Part shown: one piece after another, positions 1 to 39,349 of the stretch
How positions within the stretch are numbered: the first letter of the stretch is position 1
Layout: the number at the start of each line of letters is the position of its first letter
Source: an uncultured Spartobacteria bacterium
GTDB lineage: Bacteria; Verrucomicrobiota; Verrucomicrobiia; Chthoniobacterales; Chthoniobacteraceae
Assembly (NCBI GenBank): GCA_903929475.1
Contig: CAIYUV010000271.1
Coordinates: 1 to 39,349, forward strand
Reading direction: 5' to 3'
DNA: 39,349 bases
The notes under the pieces: generated by a model
Database searches by the model: none
What the model saw: only the letters and a program-made list of their open reading frames with translations
Told to the model about the DNA's origin: nothing
Made by a program: the position numbers and the translations under genes

Positions 1-1
1 G

Positions 2-655
2 CACGCCGCTGCGCTGCAAAAAGACGCGCAACTCGAAGCGCGCATCGAGGCATTTGAAATGGCGTTCAAGATGCAGACCGAGGCGACCGAGGCGTTCGAC
101 GTGAACAAGGAGCCTGCGGATATTCAGGAAATGTATGGCAAGACCGACATGGGCTCGAAGCTGCTCGTCGCACGCCGCCTCGTGGAACGCGGCGTCCGCT
201 TTGTGCAAGTCGAGCACGGCGGCTGGGACATGCACGGCGGCATCGGAACCGCACTGCCTCGCACAGCAGGCGCGATTGATACGCCCGCAACGGCGCTCAT
301 CAAAGACCTCAAGCAACGCGGCCTGCTCGACAGCACGCTGATCATCTGGGGCGGCGAATTTGGGCGCACCGTGACAAAGGATCGCAATGGCAACGACGCT
401 CCCGGACGCGATCACAACGGCAAAGCGATGGTCGCATGGATGGCCGGCGGCGGCGTGAAAGGCGGACAAACCTACGGCGCGACCGATGAATTCGGAGCCA
501 GAGCCGTGGAAAACAAAGTCCACATCCACGACTTGCACGCGACGCAGCTCGCGCTCCTCGGCTTCGATCACGAGAAGCTCACCTATCGCTACAATGGCCG
601 CGACTTCCGCCTCACTGATAACTACGGCAAAGTCGTAAAGGCGCTCATCGGATAA
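2..655 (+). CDS. DUF1501 family protein, C-terminal part (5' end outside window)
   Basis: The reading frame is open from base 2, so the gene begins left of the window; about 217 residues remain. The visible part is typical of the C-terminal half of DUF1501 proteins, which have an alkaline phosphatase/sulfatase-like fold and are usually Tat-exported. Family blocks seen are AFKMQTEATEAFDVNKE, LLVARRLVERGVRFVQVEHG, GGEFGRTV, GRDHNGKAM, AGGGVKGGQTYGATDEFG, HDLHATQLALLGFDHEKLTY and the terminal NGRDFRLTDNYGKVVKALI. Two complete paralogues lie at 15337-16767 and 16779-18161. In planctomycetes and Verrucomicrobia DUF1501 genes usually follow a PSD1/cytochrome gene, so the missing upstream sequence may encode one (inference). 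The biochemical role is not established. The frame is intact to its TAA stop. Confidence 0.9.
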   Translation, partial: HAAALQKDAQLEARIEAFEMAFKMQTEATEAFDVNKEPADIQEMYGKTDMGSKLLVARRLVERGVRFVQVEHGGWDMHGGIGTALPRTAGAIDTPATALIKDLKQRGLLDSTLIIWGGEFGRTVTKDRNGNDAPGRDHNGKAMVAWMAGGGVKGGQTYGATDEFGARAVENKVHIHDLHATQLALLGFDHEKLTYRYNGRDFRLTDNYGKVVKALIG

Positions 656-661
656 GAGCGG

Positions 662-1215
662 CTACGGCTTGCCTGTAGTGAAAACTCCTGCGGCGGCCTT
701 CACACTGATCTTCTGATTGCGTGCGTATGCGGCAGCGGCACGTTGGAGAATTTTCTCGGGCGATTCCTTGGCAGTCCAGCCATCGAGCGCAGCACGAAGT
801 AGAAAACCGCCGGGATACATGAGTTGCGTAGTGAGCAGGACAGGCTTCGCATTCACGGCGGCGAGATGTGAAGAAAAGAAATCCGCACTTTTGCAGCAGA
901 GCACAATCGCTTCACGGCCCGGCCCGCGCTTGGCGGTTGCAGCGGCGGGGAGTTGGAAATCCATAAGCCCATCGTGGCCAAATGTAGGCTACGAGCGGCA
1001 AATTTGGATCAGACCCCCTCACTCCCCGACGCCCGTCCCCGTTCTGACCGCTTCCGGTGCGGCGGGCGCGAAAGCAAATTCCTTGCAGTAAAATTCTTCG
1101 CCCGCCCAAACCGGATGGCCTTTTCGAGATCGAGCGCCAGCACGCGCCGACCGGGCGCATCATCACCGGCCAGCAAAGTCGTGGCGCAGAGAAATGGAAT
1201 TATTTTGCGAACCAT
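662..1215 (-). pseudogene. Decayed secreted protein of the GHDGLMDF family (frameshifted)
   Basis: Three pieces in different frames read as one broken gene. A signal-peptide-like start, MVRKIIPFLCATTLLAGDD, begins at 1215. A middle piece ends NLPLVAYI near 984. A C-terminal piece starting PTFGHDGLMDFQLP is open from 988 to the stop at 662. Joining VAYI to GHDGLMDF needs a single-base shift at about 981-985. I recall VAYVGHDGLMDF followed by a cysteine/Lys segment, LLTT, a tyrosine/proline region and a Trp-containing helix as a conserved uncharacterised family in soil bacteria; the C-terminal piece shows those features. Intact relatives are longer between the signal peptide and this motif, so internal sequence seems lost. 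It lies 43 bases downstream of the PSD1 gene on the same strand. Alternatively, the 100-residue C-terminal frame could be expressed from its own ATG at 964. Confidence 0.5.
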
Positions 1216-1258
1216 GTCATCAACCAACCCGCGAGCGGCGTGCTTACTAGTGCCGCCG

Positions 1259-4228
1259 TCAGTTCACATAAGCCATCTCGTTCGTGAAAAGCAGTGCGTG
1301 TGTGTAAAGTTCCCATGCTGTCAGCGGCTTTCGCTCGACGATCTCGCCCTCGTTTTTAATCGTGATTTTGTTTCCGTTTTTACCGTTCGCTTTTTTCATC
1401 GCCCTCATCTGTGATTGTTTGACATCCAGTTCGGCAACTTCAACGGAACCGGAGACAAATGCACTGTTTTCAGCAAGGAAACGTGCCGCCAGATCCAATT
1501 CCTCCGCGCGCGGAATTCGCTGAAACAATATCGCGTAAAGCGCACGCACCCGTGATGCGTCGTCCTTCGCACTGGTAAACTCCGGCCGCTGCGTCACCTT
1601 CCGCGCTACGTCCACAGCCATCGGGCTGTTCATCAAAAATAGCGCTTGTTGCGGCACAATGCTTGTCGAGCGTTTCGAGTTCGGCATGTCGGGATTGCTG
1701 AAATCAAACTGCGACATCAACTCCGGCAGGTTGCCGCGATCGATAAAACCATACACGCTCCTGCGGTAACTGTAGGGCTCGTCTGTAAGGTTGATTGGTT
1801 TTCCGCCGATTTGCGGGTCGAGTTTTCCACTGAATGAGAGCAGCGAGTCGCGGATGGCTTCGAAGTCGAGCCGGCGAATGTTTGCACGCCATAGCAGGCG
1901 ATTTTGTGGATCCCGCACCTCGTAATCCGGGCGTGTCGTGGCGGACTGCTGATAGGTGTTGCTTGTCAGAATGAGCTTGTGCAGCCGCTTGAGGCTTCCG
2001 CCGGACTGCATAAAATGCGCGGCGAGCCATTCTAGAAGTTCGGGATGGCTTGGTTTTTCGCTCTGCACACCGAGGTCGTCGGGTGTGGGCACGAATCCAT
2101 CGCCGAAATGGTGCATCCACGCACGATTCACCGCCACTCGCGCCGTAAGAGGATGTGCGGCGATGCACTGCGCCAGTTCCCAACGACCGCTGCCTTCTTT
2201 GAATGGTTGAGGTTTGCCGCTGTAGGTCAGTATTTCCAAGAAACGGCGCGGCACTATGTCCCCCTTGTTTTCGGACTGGCCGCGGATAAAGACGGGTGAG
2301 TTGCGCGGATTCGGGATGTCATTGATGACCATCGCGCGCGCAGGGGCACCCGGGTGCGTGAGTTCGAGGGTGTTGATATCGTTGAAGGCAAATTGCTGCA
2401 TCCCTTTCATCGCCATTTTCCGATCTGGAAAGCGCTGAATCGCATCACGGATTGCGACAGCGTCGAGTTCACAGTTCGGGATTACCCGCACCGGGAATTC
2501 AAGCAGTTGTATCACTTCCGGCTGGATGCCCGCCGTAGCCGCCGCAGGTTCTGCTGCCTTCTCAGCCTGTTCCATGAACGCCTTTGCGTGCGGTTCGATT
2601 GCATTGAAAAGTTTTCCGTAGAGCGCCGCAACATCGTCCACGTTGTGGGGCGTGGGGCTCGCCTTGAAAAGATTCAGCAAGAGCGTATTCACCGGCTTGC
2701 GGTCGCGGGGCTTGGTTTCAGTCTGTATGTCCGTGATGATTTTTTGCGCGCGCCCGGCGAAGTCCTCCGTAGGCAAATCAAGAAACTGTGCCCACAGTCC
2801 GAATACCGGGTCGCGAGTATTCCTGACGCGCCCGGACAGGTATTTCACGATGTCCTCCTCGAGCCCTTTGTCCCGCATGTAATCATTGCGCTCCGCCTGC
2901 TCTTCGCGGCTGAGCTTCTGGCCGTTCCCCCAGAGTGTAACGAGCAGGTAGTCGGCGGCATGGCTGCGAAAATCGCTCATGTAGCGTCCGACTATCCGGT
3001 AGTAAGTCTCGCGGTTTTTCTGCTCAAACATCGCCTCCTTCGTAGCAAAATCGCGAAACTTTTCCGGATCCACCGGCGTGCCAACGAGTGGTTTCTCCTT
3101 CGGCTCAAAAACGGACGAGAAGATGCCGTGGAGCGCGTAGTAATCCTCGGTCGGAATGGGATCGAACATGTGATCGTGGCAGCGTGCGCAAACCACCGTG
3201 AGCCCCAGAAAACCTTTAGAGACCACATCGATTCGATCGTTGATTTCGTCGTTCTTATTTTTGAACCGCTGTCCAACCGTCAAAAAACCAAGCGCCGCCA
3301 GCCGCGGGTCGTTTTCCTCGATATTTGAAATGCGATCCGCTGCGAGCTGTTCGATGACGAAATCGCGGTAGGGCTTGTCGTCGTTAAATGATTGGATGAC
3401 GTAGTCACGGTAAGTCCATGCGTGTGCGTAACGATAATCCTCGGCGACTTTTTTGTCCCCGCCAGTCGTGTCCGAATACCGTGCAGTGTCCAGCCAGTGG
3501 CGTCCCCATCGTTCACCGTAGTGCGGGGAAGCGAGCAGACGATCCACCACGCGCTCCCAAGCATCGGGTGCGCGGTCATTGACGAAAGCCGACACTTCCT
3601 GCGGTGATGGTGGAAGCCCCGTCAGGTCGTATGATGCCCTGCGTATGAGCGCCTCCCGTGTTGCCGGCGGGTTTGGAGTCATGCGGGCGGCTTCGAGCTT
3701 CGCTAGAACAAAGGCATCGATCGGATTACGCACCCACTCTTTTAACTTCACCTGCGGCGCCGAAAATTCAGAGAGTGGCTGGTAGGCCCAGTGAAGTTTT
3801 GCATCGTCGTTCAAGCCGCTGAGTTTCCCTACAATTTTTCCATTGGCCGGAGCCAGCCGCGGGTCGGGCGCTCCCATCTTTACCCATTCAGAGAGTGCAG
3901 CGATGTCCTTGTCGGGAAGTTTGCCACCACCGTTTTTGGGAGGCATCGCTGTGTCGGGATCAGTATAATTGACTGCCTTGATCAGCCGGCTCGCCGCAGG
4001 GTCTCCTGTTTTGATCACCGCTCCGTCATCGCCCCCCTTCAGCACGCCGTCCCGGGTGTCCAGGGTGAGACCTCCCTTCGCCTTTCCTTTTTCGATGCTG
4101 TGGCACTTGTAGCAATTCTCCGCGAGCACGGGGCGCACTTTGCTTTCAAAAAAATCGAGTTGCTCCTTGGTCGGCTCAGCGGCCATGGAGCCGTGAATCG
4201 CAAGAGCGAGAAATAGCGCGAGTTTCAT
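1259..4228 (-). CDS. PSD1 and planctomycete cytochrome C domain protein (DUF1549/DUF1553)
   Basis: This 989-residue exported protein starts with a short Sec signal (MKLALFLALAIHGSMA). A PSCyt1 cytochrome-like domain follows, with heme motif CYKCH at residues 39-43. Next comes the DUF1549/PSCyt2 domain (about 170-400), with block TYDLTGLPP-type sequence, LLASPHYGERWGRHWLD and a second CxxCH, CARCH, at 347-351. The C-terminal DUF1553/PSD1 domain (about 640-960) contains RGQSENKGDIVPRRFLEIL, LTARVAVNRAWMHHFG, HPELLEWLAAHF and KLILTSNTYQQSATTRPD. The domain order and length are normal for the family, which is abundant in Planctomycetes and Verrucomicrobia and proposed, without direct proof, to act in polysaccharide-linked oxidation at the cell surface. 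It faces the lipoprotein gene at 4406 across a divergent spacer of 177 bases. Compare the truncated paralogue at 4925. Confidence 0.93.
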   Translation of the reverse strand: MKLALFLALAIHGSMAAEPTKEQLDFFESKVRPVLAENCYKCHSIEKGKAKGGLTLDTRDGVLKGGDDGAVIKTGDPAASRLIKAVNYTDPDTAMPPKNGGGKLPDKDIAALSEWVKMGAPDPRLAPANGKIVGKLSGLNDDAKLHWAYQPLSEFSAPQVKLKEWVRNPIDAFVLAKLEAARMTPNPPATREALIRRASYDLTGLPPSPQEVSAFVNDRAPDAWERVVDRLLASPHYGERWGRHWLDTARYSDTTGGDKKVAEDYRYAHAWTYRDYVIQSFNDDKPYRDFVIEQLAADRISNIEENDPRLAALGFLTVGQRFKNKNDEINDRIDVVSKGFLGLTVVCARCHDHMFDPIPTEDYYALHGIFSSVFEPKEKPLVGTPVDPEKFRDFATKEAMFEQKNRETYYRIVGRYMSDFRSHAADYLLVTLWGNGQKLSREEQAERNDYMRDKGLEEDIVKYLSGRVRNTRDPVFGLWAQFLDLPTEDFAGRAQKIITDIQTETKPRDRKPVNTLLLNLFKASPTPHNVDDVAALYGKLFNAIEPHAKAFMEQAEKAAEPAAATAGIQPEVIQLLEFPVRVIPNCELDAVAIRDAIQRFPDRKMAMKGMQQFAFNDINTLELTHPGAPARAMVINDIPNPRNSPVFIRGQSENKGDIVPRRFLEILTYSGKPQPFKEGSGRWELAQCIAAHPLTARVAVNRAWMHHFGDGFVPTPDDLGVQSEKPSHPELLEWLAAHFMQSGGSLKRLHKLILTSNTYQQSATTRPDYEVRDPQNRLLWRANIRRLDFEAIRDSLLSFSGKLDPQIGGKPINLTDEPYSYRRSVYGFIDRGNLPELMSQFDFSNPDMPNSKRSTSIVPQQALFLMNSPMAVDVARKVTQRPEFTSAKDDASRVRALYAILFQRIPRAEELDLAARFLAENSAFVSGSVEVAELDVKQSQMRAMKKANGKNGNKITIKNEGEIVERKPLTAWELYTHALLFTNEMAYVN

Positions 4229-4405
4229 ATTGGTATGTTGACGGCAGGGCGGAAATTCTCAAAGGCATGATCTCACGCCCTTCGCACGAAGCAAGCAGGG
4301 TTTGTATCAAATAACATCGTTTTTAGCAGGCCGCTTTGCTGAACGAAATGCATCGTCCGCAGTCGAACCTTGCCGCCAAAGAACAGTCCTGCCAGATTCC
4401 GAGCC

Positions 4406-4618
4406 GTGAAATTTCTGCGGCTCTTAGCTCTCGTCTTTCTCACTGGTTGCCAGACCTACACCAAACTCTCTGTCACCGATGATCAAGGTGACCGCATTGC
4501 CGACTGGATCGCCGAAGGAAGCGTGAAAAAAGTCGAGCAGGGCTACGAAATCACCGCTGTCTGCCGCCGAACGGAAATCCCGCCGTGGTTGCGCAAAATG
4601 TTCAATACCACCGTCTGA
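4406..4618 (+). CDS. Small putative lipoprotein
   Basis: A 70-residue protein using GTG at 4406 as start gives a textbook lipoprotein signal: basic/hydrophobic VKFLRLLALVFLTGC with lipobox L-T-G-C and the lipidated Cys at residue 15. The mature part is about 56 residues, with DDQGDRIADWIAEGSVKK and QGYEITAVCRR. An ATG at 4370 in the same frame would add 12 residues rich in Pro and Arg and would spoil the signal, so the GTG is preferred. I do not recognise a functional domain. It is the first rightward gene after the divergent spacer with the PSD1 gene and is followed at once by the ThuA remnant. The codon pattern looks like genuine coding sequence, but no function can be assigned. Confidence 0.6.
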   Translation: MKFLRLLALVFLTGCQTYTKLSVTDDQGDRIADWIAEGSVKKVEQGYEITAVCRRTEIPPWLRKMFNTTV

Positions 4619-4619
4619 T

Positions 4620-4928
4620 GCCAAAAACATACGCAACCGCAACGAGATTTGCGATCAACTCCACATCAGCCCCAAAGCACATCCGCTGGCCGAGGCCAGC
4701 TTGGAAGAAGGAATGCAACCCGCTACTTACCGGAAAATCCCTCAGATGTGGTCGGTTGAAAAGGATGGCTATCGAGCCTTCGCATGGATTCAGGGCCTCC
4801 GATGGACATCCTTTGAGCAACCGGCCTTTCGCCTCGTGCTTCTCCGCGCGATTGCCTGGACTGGCCGGAGATCGAATACCAATGAATTTTGTTCCGGAGG
4901 AGAGCTCCATACATTAACGAACCCATGA
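4620..4928 (+). pseudogene. ThuA-like domain remnant (C-terminal third)
   Basis: The frame is open from before 4620 to the TGA at 4926-4928. It reads NEICDQLHISPKAHPLAEASL, then a segment RAFAWIQGLRW followed by SFEQPAFRLVLLRAIAWTGRR. This matches the end of ThuA-like (glutamine amidotransferase-fold) proteins, where a strand of the type RAFVWMQGH is followed by a helix of the type LLRGIAWA. The N-terminal two thirds of the domain is absent, and no convincing start codon or SD precedes the conserved part; the first ATG is at 4701. The stop codon overlaps the start of the next PSD1 gene as ATGA (4925-4928), an arrangement of translationally coupled genes, so an intact ThuA gene probably once led this operon. 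A complete ThuA protein is encoded at 12184-13176. Confidence 0.5.
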
Positions 4929-7723
4929 TACAGGTCTCATCGCAACCAACTTCGATGACGGCTGGAATCGGCCTTTCTCTCACCGTGATACTTGCTTCAT
5001 GGTGCCATGCTACGACGCCAGGACAAATAGAGTTTTTTGAAAAAAACATCCGCCCGGTTCTTGTGGAACGCTGTTATGAATGCCACAGCGCCACCAGCAA
5101 GAAGCTCAAGGGAGGGCTCCGGCTCGATTCGAAGGCCGGATTTTTGCGCGGGGGCGAGACGGGGCCGGCGATTGTTCCCAGTCACGCGGAGAAAAGCCTG
5201 CTGATTGAATGCGTCGAGTATGGCAACCGTGACCTGCAAATGCCACCGAAGGAGCGTCTGCCTGATGCCATTATCGAAAACCTTAAAAAATGGGTGAACG
5301 ACGGTGCCGCCGACCCCCGCGATGAAGAGCCAAGCCTCAAACTGACTGGCGTGGATAACCAAGGCAAAGCGCACTGGGCATTTCAACCCATCCGTGACCC
5401 CGCGCTTCCCCCGCTGGACAATCCAATCACTCAAAAAACCAATCCCATTGACCAGTTCGTTGCCGCAAAGCTAAGGGAGCGCGGCCTGCATCCCTCGCCC
5501 GAGGCGGCAAGACGGATATTGATCCGCCGTGCAACCTACGACCTGACCGGCCTTCCCCCGACACCCGGGGAGATCGACGCATTTCTCAAGGACACCTCGA
5601 CCAATGCCTTCGAGCAGATGATTGATCGGCTGCTGGCCTCGCCACGCTATGGGGAACGATGGGGACGCTGGTGGCTCGATGTGGCCCGCTACGCCGACAC
5701 CAATGGGGTGGATGAAAACAAAGTCATGGCCAACGCCTGGCGCTACCGCGACTGGGTCATTCGCGCGATGAATAACAACAAGAGCTTCGATGATTTCATC
5801 ACGGAGCAACTTGCCGGGGACCTTCTGCCGACCGATGGATTAAGAGAGCAGGAGATCTTCGACCGATGGATCGCCACCGGCTTCCTGGTGCTCGGGCCGA
5901 AGCTTTTGGCGGAGCAGGACAAAACCAAGATGGCCATGGATATTGTGGATGAACAAATCGATGTCGTAAGCCGCGCCTTTTTGGGGCTAACGGTGACCTG
6001 CGCGCGCTGCCACGATCACAAGTTCGATCCAGTTTCCACGCGGGACTATTACGCGCTGGCGGGAATCTTTCGCAGCACCAAGACGATGGAGAACCTTGAT
6101 TTCGTCTCAAAGTTCAACGAGCGGCGGATCACCGACGCCGAACATCTTGCGGCGATTCACAGTCACGAAAAGCTGATGGAGGATAAAAACAGGGAAATCA
6201 AGGAAGCCATCAGCCGAGCGAATAAGGAATTGGCTGTGGAGTGGAGGGCGATGCTGCCAAACTGCCTCGCTCTTACAATATCCACGGAAAACCCTCCCGC
6301 TGACGATCCACTGTTGAACAAGCTGGTGGAAGGTTTGAGGAATTTGCTTAGCCAGGACAATGCCACCAATAACGTCAGCCGCACGCTGCGGCGGCTGGCG
6401 TCTGAACCCGACCTGCTGGCCGCTTTTCTCCAGAACGAAAAAAGCGGCCTTGAGGCTGCCAACGGCGTGTTACTTGCACCAGGTCGCATCGGTGCGGCCT
6501 TTCTAGCGGATGGCCACAACCACCTGGAGATGCCTTCCGCGCCAGAGCTGGAACCGCAGCAACTCACGATTGAAGCATGGGTGCGTGTGGGCGAATTGTC
6601 CAAGGACAAGGAGCAACGTTGCTGGATCGTGGGGAAGAATGGCGACGAGAACACGGCCGGACATTTTGCGCTGGCTCACGGGCGGGAACGCCTGGGGGCG
6701 CTGCTCAACATCGCCGGCGGAAAGGACAACCTTTTTGAAGTTTGGAGCAGGAAGATGGATCTGAGCACCGCGCAGTGGCATCATGTGGCGATGACTTTTG
6801 ACGGTTCGGTCATGAAGCTGTTCGTGGATGGTCAATTTGCGGACGCGACGGACGTTGGAAAGCAACGGACGGCAGGCAGCGGCCCACTTGTTCTGGGACA
6901 AAAGCCTGATGGGTCGGCGAGTTTCAAAGGATTGGTGGACGAAGTTCATCTTTACAAGCGCTCGCTCGGTGCGGATCAGCTAAAGGCGCATTTTACAAAT
7001 CCCGGGACAGCAGAGAATGAGGACGTGGTAGCGCGCTGGGAATTTAACGAACTTTCGGATACCCAAAGGGAGGGGTTGGCTTTGATCGAGACGTACGATG
7101 CGCTGTTCGCCCACGGGGGCTGTTTCCACCCGCCTGACGAACCGCGTCAGTATTATCCAAGCAGCACCAAAGAAGTCATTGTGGACTTGGAATCCGCTCG
7201 CGACGCGCTGGAAAAAACCAGGCCGGCCCCCGCGAGCTTTACCTTGGCGGTCGAAGAGAACAAAATTCGGGATCTGCCCGTGCATATCCGCGGCAACCAT
7301 TTGAACTTGGAGAAGGAAACGGTGCCGCGCGGCTTTGTCCAAGTGCTTTGCAGTAATGAAACTCCCAAAGTGGCCAAAGAGCAGAGTGGGCGACTGGAGC
7401 TGGCCCGTTGGCTGACCAGCCATGATCAACCGCTGACCGCCAGGGTCATCGTCAACCGGGTCTGGCAGGCGCATTTTGGCGAAGGAATTGTCCGGACACC
7501 CGACAACTTCGGTGTGCGCGGCGAAACTCCGAGCCATCCGGAATTGTTGGACTGGCTCGCTTCCGAATTCATGCGCTCCGGGTGGAACCTCAAGCAACTC
7601 CATCGTTTGATCATGACCAGCGCGGCCTGGCGGCAGGCAGGTCGTGGGACCTTCGGTGACTGTAAACGCGAAACTGGCGTTTGTTTCACGGGTGCCCGTT
7701 TGCGGCATTCCGGGGCGTTGTGA
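4925..7723 (+). CDS. PSD1/planctomycete cytochrome C/LamG protein, C-terminally truncated
   Basis: An exported 932-residue protein. ATG 4925 is preferred over 4889 because it overlaps the upstream stop (ATGA) and leaves a good signal, GIGLSLTVILASWCHA. Domains in order: PSCyt1 with CYECH at 50-54; DUF1549 with TYDLTGLPPTPGEID, LLASPRYGERWGRWWLD and CARCH at 359-363; a LamG/concanavalin-like insert at about 515-690 (TIEAWVRVGEL, WHHVAMTFDG, LVDEVHLYKRSLG); then the first part of DUF1553/PSD1 (RGNHLNLEKETVPRGF, LTARVIVNRVWQAHFGEGIV, HPELLDWLASEF). Homology stops after LIMTSAAWRQA (about residue 905). The last 27 residues are unlike the family, and the final roughly 200 residues of PSD1, present in the paralogue at 1259-4228, are missing. 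The break at about 7635-7645 coincides with the left edge of the AT-richer accessory patch, so I read it as a rearrangement junction and the product as possibly non-functional. Confidence 0.85.
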   Translation: MIQVSSQPTSMTAGIGLSLTVILASWCHATTPGQIEFFEKNIRPVLVERCYECHSATSKKLKGGLRLDSKAGFLRGGETGPAIVPSHAEKSLLIECVEYGNRDLQMPPKERLPDAIIENLKKWVNDGAADPRDEEPSLKLTGVDNQGKAHWAFQPIRDPALPPLDNPITQKTNPIDQFVAAKLRERGLHPSPEAARRILIRRATYDLTGLPPTPGEIDAFLKDTSTNAFEQMIDRLLASPRYGERWGRWWLDVARYADTNGVDENKVMANAWRYRDWVIRAMNNNKSFDDFITEQLAGDLLPTDGLREQEIFDRWIATGFLVLGPKLLAEQDKTKMAMDIVDEQIDVVSRAFLGLTVTCARCHDHKFDPVSTRDYYALAGIFRSTKTMENLDFVSKFNERRITDAEHLAAIHSHEKLMEDKNREIKEAISRANKELAVEWRAMLPNCLALTISTENPPADDPLLNKLVEGLRNLLSQDNATNNVSRTLRRLASEPDLLAAFLQNEKSGLEAANGVLLAPGRIGAAFLADGHNHLEMPSAPELEPQQLTIEAWVRVGELSKDKEQRCWIVGKNGDENTAGHFALAHGRERLGALLNIAGGKDNLFEVWSRKMDLSTAQWHHVAMTFDGSVMKLFVDGQFADATDVGKQRTAGSGPLVLGQKPDGSASFKGLVDEVHLYKRSLGADQLKAHFTNPGTAENEDVVARWEFNELSDTQREGLALIETYDALFAHGGCFHPPDEPRQYYPSSTKEVIVDLESARDALEKTRPAPASFTLAVEENKIRDLPVHIRGNHLNLEKETVPRGFVQVLCSNETPKVAKEQSGRLELARWLTSHDQPLTARVIVNRVWQAHFGEGIVRTPDNFGVRGETPSHPELLDWLASEFMRSGWNLKQLHRLIMTSAAWRQAGRGTFGDCKRETGVCFTGARLRHSGAL

Positions 7724-7910
7724 TAAAGCGCGTGGAGGGAGGAGGCTTCAGAGCGTCATGACGCGCATGGCCTTTTCTGCTGCCTGCATTTTGTGAATCA
7801 GAGCGAGTGCTTTGGATTCAGCGATTAAACACGCCGATGGAAACGACGAGCTTCATCAAAATAATATAAGGCGCAATAGCGGGTTGTCTCTGGGACGTTC
7901 GTTGCACATC

Positions 7911-8837
7911 TCAAGCTACCGCTGCACTTCCGCAATTTCGCTCCCAGACCGCACGAATTTCCTCGGCAACAGCTTGATAAAGGCCGTTGTCCTGATTCGG
8001 ATCGAGCCAGCCCCACTGGCCGTTCGGGTTCACTTCCAGAAACCATAACCGCCCGCCAACCCGGAGAAAATCAAAACGCCCAAACTCCAAACCCATCTCC
8101 TTCATCATCGCACGAATCCCGACCGCGTCATCTTGAGTCAATTCGCATGGTGGCCAGATCGCTTCATTTATTACCGTCGCAAGACGTGAGTCCACGCCAT
8201 CGAAATCACGTAGCAGTTCGTAGGCAAACAGACGGCCATTCACGAACACAACCGTAACGTCATGCGTCGCAGGAGATTTTTCTTGGACGAACCAGGGAAA
8301 CTCAGCAGAGAGGCATCCTGCATCAACTTCTTTGACGAGCAAATGCGCACCGCTCCCAACTGGCGTCGCAGCGAAACTCTTTACCACCGTGCCAGCACTA
8401 AATCCCCTTGGGTTTACCTCGTGAAAAGCCTTCCACTCGGGAACCGGGAACCAACGCTTCGCCAGCCGCATCTGGCGAACCTTGCTGGCGAATCGCGCTG
8501 GCTTTACGAGGGCAAGCTTCCCCGATGCATAGGCCAGATCCCGAATGCCGTTGAAAAGCTGAACCAGTTCCTCACGACGCCATGCTTCTTCACTGCCGCC
8601 CGCTGGGATATCAATGTAAACGGGATCGAAGAAGAGCTTCCTCAGATAGACTGCATAGGTGCCGTTCTCCTCGCATACGCGGCCTGTCGGATCTTGGATT
8701 CTGAAGCTGTCACCACCGACCTCCCATCGGTAGTGCTTCCATAGATCGATGTTGAAACGAAATAGCGGAATGCCATGCAGCTTAGAAAGCAGATCGCTGG
8801 AGGTATGATCTCCGCTGTGAGTCAGAACAAGCAGCAT
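7911..8837 (-). CDS. MvdC/MvdD-like ATP-grasp peptide ligase (graspetide macrocyclase candidate)
   Basis: A 308-residue cytoplasmic enzyme. The N-terminal pre-ATP-grasp domain begins MLLVLTHSGDHTSSDLL and continues HGIPLFRFNIDLW, as in microviridin maturases. Middle blocks are KPARFASKVRQMRLAKRWF, VVKSF and LLVKEVDAG. The ATP-grasp core has WFVQEKSPATHDVTVVFVNG, then FAYELLRD, MGLEFGRFDFL and the Mg/ATP-binding FLEVNPNGQWGWLD. The last motif matches the EVNPNGQW signature of the MvdC/MvdD/RimK-like ribosomal-peptide maturase group, which makes side-chain ester or amide links between Thr/Ser/Lys and Asp/Glu. The length fits (usually 300-340). The gene lies 62 bases downstream of the 71-residue peptide gene on the same strand, with a hairpin between and no good SD of its own. 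No acetyltransferase, protease or ABC transporter adjoins it. The family assignment is strong; the substrate is inferred. Confidence 0.88.
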   Translation of the reverse strand: MLLVLTHSGDHTSSDLLSKLHGIPLFRFNIDLWKHYRWEVGGDSFRIQDPTGRVCEENGTYAVYLRKLFFDPVYIDIPAGGSEEAWRREELVQLFNGIRDLAYASGKLALVKPARFASKVRQMRLAKRWFPVPEWKAFHEVNPRGFSAGTVVKSFAATPVGSGAHLLVKEVDAGCLSAEFPWFVQEKSPATHDVTVVFVNGRLFAYELLRDFDGVDSRLATVINEAIWPPCELTQDDAVGIRAMMKEMGLEFGRFDFLRVGGRLWFLEVNPNGQWGWLDPNQDNGLYQAVAEEIRAVWERNCGSAAVA

Positions 8838-8845
8838 GGAAGAGA

Positions 8846-8868
8846 GCCGGGGGAAGGTTTCCCCCGGC
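8846..8868 (-). promoter_or_regulatory. Intercistronic hairpin between peptide gene and ATP-grasp gene
   Basis: A perfect 10-bp inverted repeat, 8846-8855 with 8859-8868, has a 3-base loop. It lies between the stop of the peptide gene (8900) and the ATG of the ligase (8837), ending only 8 bases before that ATG. No T-run follows on the minus strand, so it does not look like a full intrinsic terminator. In RiPP operons such stems often protect or attenuate the message so that precursor is made in excess of enzyme. The stem could also restrict ribosome access to the ligase start, which lacks a clear SD. The structure is seen in the sequence; its function is inferred. Confidence 0.6.
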
Positions 8869-8899
8869 GAAGTTGATTTGGCGCGGACGATTCGTTCTT

Positions 8900-9115
8900 C
8901 TAGTCGCTATTCCAGTCGTCGATCGCATTAAAGGAGTAGGTGGCAGTGAAAGTTGACATCATAACTTTCGGATCTCCGGCCTTCTGGCTGCCTTCAACTT
9001 GCGTGGTCTGGGTTTGCCAGTCGTAGGCGGACTTCTGAACGTGCGCTGCATTGGATAGCGGCGGGGTTGCCAAGGCAGATGGGGTGAGGGCGAGTAACGC
9101 CAAGGTTGTGATCAT
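8900..9115 (-). CDS. Candidate graspetide precursor peptide with secretion-like leader
   Basis: A 71-residue peptide gene. The start at 9115 is well supported by AGGAGG eight bases upstream. The N-terminus MITTLALLALTPSALA is hydrophobic and ends in an ALA signal-peptidase-like site, although it has no positive charge at the start. A polar central segment follows (about 25-50). The C-terminus, STFTATYSFNAIDDWNSD (residues 54-71), offers hydroxyl donors at S54, T55, T57, T59 and S61 in an every-second-residue pattern, and acidic acceptors at D66, D67 and D71. That is the composition expected of an ATP-grasp macrocyclised core (Thr/Ser to Asp esters). It immediately precedes the ATP-grasp gene. 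It is not the microviridin TxKxPSDxE core nor a plesiocin-like TTxxxxEE repeat. Alternatives are an unmodified secreted peptide or a leader that only resembles a signal. The gene is very probably real; precursor function is an inference. Confidence 0.72.
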   Translation of the reverse strand: MITTLALLALTPSALATPPLSNAAHVQKSAYDWQTQTTQVEGSQKAGDPKVMMSTFTATYSFNAIDDWNSD

Positions 9116-9123
9116 GTTTGTTT

Positions 9124-9129
9124 CCTCCT
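9124..9129 (-). promoter_or_regulatory. Strong Shine-Dalgarno site of the precursor gene
   Basis: AGGAGG on the minus strand, eight bases before the ATG at 9115. It is a full match to the anti-SD core, much stronger than anything before the ATP-grasp gene, and it fixes the start of the peptide gene. It suggests high translation of the peptide relative to the enzyme. Confidence 0.85.
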
Positions 9130-9154
9130 GATTATTTTGTTGGTTTTGCGGCAG

Positions 9155-9179
9155 AGCGGAATGCTCCGCTTTCGGAGCA
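9155..9179. promoter_or_regulatory. Overlapping palindromes in the divergent peptide/XRE spacer
   Basis: Two perfect inverted repeats share bases. AGCGGA at 9155-9160 pairs with TCCGCT at 9165-9170 (4-base spacer). TGCTCCG at 9162-9168 pairs with CGGAGCA at 9173-9179 (4-base spacer). The two stems are mutually exclusive as RNA hairpins. They sit 26-50 bases upstream of the SD of the peptide gene, in the 112-base spacer between it and the divergent XRE regulator, so they could be an operator for that regulator or a 5' UTR switch. I see no convincing sigma70 promoter; a TTGACC at 9204-9209 on the minus strand lacks a good -10 partner. Confidence 0.45.
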
Positions 9180-9227
9180 CTTTCTCGCGCCGTGGCATGT
9201 AACGGTCAAGCTCCAATTTCGGAACAA

Positions 9228-9506
9228 ATGCCACAACAGAACATCATCGGTCCGCAAGTCCGCCGACTGCGGGTTGAGGAAGGTATCTCCCAAGACGCTC
9301 TGGCCGCGAAGTGTCAGCGCATCGGATGGGCGCTCGCACGCGGGACGCTGGCCAAGATCGAAGCGCGGGTGCGTCTGGTGAACGATGCCGAGGTTCTGCT
9401 TCTGTCGGTTGCGCTGGGAGTGACTCCGGAAAAGCTTTTTCCAGACTCAAAGCGCGGAAAGATCAGCAGGCAGGCAATTGACGCGGCCAGACACAGCAGC
9501 GACTGA
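9228..9506 (+). CDS. XRE-family helix-turn-helix regulator
   Basis: A 92-residue protein with start MPQQNIIGPQVRRLRVEEG. An upstream in-frame ATG at 9192 would add 12 unconserved residues. Residues 6-65 form a Cro/C1-type HTH: QVRRLRVEEGISQDALAAKC, then GTLAKIEARVRLVND and LLLSVALGVTPEKLFPD. The sequence around the second helix has an insertion (QRIGWALAR), which I recall from a subgroup of small XRE proteins that begin NIIGPQVR. It is transcribed away from the precursor/ATP-grasp pair, and the shared 112-base spacer contains overlapping palindromes. A role as local regulator of the peptide system is plausible but not shown. There is no C-terminal sensing domain. A 9-bp inverted repeat lies about 115 bases downstream. 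Confidence 0.85.
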   Translation: MPQQNIIGPQVRRLRVEEGISQDALAAKCQRIGWALARGTLAKIEARVRLVNDAEVLLLSVALGVTPEKLFPDSKRGKISRQAIDAARHSSD

Positions 9507-9808
9507 TTCATCGACGGGGCTTCTCAACACCGCACACAATTTTCCACCCAGTTACGCATCTGCGTAAAAAATTTCTTTGGTATGCCAGCAGTTAAAAGCT
9601 ACCAACTTTGCAAATCGAAACTGAAACCCACAGGAAAAGCGGGTTTCAGCAGCAAAGCGACACTCTAGCTTTTCATCGCCGCAATTGCTAGGTTCCGTGC
9701 CGGAACGTCTCTTGCCGCATGGTCGCTCCGGCCATTTCGTAATCGATGATTCGAAAATCAAATTCTCGGCGCTCTTCACATCACGTCACAAACTGCACGG
9801 CACCACGA
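9507..9808. other. Gene-free spacer, AT-richer, with inverted repeats
   Basis: No credible coding sequence. It contains a perfect 9-bp inverted repeat, CTGAAACCC at 9621-9629 with GGGTTTCAG at 9641-9649 (11-base loop), and a 6-bp palindrome at 9692-9706. The first could be a terminator-like stem for the XRE gene, but it lacks a T-run. I counted 24 G/C in the 60 bases 9541-9600, well below most of the window. Confidence 0.5.
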
Positions 9809-9991
9809 ATGATCGACTTCATCTTCAGCCAATGCGTGGCTCTCCTCGAATGGGCCGCCCGCAAACTCGGCACGACCTACAACGCGATCAATGTCTGGAT
9901 ATTCTGCGTCATCTGGCCGGCCATCACGATCGGGTTGATCATTGCGGTGATCGTCCTGTGGAGAAAAGTCACCGTGCTTCAGCATCCGTGA
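9809..9991 (+). CDS. Small conserved membrane protein
   Basis: A 60-residue protein. The start at 9809 is chosen because the conserved part begins there (MIDFIFSQCVALLEWAARK); the frame extends upstream to an ATG at 9746 with an unlikely Ser/Arg-rich lead. One or two hydrophobic segments are visible: a weak amphipathic N-terminal helix and a strong transmembrane helix, IFCVIWPAITIGLIIAVIVL (about 31-50), ending in a basic WRK. The phrase TTYNAINVWIFCVIWP recalls a family of tiny membrane proteins in Bacteroidetes and PVC bacteria that carry NVWIFCVIWP; their function is unknown to me. There is no neighbour on the same strand within 300 bases upstream. Its frame stays open for 29 codons after the TGA, which I treat as chance. 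Confidence 0.6.
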   Translation: MIDFIFSQCVALLEWAARKLGTTYNAINVWIFCVIWPAITIGLIIAVIVLWRKVTVLQHP

Positions 9992-10101
9992 TTCTCGAAG
10001 CACGTTCTTCACATCATCGAAGACGACGCCGTGCTCACGATTCACGATGCGCATGGCAGCCATCGATTCAGCAGTGACTGACGTTTCGGTTCCGTGACCT
10101 C

Positions 10102-10145
10102 AAATCCGTCACCGATGTCGGATTTGCCCGACCTCCGAATCGGGC
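10102..10145. repeat. Two adjacent hairpins
   Basis: AAATCCG at 10102-10108 pairs with CGGATTT at 10119-10125. Directly next to it, GCCCGA at 10126-10131 pairs with TCGGGC at 10140-10145. They abut without a gap. They may be a transcription end point about 110 bases after the small membrane protein gene, or a remnant of a repetitive element. There is no T-run directly after either stem. Confidence 0.4.
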
Positions 10146-10379
10146 ATGCTTGAACCTTTTGCTTTCATGATGGAAAAGCCTCTACAGACACGCTGCGGTC
10201 TTTTTTTCCAAAAAATCGGAAGTTGTGGTCAAAAAACGAGGCGCAGGCCGATACGTGATCTGCCGGTGTGTGTGACGAGCGTCGGGTGAAAATGGATCCT
10301 GCGGGCCGGAACCGCGGTGCCATCATGCGCCGGCTGGTAAACATGGGTCGGCACAGCTGACATAAAGTCGGCTGCATTG

Positions 10380-10402
10380 TGTGCTAGAATTTGTGCTAGA
10401 AT
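10380..10402. repeat. Tandem direct repeat of TGTGCTAGAAT
   Basis: TGTGCTAGAAT occurs at 10380-10390 and again at 10392-10402, separated by one T, so the period is 12 bases. It lies 120 bases from the tRNA-Gln half and could be a recombinase-binding (arm-type) site. That role is speculation from position only. Confidence 0.45.
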
Positions 10403-10522
10403 CACGCCGTTTCTCGCACCCCTCTGCAAAACTGGCGAAACTTCAAAAAACGCCGTTTTTACGAGGTAAACCTGATCAGCAAAGACACGCCTAGAAACGT
10501 CATGAAAGTGTCAAAATCACAA

Positions 10523-10559
10523 TTCAGAATCTGCTGTGCTACCATTACACCATGAGGCA
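10523..10559 (-). pseudogene. 5' half of tRNA-Gln(CUG), truncated after the anticodon loop
   Basis: On the minus strand from 10559 the sequence has an acceptor strand TGCCTCA, a D-arm GTGTAATGGTAGCAC, a 5' anticodon stem GCAGA and a loop TTCTGAA with anticodon CUG. This is the usual plan of bacterial tRNA-Gln. After one more T the sequence departs: the 3' anticodon stem, T-arm (no GGTTCGA) and matching acceptor strand are missing. It cannot fold as a tRNA. tRNA halves of this kind are left by integration or excision of elements in the tRNA gene, or by rearrangement. It marks the right edge of the accessory patch. Confidence 0.65.
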
Positions 10560-10620
10560 GTGCGGAGGGGGCGGAAAGTAGGCGCGGGGCGGGGGAGGTA
10601 AAGGAGATTTTCGTTGCGCG

Positions 10621-11289
10621 CTATTTGCCGAGCGGGGTGCTGATTTGCGCGTCGGCGGGCGGGGTGTAGTCGAATCTGGCGTCACTTTGTTTGGTGGCGC
10701 GGACGTTGTAGAATGTGGTGACGATGCGGTCGCCTTTGGGGAGGGTGGAGTCGGTTTTATGCACGGCGCCTTCGGCGTCGAGCCAGACGGTGAGTGTGGT
10801 GAGGACGCGCTTGAGGCTGCTGTTTTTCGGAGTGAGTGTGATGCGGCTGGCTGGGCCGTCTTTCGCTGCGGCGACGCGGAAGTATTTTTCGACGTCGGTG
10901 AAATTGAGGCCGGCGGTGAGTGCGGCGAGGTTGTCGTCGAAGCCCTGTCGCTGGCCGAGTGTGTAGTGCTCGGCTTGTTTGAAGTTGGGGTAGTAGATCC
11001 AGAGTTCGCTGCCGTTGCAGACGGTGATGCTAGGGGAGTTGCCTTTGAGTTCGCGCCGGAATTTGTTCGGAGTTTGAAAGGCGATGGTGCCGTTGCTGAT
11101 GACGGGTTTGTTGAGGAGGTGGGTAGTTTTTTCCTCGGTGAAGTCGGCGGCGAGTGCGGGGTTTTGCGCGCGGTGTAGCTGGAGTTTGGTGACGAGGGTT
11201 TTTTGTTCGTCGGCGCTCAGGTCTTGTGAATGCAGTAAGGGGACGAGTGCGAGGGTGAGTGCGATTTTAATGAGTGAAGACAGGGACAT
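10621..11289 (-). CDS. LolA-like outer-membrane lipoprotein carrier protein
   Basis: A 222-residue periplasmic protein. It starts at ATG 11289, giving Sec signal MSLSSLIKIALTLALVPLLHS; longer in-frame extensions run through the acyltransferase gene in a Ser/Pro-rich shadow frame and are not credible. The mature part has the LolA-like features ALAADFTEEKTTHLLNKPV, GTIAFQTPNKFRRELKG, LWIYYPNFKQAEHY and TLTVWLDAEGAVHKTDSTL. It fits the LolA/LolB half-barrel fold that binds lipids. The start overlaps the end of the acyltransferase gene by 23 bases, so the two are translationally linked. A LolA-like protein next to an HtrB-like acyltransferase also occurs in aryl-polyene-type clusters, but no ketosynthase or other cluster gene is present. 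It may serve general lipid trafficking. Confidence 0.82.
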   Translation of the reverse strand: MSLSSLIKIALTLALVPLLHSQDLSADEQKTLVTKLQLHRAQNPALAADFTEEKTTHLLNKPVISNGTIAFQTPNKFRRELKGNSPSITVCNGSELWIYYPNFKQAEHYTLGQRQGFDDNLAALTAGLNFTDVEKYFRVAAAKDGPASRITLTPKNSSLKRVLTTLTVWLDAEGAVHKTDSTLPKGDRIVTTFYNVRATKQSDARFDYTPPADAQISTPLGK

Positions 11290-12145
11290 AGTTGAACCAT
11301 TGCTCTGGGTGCTGGCGGATGAGTTCTGCGAAAAGGTCGGCGATGCGCTGGACATTGGGCGCGAGTGTTTCGCGGAGGTCGCCGCGGGTTTGCTCGATGG
11401 CGGGGCAGGCCATGGCGTGGTAGAGGTTATCGGGCTGGCGAAGGACGAATGCGGGGACGATGCTTGCGCCGGTATGGTGTGCGAGCGTGGCGGCGGCGGT
11501 GCTGAATTGTGTGTCGTGGCCGAACTGCCGCACGGGCATTCCGGTGCCGGAGTAGGGGCGATCCACGAGCATGGCGAGGACGCCGTTGTTGCGGAGGGTG
11601 CGGAGCATTTCGACGAATGCGAAGTCGTGGCCGGGGCCGACGGCGATGGTTTTGATGCCGAGGCGACGGCGCGTGGCTTCGCGCCATTGCATGAGTTCAT
11701 TGGTGGGCTCGGGGAGGGTGACGACGGTGATGGGGACTTTGTCGAGCGCGAGTAAAAGTCCGCCGAGTTCCCAATGGCCGAGGTGGCCGGTGATGAGGAT
11801 GGTGCCCTTGCCGCGTGCGCGTGAGGCTTCGAGGTGTTCGATGCCGTTCCATTTGGTGACGAGTTCGCGGGCGCGTTCGGTGTGGTTGCTTGCGCAGATG
11901 AAGTAGTCGCCGAGCATCCGCGCGAAGCTGCGCACGTTGTCGAGCACGAGTTGCGCGAGTTCGGGGCCGGTGCGGCCTGTGGCGATGCGGAGGTTTTCGC
12001 CCATCACGCGGCGGAGTTCTTCGCTTCGCCACACGCTCCAATCGCCGAAGTAGCCGGCGATCCACTGCGCGATGGGTCGCGGGATGAGTTGTGCGGCCAG
12101 ATAGCCGATTTTGAAAACGCTGATGTTGTAGAGTGGATAGCGCAT
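11267..12145 (-). CDS. Lysophospholipid/lipid A acyltransferase (LpxL/HtrB-like)
   Basis: A 292-residue inner-membrane acyltransferase. The hydrophobic N-terminus is MRYPLYNISVFKIGYLAAQL. The catalytic H-x4-E motif is in ITGHLGHWELGGLLLAL, followed by the family blocks LMQWREATRRRLGIKTI, NNGVLAMLVDRPYSGTGMPV (substrate-binding block) and STAAATLAHHTGASIVPAF, and ending EQWFNYVPVF. LpxL/HtrB enzymes transfer acyl chains to lipid A or, in related clusters, to other lipids; the acceptor here cannot be told. It is the first gene of a two-gene leftward unit with the LolA-like gene, which begins inside its last 23 bases. It begins 38 bases downstream of the end of the ThuA gene, also leftward, so the three could be co-transcribed. 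Confidence 0.88.
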   Translation of the reverse strand: MRYPLYNISVFKIGYLAAQLIPRPIAQWIAGYFGDWSVWRSEELRRVMGENLRIATGRTGPELAQLVLDNVRSFARMLGDYFICASNHTERARELVTKWNGIEHLEASRARGKGTILITGHLGHWELGGLLLALDKVPITVVTLPEPTNELMQWREATRRRLGIKTIAVGPGHDFAFVEMLRTLRNNGVLAMLVDRPYSGTGMPVRQFGHDTQFSTAAATLAHHTGASIVPAFVLRQPDNLYHAMACPAIEQTRGDLRETLAPNVQRIADLFAELIRQHPEQWFNYVPVFTH

Positions 12146-12183
12146 CGCTCGCGGCGGCGTGAATGCTGGAGCGGTGGGCTGCG

Positions 12184-13176
12184 CTATTTTTTCAGCGCGT
12201 GATCCTCGGGCTTCACGCCTTTGGTGTAGCCGTTGAAACCATACATATGCGGTGTGAATTCGCCGACGATGGCCACGTCCGCTTTCTGCGGCACTTCCAG
12301 TCCGGTGAAAGAATACACCGCGTTGACGATGAGGCGGCGCAGGTCTTCGTTTTCCAAATCAGTCGCCGCACCCATCGTGGTGCAGAGCACTTTGTTTGTC
12401 TTGCCGGCATCATTCTTGTGCTCGCGCGTCCACACGATCGGCTGCATGGGCTCGTTCTTTTTTCCGACGACAGGTGCGTCAGTCGGCTTCATGCCCACAA
12501 GCACTTGGCCGCGGACGAGAATCTTGGAATCCGCCATCGGGTTGGCGGTGTAAACATCGGTCGTGCCGAAGATGTCCTTCACTCCGCGAAGAATCGCGTC
12601 GTCCTTGGATGCTTCCTCGATGATTCCGCGCGTGGCTTCCGCTTTGTGATTGCCGTGATGCGCCACCCAAGTTTCGCCAAACACCTGACGCCCGAAACCT
12701 CCAGCCCACTCCTTGTTGTTCCAATTCCACTTTTCGTAGGGACTGCCCTTGGCAATTCCGTTGAAAGCGTGCGTGCTCGTGCGTAGTCCGATGAGCGGTT
12801 TGCCCGCAGCGTAGTAATCGGCGAAGTGCTTGGCCTGATCATCGGGCCACTTGCGGAAACGGAGCGAAGTGATCACGCAATCCGCGCTGTCGAGTGCTTC
12901 CATGCCGGGTTCGTTGTCCCCTGCGTTGGGGTCAATGTTGCCGGACGCCTTGTTGATGGAGAACAGCACCGTGCACTTGAAGCCATGACGCTGCGAAAGA
13001 ATTTTTCCCAATTGCGGCAGCGCCTCCTCCGAGCGGTATTCCTCATCGCCCGCGAGCAGGACGACATGCTTGCCCTTGCCCGGGCCCTCGCCGCCGGGGT
13101 ATGTCACCCATAGTTCTTCGGCGAAAGTAAAAGTTGAAAGGATGGTGACGGCGGTGAGAGAGGCGAGGAGCTTCAT
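12184..13176 (-). CDS. Secreted ThuA domain-containing protein
   Basis: A 330-residue protein. The start at 13176 is preferred to 13212 because it gives a standard signal peptide (MKLLASLTAVTILSTFTFAEE); the longer form prepends 12 polar residues. The ThuA-like glutamine amidotransferase-fold domain covers most of the mature chain: KHVVLLAGDEEYRSEEALP, LGKILSQRHGFKCTVLFSI, MEALDSADCVITSLRFRKW, KPLIGLRTSTHAFNG, QVFGETWVAHHGNHK, QPIVWTREHKN and LRRLIVNAVYSFTGLEVP. ThuA was linked to trehalose utilisation in rhizobia. Secreted PVC paralogues have no defined reaction and often sit with DUF1080, PSD1 and heme-binding genes. The protein ends with YGFNGYTKGVKPEDHALKK, normal for this subgroup. It is divergent from the secreted protein at 13296. 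Confidence 0.9.
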   Translation of the reverse strand: MKLLASLTAVTILSTFTFAEELWVTYPGGEGPGKGKHVVLLAGDEEYRSEEALPQLGKILSQRHGFKCTVLFSINKASGNIDPNAGDNEPGMEALDSADCVITSLRFRKWPDDQAKHFADYYAAGKPLIGLRTSTHAFNGIAKGSPYEKWNWNNKEWAGGFGRQVFGETWVAHHGNHKAEATRGIIEEASKDDAILRGVKDIFGTTDVYTANPMADSKILVRGQVLVGMKPTDAPVVGKKNEPMQPIVWTREHKNDAGKTNKVLCTTMGAATDLENEDLRRLIVNAVYSFTGLEVPQKADVAIVGEFTPHMYGFNGYTKGVKPEDHALKK

Positions 13177-13295
13177 GGTGCGATGCAAACAGTGCATGGT
13201 ATCGCGAGACAAGCAAAGAAGTGATGCGACACGCGCAAGAAAGCTCGCATGGCGAGGGAAGTGGCACTATCTGACTCCCAACCGAACAAACTCCC

Positions 13296-14486
13296 ATGAA
13301 TACCGCCCGACAACTTTTCCTCGCCTGTCTGCTCGTATTTTCCACCGTAGTGAAAGGCGCGGATTTGCCGATTGCAGAGCGCATCAAGCCGGATCGTTTT
13401 GGGATCATTTTCAACAAAGGCTATGCGGGAGACAATCTGCCGTCTGATCCTGCTGAGTTTGAAAAGCTGATCGTCGCCATCAAAAAGGCGAACTTCAACG
13501 TCGTGCTTTGCAAGTATGATGCGAAGCGCCTCGAAATTTGCACAAAGCATGATGTGCAGATGTTCGTGGATTTGCTGGTGGAGGATCAGCACGTATTCAA
13601 AAATCCCGCGAAGGCGCAAGAGGTCTGTGAGAGCATCAAGGACAGCAAGGCAGTGTATGGCTATCACCTATGGAGCGACAACATCGGCAAAACATACACG
13701 GGCCGCACGCGCGATGTGCAAAACGTGCATCAATGGGACCCGCATCACGCCGCATACATCGGCTCCTACAAAATGGGGGGAGTCGCCGCAGTGCAGGACA
13801 TGGATTTGTTCGGCTATTACGATTTCCATTTCAAACGGGGCGGGCACTGGGGGCATCTCAATCAAGCATGGGCGGTCGCCAAACCGCGCGGCATCGGCTT
13901 TCTCCGCTACGATGATGCATCGCCGGGTCTCGTCGGAAAAGGGAATTCCTACCGCGTTGGATACAGCATCGCCACTTCCATCGTGTTCGGTCTGCGCGGC
14001 TATATGTTTCACTACGTGCGAAGGCAGATTGATTTCAAAACCTTCGAACTCGACGACCTCGGGAAAGATCTCGCCCGCGTGAATGAACGGTTCACCGCCG
14101 TGGGACCGGAGCTGGTGAAAATTGAAATTCCGAGCGCCGTGTATTCGACGCCCATTACGAAAACGGAGAGGAACGATCCGATCACGGGCGACCCCATCGT
14201 TCCCGGAGGGCTCACGCCGGTGCCCGTAGATGGTTGGTTCAAAATCCAATCCGGCGAAGTGCTGGTGAGCGAATCGCTCGATGGTTCGGGGCGCAGCGTC
14301 CTCATCTTCGCCTGCCACAACCCCTACGAAAACCAAAAGGTCGTCGTCGCTTTTTCAAACGGTATCAAGAGCGCGGAAATTTTCGATCGCGCACGCAAGG
14401 AATGGCGTCCGCTCACGATGGAAAAAGGCACGGTGAATTTCACCATCGAGGACTTCGGCGTGGAACTGTTGCGCGTGCAACGTTGA
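13296..14486 (+). CDS. Secreted protein of unknown function, possibly glycoside-hydrolase-like
   Basis: A 396-residue exported protein with signal MNTARQLFLACLLVFSTVVKGA. The sequence reads like a TIM-barrel glycoside hydrolase-type fold: FGIIFNKGYAGDN, FEKLIVAIKKANFNVVLCKY, LEICTKHDVQMFVDLLV, VYGYHLWSDN, GIGFLRYDDASPG and SIVFGLRGYMFHYV. It ends in a C-terminal beta-rich part of the kind SVLIFACHNPYENQKVVVAF and IEDFGVELLRVQ. I cannot assign a CAZy family and see no unambiguous catalytic Glu pair, so an enzymatic role is inference from fold-like pattern only. It is monocistronic: divergent from the ThuA gene (119-base spacer) and convergent with the TauE/SafE gene 12 bases on. Confidence 0.75.
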   Translation: MNTARQLFLACLLVFSTVVKGADLPIAERIKPDRFGIIFNKGYAGDNLPSDPAEFEKLIVAIKKANFNVVLCKYDAKRLEICTKHDVQMFVDLLVEDQHVFKNPAKAQEVCESIKDSKAVYGYHLWSDNIGKTYTGRTRDVQNVHQWDPHHAAYIGSYKMGGVAAVQDMDLFGYYDFHFKRGGHWGHLNQAWAVAKPRGIGFLRYDDASPGLVGKGNSYRVGYSIATSIVFGLRGYMFHYVRRQIDFKTFELDDLGKDLARVNERFTAVGPELVKIEIPSAVYSTPITKTERNDPITGDPIVPGGLTPVPVDGWFKIQSGEVLVSESLDGSGRSVLIFACHNPYENQKVVVAFSNGIKSAEIFDRARKEWRPLTMEKGTVNFTIEDFGVELLRVQR

Positions 14487-14498
14487 AGCGAATTTTTC

Positions 14499-15254
14499 TC
14501 ACGCGAAGCTTTTCCAAATCAGCCGCGCTGCCAGTGCGAGTGCGGTCGCGATGAAGATGGGGCGGATGATTTTTGCGCCTCGCGCGACGACGAGTCCACT
14601 ACCGAGTCGCGCGCCGATGAGTTGACCGGCGATCATGGCAGCGCCGACGTCCCAGCGCAGACAGTCAGCGTAGCCAAAAACGATCAGCGAGGCGACGTTG
14701 CTGGTGAGGTTGAGCGCTTTGGTCGTGCCGGTGGCGGTGCGCAAGTCCTGCCCAAGCGCAAGCACGCACGCGAGCATCCAGAATGATCCCGCGCCCGGGC
14801 CGAAAAAACCGTCGTAAAAACCGAGAACAGTCCCGAACACGATTGCAAACGCCGTCGCATTGATGAGCGCGATGCGAGGGCGTTCACCGAGGCCGCGATT
14901 CAGCGCGGTGTAGAGCGCCACGAAGACGAGCAGCACGGGAACGATGCGCGAAAGCAGCGAGTCATCGAGCGTATGCACGCACCAGACTCCCAGCACGGCG
15001 GCGATGAATGTGATGACCACAGCCAGTCGCAGCGAACTCCATTCAATCAACCCTGCGCGTGTGTAGCGCACGACTGCCAGGGTGGTGCCGCAGGAGGATT
15101 GCAGCTTGTTTGTCCCGAGTGCGAATTGCGGTGGCAGTCCCGCCCACAAAAGCGCGGGGACGGTGATCAGCCCGCCGCCGCCCGCGATGGCGTCAATAAA
15201 GCCGCCCGCGAGGCCGGCGACAGCGAGCAGAATATATTGCCACCATTCGAGCAT
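14499..15254 (-). CDS. TauE/SafE family anion permease
   Basis: A 251-residue integral membrane protein with about 8 transmembrane segments. The family signature is at the N-terminus: AGGFIDAIAGGGGLITVPAL, then FALGTNKLQSSCGT. The second half repeats it: GFYDGFFGPGAGSFWMLA and TKALNLTSNVASLIVFG. TauE/SafE proteins export sulfite, sulfoacetate or other organic anions. The substrate is unknown here, and no sulfur-metabolism gene adjoins. The length is typical. It is convergent with the secreted protein on its left (12-base gap) and divergent from the DUF1501 gene at 15337 on its right. Confidence 0.9.
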   Translation of the reverse strand: MLEWWQYILLAVAGLAGGFIDAIAGGGGLITVPALLWAGLPPQFALGTNKLQSSCGTTLAVVRYTRAGLIEWSSLRLAVVITFIAAVLGVWCVHTLDDSLLSRIVPVLLVFVALYTALNRGLGERPRIALINATAFAIVFGTVLGFYDGFFGPGAGSFWMLACVLALGQDLRTATGTTKALNLTSNVASLIVFGYADCLRWDVGAAMIAGQLIGARLGSGLVVARGAKIIRPIFIATALALAARLIWKSFA

Positions 15255-15336
15255 CGCCGAGCGTATGCGCAGCTTTTTGTAAAAAGGCGAGTGCCTGCGT
15301 GACTAGCAAGCGGTCTTGTGATGGATTGTAAGAAGT

Positions 15337-16767
15337 ATGAACCCGATCCAGCAAAGCTGCCTCGACGTGACGCGCCGCCATTTCCTCGGCGAGTGCGGCG
15401 TGGGGCTTGGGAAAATTGCACTCGCGTCGTTGCTCACTGGGGCCGTCGCGCGCGGTGCCACTGCGAGCAATGCGCTGGCGCTGAAGCAGCCGCATTTTCC
15501 CGGCAAGGCAAAACGGGTGATCCATCTTTTCATGGCGGGCGCGCCTTCGCAACTCGACCTTTTCGACTACAAACCCGAGCTGGCAAAACTGGAGGGAAAA
15601 CCGATTCCACCTTCGGTGATTGCAGGGCAGCGCTACGCGTTCATCCGTTCTGATGCGGCGGTGCTGGGGCCGAGGTTCAAGTTTGCGAAGCACGGTCAGA
15701 GCGGCGCGGAAATCAGCGAGGTGCTGCCGCATCTGGCGAAGATCGTGGACGACGTATGCCTCGTGAAATCGGTGAAGACTGATCAATTCAACCACGCGCC
15801 GGCTCAGATATTTTTCAACACAGGTTTTCAGCAACCGGGACGACCCAGCCTTGGTTCGTGGGTGCTCTATGGGCTTGGCGCGGAGACGCAGGAGTTGCCT
15901 GCGTTTGTCGTGATGAGCACCGGCAGCGGCATCAGCGGCGGCGCGGCGAACTGGTCGAGCGGATTCCTCCCGACGCTCTACACGGGCACGCGCTTTCGTA
16001 ATCAGGGCGATCCGATTTTGAATGTGAGCAGCCCCGATGGCATGGATGCACGGCTCCAGCGCGACACGCTCGATCTCGTGCGCACGCTGAATGAGCGCCA
16101 GCTCCGCGAAGTGGGCGACCCGGAAATCGCGACACGAATCTCGAATTACGAAATGGCGTTCAAGCTCCAGACGAGCGCGCCGGAGCTGATGGATTTGAAA
16201 AGCGAGAGCAAGGAGACGCTCGATATGTATGGCTGCGATCCCGGCAAGCCGTCCTTTGCGCGCGCCTGCCTGCTCGCGCGGCGGATGATCGAACGAGGCG
16301 TTCGCTTCGTGAATATCTACCACGAAGGATGGGACGCACACACGGACGTGACCGGCAATTCGAAGCAGAATTGCGGCAAGACGGATCAGGCGAGCGCCGC
16401 GCTCGTGATGGATCTCAAGCAGCGCGGTTTGCTCGACGAGACGCTGGTGATTTGGGGCGGCGAATTCGGCCGCACGCCGATGGTGGAAACCAATCCATCG
16501 CTTGGCCGCTCGCTTGGACGCGATCACCATCCGCAGGCCTACACAATGTGGCTCGCGGGCGGCGGCATCAAACGCGGACTGACCTACGGCATGACCGACG
16601 ACATGGGCTTCAACGCCGTCGAAAACCCCGTGCATGTTCACGACATGCAGGCGACGATTTTACACTGCCTCGGCTTCGATCACGAACGTCTTACCTATCG
16701 CTATGCAGGTCGTGATTTCCGGCTCACCGACGTATTTGGAAAAGTGGTGAAGGGCATCCTCGGGTAA
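15337..16767 (+). CDS. DUF1501 family protein with Tat signal
   Basis: A 476-residue protein. The twin-arginine signal is at residues 13-40: VTRRHFLGECGVGLGKIALA followed by a hydrophobic stretch. The phosphatase/sulfatase-like DUF1501 domain then shows KAKRVIHLFMAGAPSQLDLF, FDYKPELAKLEGKPIPPS, SFARACLLARRMIERGVRFV, LVIWGGEFGRTP, GRDHHPQAYTMWLAGGG and AGRDFRLTDVFGKVVKGIL. The Tat signal suggests export in a folded, possibly metal-loaded state. Family function is unproven. It stands alone, with no PSD1 partner just upstream, and is convergent with another DUF1501 gene 11 bases away. The two proteins are clearly related but diverged, so this is not a recent inverted duplication. Confidence 0.93.
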   Translation: MNPIQQSCLDVTRRHFLGECGVGLGKIALASLLTGAVARGATASNALALKQPHFPGKAKRVIHLFMAGAPSQLDLFDYKPELAKLEGKPIPPSVIAGQRYAFIRSDAAVLGPRFKFAKHGQSGAEISEVLPHLAKIVDDVCLVKSVKTDQFNHAPAQIFFNTGFQQPGRPSLGSWVLYGLGAETQELPAFVVMSTGSGISGGAANWSSGFLPTLYTGTRFRNQGDPILNVSSPDGMDARLQRDTLDLVRTLNERQLREVGDPEIATRISNYEMAFKLQTSAPELMDLKSESKETLDMYGCDPGKPSFARACLLARRMIERGVRFVNIYHEGWDAHTDVTGNSKQNCGKTDQASAALVMDLKQRGLLDETLVIWGGEFGRTPMVETNPSLGRSLGRDHHPQAYTMWLAGGGIKRGLTYGMTDDMGFNAVENPVHVHDMQATILHCLGFDHERLTYRYAGRDFRLTDVFGKVVKGILG

Positions 16768-16778
16768 AGCGACGGCTG

Positions 16779-18161
16779 TTACACAAGGATGTCCTTGATC
16801 ACTGTGCCGCTCACGTCGGTGAGACGAAAGTCGCGCCCGGCGTAGTTGAACGTCAGCTTTTCGTGGTTGAGCCCGAGCATGGCGAGGATCGTTGCGTGCA
16901 GATCGTGGATTTGGACTTTGTTCGTCACGGCTTCGTAGCCGTAATCATCCGTCTCGCCGTAGCTCAGTCCGCCCTTTGCGCCGCCGCCGGCCATCCATAG
17001 CGTGAAGCCTTTGTTGTTGTGGTCGCGTCCGTCGCCGCCCTGCGCATGCGGTGTGCGGCCAAATTCGCCACTCCACACGACGAGCGTGTCCTTCAACATC
17101 CCGCGTTGTTTTAAATCAGTGAGCAGTCCGGCGATGGGCGTGTCCACCTCGCGGGCGTTTCGTTCGATGGCTGTCGTGAGGTTGAAATGCTGATCCCAAT
17201 TTCCGTGTGTGACCTCCACAAAACGCACGCCTGATTCGACAAGCTTGCGCGCGAGCAGGCACTTCCTGCCCATGTCATCGCTCGCTCCGCCAATGCCGTA
17301 GAGATTTTTCGTTGCCTCGGTTTCTTTGCTGAGATCCATCACCGCAGGCATCTGGCTCTGCATTTTGAAGGCAAGTTCGTAGCTCTCGATGACGCCTTCG
17401 ATATCCGGGTTGTATTTGTCGCGGCGGAGCGCCTCGCGGTTCAGCGATTGGATCAACTCCAGTTCTGCACGCTGTGCAGAGGGGCTGAGAGTTCCCTCGA
17501 TGTTTCGCACTTGTGCGTTTGCGATGCTTCGATTTTCCGAGCCGATCTTTGTGGCCTGATTAATCGCGGGGAGAAATGCGCTGCCGTAATTTTGCGCGCC
17601 GCCAAAGCCCGACGGCGGGGCGATGGTGATGAAACCCGGCAGGTTTTCGTTCACCGTGCCTAGACCGTAGAGTGTCCATGCACCGAGCGAAGGGCGCACG
17701 AATTGTGAATTGCCCGTGTGCAGTTTCACCATCGCCTGCGGATGTGCGGGCAAATCCGTCTGCATCGAACGCACGAGGCACATCTCGTCCGCATGTTGCG
17801 CCACGCCGGGGAAGAGGTCGGAAATCCACAGCCCGCTTTTGCCGCGCGGCTGGAATTTCCATATCGATCCGAGAAGTTTTGTGCCGGGGCGCTTGCCGGG
17901 TTTGTCGTTGTCGGCGGTGAGCTTCGGTTTGTAGTCGAAGGTATCCACGTGCGACGGGCCGCCTCGCATGCAGAGGAAAATAACGCGTTTCGCACGCGCG
18001 GGAAAATGAGTCGCCTTGGGCGCGAGCGGGGCTTCCACGGCGATGGCCTTGCATGCCGCGAGTCCGGAAAATGCCAGCCAGCCGAAGCCGCAGGAAATTG
18101 TCCTCAGCACGTCGCGGCGTGTGACAAGCGGAGTAATATGGCCGCAGGAGTTGGAGTTCAT
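16779..18161 (-). CDS. DUF1501 family protein with Tat/lipoprotein-like signal
   Basis: A 460-residue protein. The Tat-type motif TRRDVLR is at about 13-19, and the hydrophobic stretch ends FSGLAAC, so residue 36 Cys sits in a plausible lipobox (L-A-A-C); the mature protein may be a Tat-exported lipoprotein. DUF1501 blocks: AKRVIFLCMRGGPSHVDTFD, CLLARKLVESGVRFVEVTHG, LVVWSGEFGRTPHAQ, GRDHNNKGFTLWMAGGG and AGRDFRLTDVSGTVIKDIL. The metal-site-like FDYKPKL and GRDHN segments are present, as in the paralogue. Stop-to-stop distance to the convergent DUF1501 gene is 11 bases. No PSD1 gene lies upstream on this strand; the nearest leftward gene upstream encodes a SWIB protein behind a strong terminator. 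Confidence 0.93.
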   Translation of the reverse strand: MNSNSCGHITPLVTRRDVLRTISCGFGWLAFSGLAACKAIAVEAPLAPKATHFPARAKRVIFLCMRGGPSHVDTFDYKPKLTADNDKPGKRPGTKLLGSIWKFQPRGKSGLWISDLFPGVAQHADEMCLVRSMQTDLPAHPQAMVKLHTGNSQFVRPSLGAWTLYGLGTVNENLPGFITIAPPSGFGGAQNYGSAFLPAINQATKIGSENRSIANAQVRNIEGTLSPSAQRAELELIQSLNREALRRDKYNPDIEGVIESYELAFKMQSQMPAVMDLSKETEATKNLYGIGGASDDMGRKCLLARKLVESGVRFVEVTHGNWDQHFNLTTAIERNAREVDTPIAGLLTDLKQRGMLKDTLVVWSGEFGRTPHAQGGDGRDHNNKGFTLWMAGGGAKGGLSYGETDDYGYEAVTNKVQIHDLHATILAMLGLNHEKLTFNYAGRDFRLTDVSGTVIKDILV

Positions 18162-18242
18162 GGCTTGGTGATGAAACTCGCGCGTGTCGCGAAGGTTTCA
18201 AAAATCTCGCGTCCAATTTCAATTTCACCTTCGGGGCAAAAG

Positions 18243-18274
18243 AAGAGGGCGTGTTGTTTCCAACACGCCCTCTT
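18243..18274 (-). terminator. Intrinsic terminator of the SWIB gene
   Basis: A perfect 14-bp stem, 18243-18256 with 18261-18274, has a 4-base loop and a GC-rich core. On the minus strand it is followed by a T-rich tract (TTCTTTTG) and lies 24 bases after the SWIB stop codon. The plus strand is also followed by TTTT, but no rightward gene ends here. It separates the SWIB gene from the leftward DUF1501 gene. Confidence 0.88.
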
Positions 18275-18298
18275 TTGAATGAATATTTAGCGTTAAGC

Positions 18299-18601
18299 TT
18301 ACTTGACGTGCTTCGAGACGAGCTTGGTCATCTCGAACATCGAAACCTGCTTCTTGCCGTTGAAGATCACTTTCAGCGCGTCATCCGCGTTGATCATGGT
18401 GCGCTTTTTGGCGTCCTGCAGTTTGTTCTTCTTGATGTATTCCCACAATTTCTTCGTGAGGGGTCCGCGTGCGAGCGGCTTGGATCCCACGATGAGTGAG
18501 AGCGCGGCGTCCGGCTGGACGGGCTTCATCAAAGCGGGGTTCGCTTTACGCTTGGTTTTGGTTGCTGGTTTTTTTGCTTTGGATTTTTTGGGTGTAGGCA
18601 T
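18299..18601 (-). CDS. SWIB/MDM2 domain protein
   Basis: A 100-residue protein. The start at 18601 (MPTPKKSKAKK) is chosen; the frame runs 46 codons further upstream through a low-quality segment. The N-terminal 25 residues are Lys/Pro/Ala-rich, resembling histone H1-like tails. The SWIB fold follows: LSLIVGSKPLARGPLTKKLW, EYIKKNKLQDAKKRTMINAD and LKVIFNGKKQVSMFEMTKLV. SWIB domains are mainly eukaryotic chromatin-remodelling modules. Among bacteria they are found in Chlamydiae, Verrucomicrobia and a few others, where a nucleoid or topoisomerase-linked role has been suggested. The basic tail fits DNA binding (inference). It is monocistronic with a strong terminator. Confidence 0.93.
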   Translation of the reverse strand: MPTPKKSKAKKPATKTKRKANPALMKPVQPDAALSLIVGSKPLARGPLTKKLWEYIKKNKLQDAKKRTMINADDALKVIFNGKKQVSMFEMTKLVSKHVK

Positions 18602-18717
18602 AGCGACTTGGTTTCTACATCGAAGTAGGATGGCGTGTCGAATGTTTAGAGCACTTTTTTTGAAGTTTTTTCCCTGCCAAAATGAGGGGGCGGGCGGCGG
18701 TAATTGTTGAACTGCCG

Positions 18718-19233
18718 CTAAAGCTTTTCCATCCGCCACTGCACGACCTTCATCACTCCGTTTTCGCGATGAAAGTTGACGCTCAGTTTAGCCTTCGGGC
18801 GCTTCCTGCATTCCACGCTATAGACAAGCATCCCGTAGTCAGGATCCGCCGCCGACTCCGCATTGCTCAATGCTTTTGAAACTACTTCACCGAATTCCTG
18901 ATGATAGACACCGACGATAAGGTTTTGAAAAACACGCGTGTCCATCGGTGGCACGGCCCGCGCGGAAAAGTGATGCGAAAATTCCGTTTCGCTCTTCGCA
19001 TTGTATGCCGTGAGCGTGTCGGCGAGCACCGTCTCAATGTCTTTGGTCGCGCCGGGAGTGGCGGTGATTGTCTGTGTCGTCGTGATTGCCGCGGGTTGCT
19101 CGATCTTTTCAGCGCGCGGCCAGAAGACAAAAACGACGAGCACGATGTTTGCAGCGGCGATCCAGTAGAAAATTTCGGCTGTTTTTCGCGCCAGCTTCCT
19201 TGCCTCGGGTGTGTTGGGCTGAATGTCGGACAT
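18718..19233 (-). CDS. Single-pass membrane protein of unknown function
   Basis: A 171-residue protein with a short cytoplasmic N-terminus (MSDIQPNTPEARKLARK), one transmembrane helix at about 22-41 (IFYWIAAANIVLVVFVFWP) and a soluble outer domain of about 125 residues. That domain contains a DTLTAYNAKSETEFSHHFSA segment and ends SVNFHRENGVMKVVQWRMEKL, reminiscent of small cystatin/NTF2-like folds. I do not recognise the family. It begins 18 bases after the last glycosyltransferase of the glycan operon, same strand, so it is probably the promoter-distal gene of that transcript; whether it acts in glycan export or assembly is unknown. Confidence 0.75.
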   Translation of the reverse strand: MSDIQPNTPEARKLARKTAEIFYWIAAANIVLVVFVFWPRAEKIEQPAAITTTQTITATPGATKDIETVLADTLTAYNAKSETEFSHHFSARAVPPMDTRVFQNLIVGVYHQEFGEVVSKALSNAESAADPDYGMLVYSVECRKRPKAKLSVNFHRENGVMKVVQWRMEKL

Positions 19234-19251
19234 CGCGTGCGGTGTAGCCGT

Positions 19252-20253
19252 TTATAGTGAGGCGTAAAGTTCCGCGTAGCGGGGGGCGAGCACGTTCCAG
19301 TCGTAATTCGCGAGCGCCCACTCCGCGAGCGACGCGCGCTGTGCAGGCGACGGGCGTGTTTGAAAAAAAGCGAAGAGCGCCGCACGGACGCTTTCGACGA
19401 GCGGCTCGCAGATGAAGCCGCGATGGGCGAGCGGCCCTGCCCATGGCGTCGCGGTCGTGGTGAGCACGGCGGTGCCGCACTGGCAGGCTTCGAGCACGGC
19501 GAGTCCGAAATTTTCCGAATGCGTCGGCAGGCAAAACAAATCCGCGCCTTGTAAATACGCCCAGCGAGCCTCGCCCCAAATTGCTCCGAGCCATTCGACC
19601 GAGGGAAGTCGCGCGCTGTTTTGCTTTGCGAAATCGCGGCAATGTGCGGCGTAGGCGGGCTGTTCATCGGGGCCGACGATGACTAGGCGCGTGCGCCCGG
19701 GCAGCGTGGCTGCGGCGAGCGCGCTGAGCAGCAGATCGAGTCCCTTCTTTTCGTGGATGCGCGAGAGAAAGAGCAGGATCGTTTCGTCATCGGCCCATCC
19801 GAGCTTTGCGCGGGCTGCGGGGTAATCGGGACGCGTGTCGCCCGTGAGCCCGAGCGGCAGCGCGGCGATTCGTGTTCGTGGGAAAAAGCGCAGCAGGCGA
19901 TCCGCCTCGGTTTTTGCAGTGGCGAGGATGCACGACGCACGGCGCGTCCATCGCTTTTCAACGAGGTGCCAGTATGGAAGTTTCTTCCACAATTTGTGCC
20001 GCCACGCCCACGGCTCCAGCATCCCGTGCGGGCTGACGACACACGGCACGCCGAGCGCGCGGTATTGACCGGCAAGCGATGGAAATCCCGGCTGCCACAT
20101 CCCGTGGAAATGCACGGCGTTTGCTGCTCTGGCGGCGGGGTTCACCTCGACGGTGTGGCCGAGTTTTTCCATCGCGCGCTGCATACTGCGGATGGCTGCG
20201 TCGAGCCCGCCGATTCTTTGCGCCGCCGGCGGTTCGTGAAAGTGCAGCTTCAT
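19252..20253 (-). CDS. GT4-family glycosyltransferase
   Basis: A 333-residue GT-B enzyme. The start at 20253 overlaps the upstream stop as ATGA (20250-20253); a longer in-frame frame to 20652 is a shadow of the neighbour. N-terminal part: MKLHFHEPPAAQRIGGLDAA, VHFHGMWQPGFPSLAGQYR and VVSPHGMLEPWAW. C-terminal Rossmann domain: ETILLFLSRIHEKKGLDLLL, RLVIVGPDEQPAYA, then a canonical E-x7-E in HSENFGLAVLEACQCGTAVL. Such enzymes transfer sugars from nucleotide donors to lipid-linked or polymer acceptors on the cytoplasmic face. It is the last glycosyltransferase of the leftward glycan operon; the sugar specificity cannot be read from sequence. Confidence 0.92.
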   Translation of the reverse strand: MKLHFHEPPAAQRIGGLDAAIRSMQRAMEKLGHTVEVNPAARAANAVHFHGMWQPGFPSLAGQYRALGVPCVVSPHGMLEPWAWRHKLWKKLPYWHLVEKRWTRRASCILATAKTEADRLLRFFPRTRIAALPLGLTGDTRPDYPAARAKLGWADDETILLFLSRIHEKKGLDLLLSALAAATLPGRTRLVIVGPDEQPAYAAHCRDFAKQNSARLPSVEWLGAIWGEARWAYLQGADLFCLPTHSENFGLAVLEACQCGTAVLTTTATPWAGPLAHRGFICEPLVESVRAALFAFFQTRPSPAQRASLAEWALANYDWNVLAPRYAELYASL

Positions 20254-21386
20254 TTCCGCGCCTCCTCGTAGAGCGTTTCGTAGCGCGCCGCCATCGTGTC
20301 GAAAGAAAAGCATTTCTCCGCAAGCTGGCGTGCGTTTTTGCCGAGCGCGTCTCGGCGCGCAGGCTCGGAAAGAATCTCGGCCCACGCTGCGCCCTCGCCG
20401 ATGGAGATGGAATTTGTCGCGTCGAGAAACGGCATCTCGGCCAGAAGATTTGGCGTGATTGCGCAGGGAAGTCCGGCGCTGAGTGCCTCGAGAATCGCGA
20501 GAGGCAGGCCCTCGAATTCCGCCGTGTGAAGAAACACGTCCGCCGCGAATAAAAACTCGGAGACGCTGCGCTGCCAGCCGACGCGCCGGACGCAGCCTAG
20601 TCGCGCGGCACGCTCGTCCCACTCCTTGGAAAGCGCACCATCGCCCACCCACACGAAGCGCGTGTGCGGCAGACGCGCGTGGATTTTTTCAGCGAGATCG
20701 AGGAAAACGAAGGGCCGCTTTTGCGGAACGAGCCGCCCCACGGCAACGATGAGCAGTTCATTCGGAGCGATGCTCAGCTCTGCGCGTTTTGATTCACGCA
20801 CCGCCGGTTTCTTTCCGAGGTCGTAGAGTTCGACGCCGTTGGCGACAGCATGGATTCGCCCGTTGCTTCCGAGAAAATTTTGCAGGTCGCGCGCACGCTC
20901 ATCGAGCACGCAGACAAGCGGGCCATTGTAGGCTTCCAGCGCACGGCGTGCGATCCTGTCGCGGAGCCACGCGAGCGATGCCTTGAGGTAGGCGGCGGTC
21001 TGGCTGAGGTGAATCGTGCAGATGCTCGGGAATTTCGAGAGCGTCGCAGCGCGCAGCAAATCGAGGCCGTCTTCGAGGTTCTGTTTGTTAACGTGAATGA
21101 CATCGGGGCGAAGCGCTTTCCATTCGTCTGCGATGCGCGCTGCTCCGCTGAAATTTAGAAAACTGGCGAGGCTGCGGGTGCGGTGGTCGTAGGTGTTTGT
21201 GTATTCGGATCGGATCACTGTGCCCACCTCCGTGAAGAGCGCGGCGAGTTCGTCCATGCGGGGATGAGATGAGGCCCAGAGAGTGACTTGGTGTCCGCGC
21301 CGCGCGAGAGAGCGCGCGAGGTAGAGCAGGTAAATTTCACCGCCGCCGCGCGAACCGCTGCTGCTGCTGACGAGAAGGATTTTCAT
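20250..21386 (-). CDS. GT4-family glycosyltransferase
   Basis: A 378-residue GT-B enzyme beginning MKILLVSSSSGSRGGGEIYL, the glycine-rich acceptor-side loop of GT4 proteins, followed by LARSLARRGHQVTLWAS and RPDVIHVNKQNLEDGLDLLR. The donor domain has LLIVAVGRLVPQKRPFVFLD, TRFVWVGDGALSKEW and a canonical E-x7-E in EFEGLPLAILEALSAGLPC. It overlaps both neighbours by four bases (ATGA), which implies translational coupling in a single operon. Its length is normal. Specificity is unknown; a capsule, EPS or O-antigen pathway is inferred from the Wzy-like gene two positions upstream. Confidence 0.93.
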   Translation of the reverse strand: MKILLVSSSSGSRGGGEIYLLYLARSLARRGHQVTLWASSHPRMDELAALFTEVGTVIRSEYTNTYDHRTRSLASFLNFSGAARIADEWKALRPDVIHVNKQNLEDGLDLLRAATLSKFPSICTIHLSQTAAYLKASLAWLRDRIARRALEAYNGPLVCVLDERARDLQNFLGSNGRIHAVANGVELYDLGKKPAVRESKRAELSIAPNELLIVAVGRLVPQKRPFVFLDLAEKIHARLPHTRFVWVGDGALSKEWDERAARLGCVRRVGWQRSVSEFLFAADVFLHTAEFEGLPLAILEALSAGLPCAITPNLLAEMPFLDATNSISIGEGAAWAEILSEPARRDALGKNARQLAEKCFSFDTMAARYETLYEEARK

Positions 21387-22450
21387 TTACTGACAGTCTT
21401 CAAAGCGTTTGCCCAACGCTCCGCTCCGCTGGCCGGATGCCACGATGCAGCCAGCGCGAGGGATCTGGCGGACATTTTCCCGCTGAGTGCAGGCGTGGTG
21501 ATGAAGCGGCGCATTGTTTCGGCGAGAGCATTGATGTTTCCCGCAGGAAATCGAAAGCCGTTTTCGTCCTCGCGGACGAGATCGTGCGCCGCGCCGACTT
21601 GATCGCTGACAATGATCGGCAGGCCAGCGCCGAGTGCTTGATTTACGACGACGCCCCATCCGTCGTAGCGACTTGGCAGGACGAAGATATCCGCCCGCGC
21701 GAAAAAATCCGGCAACGCATCGGGTGCATGAAAGCCTTCGTAGCGGATGCGTGAGCGCACGCTCTGCGGGAGTGCGGCGAGCAGTTGCGGCAGCTCGGCT
21801 TCGCGTCCGACGAGCATGAGACACGAGTTTTCCGGCAGAGTGGAAAATGCTGCGAGTAATTGGTCGAGACCTTTGCGTGCGATCATCTGTCCGCAAAACA
21901 GGAAGGTGGTGGTGCCTGGATCACGTTCGCGGCGCGGGGCGTCGAGGAAGGGCTGAATCGCGCAGTGGTAGGGAATGTTGAAGACGGGCGTGTTTGGAAA
22001 ACGCACAGCGTAGTCGCGCTCGGCCCATGTGCCGATGGCTGCGATGCCCGACGCGCGGCGGAGCGGCGACGTGAGTATGTCGTGCTTGCGCGAACGCGGC
22101 CCGAGTTTTTCGCCCCAAAACATCCAGCGTGCGTTGCGTAGTTTTACGCGCATGAGCCACTGGCCGGTGACGGACATGATGGTGTTGCAGACAATCACGT
22201 CGTAGTCGCGAGGGCAGGGGAGCCGCCAGTTTACATGGACGCGTGCATGGCCGAGGCGGAAATAAAATCCGGGCACGTAGCACTCATGCGCGCCGAGCGG
22301 GCGCTCGGGCCAAGGGGAGTCGGGCGCGCTTTTCTCCATATAAAAAATGCGCGGCTGCACATCCTCACGCGCAGCCAGAGCAGCGAAAAGATCGTGCTGA
22401 TATGGCGAGGGGAGAACGCTGACGAATGCGACGCGGATGGGCTGGCTCAC
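21383..22450 (-). CDS. GT4-like glycosyltransferase with variant E-x7-E
   Basis: A 355-residue GT-B protein: RVAFVSVLPSPYQHDLFAAL at the N-terminus, PRDYDVIVCNTIMSVTGQWL and RNARWMFWGEKLGP in the acceptor domain, then TTTFLFCGQMIARKGLDQLL and NSCLMLVGREAELPQ in the donor domain. The motif that is normally E-x7-E reads YDGWGVVVNQALGAGLPII, with Asp and Asn/Gln in the acidic positions. That is tolerated in some GT4 members but deserves note. It is coupled by ATGA to the gene at 20250 and lies three bases after the polymerase gene. It presumably adds a sugar to the same lipid-linked repeat. Confidence 0.88.
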   Translation of the reverse strand: MSQPIRVAFVSVLPSPYQHDLFAALAAREDVQPRIFYMEKSAPDSPWPERPLGAHECYVPGFYFRLGHARVHVNWRLPCPRDYDVIVCNTIMSVTGQWLMRVKLRNARWMFWGEKLGPRSRKHDILTSPLRRASGIAAIGTWAERDYAVRFPNTPVFNIPYHCAIQPFLDAPRRERDPGTTTFLFCGQMIARKGLDQLLAAFSTLPENSCLMLVGREAELPQLLAALPQSVRSRIRYEGFHAPDALPDFFARADIFVLPSRYDGWGVVVNQALGAGLPIIVSDQVGAAHDLVREDENGFRFPAGNINALAETMRRFITTPALSGKMSARSLALAASWHPASGAERWANALKTVSK

Positions 22451-22453
22451 AAA

Positions 22454-24019
22454 TTACGTGGGGCTGGGTGGACCTTGCATTGGCGGCGGGCGAAATTGCG
22501 GACGCGGCGGCGGGCGGCGTGTAAGAACTTTGCGCGCGCCCTTGAGCAGAAAGTGCCCAGCGAGGATGCCGGCGGCGGGAGTCAGCAACGCGGTGGTGAG
22601 CGCGAAGGTGGAACGCATGGTGATGACGACTGCGAAAAAGCCGGACGAGTAAATGAGGATGCCCAGTTCGGAATTTTGCGCGGAGGCGAGACGGCTCCAC
22701 CAGCCGGCGAGCATTCCCAATACGACACCTTGGATGAGCACGGCGAGCATCCCGCCAGACATATAGCCTTCGCCGACGAAAGTGCATGAAATCGTAAGGC
22801 CTTTGAGGTTGAAGAGACTCTGCTCCAGATTCACCGAAAGTCCGATGGGCTTGCCGGGCCAGATTACGCGGGGGATGGGGCGGACGATGGCGAGGTAGGG
22901 GATTTCAAAGCCGAGGTATTTGCCGCCATTTTGCTCCGGAAAAAAGCCAACGATTTTGGCGATTGATAGGAGGTTGTCGTCCACGAATACAGCCTCGGAT
23001 TGACGGTTGGCGTAGACTTTGAATTTGCCATCCCACCAATTCGCGAAGCCAACGGTGCGCATTTGCAGCATGGCCTTTGTCGAGAGCGCCATCGCCGCGG
23101 CACAGAGCGTGAAGATGAGCACGGTTTGCTTCCGCTTTTGCGCAGGGCATGCGAATGCGAATGCAATCATGAAGGTGACGAGGTATGCGCCGAAAAGGCT
23201 GCGCGTGCCGCTGACGAATCCGTAGAAAAGCACGAACGCAAAACCGACGAGCGCAAATGCGAGATTGGCGAGAGAGTATCGCTCGCGGCGTGCAATCATC
23301 AGCCCCATGAGCGGCGGGATGAAATAGAGAAGCAGCGCGAGTTCGTTGAGCAGTGCCTTCCAGTCGCCAAATCGTCCGCGCCCCCACGGCTGATTGAAGC
23401 GGGGCTTCATCATGTCCTCGAACATCTTTGCAATGTTGAAGCCCTCGGCGAGGAGCATGTGAAAAATCCCGATGAAAAAGGATGTCCAAAACAATGTGGT
23501 GATCCAGCCCGCGGGAACCTCGCGGGTCATGACTGCCTGGAACGGCTGCTTTCCGCGCGGTGCGAGATGCCGCCCGATCATGATGCCGGCAATGCCGAGT
23601 ATCACAGCATAAAGCGCCAGTTCGGTGAGGTTGAGGAAGGGCATGGCTCTGTCGAAATACGGCTGGCGAAAAAGGAACTCGTAAAGCGTGAGATAGTAGA
23701 ACGCGAGGATGCCGATGAGGTCTGCGCGGATGAGATTTTTCAGCCCGCTGCGAAGTTCGAATGCAAAGCTCGCAAACAGCGAGAGGCCGACACCGACTGC
23801 GGCGAGGTGGGCCATTTCGCTCGGCAGCCTCACAGTCCCGCTCGACATGAAAAATGCGGTGATAATGAAACCGACGATGCCCGTGAAAGTGGCGTCGAGG
23901 CGGGGCCATGGCTGGTAGATTTCTGGATTCGTCTGGGCGACCGGATTGACGTAGCGATGAACAGGCTGATGCGTAGCAGGCGCGGCGTTGGTCGGTCTGT
24001 GCTGTTGAAAAAATTTCAT
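22454..24019 (-). CDS. Wzy-like O-antigen/exopolysaccharide polymerase
   Basis: A 521-residue polytopic membrane protein with about 10-12 hydrophobic segments, for example FTGIVGFIITAFFMSSG, LALYAVILGIAGIMIG, LAFALVGFAFVLFYGFVSGT and IQGVVLGMLAGWWSRL. The GTRSLFGAYL loop and a long periplasmic segment near IVRPIPRVIWPGKPIG resemble oligosaccharide repeat-unit polymerases (Wzy/EpsG-type), which are known by topology and context more than sequence. The C-terminus is a Pro/Arg-rich cytoplasmic tail (RRPPPRPQFRPPPMQG). The start at 24019 overlaps the upstream GT stop (ATGA). The placement among six glycan genes supports the call. No flippase, ligase or chain-length regulator is in the window. Confidence 0.8.
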   Translation of the reverse strand: MKFFQQHRPTNAAPATHQPVHRYVNPVAQTNPEIYQPWPRLDATFTGIVGFIITAFFMSSGTVRLPSEMAHLAAVGVGLSLFASFAFELRSGLKNLIRADLIGILAFYYLTLYEFLFRQPYFDRAMPFLNLTELALYAVILGIAGIMIGRHLAPRGKQPFQAVMTREVPAGWITTLFWTSFFIGIFHMLLAEGFNIAKMFEDMMKPRFNQPWGRGRFGDWKALLNELALLLYFIPPLMGLMIARRERYSLANLAFALVGFAFVLFYGFVSGTRSLFGAYLVTFMIAFAFACPAQKRKQTVLIFTLCAAAMALSTKAMLQMRTVGFANWWDGKFKVYANRQSEAVFVDDNLLSIAKIVGFFPEQNGGKYLGFEIPYLAIVRPIPRVIWPGKPIGLSVNLEQSLFNLKGLTISCTFVGEGYMSGGMLAVLIQGVVLGMLAGWWSRLASAQNSELGILIYSSGFFAVVITMRSTFALTTALLTPAAGILAGHFLLKGARKVLTRRPPPRPQFRPPPMQGPPSPT

Positions 24020-25146
24020 CGGGCGGCCTGACTTTCAGTGATGAGTGTGCGCGCGCAGGGCACCCATGTGAAGTGCTCGTTGGTGCGGGACGGATGGTCG
24101 CTCCACCACGTGAGTTCGGCGGCGAGTGCATCCGCGCTTCCTGTGGAAAATATCGAGCCGTTGTCGCGGTGGCGGACAAAGTCTTTGCCGCCGGTGCTGT
24201 CGCTCACGATGCAAGGCAACCCGCAGTTCAACGCTTGTGGAACGACGAGACCGAAGCCTTCCTCTAGCGAAGGCAGGACGAGCACGCTGCTCGCGCGCAT
24301 CCGCTCGGCGAGTTGCGTCTGTGGCATCGTCCCGTGGAAGTGCAGAGGTGTGGCACCGCGATAGGCGTCGAAATCGCGGGTGACCTCCGATGATCGCGAG
24401 CCGACGAAGTCCACGCGCCAGTCTGCGCGGTTCACCAGCGTGAGTGCGTCGAGCAAAGTTTTGAGTCCTTTGCGGAGGCAGAGTTGCCCGGCGAAGAGGA
24501 TGCGAAACTCGCGCTGCGGCTCATCATTTTCTCTGCGTGTGAAAACATTCGCAGTCGTATCCGCGCCATAGGGGACGACCCACACGCGCTCGCGCGGGAT
24601 GCCGAGATTCACTAGCTGATCGCGCACGACGGTGCTAGCGGCGCAGTGAAAGTCGGCGAGCGCATACTCTTCGTCTTCGCGGGCGAAATACGCATTGTCG
24701 TAGAAGCATTCATCTTCAAGTCGCAGGCCGACGCGCTCGTATTCAGGGCGCATGACTTGGACGAGATTTCGCACCGGCCCGGTGGCGTGATTGAGCACGG
24801 TGCGGATGCCGCGTTTCTTCGCAGCACGGAAAGTGGCGAGCGCCTGCCCGGGCATTGCGTGGATGAAATCACACTCCATTAAATCGCGCGCAACTGCGGC
24901 ATCAAAGCCGCGATCCTGCCACAAGAACAGCGTGCGCGGCGCAGGTCGCAGCGCAGCGGGCGCGTATTTGAGCAGCGCATAGACGATGTTGGTGCGCAGG
25001 CTGTGTGTGCGGATGCGCGGAGCTGACTCGCCCAATTTCCACCCGGGATAGCCGGAGTAGAAATGTCCCAGCGCTCCCTCCGCAGCGACTGCGCGCGCGA
25101 GCGGCCACATATGGCAGGGATTGGTGGCGGAAAATGAAATCGTCAT
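24016..25146 (-). CDS. GT4-family glycosyltransferase
   Basis: A 376-residue GT-B enzyme. The start at 25146 is set by ATGA overlap with the GT2 gene; the longer frame to 25401 is a shadow. Features: TISFSATNPCHMWPLARAVA, YDNAYFAREDEEYALADFH, VVRDQLVNLGIPRERVWVVP with the donor-domain entry PYGADT, FRILFAGQLCLRKGLKTLLD, WRVDFVGSRSSEV, and LPSLEEGFGLVVPQALNCGL, where E-x7-E is E-x7-Q. The pattern 'lower than two-domain length plus PYGADT' is typical of O-antigen or EPS glycosyltransferases. It is coupled on both sides by four-base overlaps, upstream to the GT2 and downstream to the polymerase. The sugar is unknown. Confidence 0.9.
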   Translation of the reverse strand: MTISFSATNPCHMWPLARAVAAEGALGHFYSGYPGWKLGESAPRIRTHSLRTNIVYALLKYAPAALRPAPRTLFLWQDRGFDAAVARDLMECDFIHAMPGQALATFRAAKKRGIRTVLNHATGPVRNLVQVMRPEYERVGLRLEDECFYDNAYFAREDEEYALADFHCAASTVVRDQLVNLGIPRERVWVVPYGADTTANVFTRRENDEPQREFRILFAGQLCLRKGLKTLLDALTLVNRADWRVDFVGSRSSEVTRDFDAYRGATPLHFHGTMPQTQLAERMRASSVLVLPSLEEGFGLVVPQALNCGLPCIVSDSTGGKDFVRHRDNGSIFSTGSADALAAELTWWSDHPSRTNEHFTWVPCARTLITESQAAR

Positions 25147-26039
25147 TGCTGGAAGTCGCGCGCCCATTTTACCGTGTCGTCGTGCGGAGCGCGTGTGAGG
25201 CGCATCCACGCGAGGTAGCGACGCCACGAAATCGGCGCTCGTGCGTGGACACAGATGACGAGGCCGCGCAGAAATTGCCACCACCATGCAGGCTCGCCGA
25301 GCACCCAGCCGCGACGGAGCGCGTAGAAAAACTGGCGCAGCACACGGAACGGCGCGACGACGAGCAGCCACGGTAAAGGGCAGCGGAGGATGACGCTCCA
25401 TAGTTCATTGCGCGCGTGGCGCTGGTGGTTGCGCTGTTCGCTGCGCTGGGCTGCGGTCCAATGATGGCGAATGGTAAGGCATGGCTCGAAGCGCACCTGC
25501 CAGCCTGCGGCGCAGCAGCGCAGCGCGAAATCCGGCTCTTCATACATATGGAAGAACGGGCCGAAGTAGTCGCCGAGGTTGATGAAAACTTCGCGGCGAA
25601 TGGCTGCGCCGCTGTTCGCATAACTCGCGATGAAACGCGCGGTGCCGAATTCAGTCTGCGTGAGCGAGGCGGGGCGCTCGTCCGTGCGCTGCGGAAACTC
25701 GGCGACTGCGAGTCGCGGGTTGTTTTCAAAAAGCGTGCGGATGCGTGCGATGGCGTCGGTCTCCAGCGGGTAGCTGTCGTCGTCGAGGCTTAGGAAAATT
25801 TCGGCGTTTGCCGCGCGTGCCATGGCGTTGCGCGAGGCGACGGAGCCGTGTGCCTTCGTGTGAATGATGAGCGTGGCGCGCGAGTATTCAGCGCGCACAA
25901 AGTCGGCGGTGTCGTCCGTGCAGCCGTCAGCGACGATGAGGATTTCATCGGGTGCAGGGTCGAGCAATGCGAGCTGCGCAAGGGTGCGAGCAAGCTCTGC
26001 ACGGCGGTTGTGCGTAGTAATGCAGATGGCGACACGCAT
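25143..26039 (-). CDS. GT2-family glycosyltransferase
   Basis: A 298-residue GT-A enzyme, the first gene of the leftward glycan operon. N-terminal donor-binding motif: MRVAICITTHNRRAELARTL, then EILIVADGCTDDTADFV. The DXD-type metal site is in FLSLDDDSYPLETDA. The acceptor/catalytic block is FFHMYEEPDFALRC (ED motif), followed by VRFEPCLTIRHHW. The C-terminal 90 residues are Arg/Trp-rich with hydrophobic stretches (LPWLLVVAPFRVLRQFFYAL), suggesting membrane association. The family transfers sugars to lipid carriers or growing chains. Upstream lies a REP-like inverted repeat that separates it from the large PVC heme protein; I see no clear promoter. The stop overlaps the next start as ATGA. 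Confidence 0.93.
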   Translation of the reverse strand: MRVAICITTHNRRAELARTLAQLALLDPAPDEILIVADGCTDDTADFVRAEYSRATLIIHTKAHGSVASRNAMARAANAEIFLSLDDDSYPLETDAIARIRTLFENNPRLAVAEFPQRTDERPASLTQTEFGTARFIASYANSGAAIRREVFINLGDYFGPFFHMYEEPDFALRCCAAGWQVRFEPCLTIRHHWTAAQRSEQRNHQRHARNELWSVILRCPLPWLLVVAPFRVLRQFFYALRRGWVLGEPAWWWQFLRGLVICVHARAPISWRRYLAWMRLTRAPHDDTVKWARDFQQ

Positions 26040-26096
26040 TTGGGCTGAGGCGCGTCTTTAAGCGAAGCGTGTGCCAGAGGGAAGCACGCTGGTGTA

Positions 26097-26157
26097 GTTT
26101 GGAGTCCCGCCTTCAGGCGGAAGCACACCACAGCCGCCTGAAGGCGGAACTCCGAAC
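26097..26157. repeat. REP-like inverted repeat with palindromic arms
   Basis: The left arm (26097-26120) and right arm (26134-26157) are near-perfect reverse complements, with two mismatches in 24, around a 13-base loop. Each arm also contains its own hairpin, CCGCC-TTCA-GGCGG on the left and CCGCC-TGAA-GGCGG on the right. Such CCGCCTTCAGGCGG elements resemble the mobile REP/MITE-like repeats scattered in some verrucomicrobial genomes. The position, three bases after the stop of the large leftward gene and 57 bases before the glycan operon, means it may act as a terminator or mRNA stabiliser between them. Confidence 0.75.
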
Positions 26158-26160
26158 GGG

Positions 26161-29100
26161 TTATTCGTTCACGAAATTGACGTCCGGACAGGTGAGGCTG
26201 ATGGCGGGTGGGAGGCTGGCGGCATCAAGCTGGACGGTGAATGTGTGACGGCCCGGTGCGATGGTGATGTCGGGTTTTGGATTGCTGGCGATGGCGAGAG
26301 GTGCGCCATCGAGGAAGGCGCGCGTGATGCCGGTGAGGTTGAGCCGGGTTTTTACTTCTGCGTCGTTGGTGAATGTCGTCTGGGCTAGTAGGCCGTTGTT
26401 GCCCGGTAGCAAAGTGTTGAGTGTTTCCTTTGTCAGGCGACCATCGGCATAGGTGAGGGCTTTGATGCCGGGCTGCGTGATTTTTGTGAGATCGCTGCCG
26501 GGGAAGAGCGCCCACGTTCGGGCGATGCCGGGCTTGGTGGTGTCGAATGGGCCGGGGCGACCGAGCTGTGTGAGGAAGGCGAGGAGGTCTTGTTTTTCCT
26601 GATCCTTCAGCGAGTCGAGAAGGCCGGGAGGCATGAGGCTGCCTGCGCTTTCTCGTTTGGCGATGTTCGTTTTTACGAGGGCGGTTTCGATGCCGGGGCC
26701 GGGGCGTATGAATTGCTCCGTGGCGGTTTCACGCGTGGGAATGCCGACGGTTTGCGTGCCGTCTTTCATGGTGAAAGCGAACGCGATGTAGCCTTCCTTC
26801 ACCTTCGCTGCGGGATCGAGGACGCTCTCGACGATGTAGTCGAGCGGCGCGCTGGCTCCGAGGCTAGTAAAGTCGGGGCCGAACTTCCCGCCTGCTCCGC
26901 CTATCGAGTGGCAGGCGGTGCAGCCGATGCGATGGTAAATCACTTCGCCGTCCGCGGGTTTTCCCTTGGTGGGAACACTGGCGGTGAGCGCGGCGATGTC
27001 GGCTTTCACGTCGCGTGTGGCTGTCGCTCCGCTGAGTGGTGTCAGTGCGGCGATGAGTTTGTCGCCACCGCGTCCACGCTCGCGTGCGGCGCGGATGCCT
27101 GCGCCTGCCGTTTGCGTTGCAATTTTAACATTGTTTGGCAAAGCGGCGGCGATGCGATCTGCGCCGTCTTTGAGGTTGAGGATTCCGCGCCAGACTGCGA
27201 GAGCGGCTTCTTCGTTGGGCTGTTGATTGAGCGCGTTAAGAATGCTGACGATGTTGAAATCGAGCGGAGCGAGTGCGACGGCGGCGCGACCAGCAGTCGC
27301 AGGCGAATTTGCATTTTCCAACAGTTTGCGCAGTGCGTCGCGGGCTGGCTCGTTGCCGATGTTGCGGAGTGCGTCGAAGGCGCTGTCTGCGGCCTCGGCG
27401 TTGTTGGTGAGCGCGACGAGTCCGTTGACGGCTGCTGGAAGTTTCCATGCTCCCGCTAGGCGTGCGGCTGGCGCTGGTGCGGTGGCGAAAAGATCCAAGA
27501 TGTAATCCAGCGCGAGGCCGGGGCGTGCGTTGCGTGTCTTTGCGGCGTTGGCGAGTGCATCCATCGCGCGGACGAGTGCGGGTGCGTCGAGATTCTTTTC
27601 CATCACGGCTTTCCAGAGCAAATCGAGTTCGCGTGGTGTGCCTGCCTGTCCGATGAGTTCGATCCAAGGGCCGCTGCCATCGCGCGGGATGCCGCTTTTC
27701 TCGATGGAGGATGAGAGCGATTTACTGACCATGTCGGCAGGGATATTGGCGAGGCCCCACGCGAGCTGGCGCTGGCGGTCGGCGGTGTCGGCCTTCCAAT
27801 CGCCGTTGGCGAGCGCGGTGATCCAGACTTCCGCGAGGTCATTGATCGAGAGCCATGCAGCGTAGGTGTAATAGGGATCGCCGCCCTCGGTGTTCACGGC
27901 TGCATCGAGGACGAGACCGGCATTAACTGCGGTGGGATTTTTGCAAAGTGCGCGCATGGCTTCAATGCGGACGCGCGGGTTCGAGTCTTTGATGAGCGCG
28001 GCGGCTTCAGCGGGGTTGCGGCCCTTTGGCATCGCGGGTGCGGGAATCGGCGAAAAGCTTCCCCATGCGAGCGCGGGTTTTCCTTTCGGCGCGAGACGCC
28101 AGATACGGCCGTGAACGTGGTCGCGGCGCGGGTCGCGGAAGTCCACTTCGCCGTGGTTGATGATCGGGTTTGTCCAGTCGGCGATGTAGAGGGCGCCGTC
28201 CGGCCCGAGCTTTAGATCGATTGGTCGGAATGTGGCGTCGTTGGTGCGGATGAGGTCGGGCATCGCCTTGGTGACGAAGCCGGATTTCGGATTCGCGCCC
28301 TGATTGAGATCGTTGATTGCAAAGCGGACGACGCGATGTGCGCGGAAGTCGTTGGTGATCGCGTTGCCTTGCCAGTCGTCGGGGAAGAGCGGTGAGCGGA
28401 TAAGTTCGAGGCTGGCGAATTTCGGATAATTTCCGGGCGAGATGCTCTGGAGGATTTTCTTCGCGTTTTCGTAGGTGAAATACATCGCGCCGGGAATTGC
28501 CCACACGATGCCTTCGCCGCCTGCGCCGTCGGTGAGGAAGGAGTTGCCGTTCGCGTCGAACTGGTGGCCCCACGGATTACAGCATCCACGGAACATGACC
28601 TCGACCTTCTCCGTGCGCGGGTCCCACGCGAGCACGCCGGCGCTGTTCAGCCGCACGACGCCCCATGGCGTTTCGATGTGGCTGTGGATGTAAATGCTTT
28701 GGTTCATGTAGAGACGCCCATCGGGGCCCCAGCGAAGTGTGTGGAGCGTGTGGTGCGTGTCCTCGGTGCCGAAGCCGGAGAGGACGGCGCGACGGCTGTC
28801 CGCGCGATTGTCGCCATTGGTATCGGTGAGTTCGAAAAGATCTGTGGAAGCGGCGACGTAGGCGGTCTGGGATTTTGGCTTCGTATTTTTCGCAAAGGGT
28901 TCTTTATCCAAAACGGGCGCGACGCTGGCGGCGATGAGGAGATCGGTGGCAAAGGTCGTGGTTTTGTCGGCTTTGCCGTCGTGGTCGGTGTCTTCGAGGA
29001 TCACGACTTTGTCGTCGGGATGTCCGCCGGGAGTGATCATCGGATAGACGGGCGAGCAGGCGACCCACAGGCGGCCTCTAGAGTCCCAATTCATGCCGAC

Positions 29101-30285
29101 GGGCTTGGCGAGCAGTGGCGTCTCGGCCCAGAGCGTGAGTTCCATTCCATCGGCGACGGTGAAATTCGGTGGAGGAAGTTTGGCGACTTCCGGCGCGGCC
29201 TCGGGCTTCGGAGCTTCGACGACTTTGGGTTTTTCGCCGGGGTTCTTTTTGATGCGATCAATCTCCGCCTCGGCTTCTGCGATGAGCGGGTCGAACTTCG
29301 GAATCTCGACGGCATTTCTGCCCTGCTCGTTTTTGCGGAAGCCGAAAATGTAAGTGTGGTTCGCCGGGCGCCAGCGGTGGAAAAAGAGGTCGTTCTTTTT
29401 GAGGATGGCTGCGCGAAGGACGTTGCGCTGAGTCCACTGAGCTTTGATTTTACTCACCGAACTTTTAAGAAAGTGGCTTTCATTGTCCCGCTCTAGAAGC
29501 AGGTATTTCCACCCGAGACCGTCCATCAATGTTGCGCAGACTGCGGCATAACCGGCCTCACTCAGATGGATGCCGTTATCTGTCCATTGCTCCGGACGTG
29601 CGTTCGCAAAACCGTCACAGAAGACATCAATGATGTCGGAATTGTCCGGCAGCTTTGCCAGCGACACAAACCGCGCGTCGCGCTCCTTTGCCAGTTCCTC
29701 AATCGCCTTCGTGAATTTTTCGAGCAAGGCATTGTGCTCGGTGGGGTCGGGAAGTCCGGGGCGTGTCTTGCGCAAATCCTCGTGGCGGATTGGCGAGAGC
29801 AAGACGAAGCGCACCTTTTTACCCGGCGCTGATTTTCCGCCGATTTCCTGAATCGAATCCATGAGCGCGCCGAGTTGTTTCTTAAACTCCGCCACGCCCG
29901 CGTCGCCACGTGGGATTTGTCCGTAGCGGGTCGCGTCGTCATTTCCATAGAGCGCTTCGAGGCTCGACGCCATGCCGTAGCCGAGGATGCAGACGGTGGG
30001 ATTCACCGTGGCGATTTGTTCTTTCAAACGCACGAGGCCCTTCGGCGCGGGGTCGAACGAAGCGCGCGACCAGCCGAGCGGATTGTCGGCGGAGTAGGCG
30101 AGATTGCGCACGGTGAAGTGGCGGTCGGGGAACTGCTCCTGCATCCGCGTTTCGAGATAGCCGAAGGTTCCTTCGCGTTCGAGCAGCGTGTCGCCGAGCA
30201 GCAGCACGCGGTCGCCCTCCTTGATTTCAAAAGGCGCGGCGAAGGCGGCGGTGACGAAGGCGAGGAGAAGAATGATGGATTTCAT
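26161..30285 (-). CDS. SGNH/PVC-type heme-binding beta-propeller-HEAT-cytochrome c fusion
   Basis: An exported protein of 1374 residues. The start at 30285 gives signal MKSIILLLAFVTAAFAAPFE; the frame extends 110 codons upstream into unlikely sequence. Domain order: SGNH hydrolase-like (about 20-270), with block I as GDTLLER, where the usual catalytic Ser is Thr, and block V as DNGIHLSEAGYAAV; an Ala/Pro/Lys linker (about 370-400); a beta-propeller of the PVC dehydrogenase type (about 400-800), with GMNWDSRGRLWVACSPVYPM, ILEDTDHDGKADKTTTF, RWGPDGRLYMNQSIY and LKLGPDGALYIADWTNP; HEAT-like repeats (about 830-1080); a cytochrome c domain with CTACH at about 1122-1126 and GGKFGPDFTSLG. These proteins are PVC hallmarks, thought to oxidise sugars or other substrates; no reaction is proven. 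It is divergent from ribD. Confidence 0.9.
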   Translation of the reverse strand: MKSIILLLAFVTAAFAAPFEIKEGDRVLLLGDTLLEREGTFGYLETRMQEQFPDRHFTVRNLAYSADNPLGWSRASFDPAPKGLVRLKEQIATVNPTVCILGYGMASSLEALYGNDDATRYGQIPRGDAGVAEFKKQLGALMDSIQEIGGKSAPGKKVRFVLLSPIRHEDLRKTRPGLPDPTEHNALLEKFTKAIEELAKERDARFVSLAKLPDNSDIIDVFCDGFANARPEQWTDNGIHLSEAGYAAVCATLMDGLGWKYLLLERDNESHFLKSSVSKIKAQWTQRNVLRAAILKKNDLFFHRWRPANHTYIFGFRKNEQGRNAVEIPKFDPLIAEAEAEIDRIKKNPGEKPKVVEAPKPEAAPEVAKLPPPNFTVADGMELTLWAETPLLAKPVGMNWDSRGRLWVACSPVYPMITPGGHPDDKVVILEDTDHDGKADKTTTFATDLLIAASVAPVLDKEPFAKNTKPKSQTAYVAASTDLFELTDTNGDNRADSRRAVLSGFGTEDTHHTLHTLRWGPDGRLYMNQSIYIHSHIETPWGVVRLNSAGVLAWDPRTEKVEVMFRGCCNPWGHQFDANGNSFLTDGAGGEGIVWAIPGAMYFTYENAKKILQSISPGNYPKFASLELIRSPLFPDDWQGNAITNDFRAHRVVRFAINDLNQGANPKSGFVTKAMPDLIRTNDATFRPIDLKLGPDGALYIADWTNPIINHGEVDFRDPRRDHVHGRIWRLAPKGKPALAWGSFSPIPAPAMPKGRNPAEAAALIKDSNPRVRIEAMRALCKNPTAVNAGLVLDAAVNTEGGDPYYTYAAWLSINDLAEVWITALANGDWKADTADRQRQLAWGLANIPADMVSKSLSSSIEKSGIPRDGSGPWIELIGQAGTPRELDLLWKAVMEKNLDAPALVRAMDALANAAKTRNARPGLALDYILDLFATAPAPAARLAGAWKLPAAVNGLVALTNNAEAADSAFDALRNIGNEPARDALRKLLENANSPATAGRAAVALAPLDFNIVSILNALNQQPNEEAALAVWRGILNLKDGADRIAAALPNNVKIATQTAGAGIRAARERGRGGDKLIAALTPLSGATATRDVKADIAALTASVPTKGKPADGEVIYHRIGCTACHSIGGAGGKFGPDFTSLGASAPLDYIVESVLDPAAKVKEGYIAFAFTMKDGTQTVGIPTRETATEQFIRPGPGIETALVKTNIAKRESAGSLMPPGLLDSLKDQEKQDLLAFLTQLGRPGPFDTTKPGIARTWALFPGSDLTKITQPGIKALTYADGRLTKETLNTLLPGNNGLLAQTTFTNDAEVKTRLNLTGITRAFLDGAPLAIASNPKPDITIAPGRHTFTVQLDAASLPPAISLTCPDVNFVNE

Positions 30286-30456
30286 GGCGATGGATATTTG
30301 CGAGGGGCGTGGGTTTTCAATCGCCGGAGGAAATTCCGCAATGCGCAAATTCAAAAGAGCGCGGCGAACGATGAACGCGTGGCCGATGTGGCGCTTCCGC
30401 TGTGTTGTGTTTTCCATCGCTTGCCGCGCGGGGTGTGAGTGGCTAGTGCTCGCGGT

Positions 30457-31476
30457 ATGAGCCGTGAGGACGACGAAAAATTCATGCGCCTCGCCTTGGG
30501 CGAGGCCCGGCGTGGTGTCGGGCACACTTCGCCGAACCCGGCTGTCGGCGCAGTCATCGTCAAAGCAGGGCGTGTCATCGCGAAAGGCTGGCACAGGCGC
30601 ACGGGCCGGCCGCACGCCGAGGTGGAGGCGTTGCGTGCGTTGAAAAATCCCGCCGCCGCGAAGGGCGCGACGATTTACATCACACTAGAACCGTGTTGCA
30701 CGCGCGGGCGCACTCCGCCTTGCACGGACGCGCTCATTGCCGCCGGTTTCGCCCGCGTTGTCTTTGGTGCCACCGATCCGAATCCAGCACACGCGGGACG
30801 TGCAGTTCCTATTTTGAAAAAAGCCGGAATCCGCGTGACGCGCGGCATTCTCGCCGAGGAATGCACGGTGCTGAATGTCGTGTTCAACAAATGGATCACG
30901 ACGGGTTTGCCCTACGTGATCGCAAAGGCGGGGCTTTCCCTCGATGGCAGACTCTCGCGACCGCCGGGGGAGGGGCAGTGGCTTACGAGCGAGCGCTCCC
31001 GTGCTGACGCGATGCGACTGCGCGCTGGCGTGGATGCGATCCTCATCGGCGCGGGCACGCTCCGCACTGACAATCCCCGGCTCACTCTGCGCGGCGTCGT
31101 CGGCAGGCAGCCCCTCCGTGTCGTCCTCACTCGCGGTGGTCGTCTTCCAAAAGACTCGCATCTTTTCACCGACGCCCACTCCGCCCGCACGGTCGTCTAT
31201 CGTGGAAAATCCCTCCGCGCCGTCCTGCGCGTCCTTGCGCGCCGTGGATGCACGAGCGTCCTCATCGAGGGCGGTGGCGAATTGCTCGGCTCGGCATTCG
31301 ATGCGCGGCTGGTGGATCGCGTCCAGTTTTACATCGCCCCGCTGCTCTGCGACGGCCCTCGCGTCATCGGCGGTCGTGGCGTTGCGAGCAATGAAGACTC
31401 GGTGCAATTGAAAAACGTCACCTACAGCCACAGCGGCCCGGATGTGGTGCTCGTCGGCGATGTGATTGTGTCTTAG
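30457..31476 (+). CDS. ribD: Riboflavin biosynthesis deaminase/reductase RibD
   Basis: A 339-residue bifunctional enzyme of riboflavin synthesis, which deaminates the pyrimidine made by GTP cyclohydrolase II and then reduces the ribosyl side chain with NADPH. The N-terminal deaminase (1-145) has FMRLALGEARRGVGHTSPNP, the zinc site PHAEVEAL and PCCTRGRTPPC. The C-terminal reductase (150-339) has YVIAKAGLSLDGRL, WLTSERSRADAMRLRAGVDA, GAGTLRTDNPRLTLR, VLIEGGGELLGSAF and a YIAPLLCDGPRVIGG end. ATG 30457 is chosen; GTG 30439 would add six residues. There are no other rib genes in the window. It is divergent from the heme fusion gene, and its stop overlaps that of the convergent synthase gene by four bases (31473-31476). 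Confidence 0.95.
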   Translation: MSREDDEKFMRLALGEARRGVGHTSPNPAVGAVIVKAGRVIAKGWHRRTGRPHAEVEALRALKNPAAAKGATIYITLEPCCTRGRTPPCTDALIAAGFARVVFGATDPNPAHAGRAVPILKKAGIRVTRGILAEECTVLNVVFNKWITTGLPYVIAKAGLSLDGRLSRPPGEGQWLTSERSRADAMRLRAGVDAILIGAGTLRTDNPRLTLRGVVGRQPLRVVLTRGGRLPKDSHLFTDAHSARTVVYRGKSLRAVLRVLARRGCTSVLIEGGGELLGSAFDARLVDRVQFYIAPLLCDGPRVIGGRGVASNEDSVQLKNVTYSHSGPDVVLVGDVIVS

Positions 31477-32447
31477 CCGAGCGCCTTGTTTGTGAAGGCC
31501 ACGCGGAGGGAGCGCCAGATGGCGGCGCGGACGGCGCTGCGGGGGACTTTTACTTTTTCGCCACTCGTCAGCGGCTGGCGTTGTTCGATGAGGTCGAGCG
31601 TCTGCCCGGCGAGCCGCCACGGGATGTAGCAGGCGATGCGGACGCGGCGGGTGCGGATGGAGGCGATGTAGAGCCGTCCCTGTTCGAGGAGTAAGCGTGC
31701 GCGGCCGAGCCATTCGTCATAGACGGACTGCGCTTGGGTGGGGATGTGGCGGAGGATGATGGGGTCCACACCGATTTCGCGAAGTTCGCTCATGGGGAGG
31801 TAGCAGCGACCGGCTGCGATGTCGTCGGGGAAGTCGCGGAGGATGTTCACGAGTTGCAGTGCCTTGCCGAAACTGTCTGCGAGCTGGGAGAGTTCTTCTT
31901 CGCTGATGCGCGAATATTTTGGCAGCAGCCGAAAACAGAGGCGCGTCCACCATTCGCCGACGCACCCGGCAACGAGGTAGATGTAGTCCTCGAGCGCGGC
32001 GGCATCGGGCATGGCGATGATGCGCTGGGGGTCGTCGAAAATTTCAAGGTCGTTGCTCTGGCCGCGGATGATGTTGGCGAGAAGGTCGGAGGTGGCCTGC
32101 CACTGCCACGCGTCGAGCGCGGAAAATTGCTGGAGCACTTGCGGCAGTGCGGCGATGAGGGCGCGTTCGTCGGCGTGTTCGGGCTGGATGTCGCGCTGGA
32201 TGTCGCGCTGGATGGAATTGATGGCGTGCGGCGATGGGATGCCGCGCAGCAGCCCGCCGAAATCGCCTAGGCGGCGCAGTCGTGTCTGCGGAGGTGCGGA
32301 GGTGGTGTCCGCGATGGTGTCGCTTGCGCGGGCGAGGAGGTAGGCGAGGCCGATGGGATGCCGAAGTTGGCGCGGGAGCACGCGGATGCTGATGTAAAAG
32401 GAACGCGAAACGGACTTCAGCAATTTGCCTGTAAGTTCGTCGCTCAT
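31473..32447 (-). CDS. Squalene/phytoene synthase family protein
   Basis: A 324-residue trans-isoprenyl diphosphate synthase (head-to-head) that condenses two C15 or C20 diphosphates. The start at 32447 overlaps the upstream DUF362 stop (ATGA). Motifs: SVSRSFYISIRVLP near the N-terminus, LAYLLARASDTIADT with the first Asp-rich DxxxD at 43-47, EDYIYLVAGCVGEWWTRLCF, and the second Asp-rich site in ALQLVNILRDFPDDIAAGRC followed by YLPMSEL. Squalene rather than phytoene is suggested by resemblance to bacterial hopanoid-pathway and squalene synthases (ARASDTIADT, LVNILRDFPDD), but the product cannot be fixed from sequence. No hpn, crt or oxidoreductase genes adjoin it. It overlaps ribD tail-to-tail. 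Confidence 0.92.
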   Translation of the reverse strand: MSDELTGKLLKSVSRSFYISIRVLPRQLRHPIGLAYLLARASDTIADTTSAPPQTRLRRLGDFGGLLRGIPSPHAINSIQRDIQRDIQPEHADERALIAALPQVLQQFSALDAWQWQATSDLLANIIRGQSNDLEIFDDPQRIIAMPDAAALEDYIYLVAGCVGEWWTRLCFRLLPKYSRISEEELSQLADSFGKALQLVNILRDFPDDIAAGRCYLPMSELREIGVDPIILRHIPTQAQSVYDEWLGRARLLLEQGRLYIASIRTRRVRIACYIPWRLAGQTLDLIEQRQPLTSGEKVKVPRSAVRAAIWRSLRVAFTNKALG

Positions 32448-33478
32448 TTTGCGGCTTTGAGTTGGATCATTTTGGGGTCGGCGGTTTCGAGTGCCGTTAG
32501 CCATGCAGCTTTCGAGCCGATTGGGGCGAGTGCTGCGTCGGCGCGCCATTTTTCCAGCAGACGGAGGCCGATGGCGTCGAGGGCGACGGGATCGCGTCCG
32601 GCATAAAGCGCGGTCTGTATCACGGAATTTCCGGGCTGCGCGGACGGGCCGCCGGCATAGACGACGGCGAGGGCGTCGAGGATGTGAAGGGCGCATTTGC
32701 CGCTGATGAGCGGGTCGGCGTAGAGGTCGGCGATTGCTGCGGCTCCACCATCAAGGGAACTGGTGAAGCGGCGCCAGTTGTCCACATTTCCCACGACAGC
32801 GCTATGGAGCGTGCCGGCGACGCCGCAGCCGGGTTCGTCGCTGAGGGCGGCGATGTTGATGAACTTCGTCACATCGCGGCTGAGAATGGTGCAGAGGTGG
32901 CTCTTGCTGCTGAGCGGGTCGGCGTTTTTGTCGCGCACTTTCTCCGCGAAGAGCAGGTCGCCCCAGATCACCTTGCCAAGCACGGGAGCTTGCAGCACGG
33001 CGTCGCGATCCCAGCCCTTGGGCGGCTCGATGGCGCGGATTTCGCAGCCGATGCGCTCGGGCGTGAAACCGCACGCACGCAGCGAGTCCGCGCTTTTGTC
33101 CCACACGAAAATACTTTTCACGCCCGCTTCCTTCAGCCCCGCAACGACGGCTGCGACGACTCCGCGACGTGTGGCGAAAAGCGGACCGCCAGCGGTGGTG
33201 ACCTTGATGCCGACGCGGTCGCCCGGCTCCACGAATGTGCGCCATGCAGAGGCGGTGTCGTTTTTTCCCGCGACGGTGCGGACGAGCGCGTCCACCATTG
33301 TGCGGGTCACGGCGGGGTCTTCGTCAAAATCGTGCATCGCCGCCGGGTTCTGCGCGAAGGCGACGAGCGAGGGACCGGCGGGCTGCGGCGGTGCCTGCAC
33401 AACGAGTGGCGGGTTGACCTGCTCTTGGGCAGCAAGTGTGCCGGCGAAAATGGCGATGGCTGCCAGAAAACGAATCAC
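32444..33478 (-). CDS. Secreted DUF362-domain protein
   Basis: A 344-residue exported protein with signal MIRFLAAIAIFAGTLAAQEQ. DUF362 blocks: GDRVGIKVTTAGGPLFATRR, GLKEAGVKSIFVWDKSADSL, ILSRDVTKFINIAALSDE, CALHILDALAVVYAGGPSAQ and GRDPVALDAIGLRLLEKWR. DUF362 proteins often accompany iron-sulfur clusters, but this one has only scattered Cys and no ferredoxin motif. The role is unknown. It heads a two-gene leftward unit and is coupled by ATGA to the squalene/phytoene synthase, an odd partner for a secreted protein. A link to isoprenoid lipid metabolism is possible but rests on position alone. It is divergent from the gene at 33592. Confidence 0.85.
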   Translation of the reverse strand: MIRFLAAIAIFAGTLAAQEQVNPPLVVQAPPQPAGPSLVAFAQNPAAMHDFDEDPAVTRTMVDALVRTVAGKNDTASAWRTFVEPGDRVGIKVTTAGGPLFATRRGVVAAVVAGLKEAGVKSIFVWDKSADSLRACGFTPERIGCEIRAIEPPKGWDRDAVLQAPVLGKVIWGDLLFAEKVRDKNADPLSSKSHLCTILSRDVTKFINIAALSDEPGCGVAGTLHSAVVGNVDNWRRFTSSLDGGAAAIADLYADPLISGKCALHILDALAVVYAGGPSAQPGNSVIQTALYAGRDPVALDAIGLRLLEKWRADAALAPIGSKAAWLTALETADPKMIQLKAAK

Positions 33479-33591
33479 GAGCGGCGAATAGCGTGGAGGA
33501 AAATGGGTGTCAACCGGAGCGCGGGTAAATCACGTTTCGCTCGCCACCTGCGTTATGTGGTGTTTATTGCGTGCAAATCCAAATCCCCGCC

Positions 33592-34578
33592 ATGCGCAAA
33601 CTCATCCAATTTTTTACCATTTTCGCCGCCGCGCGCGCGCTTGCTGCCGATGCGATCATCTTCAAGCAGCAGTATCTCCCCGGCAACACCTACCACCAGA
33701 CCATCACGATGGAGCAGGATATGGATATGGATCTCGGGGCGAGCCGCGTGACGCGGAAAACAAATACGGCGATGGGATTTTCGGCGGTCGTCGCGCCGCA
33801 GGAGCAGGGTGTGAAAACCAAGCGCGTCACCGTGCAATATGACCGCACCGTGATGGGCATGAGCGACGGGCGGAATAAATTCAGCTACGATTCACAGTCG
33901 CCCGGCGCCGCGAACGCGGGCCCGCTGGCCGCAATCGGGCGCATCATCGGTCATGAATTCAACGTGGTCTTTGACGAGGCGGAAAACGTGACGGAGGTCG
34001 AAAACATCGAGCCGACATTGCAAATCCTCGCAGGCACCGATCCGGCAAGCTCGCAGATATACAAGCAGATTTTCAACCGCGAAGCCATCAAGCGCATGAT
34101 GCAGGAGTCACCGCTGCGTTCGCCGCGTGGCATCGTGATGAAGCCGGGCGACTCGTGGCCTTTTTCAAACGTACTGGCGCTGCCGGGAATCGGGAAGCTC
34201 GTCATTCGTGGAAACTACACATTCAAACAGATGGTGGAGCACAACGGCGTGAGGTGTGTCGAGGTTACTGCAAAGGCGGACATCAATGTGGACACGCGTG
34301 CAGAGGGCTTGGTTGATGAAAAGAGCATGGCGTTGATGCAGCAGATGGATTTGAAAGTGCAGGAAGGCAAAATGGAGGGCACTTTTTTTTATGATCCCGC
34401 GATTCAATTTCCGCGCGAAATCACGATGACACAAAGCGTCACGCTCACCGCGAAAATTCCCAACGGGCCGGATCAAGGGGTCCGTCTGCCGATGAAGCAA
34501 ACCGTAGGCATGACACTCGACAGCTTCGGCCCCACTAAAAAGAAAGAAGCCGGACAAACCCCGGAACCGGGCGAGTAG
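33592..34578 (+). CDS. Secreted protein, DUF6263-like
   Basis: A 328-residue exported protein. The start at 33592 gives signal MRKLIQFFTIFAAARALAAD; an ATG at 33571 adds seven residues. The mature chain resembles DUF6263-type proteins of PVC bacteria: a YLPGNTYHQTITMEQDMDMD strand, RVTVQYDRTVMGMSDG, IIGHEFNVVFDEAENV, KPGDSWPFSNVLALPG, FKQMVEHNGVRCVEVTAKAD and EGTFFYDPAIQFPREITM. The repeated beta-strand pattern suggests a two-lobed beta-barrel-like fold; no catalytic residues are evident. It is followed after 12 bases by the trypsin-like protease, so the two are likely co-transcribed with clpS and the DUF2017 gene. The family assignment is from memory of motifs and is moderately sure. Confidence 0.72.
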   Translation: MRKLIQFFTIFAAARALAADAIIFKQQYLPGNTYHQTITMEQDMDMDLGASRVTRKTNTAMGFSAVVAPQEQGVKTKRVTVQYDRTVMGMSDGRNKFSYDSQSPGAANAGPLAAIGRIIGHEFNVVFDEAENVTEVENIEPTLQILAGTDPASSQIYKQIFNREAIKRMMQESPLRSPRGIVMKPGDSWPFSNVLALPGIGKLVIRGNYTFKQMVEHNGVRCVEVTAKADINVDTRAEGLVDEKSMALMQQMDLKVQEGKMEGTFFYDPAIQFPREITMTQSVTLTAKIPNGPDQGVRLPMKQTVGMTLDSFGPTKKKEAGQTPEPGE

Positions 34579-34590
34579 TTTCGCAACGAC

Positions 34591-35595
34591 ATGAAACTGC
34601 TCATCGTTTTTTTGCTTGCGATTTCATTTGTCGGCGCGGGCATGGTCCTGGCGCAGGCGCCTGGTGTGCCGGTGGAAAGTGTGCAGCCTCTTTTGCAAAA
34701 CGAGCAGTTGCTGGAAAAAGCAAAAGCGCTGCGAGAAACCGGGAGGCTCCTTCCAGCGGTAAAAATCACCGAGATGCTCAAGTTACCGCAGCCCTGCGCC
34801 ATTCAGTTGCCCGTGTGCGGAAACAAAGTGCTCCGAGGCCGCGAAGTGGCCGAGCACGCGCGGCATGGCTATGTGCGGGTCGGCTGGTATTTTCTTTGTC
34901 CAAAATGCGATCACTGGCATCTCGCGCTGTCTGGTGGCTACGCGATCGCAAAGAACGCGGTCGTTACCTGCCACCATTGCGTGCAAAACAATCGCGAAAT
35001 GCGCGAGGGCTATTTCGTTGCAGTGGATTTCAAAGGGAATGTTCTGCCTGTCACGGCAGTCCTTGCGAAAAGCCAGAGTATGGACGCTGCGATCCTGCGT
35101 GTGGAAGGTGGAGAATTCACGCCGCTTCCTCTGAATGAAAGCGTCGCCCCCGGAGATCCCGCTTATTGCCTGAGCGATCCGCTCGAACAACTCGGCTATT
35201 TCAGCACCGGCATTGTGAACCGCTTTTTCTGGCGTCCAGACAGACACGGCGCACCCGGCTCCATCGAGGAACTCAAGGCCCTGCGCGTCAATGTAAGCAC
35301 TGACTGGGCTCCCGGCAGTAGCGGCGCAGCTGTGCTGGATGAATGTGGAAACGTCATCGGCCATGTCTCAGCCATCGCGCCGATGGCCGAGACCGGACGC
35401 GCTGCCGCGCTGACTCCCGCCGAGGAAAAACCGAAGGTCCCGGAGAAAAGCGAAGCGCCAAAACCACAGCCGCCTCGTGATCGTTTCGGTGGCGCAGTGC
35501 TCATCACGCTCCACGAAGCTGTCCCGGCGCGCAGCATCCTTGCACTTGTAAAAAGCATGGTTGAAGCGAAGCCCGCCGAGCCACCTGCCAAATAA
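34591..35595 (+). CDS. Secreted trypsin-like serine protease with Cys-rich active-site region
   Basis: A 334-residue exported protein with signal MKLLIVFLLAISFVGAGMVL. The chymotrypsin-fold triad is readable: His128 or His129 in AVVTCHHCV, Asp165 in QSMDAAILRV and Ser244 in APGSSGAAVLDECG. Before the His is an extra segment, WYFLCPKCDHWHLALSGGYA, with a CxxC and His residues that could bind zinc or form disulfides. The active-site His pair is itself flanked by Cys (CHHC). After the protease domain (about 100-260) is a Pro/Lys/Glu linker and a short tail, HEAVPARSILALVKSMV. There is no PDZ domain, unlike DegP. It lies 12 bases after the DUF6263-like gene and 42 bases before clpS. Substrates are unknown. 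Confidence 0.85.
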   Translation: MKLLIVFLLAISFVGAGMVLAQAPGVPVESVQPLLQNEQLLEKAKALRETGRLLPAVKITEMLKLPQPCAIQLPVCGNKVLRGREVAEHARHGYVRVGWYFLCPKCDHWHLALSGGYAIAKNAVVTCHHCVQNNREMREGYFVAVDFKGNVLPVTAVLAKSQSMDAAILRVEGGEFTPLPLNESVAPGDPAYCLSDPLEQLGYFSTGIVNRFFWRPDRHGAPGSIEELKALRVNVSTDWAPGSSGAAVLDECGNVIGHVSAIAPMAETGRAAALTPAEEKPKVPEKSEAPKPQPPRDRFGGAVLITLHEAVPARSILALVKSMVEAKPAEPPAK

Positions 35596-35637
35596 AATCC
35601 CTTTGCCGCAAATGCGGCGAAGCAGTATCGCACCGAC

Positions 35638-35925
35638 ATGGCAGACAGCGAAGTTCTCATAGAAGAACAAACCAAGACCGAGGAATCCCTCGAAGTGCCA
35701 TGGAACGTGGTCGTCCATAACGACCCAATCAATCTCATGGACTATGTTGCCAAAGTTTTCATGCGTGTCTTTGGCTACGCGCGTGAGCGGGCCGAGCGGC
35801 ACATGATGGAAGTTCACAAGAAAGGTCGCTCCATCGTGTGGACCGGAGGGCGTGAGCGCGCGGAGCTTTACGTCCAGCAACTTCACGGCTTCCTCCTGCA
35901 AGCAACCATCGAAAAAAGCCGATGA
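35638..35925 (+). CDS. clpS: ATP-dependent Clp protease adaptor ClpS
   Basis: A 95-residue cytoplasmic adaptor that hands N-degron substrates to ClpA/ClpC-ClpP. The unstructured N-terminus is acidic (MADSEVLIEEQTKTEE). The ClpS core follows: VPWNVVVHNDPINLMDYVAK, with the ND-P motif that lines the N-degron pocket, then MRVFGYARERAERHMMEVHK, GRSIVWTGGRERAELYVQQL and HGFLLQATIEKS. Normally the last part reads like AYAxQLxxYGLxATIE, a good match. The stop overlaps the DUF2017 start by four bases (ATGA), an arrangement known from actinobacteria. The partner clpA or clpC is not in the window. Confidence 0.95.
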   Translation: MADSEVLIEEQTKTEESLEVPWNVVVHNDPINLMDYVAKVFMRVFGYARERAERHMMEVHKKGRSIVWTGGRERAELYVQQLHGFLLQATIEKSR

Positions 35926-36398
35926 AAATCGAATGGACACCGGAGCACATCATTTTCTCCGAGATTGATGAATTCATCGCGGATGCGCTGCGCCAAATTC
36001 CGATCTGCGCTTCGTCGTGCGAAGACAAGGTCATCGCGCGAATTTATCCCGCGCCCACGGACGGCGTGGATGAGGACGCCGATGAAGACTGGCGTGAGCA
36101 CGTGGTGCCGGGCTTGAGCGAGCTTTTTCAGACGCACATGGATGTCGTGTCCAAAGACCTCGCGGAGATGCGGGAGGAGGACGAATCATTCACACTCACT
36201 TTCCCCACCGAACACACCCGTGCATGGATGCACACACTCAACCAGGCTCGCCTCGCCCTCGGCGCACTACATGATGTCACCGAGGATGACATGGAGGGCC
36301 GGACAAAAGTCAGCGACGCGGAAAAATCCTACGCGCTTTTCCAGATCGAAATCTACGGTTTCATTCTCCACCTCATGCTTGAGCACACGGAGCTGTAA
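35922..36398 (+). CDS. DUF2017 family protein
   Basis: A 158-residue soluble, acidic, helical protein with no signal peptide. Blocks include MKIEWTPEHIIFSEIDEFI, DWREHVVPGLSELFQTHMDV, HTRAWMHTLNQARLALGALH and ALFQIEIYGFILHLMLEH. DUF2017 genes typically follow clpS, best known in actinobacteria. Here the start sits inside the clpS stop, so the pair is translationally coupled and probably works together in N-degron or Clp-dependent turnover; the biochemical role is unproven. The gene is convergent with the Sel1 gene six bases downstream. Confidence 0.85.
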   Translation: MKIEWTPEHIIFSEIDEFIADALRQIPICASSCEDKVIARIYPAPTDGVDEDADEDWREHVVPGLSELFQTHMDVVSKDLAEMREEDESFTLTFPTEHTRAWMHTLNQARLALGALHDVTEDDMEGRTKVSDAEKSYALFQIEIYGFILHLMLEHTEL

Positions 36399-36403
36399 CT
36401 GCT

Positions 36404-37090
36404 CTACTTCGGAGGAGCCGGTCTGGCTGGCGGCTGGGTTTTCTGGGGACGGAAATTTTGCGCTGCGAGCCTCGCGCCAAGCATCTGGGTGGACTTCAAA
36501 TTGCGTTCGAGAATCTCGCAGTTTTTCTTCGCGTCCTGCTGTCCCTGCGCGGCGGCGATGAGCCACCATTTGTAAGCCTCGACATCGTTGCGCTTCACGC
36601 CCTGGCCGTTTGCATACATGAAGCCAAGGTTGACCTGCGCCGTGGCGTCGCCCTGCTCGGCGGCGGCGGTGAACCACCGAATCGCCTCCACATCATTCTT
36701 CGGCAGGCCCTCGCCCTTCTCATACATCACGCCGAGGTTGAATTGCGCCTTTGCATTTCCTTGGTCGGCGGACTTGCGCATCCAATTGGAAGCCTCGGTC
36801 AAATCCTTCGGCAGCCCGCGTCCGCTTTTATACAAAAGAGCGAGGTTGAACTGTGCCTCGGCCACTCCCTGGTCTGCGGCCTTGCGATACCACTTCGCAG
36901 CCTGCGCTTCGTCTTTTGCCACACCGCGTCCGATTTCATAAAGCACACCGGCGATTGTCTGAGCATCTGCCTGTCCCGCCTCGGCCTTCGCCAGCAGGTC
37001 GGTGATTTCCTTTGTTGGAGCAGGCGGCGTCTGTGCGTGCAGTTGGCAGAGCAGGGCGGCGATTAGGAAAAAGAGAGTGCGAAGTATCAT
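36404..37090 (-). CDS. Secreted Sel1-repeat (TPR-like) protein
   Basis: A 228-residue exported protein. The start at 37090 gives signal MILRTLFFLIAALLCQLHAQ; the frame extends 27 codons upstream without a signal. At least four tandem Sel1-like repeats of about 36 residues cover roughly 40-190, each with the core AQFNLALLYKSGRGLPKD / AQFNLGVMYEKGEGLPKN / AQVNLGFMYANGQGVKRN and a W-[YFM]-x-x-A-A-[DE]-Q-G turn. The C-terminus is Pro/Ala-rich (PQKTQPPARPAPPK). Sel1 repeats form alpha-solenoid scaffolds for protein interaction, here likely periplasmic. No partner is apparent from the neighbours. It is divergent from the DUF1080 gene. Confidence 0.92.
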   Translation of the reverse strand: MILRTLFFLIAALLCQLHAQTPPAPTKEITDLLAKAEAGQADAQTIAGVLYEIGRGVAKDEAQAAKWYRKAADQGVAEAQFNLALLYKSGRGLPKDLTEASNWMRKSADQGNAKAQFNLGVMYEKGEGLPKNDVEAIRWFTAAAEQGDATAQVNLGFMYANGQGVKRNDVEAYKWWLIAAAQGQQDAKKNCEILERNLKSTQMLGARLAAQNFRPQKTQPPARPAPPK

Positions 37091-37215
37091 GGCGCGGACT
37101 TGATGGTGAGGAGCGATGCCGCACATCACACCCCACGGCGCGGCGCGGTCAAGCGGTGCTTTGCCCCACATTCATTATTTGCACTGTCACGCGCGGCTGC
37201 TACACCGCGCTCCGC

Positions 37216-37908
37216 ATGAAAACCCTACTCGCACTACTCGCGCTCACATTCGCCGCTCACGCGGCGGACAACGAACTCACCGCCGATGAAAAAACCGCCG
37301 GCTTCCAACTGCTGTTTGACGGCAAGGACGCCGCCGCCAATTTCCGTGGCTACAAAAAGGACAAGCTGCCCGACGGCTGGGTGGCCGAGGACGGCTCGAT
37401 TGTCCGCAAGGGCAAGGGCGGCGACATCATCACGAAGGAAAAATACGAGAGCTTCGAGCTGCAGATTGACTGGCGCATCAGCAAGAACGGCAACAGCGGC
37501 ATCATGTTCAAAGTCACCGAGGGCAACGGACCGAGCTACAGCTCCGGCCCCGAGGCGCAGGTGCTCGACAACGCCGAGCAACACGAACCGCAAAAAGCCG
37601 GCTGGATGTATGCACTTTACCCCGCGAGCGTGGACACCACGAAGCCCGTGGGTGAGTGGAATCATTTCGTCCTCAAATGCCAGAAGACCGCGACCGGCAC
37701 CTACAAGTGCGAGCACACGATGAACGGAACGAAGTATGTGGAATACGAAATCGGCTCGGCGGACTGGAACGAAAAGGTCTCCAAGTCGAAGTTCGCCAAG
37801 ATGCCCGAATTCGGAAAGGCAGAAAAGGGACACATCTGCTTCCAGGATCACGGCAACGAGGTTGCGTTTAAGAACATCAAAATCCGCGAACTCCCCGCGC
37901 TGAAGTAA
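37216..37908 (+). CDS. Secreted DUF1080 (3-keto-disaccharide hydrolase-like) protein
   Basis: A 230-residue exported protein. The start at 37216 gives signal MKTLLALLALTFAAHAADNE. The DUF1080 domain, a LamG/concanavalin-like jelly roll, covers the mature chain: GFQLLFDGKDAAANFRGYK, DGWVAEDGSIVRKGKGGDII, FELQIDWRISKNGNSGIMFK, GPEAQVLDNAEQHE, GEWNHFVLKCQKTATGTYKC and ICFQDHGNEVAFKNIKIREL. The family is now named 3-keto-disaccharide hydrolase, and members cleave 3-keto-glycosides produced by oxidoreductases. That would fit the glycan-oxidising flavour of the PVC proteins nearby (inference). It is followed after six bases by the SUMF1-like gene. Confidence 0.93.
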   Translation: MKTLLALLALTFAAHAADNELTADEKTAGFQLLFDGKDAAANFRGYKKDKLPDGWVAEDGSIVRKGKGGDIITKEKYESFELQIDWRISKNGNSGIMFKVTEGNGPSYSSGPEAQVLDNAEQHEPQKAGWMYALYPASVDTTKPVGEWNHFVLKCQKTATGTYKCEHTMNGTKYVEYEIGSADWNEKVSKSKFAKMPEFGKAEKGHICFQDHGNEVAFKNIKIRELPALK

Positions 37909-37914
37909 AGACCG

Positions 37915-38877
37915 ATGCGAATTTGCAAAGCCTCCGCCATGCGCCGGCTCGCTGCCGCGCTGGCGGGGGCTTTTGTTTTTGCCGCGCAAGCCGCGCCAAA
38001 GCCGACGCCGACCCCGGCGAAAAAAACGCCCGCCGGCACGAAGGGCACATCGAAGAAGTCACCCAGTCCCGCGCCGAAAGGAAAAGGCCGGACGCCAAAA
38101 GCTGCACCCGCGAAACTCGCGCCCGCGCCGCAAACGCCGCCGCCCGATCCCGAGCTGGCGAAGTTCAGCACCATCAATTCACTCGGGATGCGCTTTGTGA
38201 AAGTCGGCGACGTCGAGTTCTGCATCTGGCCCGTGCGCGTCCGCGACTACGCCGCATACTGGCACGCCACCGGCGGCGAGAACGGAGCACCGTGGCAGAA
38301 GCCCGGCTTTGCACAAACGCCCGATCATCCCGTGGTGTGCGTCTCGTGGCAGGACGCCGGGGAATTTTGCAAATGGCTCACGACAAAAGAGCGCGCTGAA
38401 AAACGACTGCCCGCCGACAGCGAATACCGTCTCCCCTCCGACATCGAATGGAGCCGCGCCGTCGCATTACCCGGCGAAAAAGGCTCGCAACCCGCCGAGC
38501 GCGACCTTTCCAATCTCGAAGCCTACCCGTGGGGCACACAGTGGCCGCCGCCGCCCGGCGCGGGCAATTTCGCAGGCGAAGAAACCCGCGGGCCCACCGC
38601 CATCCCCGGCTACCGCGACAGCTTCGTCAACACATCCCCCGTCGGCAGTTTCTTGCCAAACGCAGCGGGCCTTTTCGACATGGCCGGCAACGTCTGGCAA
38701 TGGTGCCGCGACCCATGGGCGAAAGGCACCGCCGAACGCACCCTGCGCGGCTCGTCGTGGTTCAACGGCGTCCTCCCCCTCAGCCTCCTCTCATCGGCGC
38801 GCATCAAGGCAAATCCCGACGCACTCAGCGACGCCTTCGGTTTCCGCATCGTCATCGCGCCCGTCGGGAAAAAGTAA
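37915..38877 (+). CDS. SUMF1/formylglycine-generating-enzyme-like protein, no catalytic Cys
   Basis: A 320-residue exported protein. Two starts are possible: 37915, or 37939, which gives the neater signal MRRLAAALAGAFVFAAQAA. A Lys/Pro/Ala-rich low-complexity linker (about 28-78) precedes the sulfatase-modifying-factor C-type-lectin-like domain: SLGMRFVKVGDVEFCIWPVR, PVVCVSWQDAGEFCKWLTTK, YRLPSDIEWSRA, AGLFDMAGNVWQWCRDPW and a terminal FGFRIV. In true formylglycine-generating enzymes the block after LRGGSW carries the catalytic Cys pair. Here LRGSSWFNGVLPLSLLSSAR contains none, so it is probably not a sulfatase activator. No sulfatase is nearby. It is likely co-transcribed with the DUF1080 gene six bases upstream. 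Confidence 0.88.
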   Translation: MRICKASAMRRLAAALAGAFVFAAQAAPKPTPTPAKKTPAGTKGTSKKSPSPAPKGKGRTPKAAPAKLAPAPQTPPPDPELAKFSTINSLGMRFVKVGDVEFCIWPVRVRDYAAYWHATGGENGAPWQKPGFAQTPDHPVVCVSWQDAGEFCKWLTTKERAEKRLPADSEYRLPSDIEWSRAVALPGEKGSQPAERDLSNLEAYPWGTQWPPPPGAGNFAGEETRGPTAIPGYRDSFVNTSPVGSFLPNAAGLFDMAGNVWQWCRDPWAKGTAERTLRGSSWFNGVLPLSLLSSARIKANPDALSDAFGFRIVIAPVGKK

Positions 38878-38969
38878 TGCGCCCCGCATCGGCGGAACTT
38901 TTTTCGTCCCAATGCGGAAAACTCGCTTGCGCCCCGCCCTGCGCCTGCTAATTACCCCGCCCCCAACCC

Positions 38970-39058
<89 letters not shown>

Positions 39059-39168
39059 CCCCCCGTAATATCTGCGGAGGCTTATGGATAGATGGTTCCA
39101 GAGGATTTTTACGTCCATTGAGGTATTCGATTTCGAGCCTGCATAGCGCCTGCATAGCACGGCCGATT

Positions 39169-39349
39169 TCATCGATCCATCGGCATGCGAGGAGGACGAG
39201 TGATCTGTAAACCAAACGCAGGCAGGTCGCGGGTGGTTAGAACTCTCTGTCCATTGATTTTCAGGAACGTGTTGCCAAAATTATCGGCCTTCAGTTCCAT
39301 GACCGGAGTCCACTCGCTGCTTCCGTCCGGCGAGATATTGTGTTCCCAA
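39169..39349 (-). CDS. C-terminal end of a leftward gene (5' end outside window)
   Basis: The minus-strand frame is open from the right edge of the window to a TGA at 39169-39171, about 59 residues. It reads with good coding character, including SPDGSSEWTPVMELKADNFG, NTFLKINGQRVLTTRDLPAF and a Pro/Arg-rich end RPPRMPMDR. The start lies beyond the window, so neither length nor family can be given. The repeated small polar/hydrophobic alternation suggests a beta-rich protein. It ends 111 bases before the tRNA-Leu gene, facing it tail-to-tail. I do not recognise the product. Confidence 0.55.
   Translation of the reverse strand, partial: WEHNISPDGSSEWTPVMELKADNFGNTFLKINGQRVLTTRDLPAFGLQITRPPRMPMDR

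Follow-up and report, generated by a model that had tools for sequence, protein, structure and literature searches.

Graspetides are ribosomal peptides whose side chains are linked by ATP-grasp ligases, and the surveyed graspetide groups share this enzyme class and its pairing with a precursor gene (PMC8939145 and PMC13097080; 43 groups). Microviridins (MdnA with MdnB/MdnC; MvdC/MvdD) are made with two ligases and an acetyltransferase from a precursor whose core carries TxKxPSDWEE. In fuscimiditide, a stem-loop graspetide (ThfA/ThfB), a loop is enclosed by two nested Thr-Asp esters; the ligase is permissive toward loop length and nucleophile, but strict about the acids (PMC12291112). Plesiocin (PsnA/PsnB) is built on a TTxxxxEE core. 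Other precursors that have been described conserve a single Thr/Ser and a single Asp/Glu, and a leader motif, Phhx(1,2)h, occurs in about half of graspetide precursors (PMC8939145).

Here, we analyzed a 39,349-nucleotide stretch from an uncultured Spartobacteria bacterium (contig CAIYUV010000271.1; hereafter, the window), which contains a small locus resembling each of these systems in part. As in microviridin loci, adjacent genes encode a homologous ATP-grasp ligase, whose closest structure is MdnC, and a peptide that begins with a leader and has Ser/Thr and Asp/Glu residues toward its C-terminus. Unlike those loci, it has one ligase rather than two and no acetyltransferase, its core (TATYSFNAIDDWNSD) holds no TxKxPSDWEE-type sequence, and no lactam is expected, as the aligned peptide cores of the clade have no conserved Lys. 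Like fuscimiditide, the peptide presents two Thr/Ser and two Asp residues placed for nested esters enclosing a length-tolerant loop (PMC12291112). However, the clade's nucleophiles lie at i and i+2 and its acids at j and j+1, whereas those of fuscimiditide lie at i and i+4 and at j and j+4; moreover, no PIMT methyltransferase gene was seen beside the window locus, and its relatives allow Cys as the second nucleophile. With plesiocin, it shares two neighboring nucleophiles and a pair of adjacent acids, separated in the window peptide by a four-residue loop, yet the clade's acids are Asp rather than Glu, its nucleophiles are spaced by one extra residue, and it has a single repeat and loops of 4-13 residues in the relatives, giving [ST]x[STC]..DD in place of TTxxxxEE. 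Sequence, structure-model and comparative evidence together support a graspetide-type system, with a chemistry that is predicted.

Layout of the locus

The ligase, peptide and XRE-type genes described in an initial annotation of this DNA were all found where it had placed them, as was the Shine-Dalgarno sequence of the precursor gene. The features are:

7911-8837, minus strand: ATP-grasp graspetide-type ligase gene, 308 aa (ORF with EVNPNGQWGW; NCBIfam, PDB profile and AlphaFold (AF2) model)
8846-8868, minus strand: intergenic hairpin with a 10-bp stem, GCCGGGGGAA-ACC-TTCCCCCGGC, between the precursor stop and the ligase start (z -2.5)
8900-9115, minus strand: putative precursor peptide gene, 71 aa (ORF, homologues, alignment, profile search)
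8915-8941, minus strand: predicted core ring motif T59-Y-S61-FNAI-D66-D67 (alignment columns 81, 83, 97, 98)
9008-9025, minus strand: second conserved leader motif, Y[ND]WxxQ (residues 31-36, YDWQTQ), also in L001, L130-L134, L152 and L153
9068-9115, minus strand: precursor residues 1-16, a hydrophobic N-terminal extension plus the leader motif TPSALA with the invariant Pro12 (alignment, column table, hydropathy)
9124-9129, minus strand: Shine-Dalgarno AGGAGG of the precursor gene, 8 nt before its ATG (sequence)
9155-9179, no strand: two overlapping short inverted repeats (AGCGGA/TCCGCT, TGCTCCG/CGGAGCA), a candidate operator
9228-9506, plus strand: divergent XRE-type HTH gene (HTH_3 E 7.5e-7; start ATG 9228, GTG 9192 possible)

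The ligase belongs to a distinct verrucomicrobial clade

Against NCBIfam, the window ligase matched TIGR04185 (MvdC) with an E value of 2e-19 and TIGR04187 (SAV_5884) with 5e-19, while staying under the curated cut-off of every maturase model there (69.7 bits vs 425 for TIGR04185, 30.2 vs 475 for TIGR04184 and 68.7 vs 350 for TIGR04187). All 29 aligned ligases matched each of four NCBIfam peptide-maturase models. RimK-type models matched only a few of these ligases and not the window protein, whose own Pfam and NCBIfam matches included neither RimK nor GSH families. Searching the PDB with phmmer (E up to 1) returned five matches, 5ig8 (MdnB), 7m4s (AMdnB), 9bou (PruB), 5ig9 (MdnC) and 7mgv (CdnC). 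A profile of 29 relatives found the same five (AMdnB 4e-43, MdnB 4e-41, CdnC 3.5e-40, MdnC 3.5e-34, PruB 2e-32), followed by the plesiocin ligase PsnB (7drm; 9e-7), the most remote of the graspetide synthetases in this search, and RimK (0.16). The AF2 model (mean pLDDT 88.1, pTM 0.87) was closest to MdnC with its peptide (5ig9; VIA-align Z 26.0, rmsd 2.7 over 276 residues) and next to PruB, AMdnB, CdnC, PsnB and MdnB (Z 22.5-24.1). Residues K153, D256, E268 and N270, together with a DxR pair (D216/R218), are invariant or nearly so among the aligned relatives.

That the enzyme sides with the peptide maturases rather than with RimK or glutathione synthase thus emerges from NCBIfam, PDB profiles and structure comparison alike. 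It could still be imagined to add an amino acid or another amine to the peptide by RimK-, LysX- or PGM1-like ligation, with no cyclisation, as its fold is common to RimK and LysX (Z 18.9 and 18.0). This is very improbable given the RimK E value of 0.16 vs about 1e-43 for the macrocyclases, the lack of any PF08443 (RimK) match in the genome at E 0.001, and the co-conservation of nucleophiles and acids inside the peptide. The initial annotation had called the ligase MvdC/MvdD-type; its maturase branch is borne out, but, at 69.7 and 30.2 bits, it does not qualify as an equivalog of either MvdC or MvdD. Rather, it is part of a separate verrucomicrobial clade with its own core motif, and is not a microviridin, SAV_5884 or plesiocin member.

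In the ligase tree, this clade was separated from actinobacterial, betaproteobacterial and other verrucomicrobial ligases with a support of 100/100. A single-sequence search of a phylum sample gave matches in 16 of 387 genomes, and full-length members numbered 7 in 384 sampled genomes of the class and 16 in 288 of a second class. Named genomes supplied two further members, L001 from an Opitutus MAG (60% identity) and L002 from an uncultured Verrucomicrobiota bin (43%). The distribution is patchy, since the ligase was found in no other searched genome of its own genus or family. Neither the core motif nor the clade has a match in the main texts of the graspetide papers examined. Likewise, the main texts of PMC8939145 (Makarova 2022) and PMC13097080 (Carter 2026), whose group consensus tables stand in the supplements, name no verrucomicrobial member, and it is possible that the clade is identical with a recently surveyed group, e.g., one in PMC13097080. 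The locus would extend graspetides to Verrucomicrobiota, where the main texts examined place none.

One genome with an intact locus also holds a C-terminal remnant of a second ligase copy (G051:C17:22684-22779). In the 0-650 bases upstream of a distant verrucomicrobial ATP-grasp gene (L154, G039:C78), GTx[TS]xT..E..DSD-like units recur in two ORFs, which may encode a multi-repeat graspetide of a different type.

A conserved peptide accompanies the ligase

The initial annotation had paired the ligase with the small peptide, and the pairing proved general: a small ORF lies directly upstream of the ligase in all 27 clade members (Verrucomicrobiota), and a peptide profile found it in 14/14 ligase-bearing genomes and in 0/8 ligase-less relatives, with every best match at the ligase. 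The peptide ORF is not a chance occurrence, because homologues with the invariant leader Pro and Asp-Asp sit likewise beside every close ligase relative. Pfam, PADLOC and Rfam contained no named family for either the peptide or the intergenic hairpin. As for second, orphan precursors, the profile search of the genomes gave only weak leftovers; a leader-like match away from the ligase locus (G586:C72:1037-1114, E 0.007) is possibly an orphan or decayed precursor.

Asp-Asp stands near the C-terminus of 26/27 upstream peptides, the outlier being the most divergent member, L153, with QDTD (D-T-D), and 26/27 cores share [ST]-x-[STC]-loop(4-13)-Asp-Asp. When 24 non-redundant peptides were aligned with MAFFT, P12, D66 and D67 were invariant. 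Read without tuning, column 81 (position i) held Thr in 18 and Ser in 6 peptides, and column 83 (position i+2) held Ser in 10, Cys in 8 and Thr in 6. The pattern [ST]x[STC]x(4,13)DD occurred in 24/24 of these peptides, vs a mean of 10.3 and a maximum of 18 among 2000 shuffles in which the 20 residues preceding DD were randomised.

RiPP precursors typically keep their leader while diversifying the core, except for its anchors. Three loci of one genus (L130, L131 and L132) allowed leader and core to be compared under near-identical enzymes: their ligases are 95-98% identical (dN 0.007-0.03) and their leaders (first 49 residues) 84-94% identical (pN 0.03-0.07), whereas their cores, TGSFSRIPFGNGAQAVDDWHLA, VSASFCNHGSGTMIDDWHLA and GVYFTYTMAGQGQQRMDDANLA, have been exchanged (pN about 0.45). 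With the leader kept and the core swapped apart from the anchors, these peptides behave as RiPP precursors. The leader pattern is P-x-x-[ILVA]-A with an invariant Pro; the full Phhx(1,2)h motif fits L130-L134 (PFVAA, PLMMA, PFMVA), and the window's PSALA fits it only partly.

Predicted ring chemistry

We consider it highly likely that the window holds a minimal graspetide-kind RiPP locus, in which the ligase would phosphorylate D66 and D67 and form two nested side-chain esters with S61 and T59 (-36 Da). The 71-aa precursor would bind the ligase through its N-terminal part, by the TPSALA region and perhaps the YDWQTQ motif. Once the side chains of D66 and D67 were phosphorylated, their joining to S61 and T59 with the loss of two H2O would yield two nested omega-ester rings in a stem-loop form, with FNAI as the loop. 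In the pairing we infer, T59-D67 would close the outer ring and S61-D66 the inner. Two nested side-chain esters are predicted because hydroxyl or thiol side chains occupy i and i+2, Asp occupies both j and j+1, and no Lys is conserved, the last being the reason to expect esters rather than amides. The fixed pairs of anchors around a loop varying from 4 to 13 residues would offer a natural scaffold series for loop engineering.

The same residues could be read as a single ring, in which the sole link runs from the [ST] at position i to one Asp, with i+2 and the second Asp serving recognition. The pairing is unreadable from sequence and L153 has DxD, both of which leave room for this reading; nevertheless, position i+2 is only ever S, C or T in the 24 non-redundant peptides, a better fit for a nucleophile than for a recognition residue, and we judge a single ring unlikely.

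Compatible with the two nested rings, but adding a second type of bond, is the tentative proposal that the clade makes mixed ester/thioester stem-loop graspetides, in which Ser, Thr and Cys serve interchangeably as the inner nucleophile and, where it is Cys, the native ring is closed by a side-chain thioester between Cys and Asp. Cys occupies i+2 in 8/24 non-redundant peptides, and in L131, L137, L138 and L148 it is the sole Cys, making an intramolecular disulfide impossible there. The ligases of L130 (Ser) and L131 (Cys) are 98.3% identical, and no gene family specific to the Cys members was seen among the neighboring genes. In addition, ester-forming synthetases take substituted nucleophiles and yield thioesters (PMC12291112, PMC13097080), though in the literature examined, side-chain thioesters made by graspetide synthetases appear only on substituted substrates. 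Against this, the bond is labile, the Cys may stay free, make intermolecular disulfides or aid recognition, and the window peptide itself has Ser, not Cys. The sole Cys, the near-identical L130 and L131 ligases and the lack of a Cys-specific neighbor family make native thioesters possible, albeit unproven, and we lean toward doubting them. Because closely related enzymes meet Ser, Thr or Cys at one and the same site of their peptides, such rings are directly testable; if real, the ring bond of the Cys members would be one not yet described as natural among graspetides in the literature examined.

A hairpin separates the precursor and ligase genes

Between the precursor stop and the ligase ATG, a strong stem-loop was found in 26/26 loci, its sequence differing from locus to locus, within gaps of 51-83 nt (185 in one locus). 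The hairpin z scores were mostly -3 to -6.6, with higher values in the window (-2.5), L146 (-2.8) and L144 (-1.7). In some loci (L001, L002, L130-L132), a T run follows the hairpin, resembling a leaky terminator, while others have none. RiPP operons show analogous intergenic arrangements that favor precursor over enzyme. By this analogy, the hairpin would hold ligase expression below precursor expression, its likely role being to provide more precursor than enzyme.

Two locus architectures differ in export features

Two architectures exist in the clade, one with an ABC exporter and one, that of the window, with no exporter and a hydrophobic N-terminal extension of the precursor. In L137-L152, an ABC exporter gene lies beside the precursor or directly after the ligase, and in L153 the contig ends within an ABC exporter gene. 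The exporters of three loci, 555-566 aa long, contained PF00664 and PF00005, and Pfam gave no C39 match in any of the three. In the exporter-less loci (window, L001, L002, L130-L135), the extension has a 16-residue GRAVY of 1.4-2.0, vs -0.4 to 0.6 in the rest. Altogether, the extension is present in nine loci with no neighboring ABC exporter and in none with one, and L136, on a short contig, has neither. On the ligase tree, the two traits require only 1-3 changes, so the pattern represents few independent events. A switch of export route between extension and exporter would fit these data, but the pattern closely tracks the tree and L136 belongs to neither type.

The initial annotation had described a minimal system with no acetyltransferase, protease or ABC exporter. 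Indeed, neither an acetyltransferase, a dedicated protease nor an ABC exporter adjoins the window locus, but relatives in other families do carry the exporter. Its "secreted-looking" peptide is a more uncertain matter: the N-terminus is hydrophobic, but it overlaps the conserved leader motif and has no Lys or Arg in its n-region. No cleavage site, protease or exporter for the window peptide was identified at the locus. The locus probably serves to make a bioactive peptide that is excreted and whose loop is diversified.

Regulation and flanking genes

The XRE gene predicted by the initial annotation is real (of its two possible starts, ATG 9228 is more plausible than GTG 9192), but its link to the locus is weak. 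The divergent position recurs only in L001, and the two XRE proteins have no detectable similarity to one another; we thus rejected the XRE as a conserved partner. The two overlapping inverted repeats lie within the intergenic region shared by the precursor and XRE genes. Since the XRE is divergent and weakly similar to restriction-modification control proteins, it could be thought to form a toxin-antitoxin or regulatory pair with the small peptide, beside an unrelated ligase. Its absence or dissimilarity at the other loci and the constant company of peptide and ligase make this scarcely credible.

In relatives from several families (L002, L135-L138, L140, L142-L148 and L150-L153), the locus is flanked by a Hanks-type Ser/Thr kinase, which in most cases is accompanied by a sigma-70 region 2 protein. 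Genome G627 has just two PF00069 matches, each lying no more than about 5 kb from the ligase, making a chance association unlikely; the window locus has no kinase.

On the left, the neighboring PSCyt1/PSCyt2/PSD1 gene (4889-7723) is cut off at about 7642, where its homology to its window paralogue ends, and its PSD1 domain covers 86/244 positions. On the right, from 10529 on, the window is colinear (88%) with a congener lacking such a locus. The two breakpoints flanking the locus are consistent with horizontal gain or rearrangement. At the right breakpoint, a 43-bp sequence (10522-10565) is repeated perfectly at other places in the genome (C266, C252 and C63), and positions 9759-10000 have 91-96% copies in congeners.
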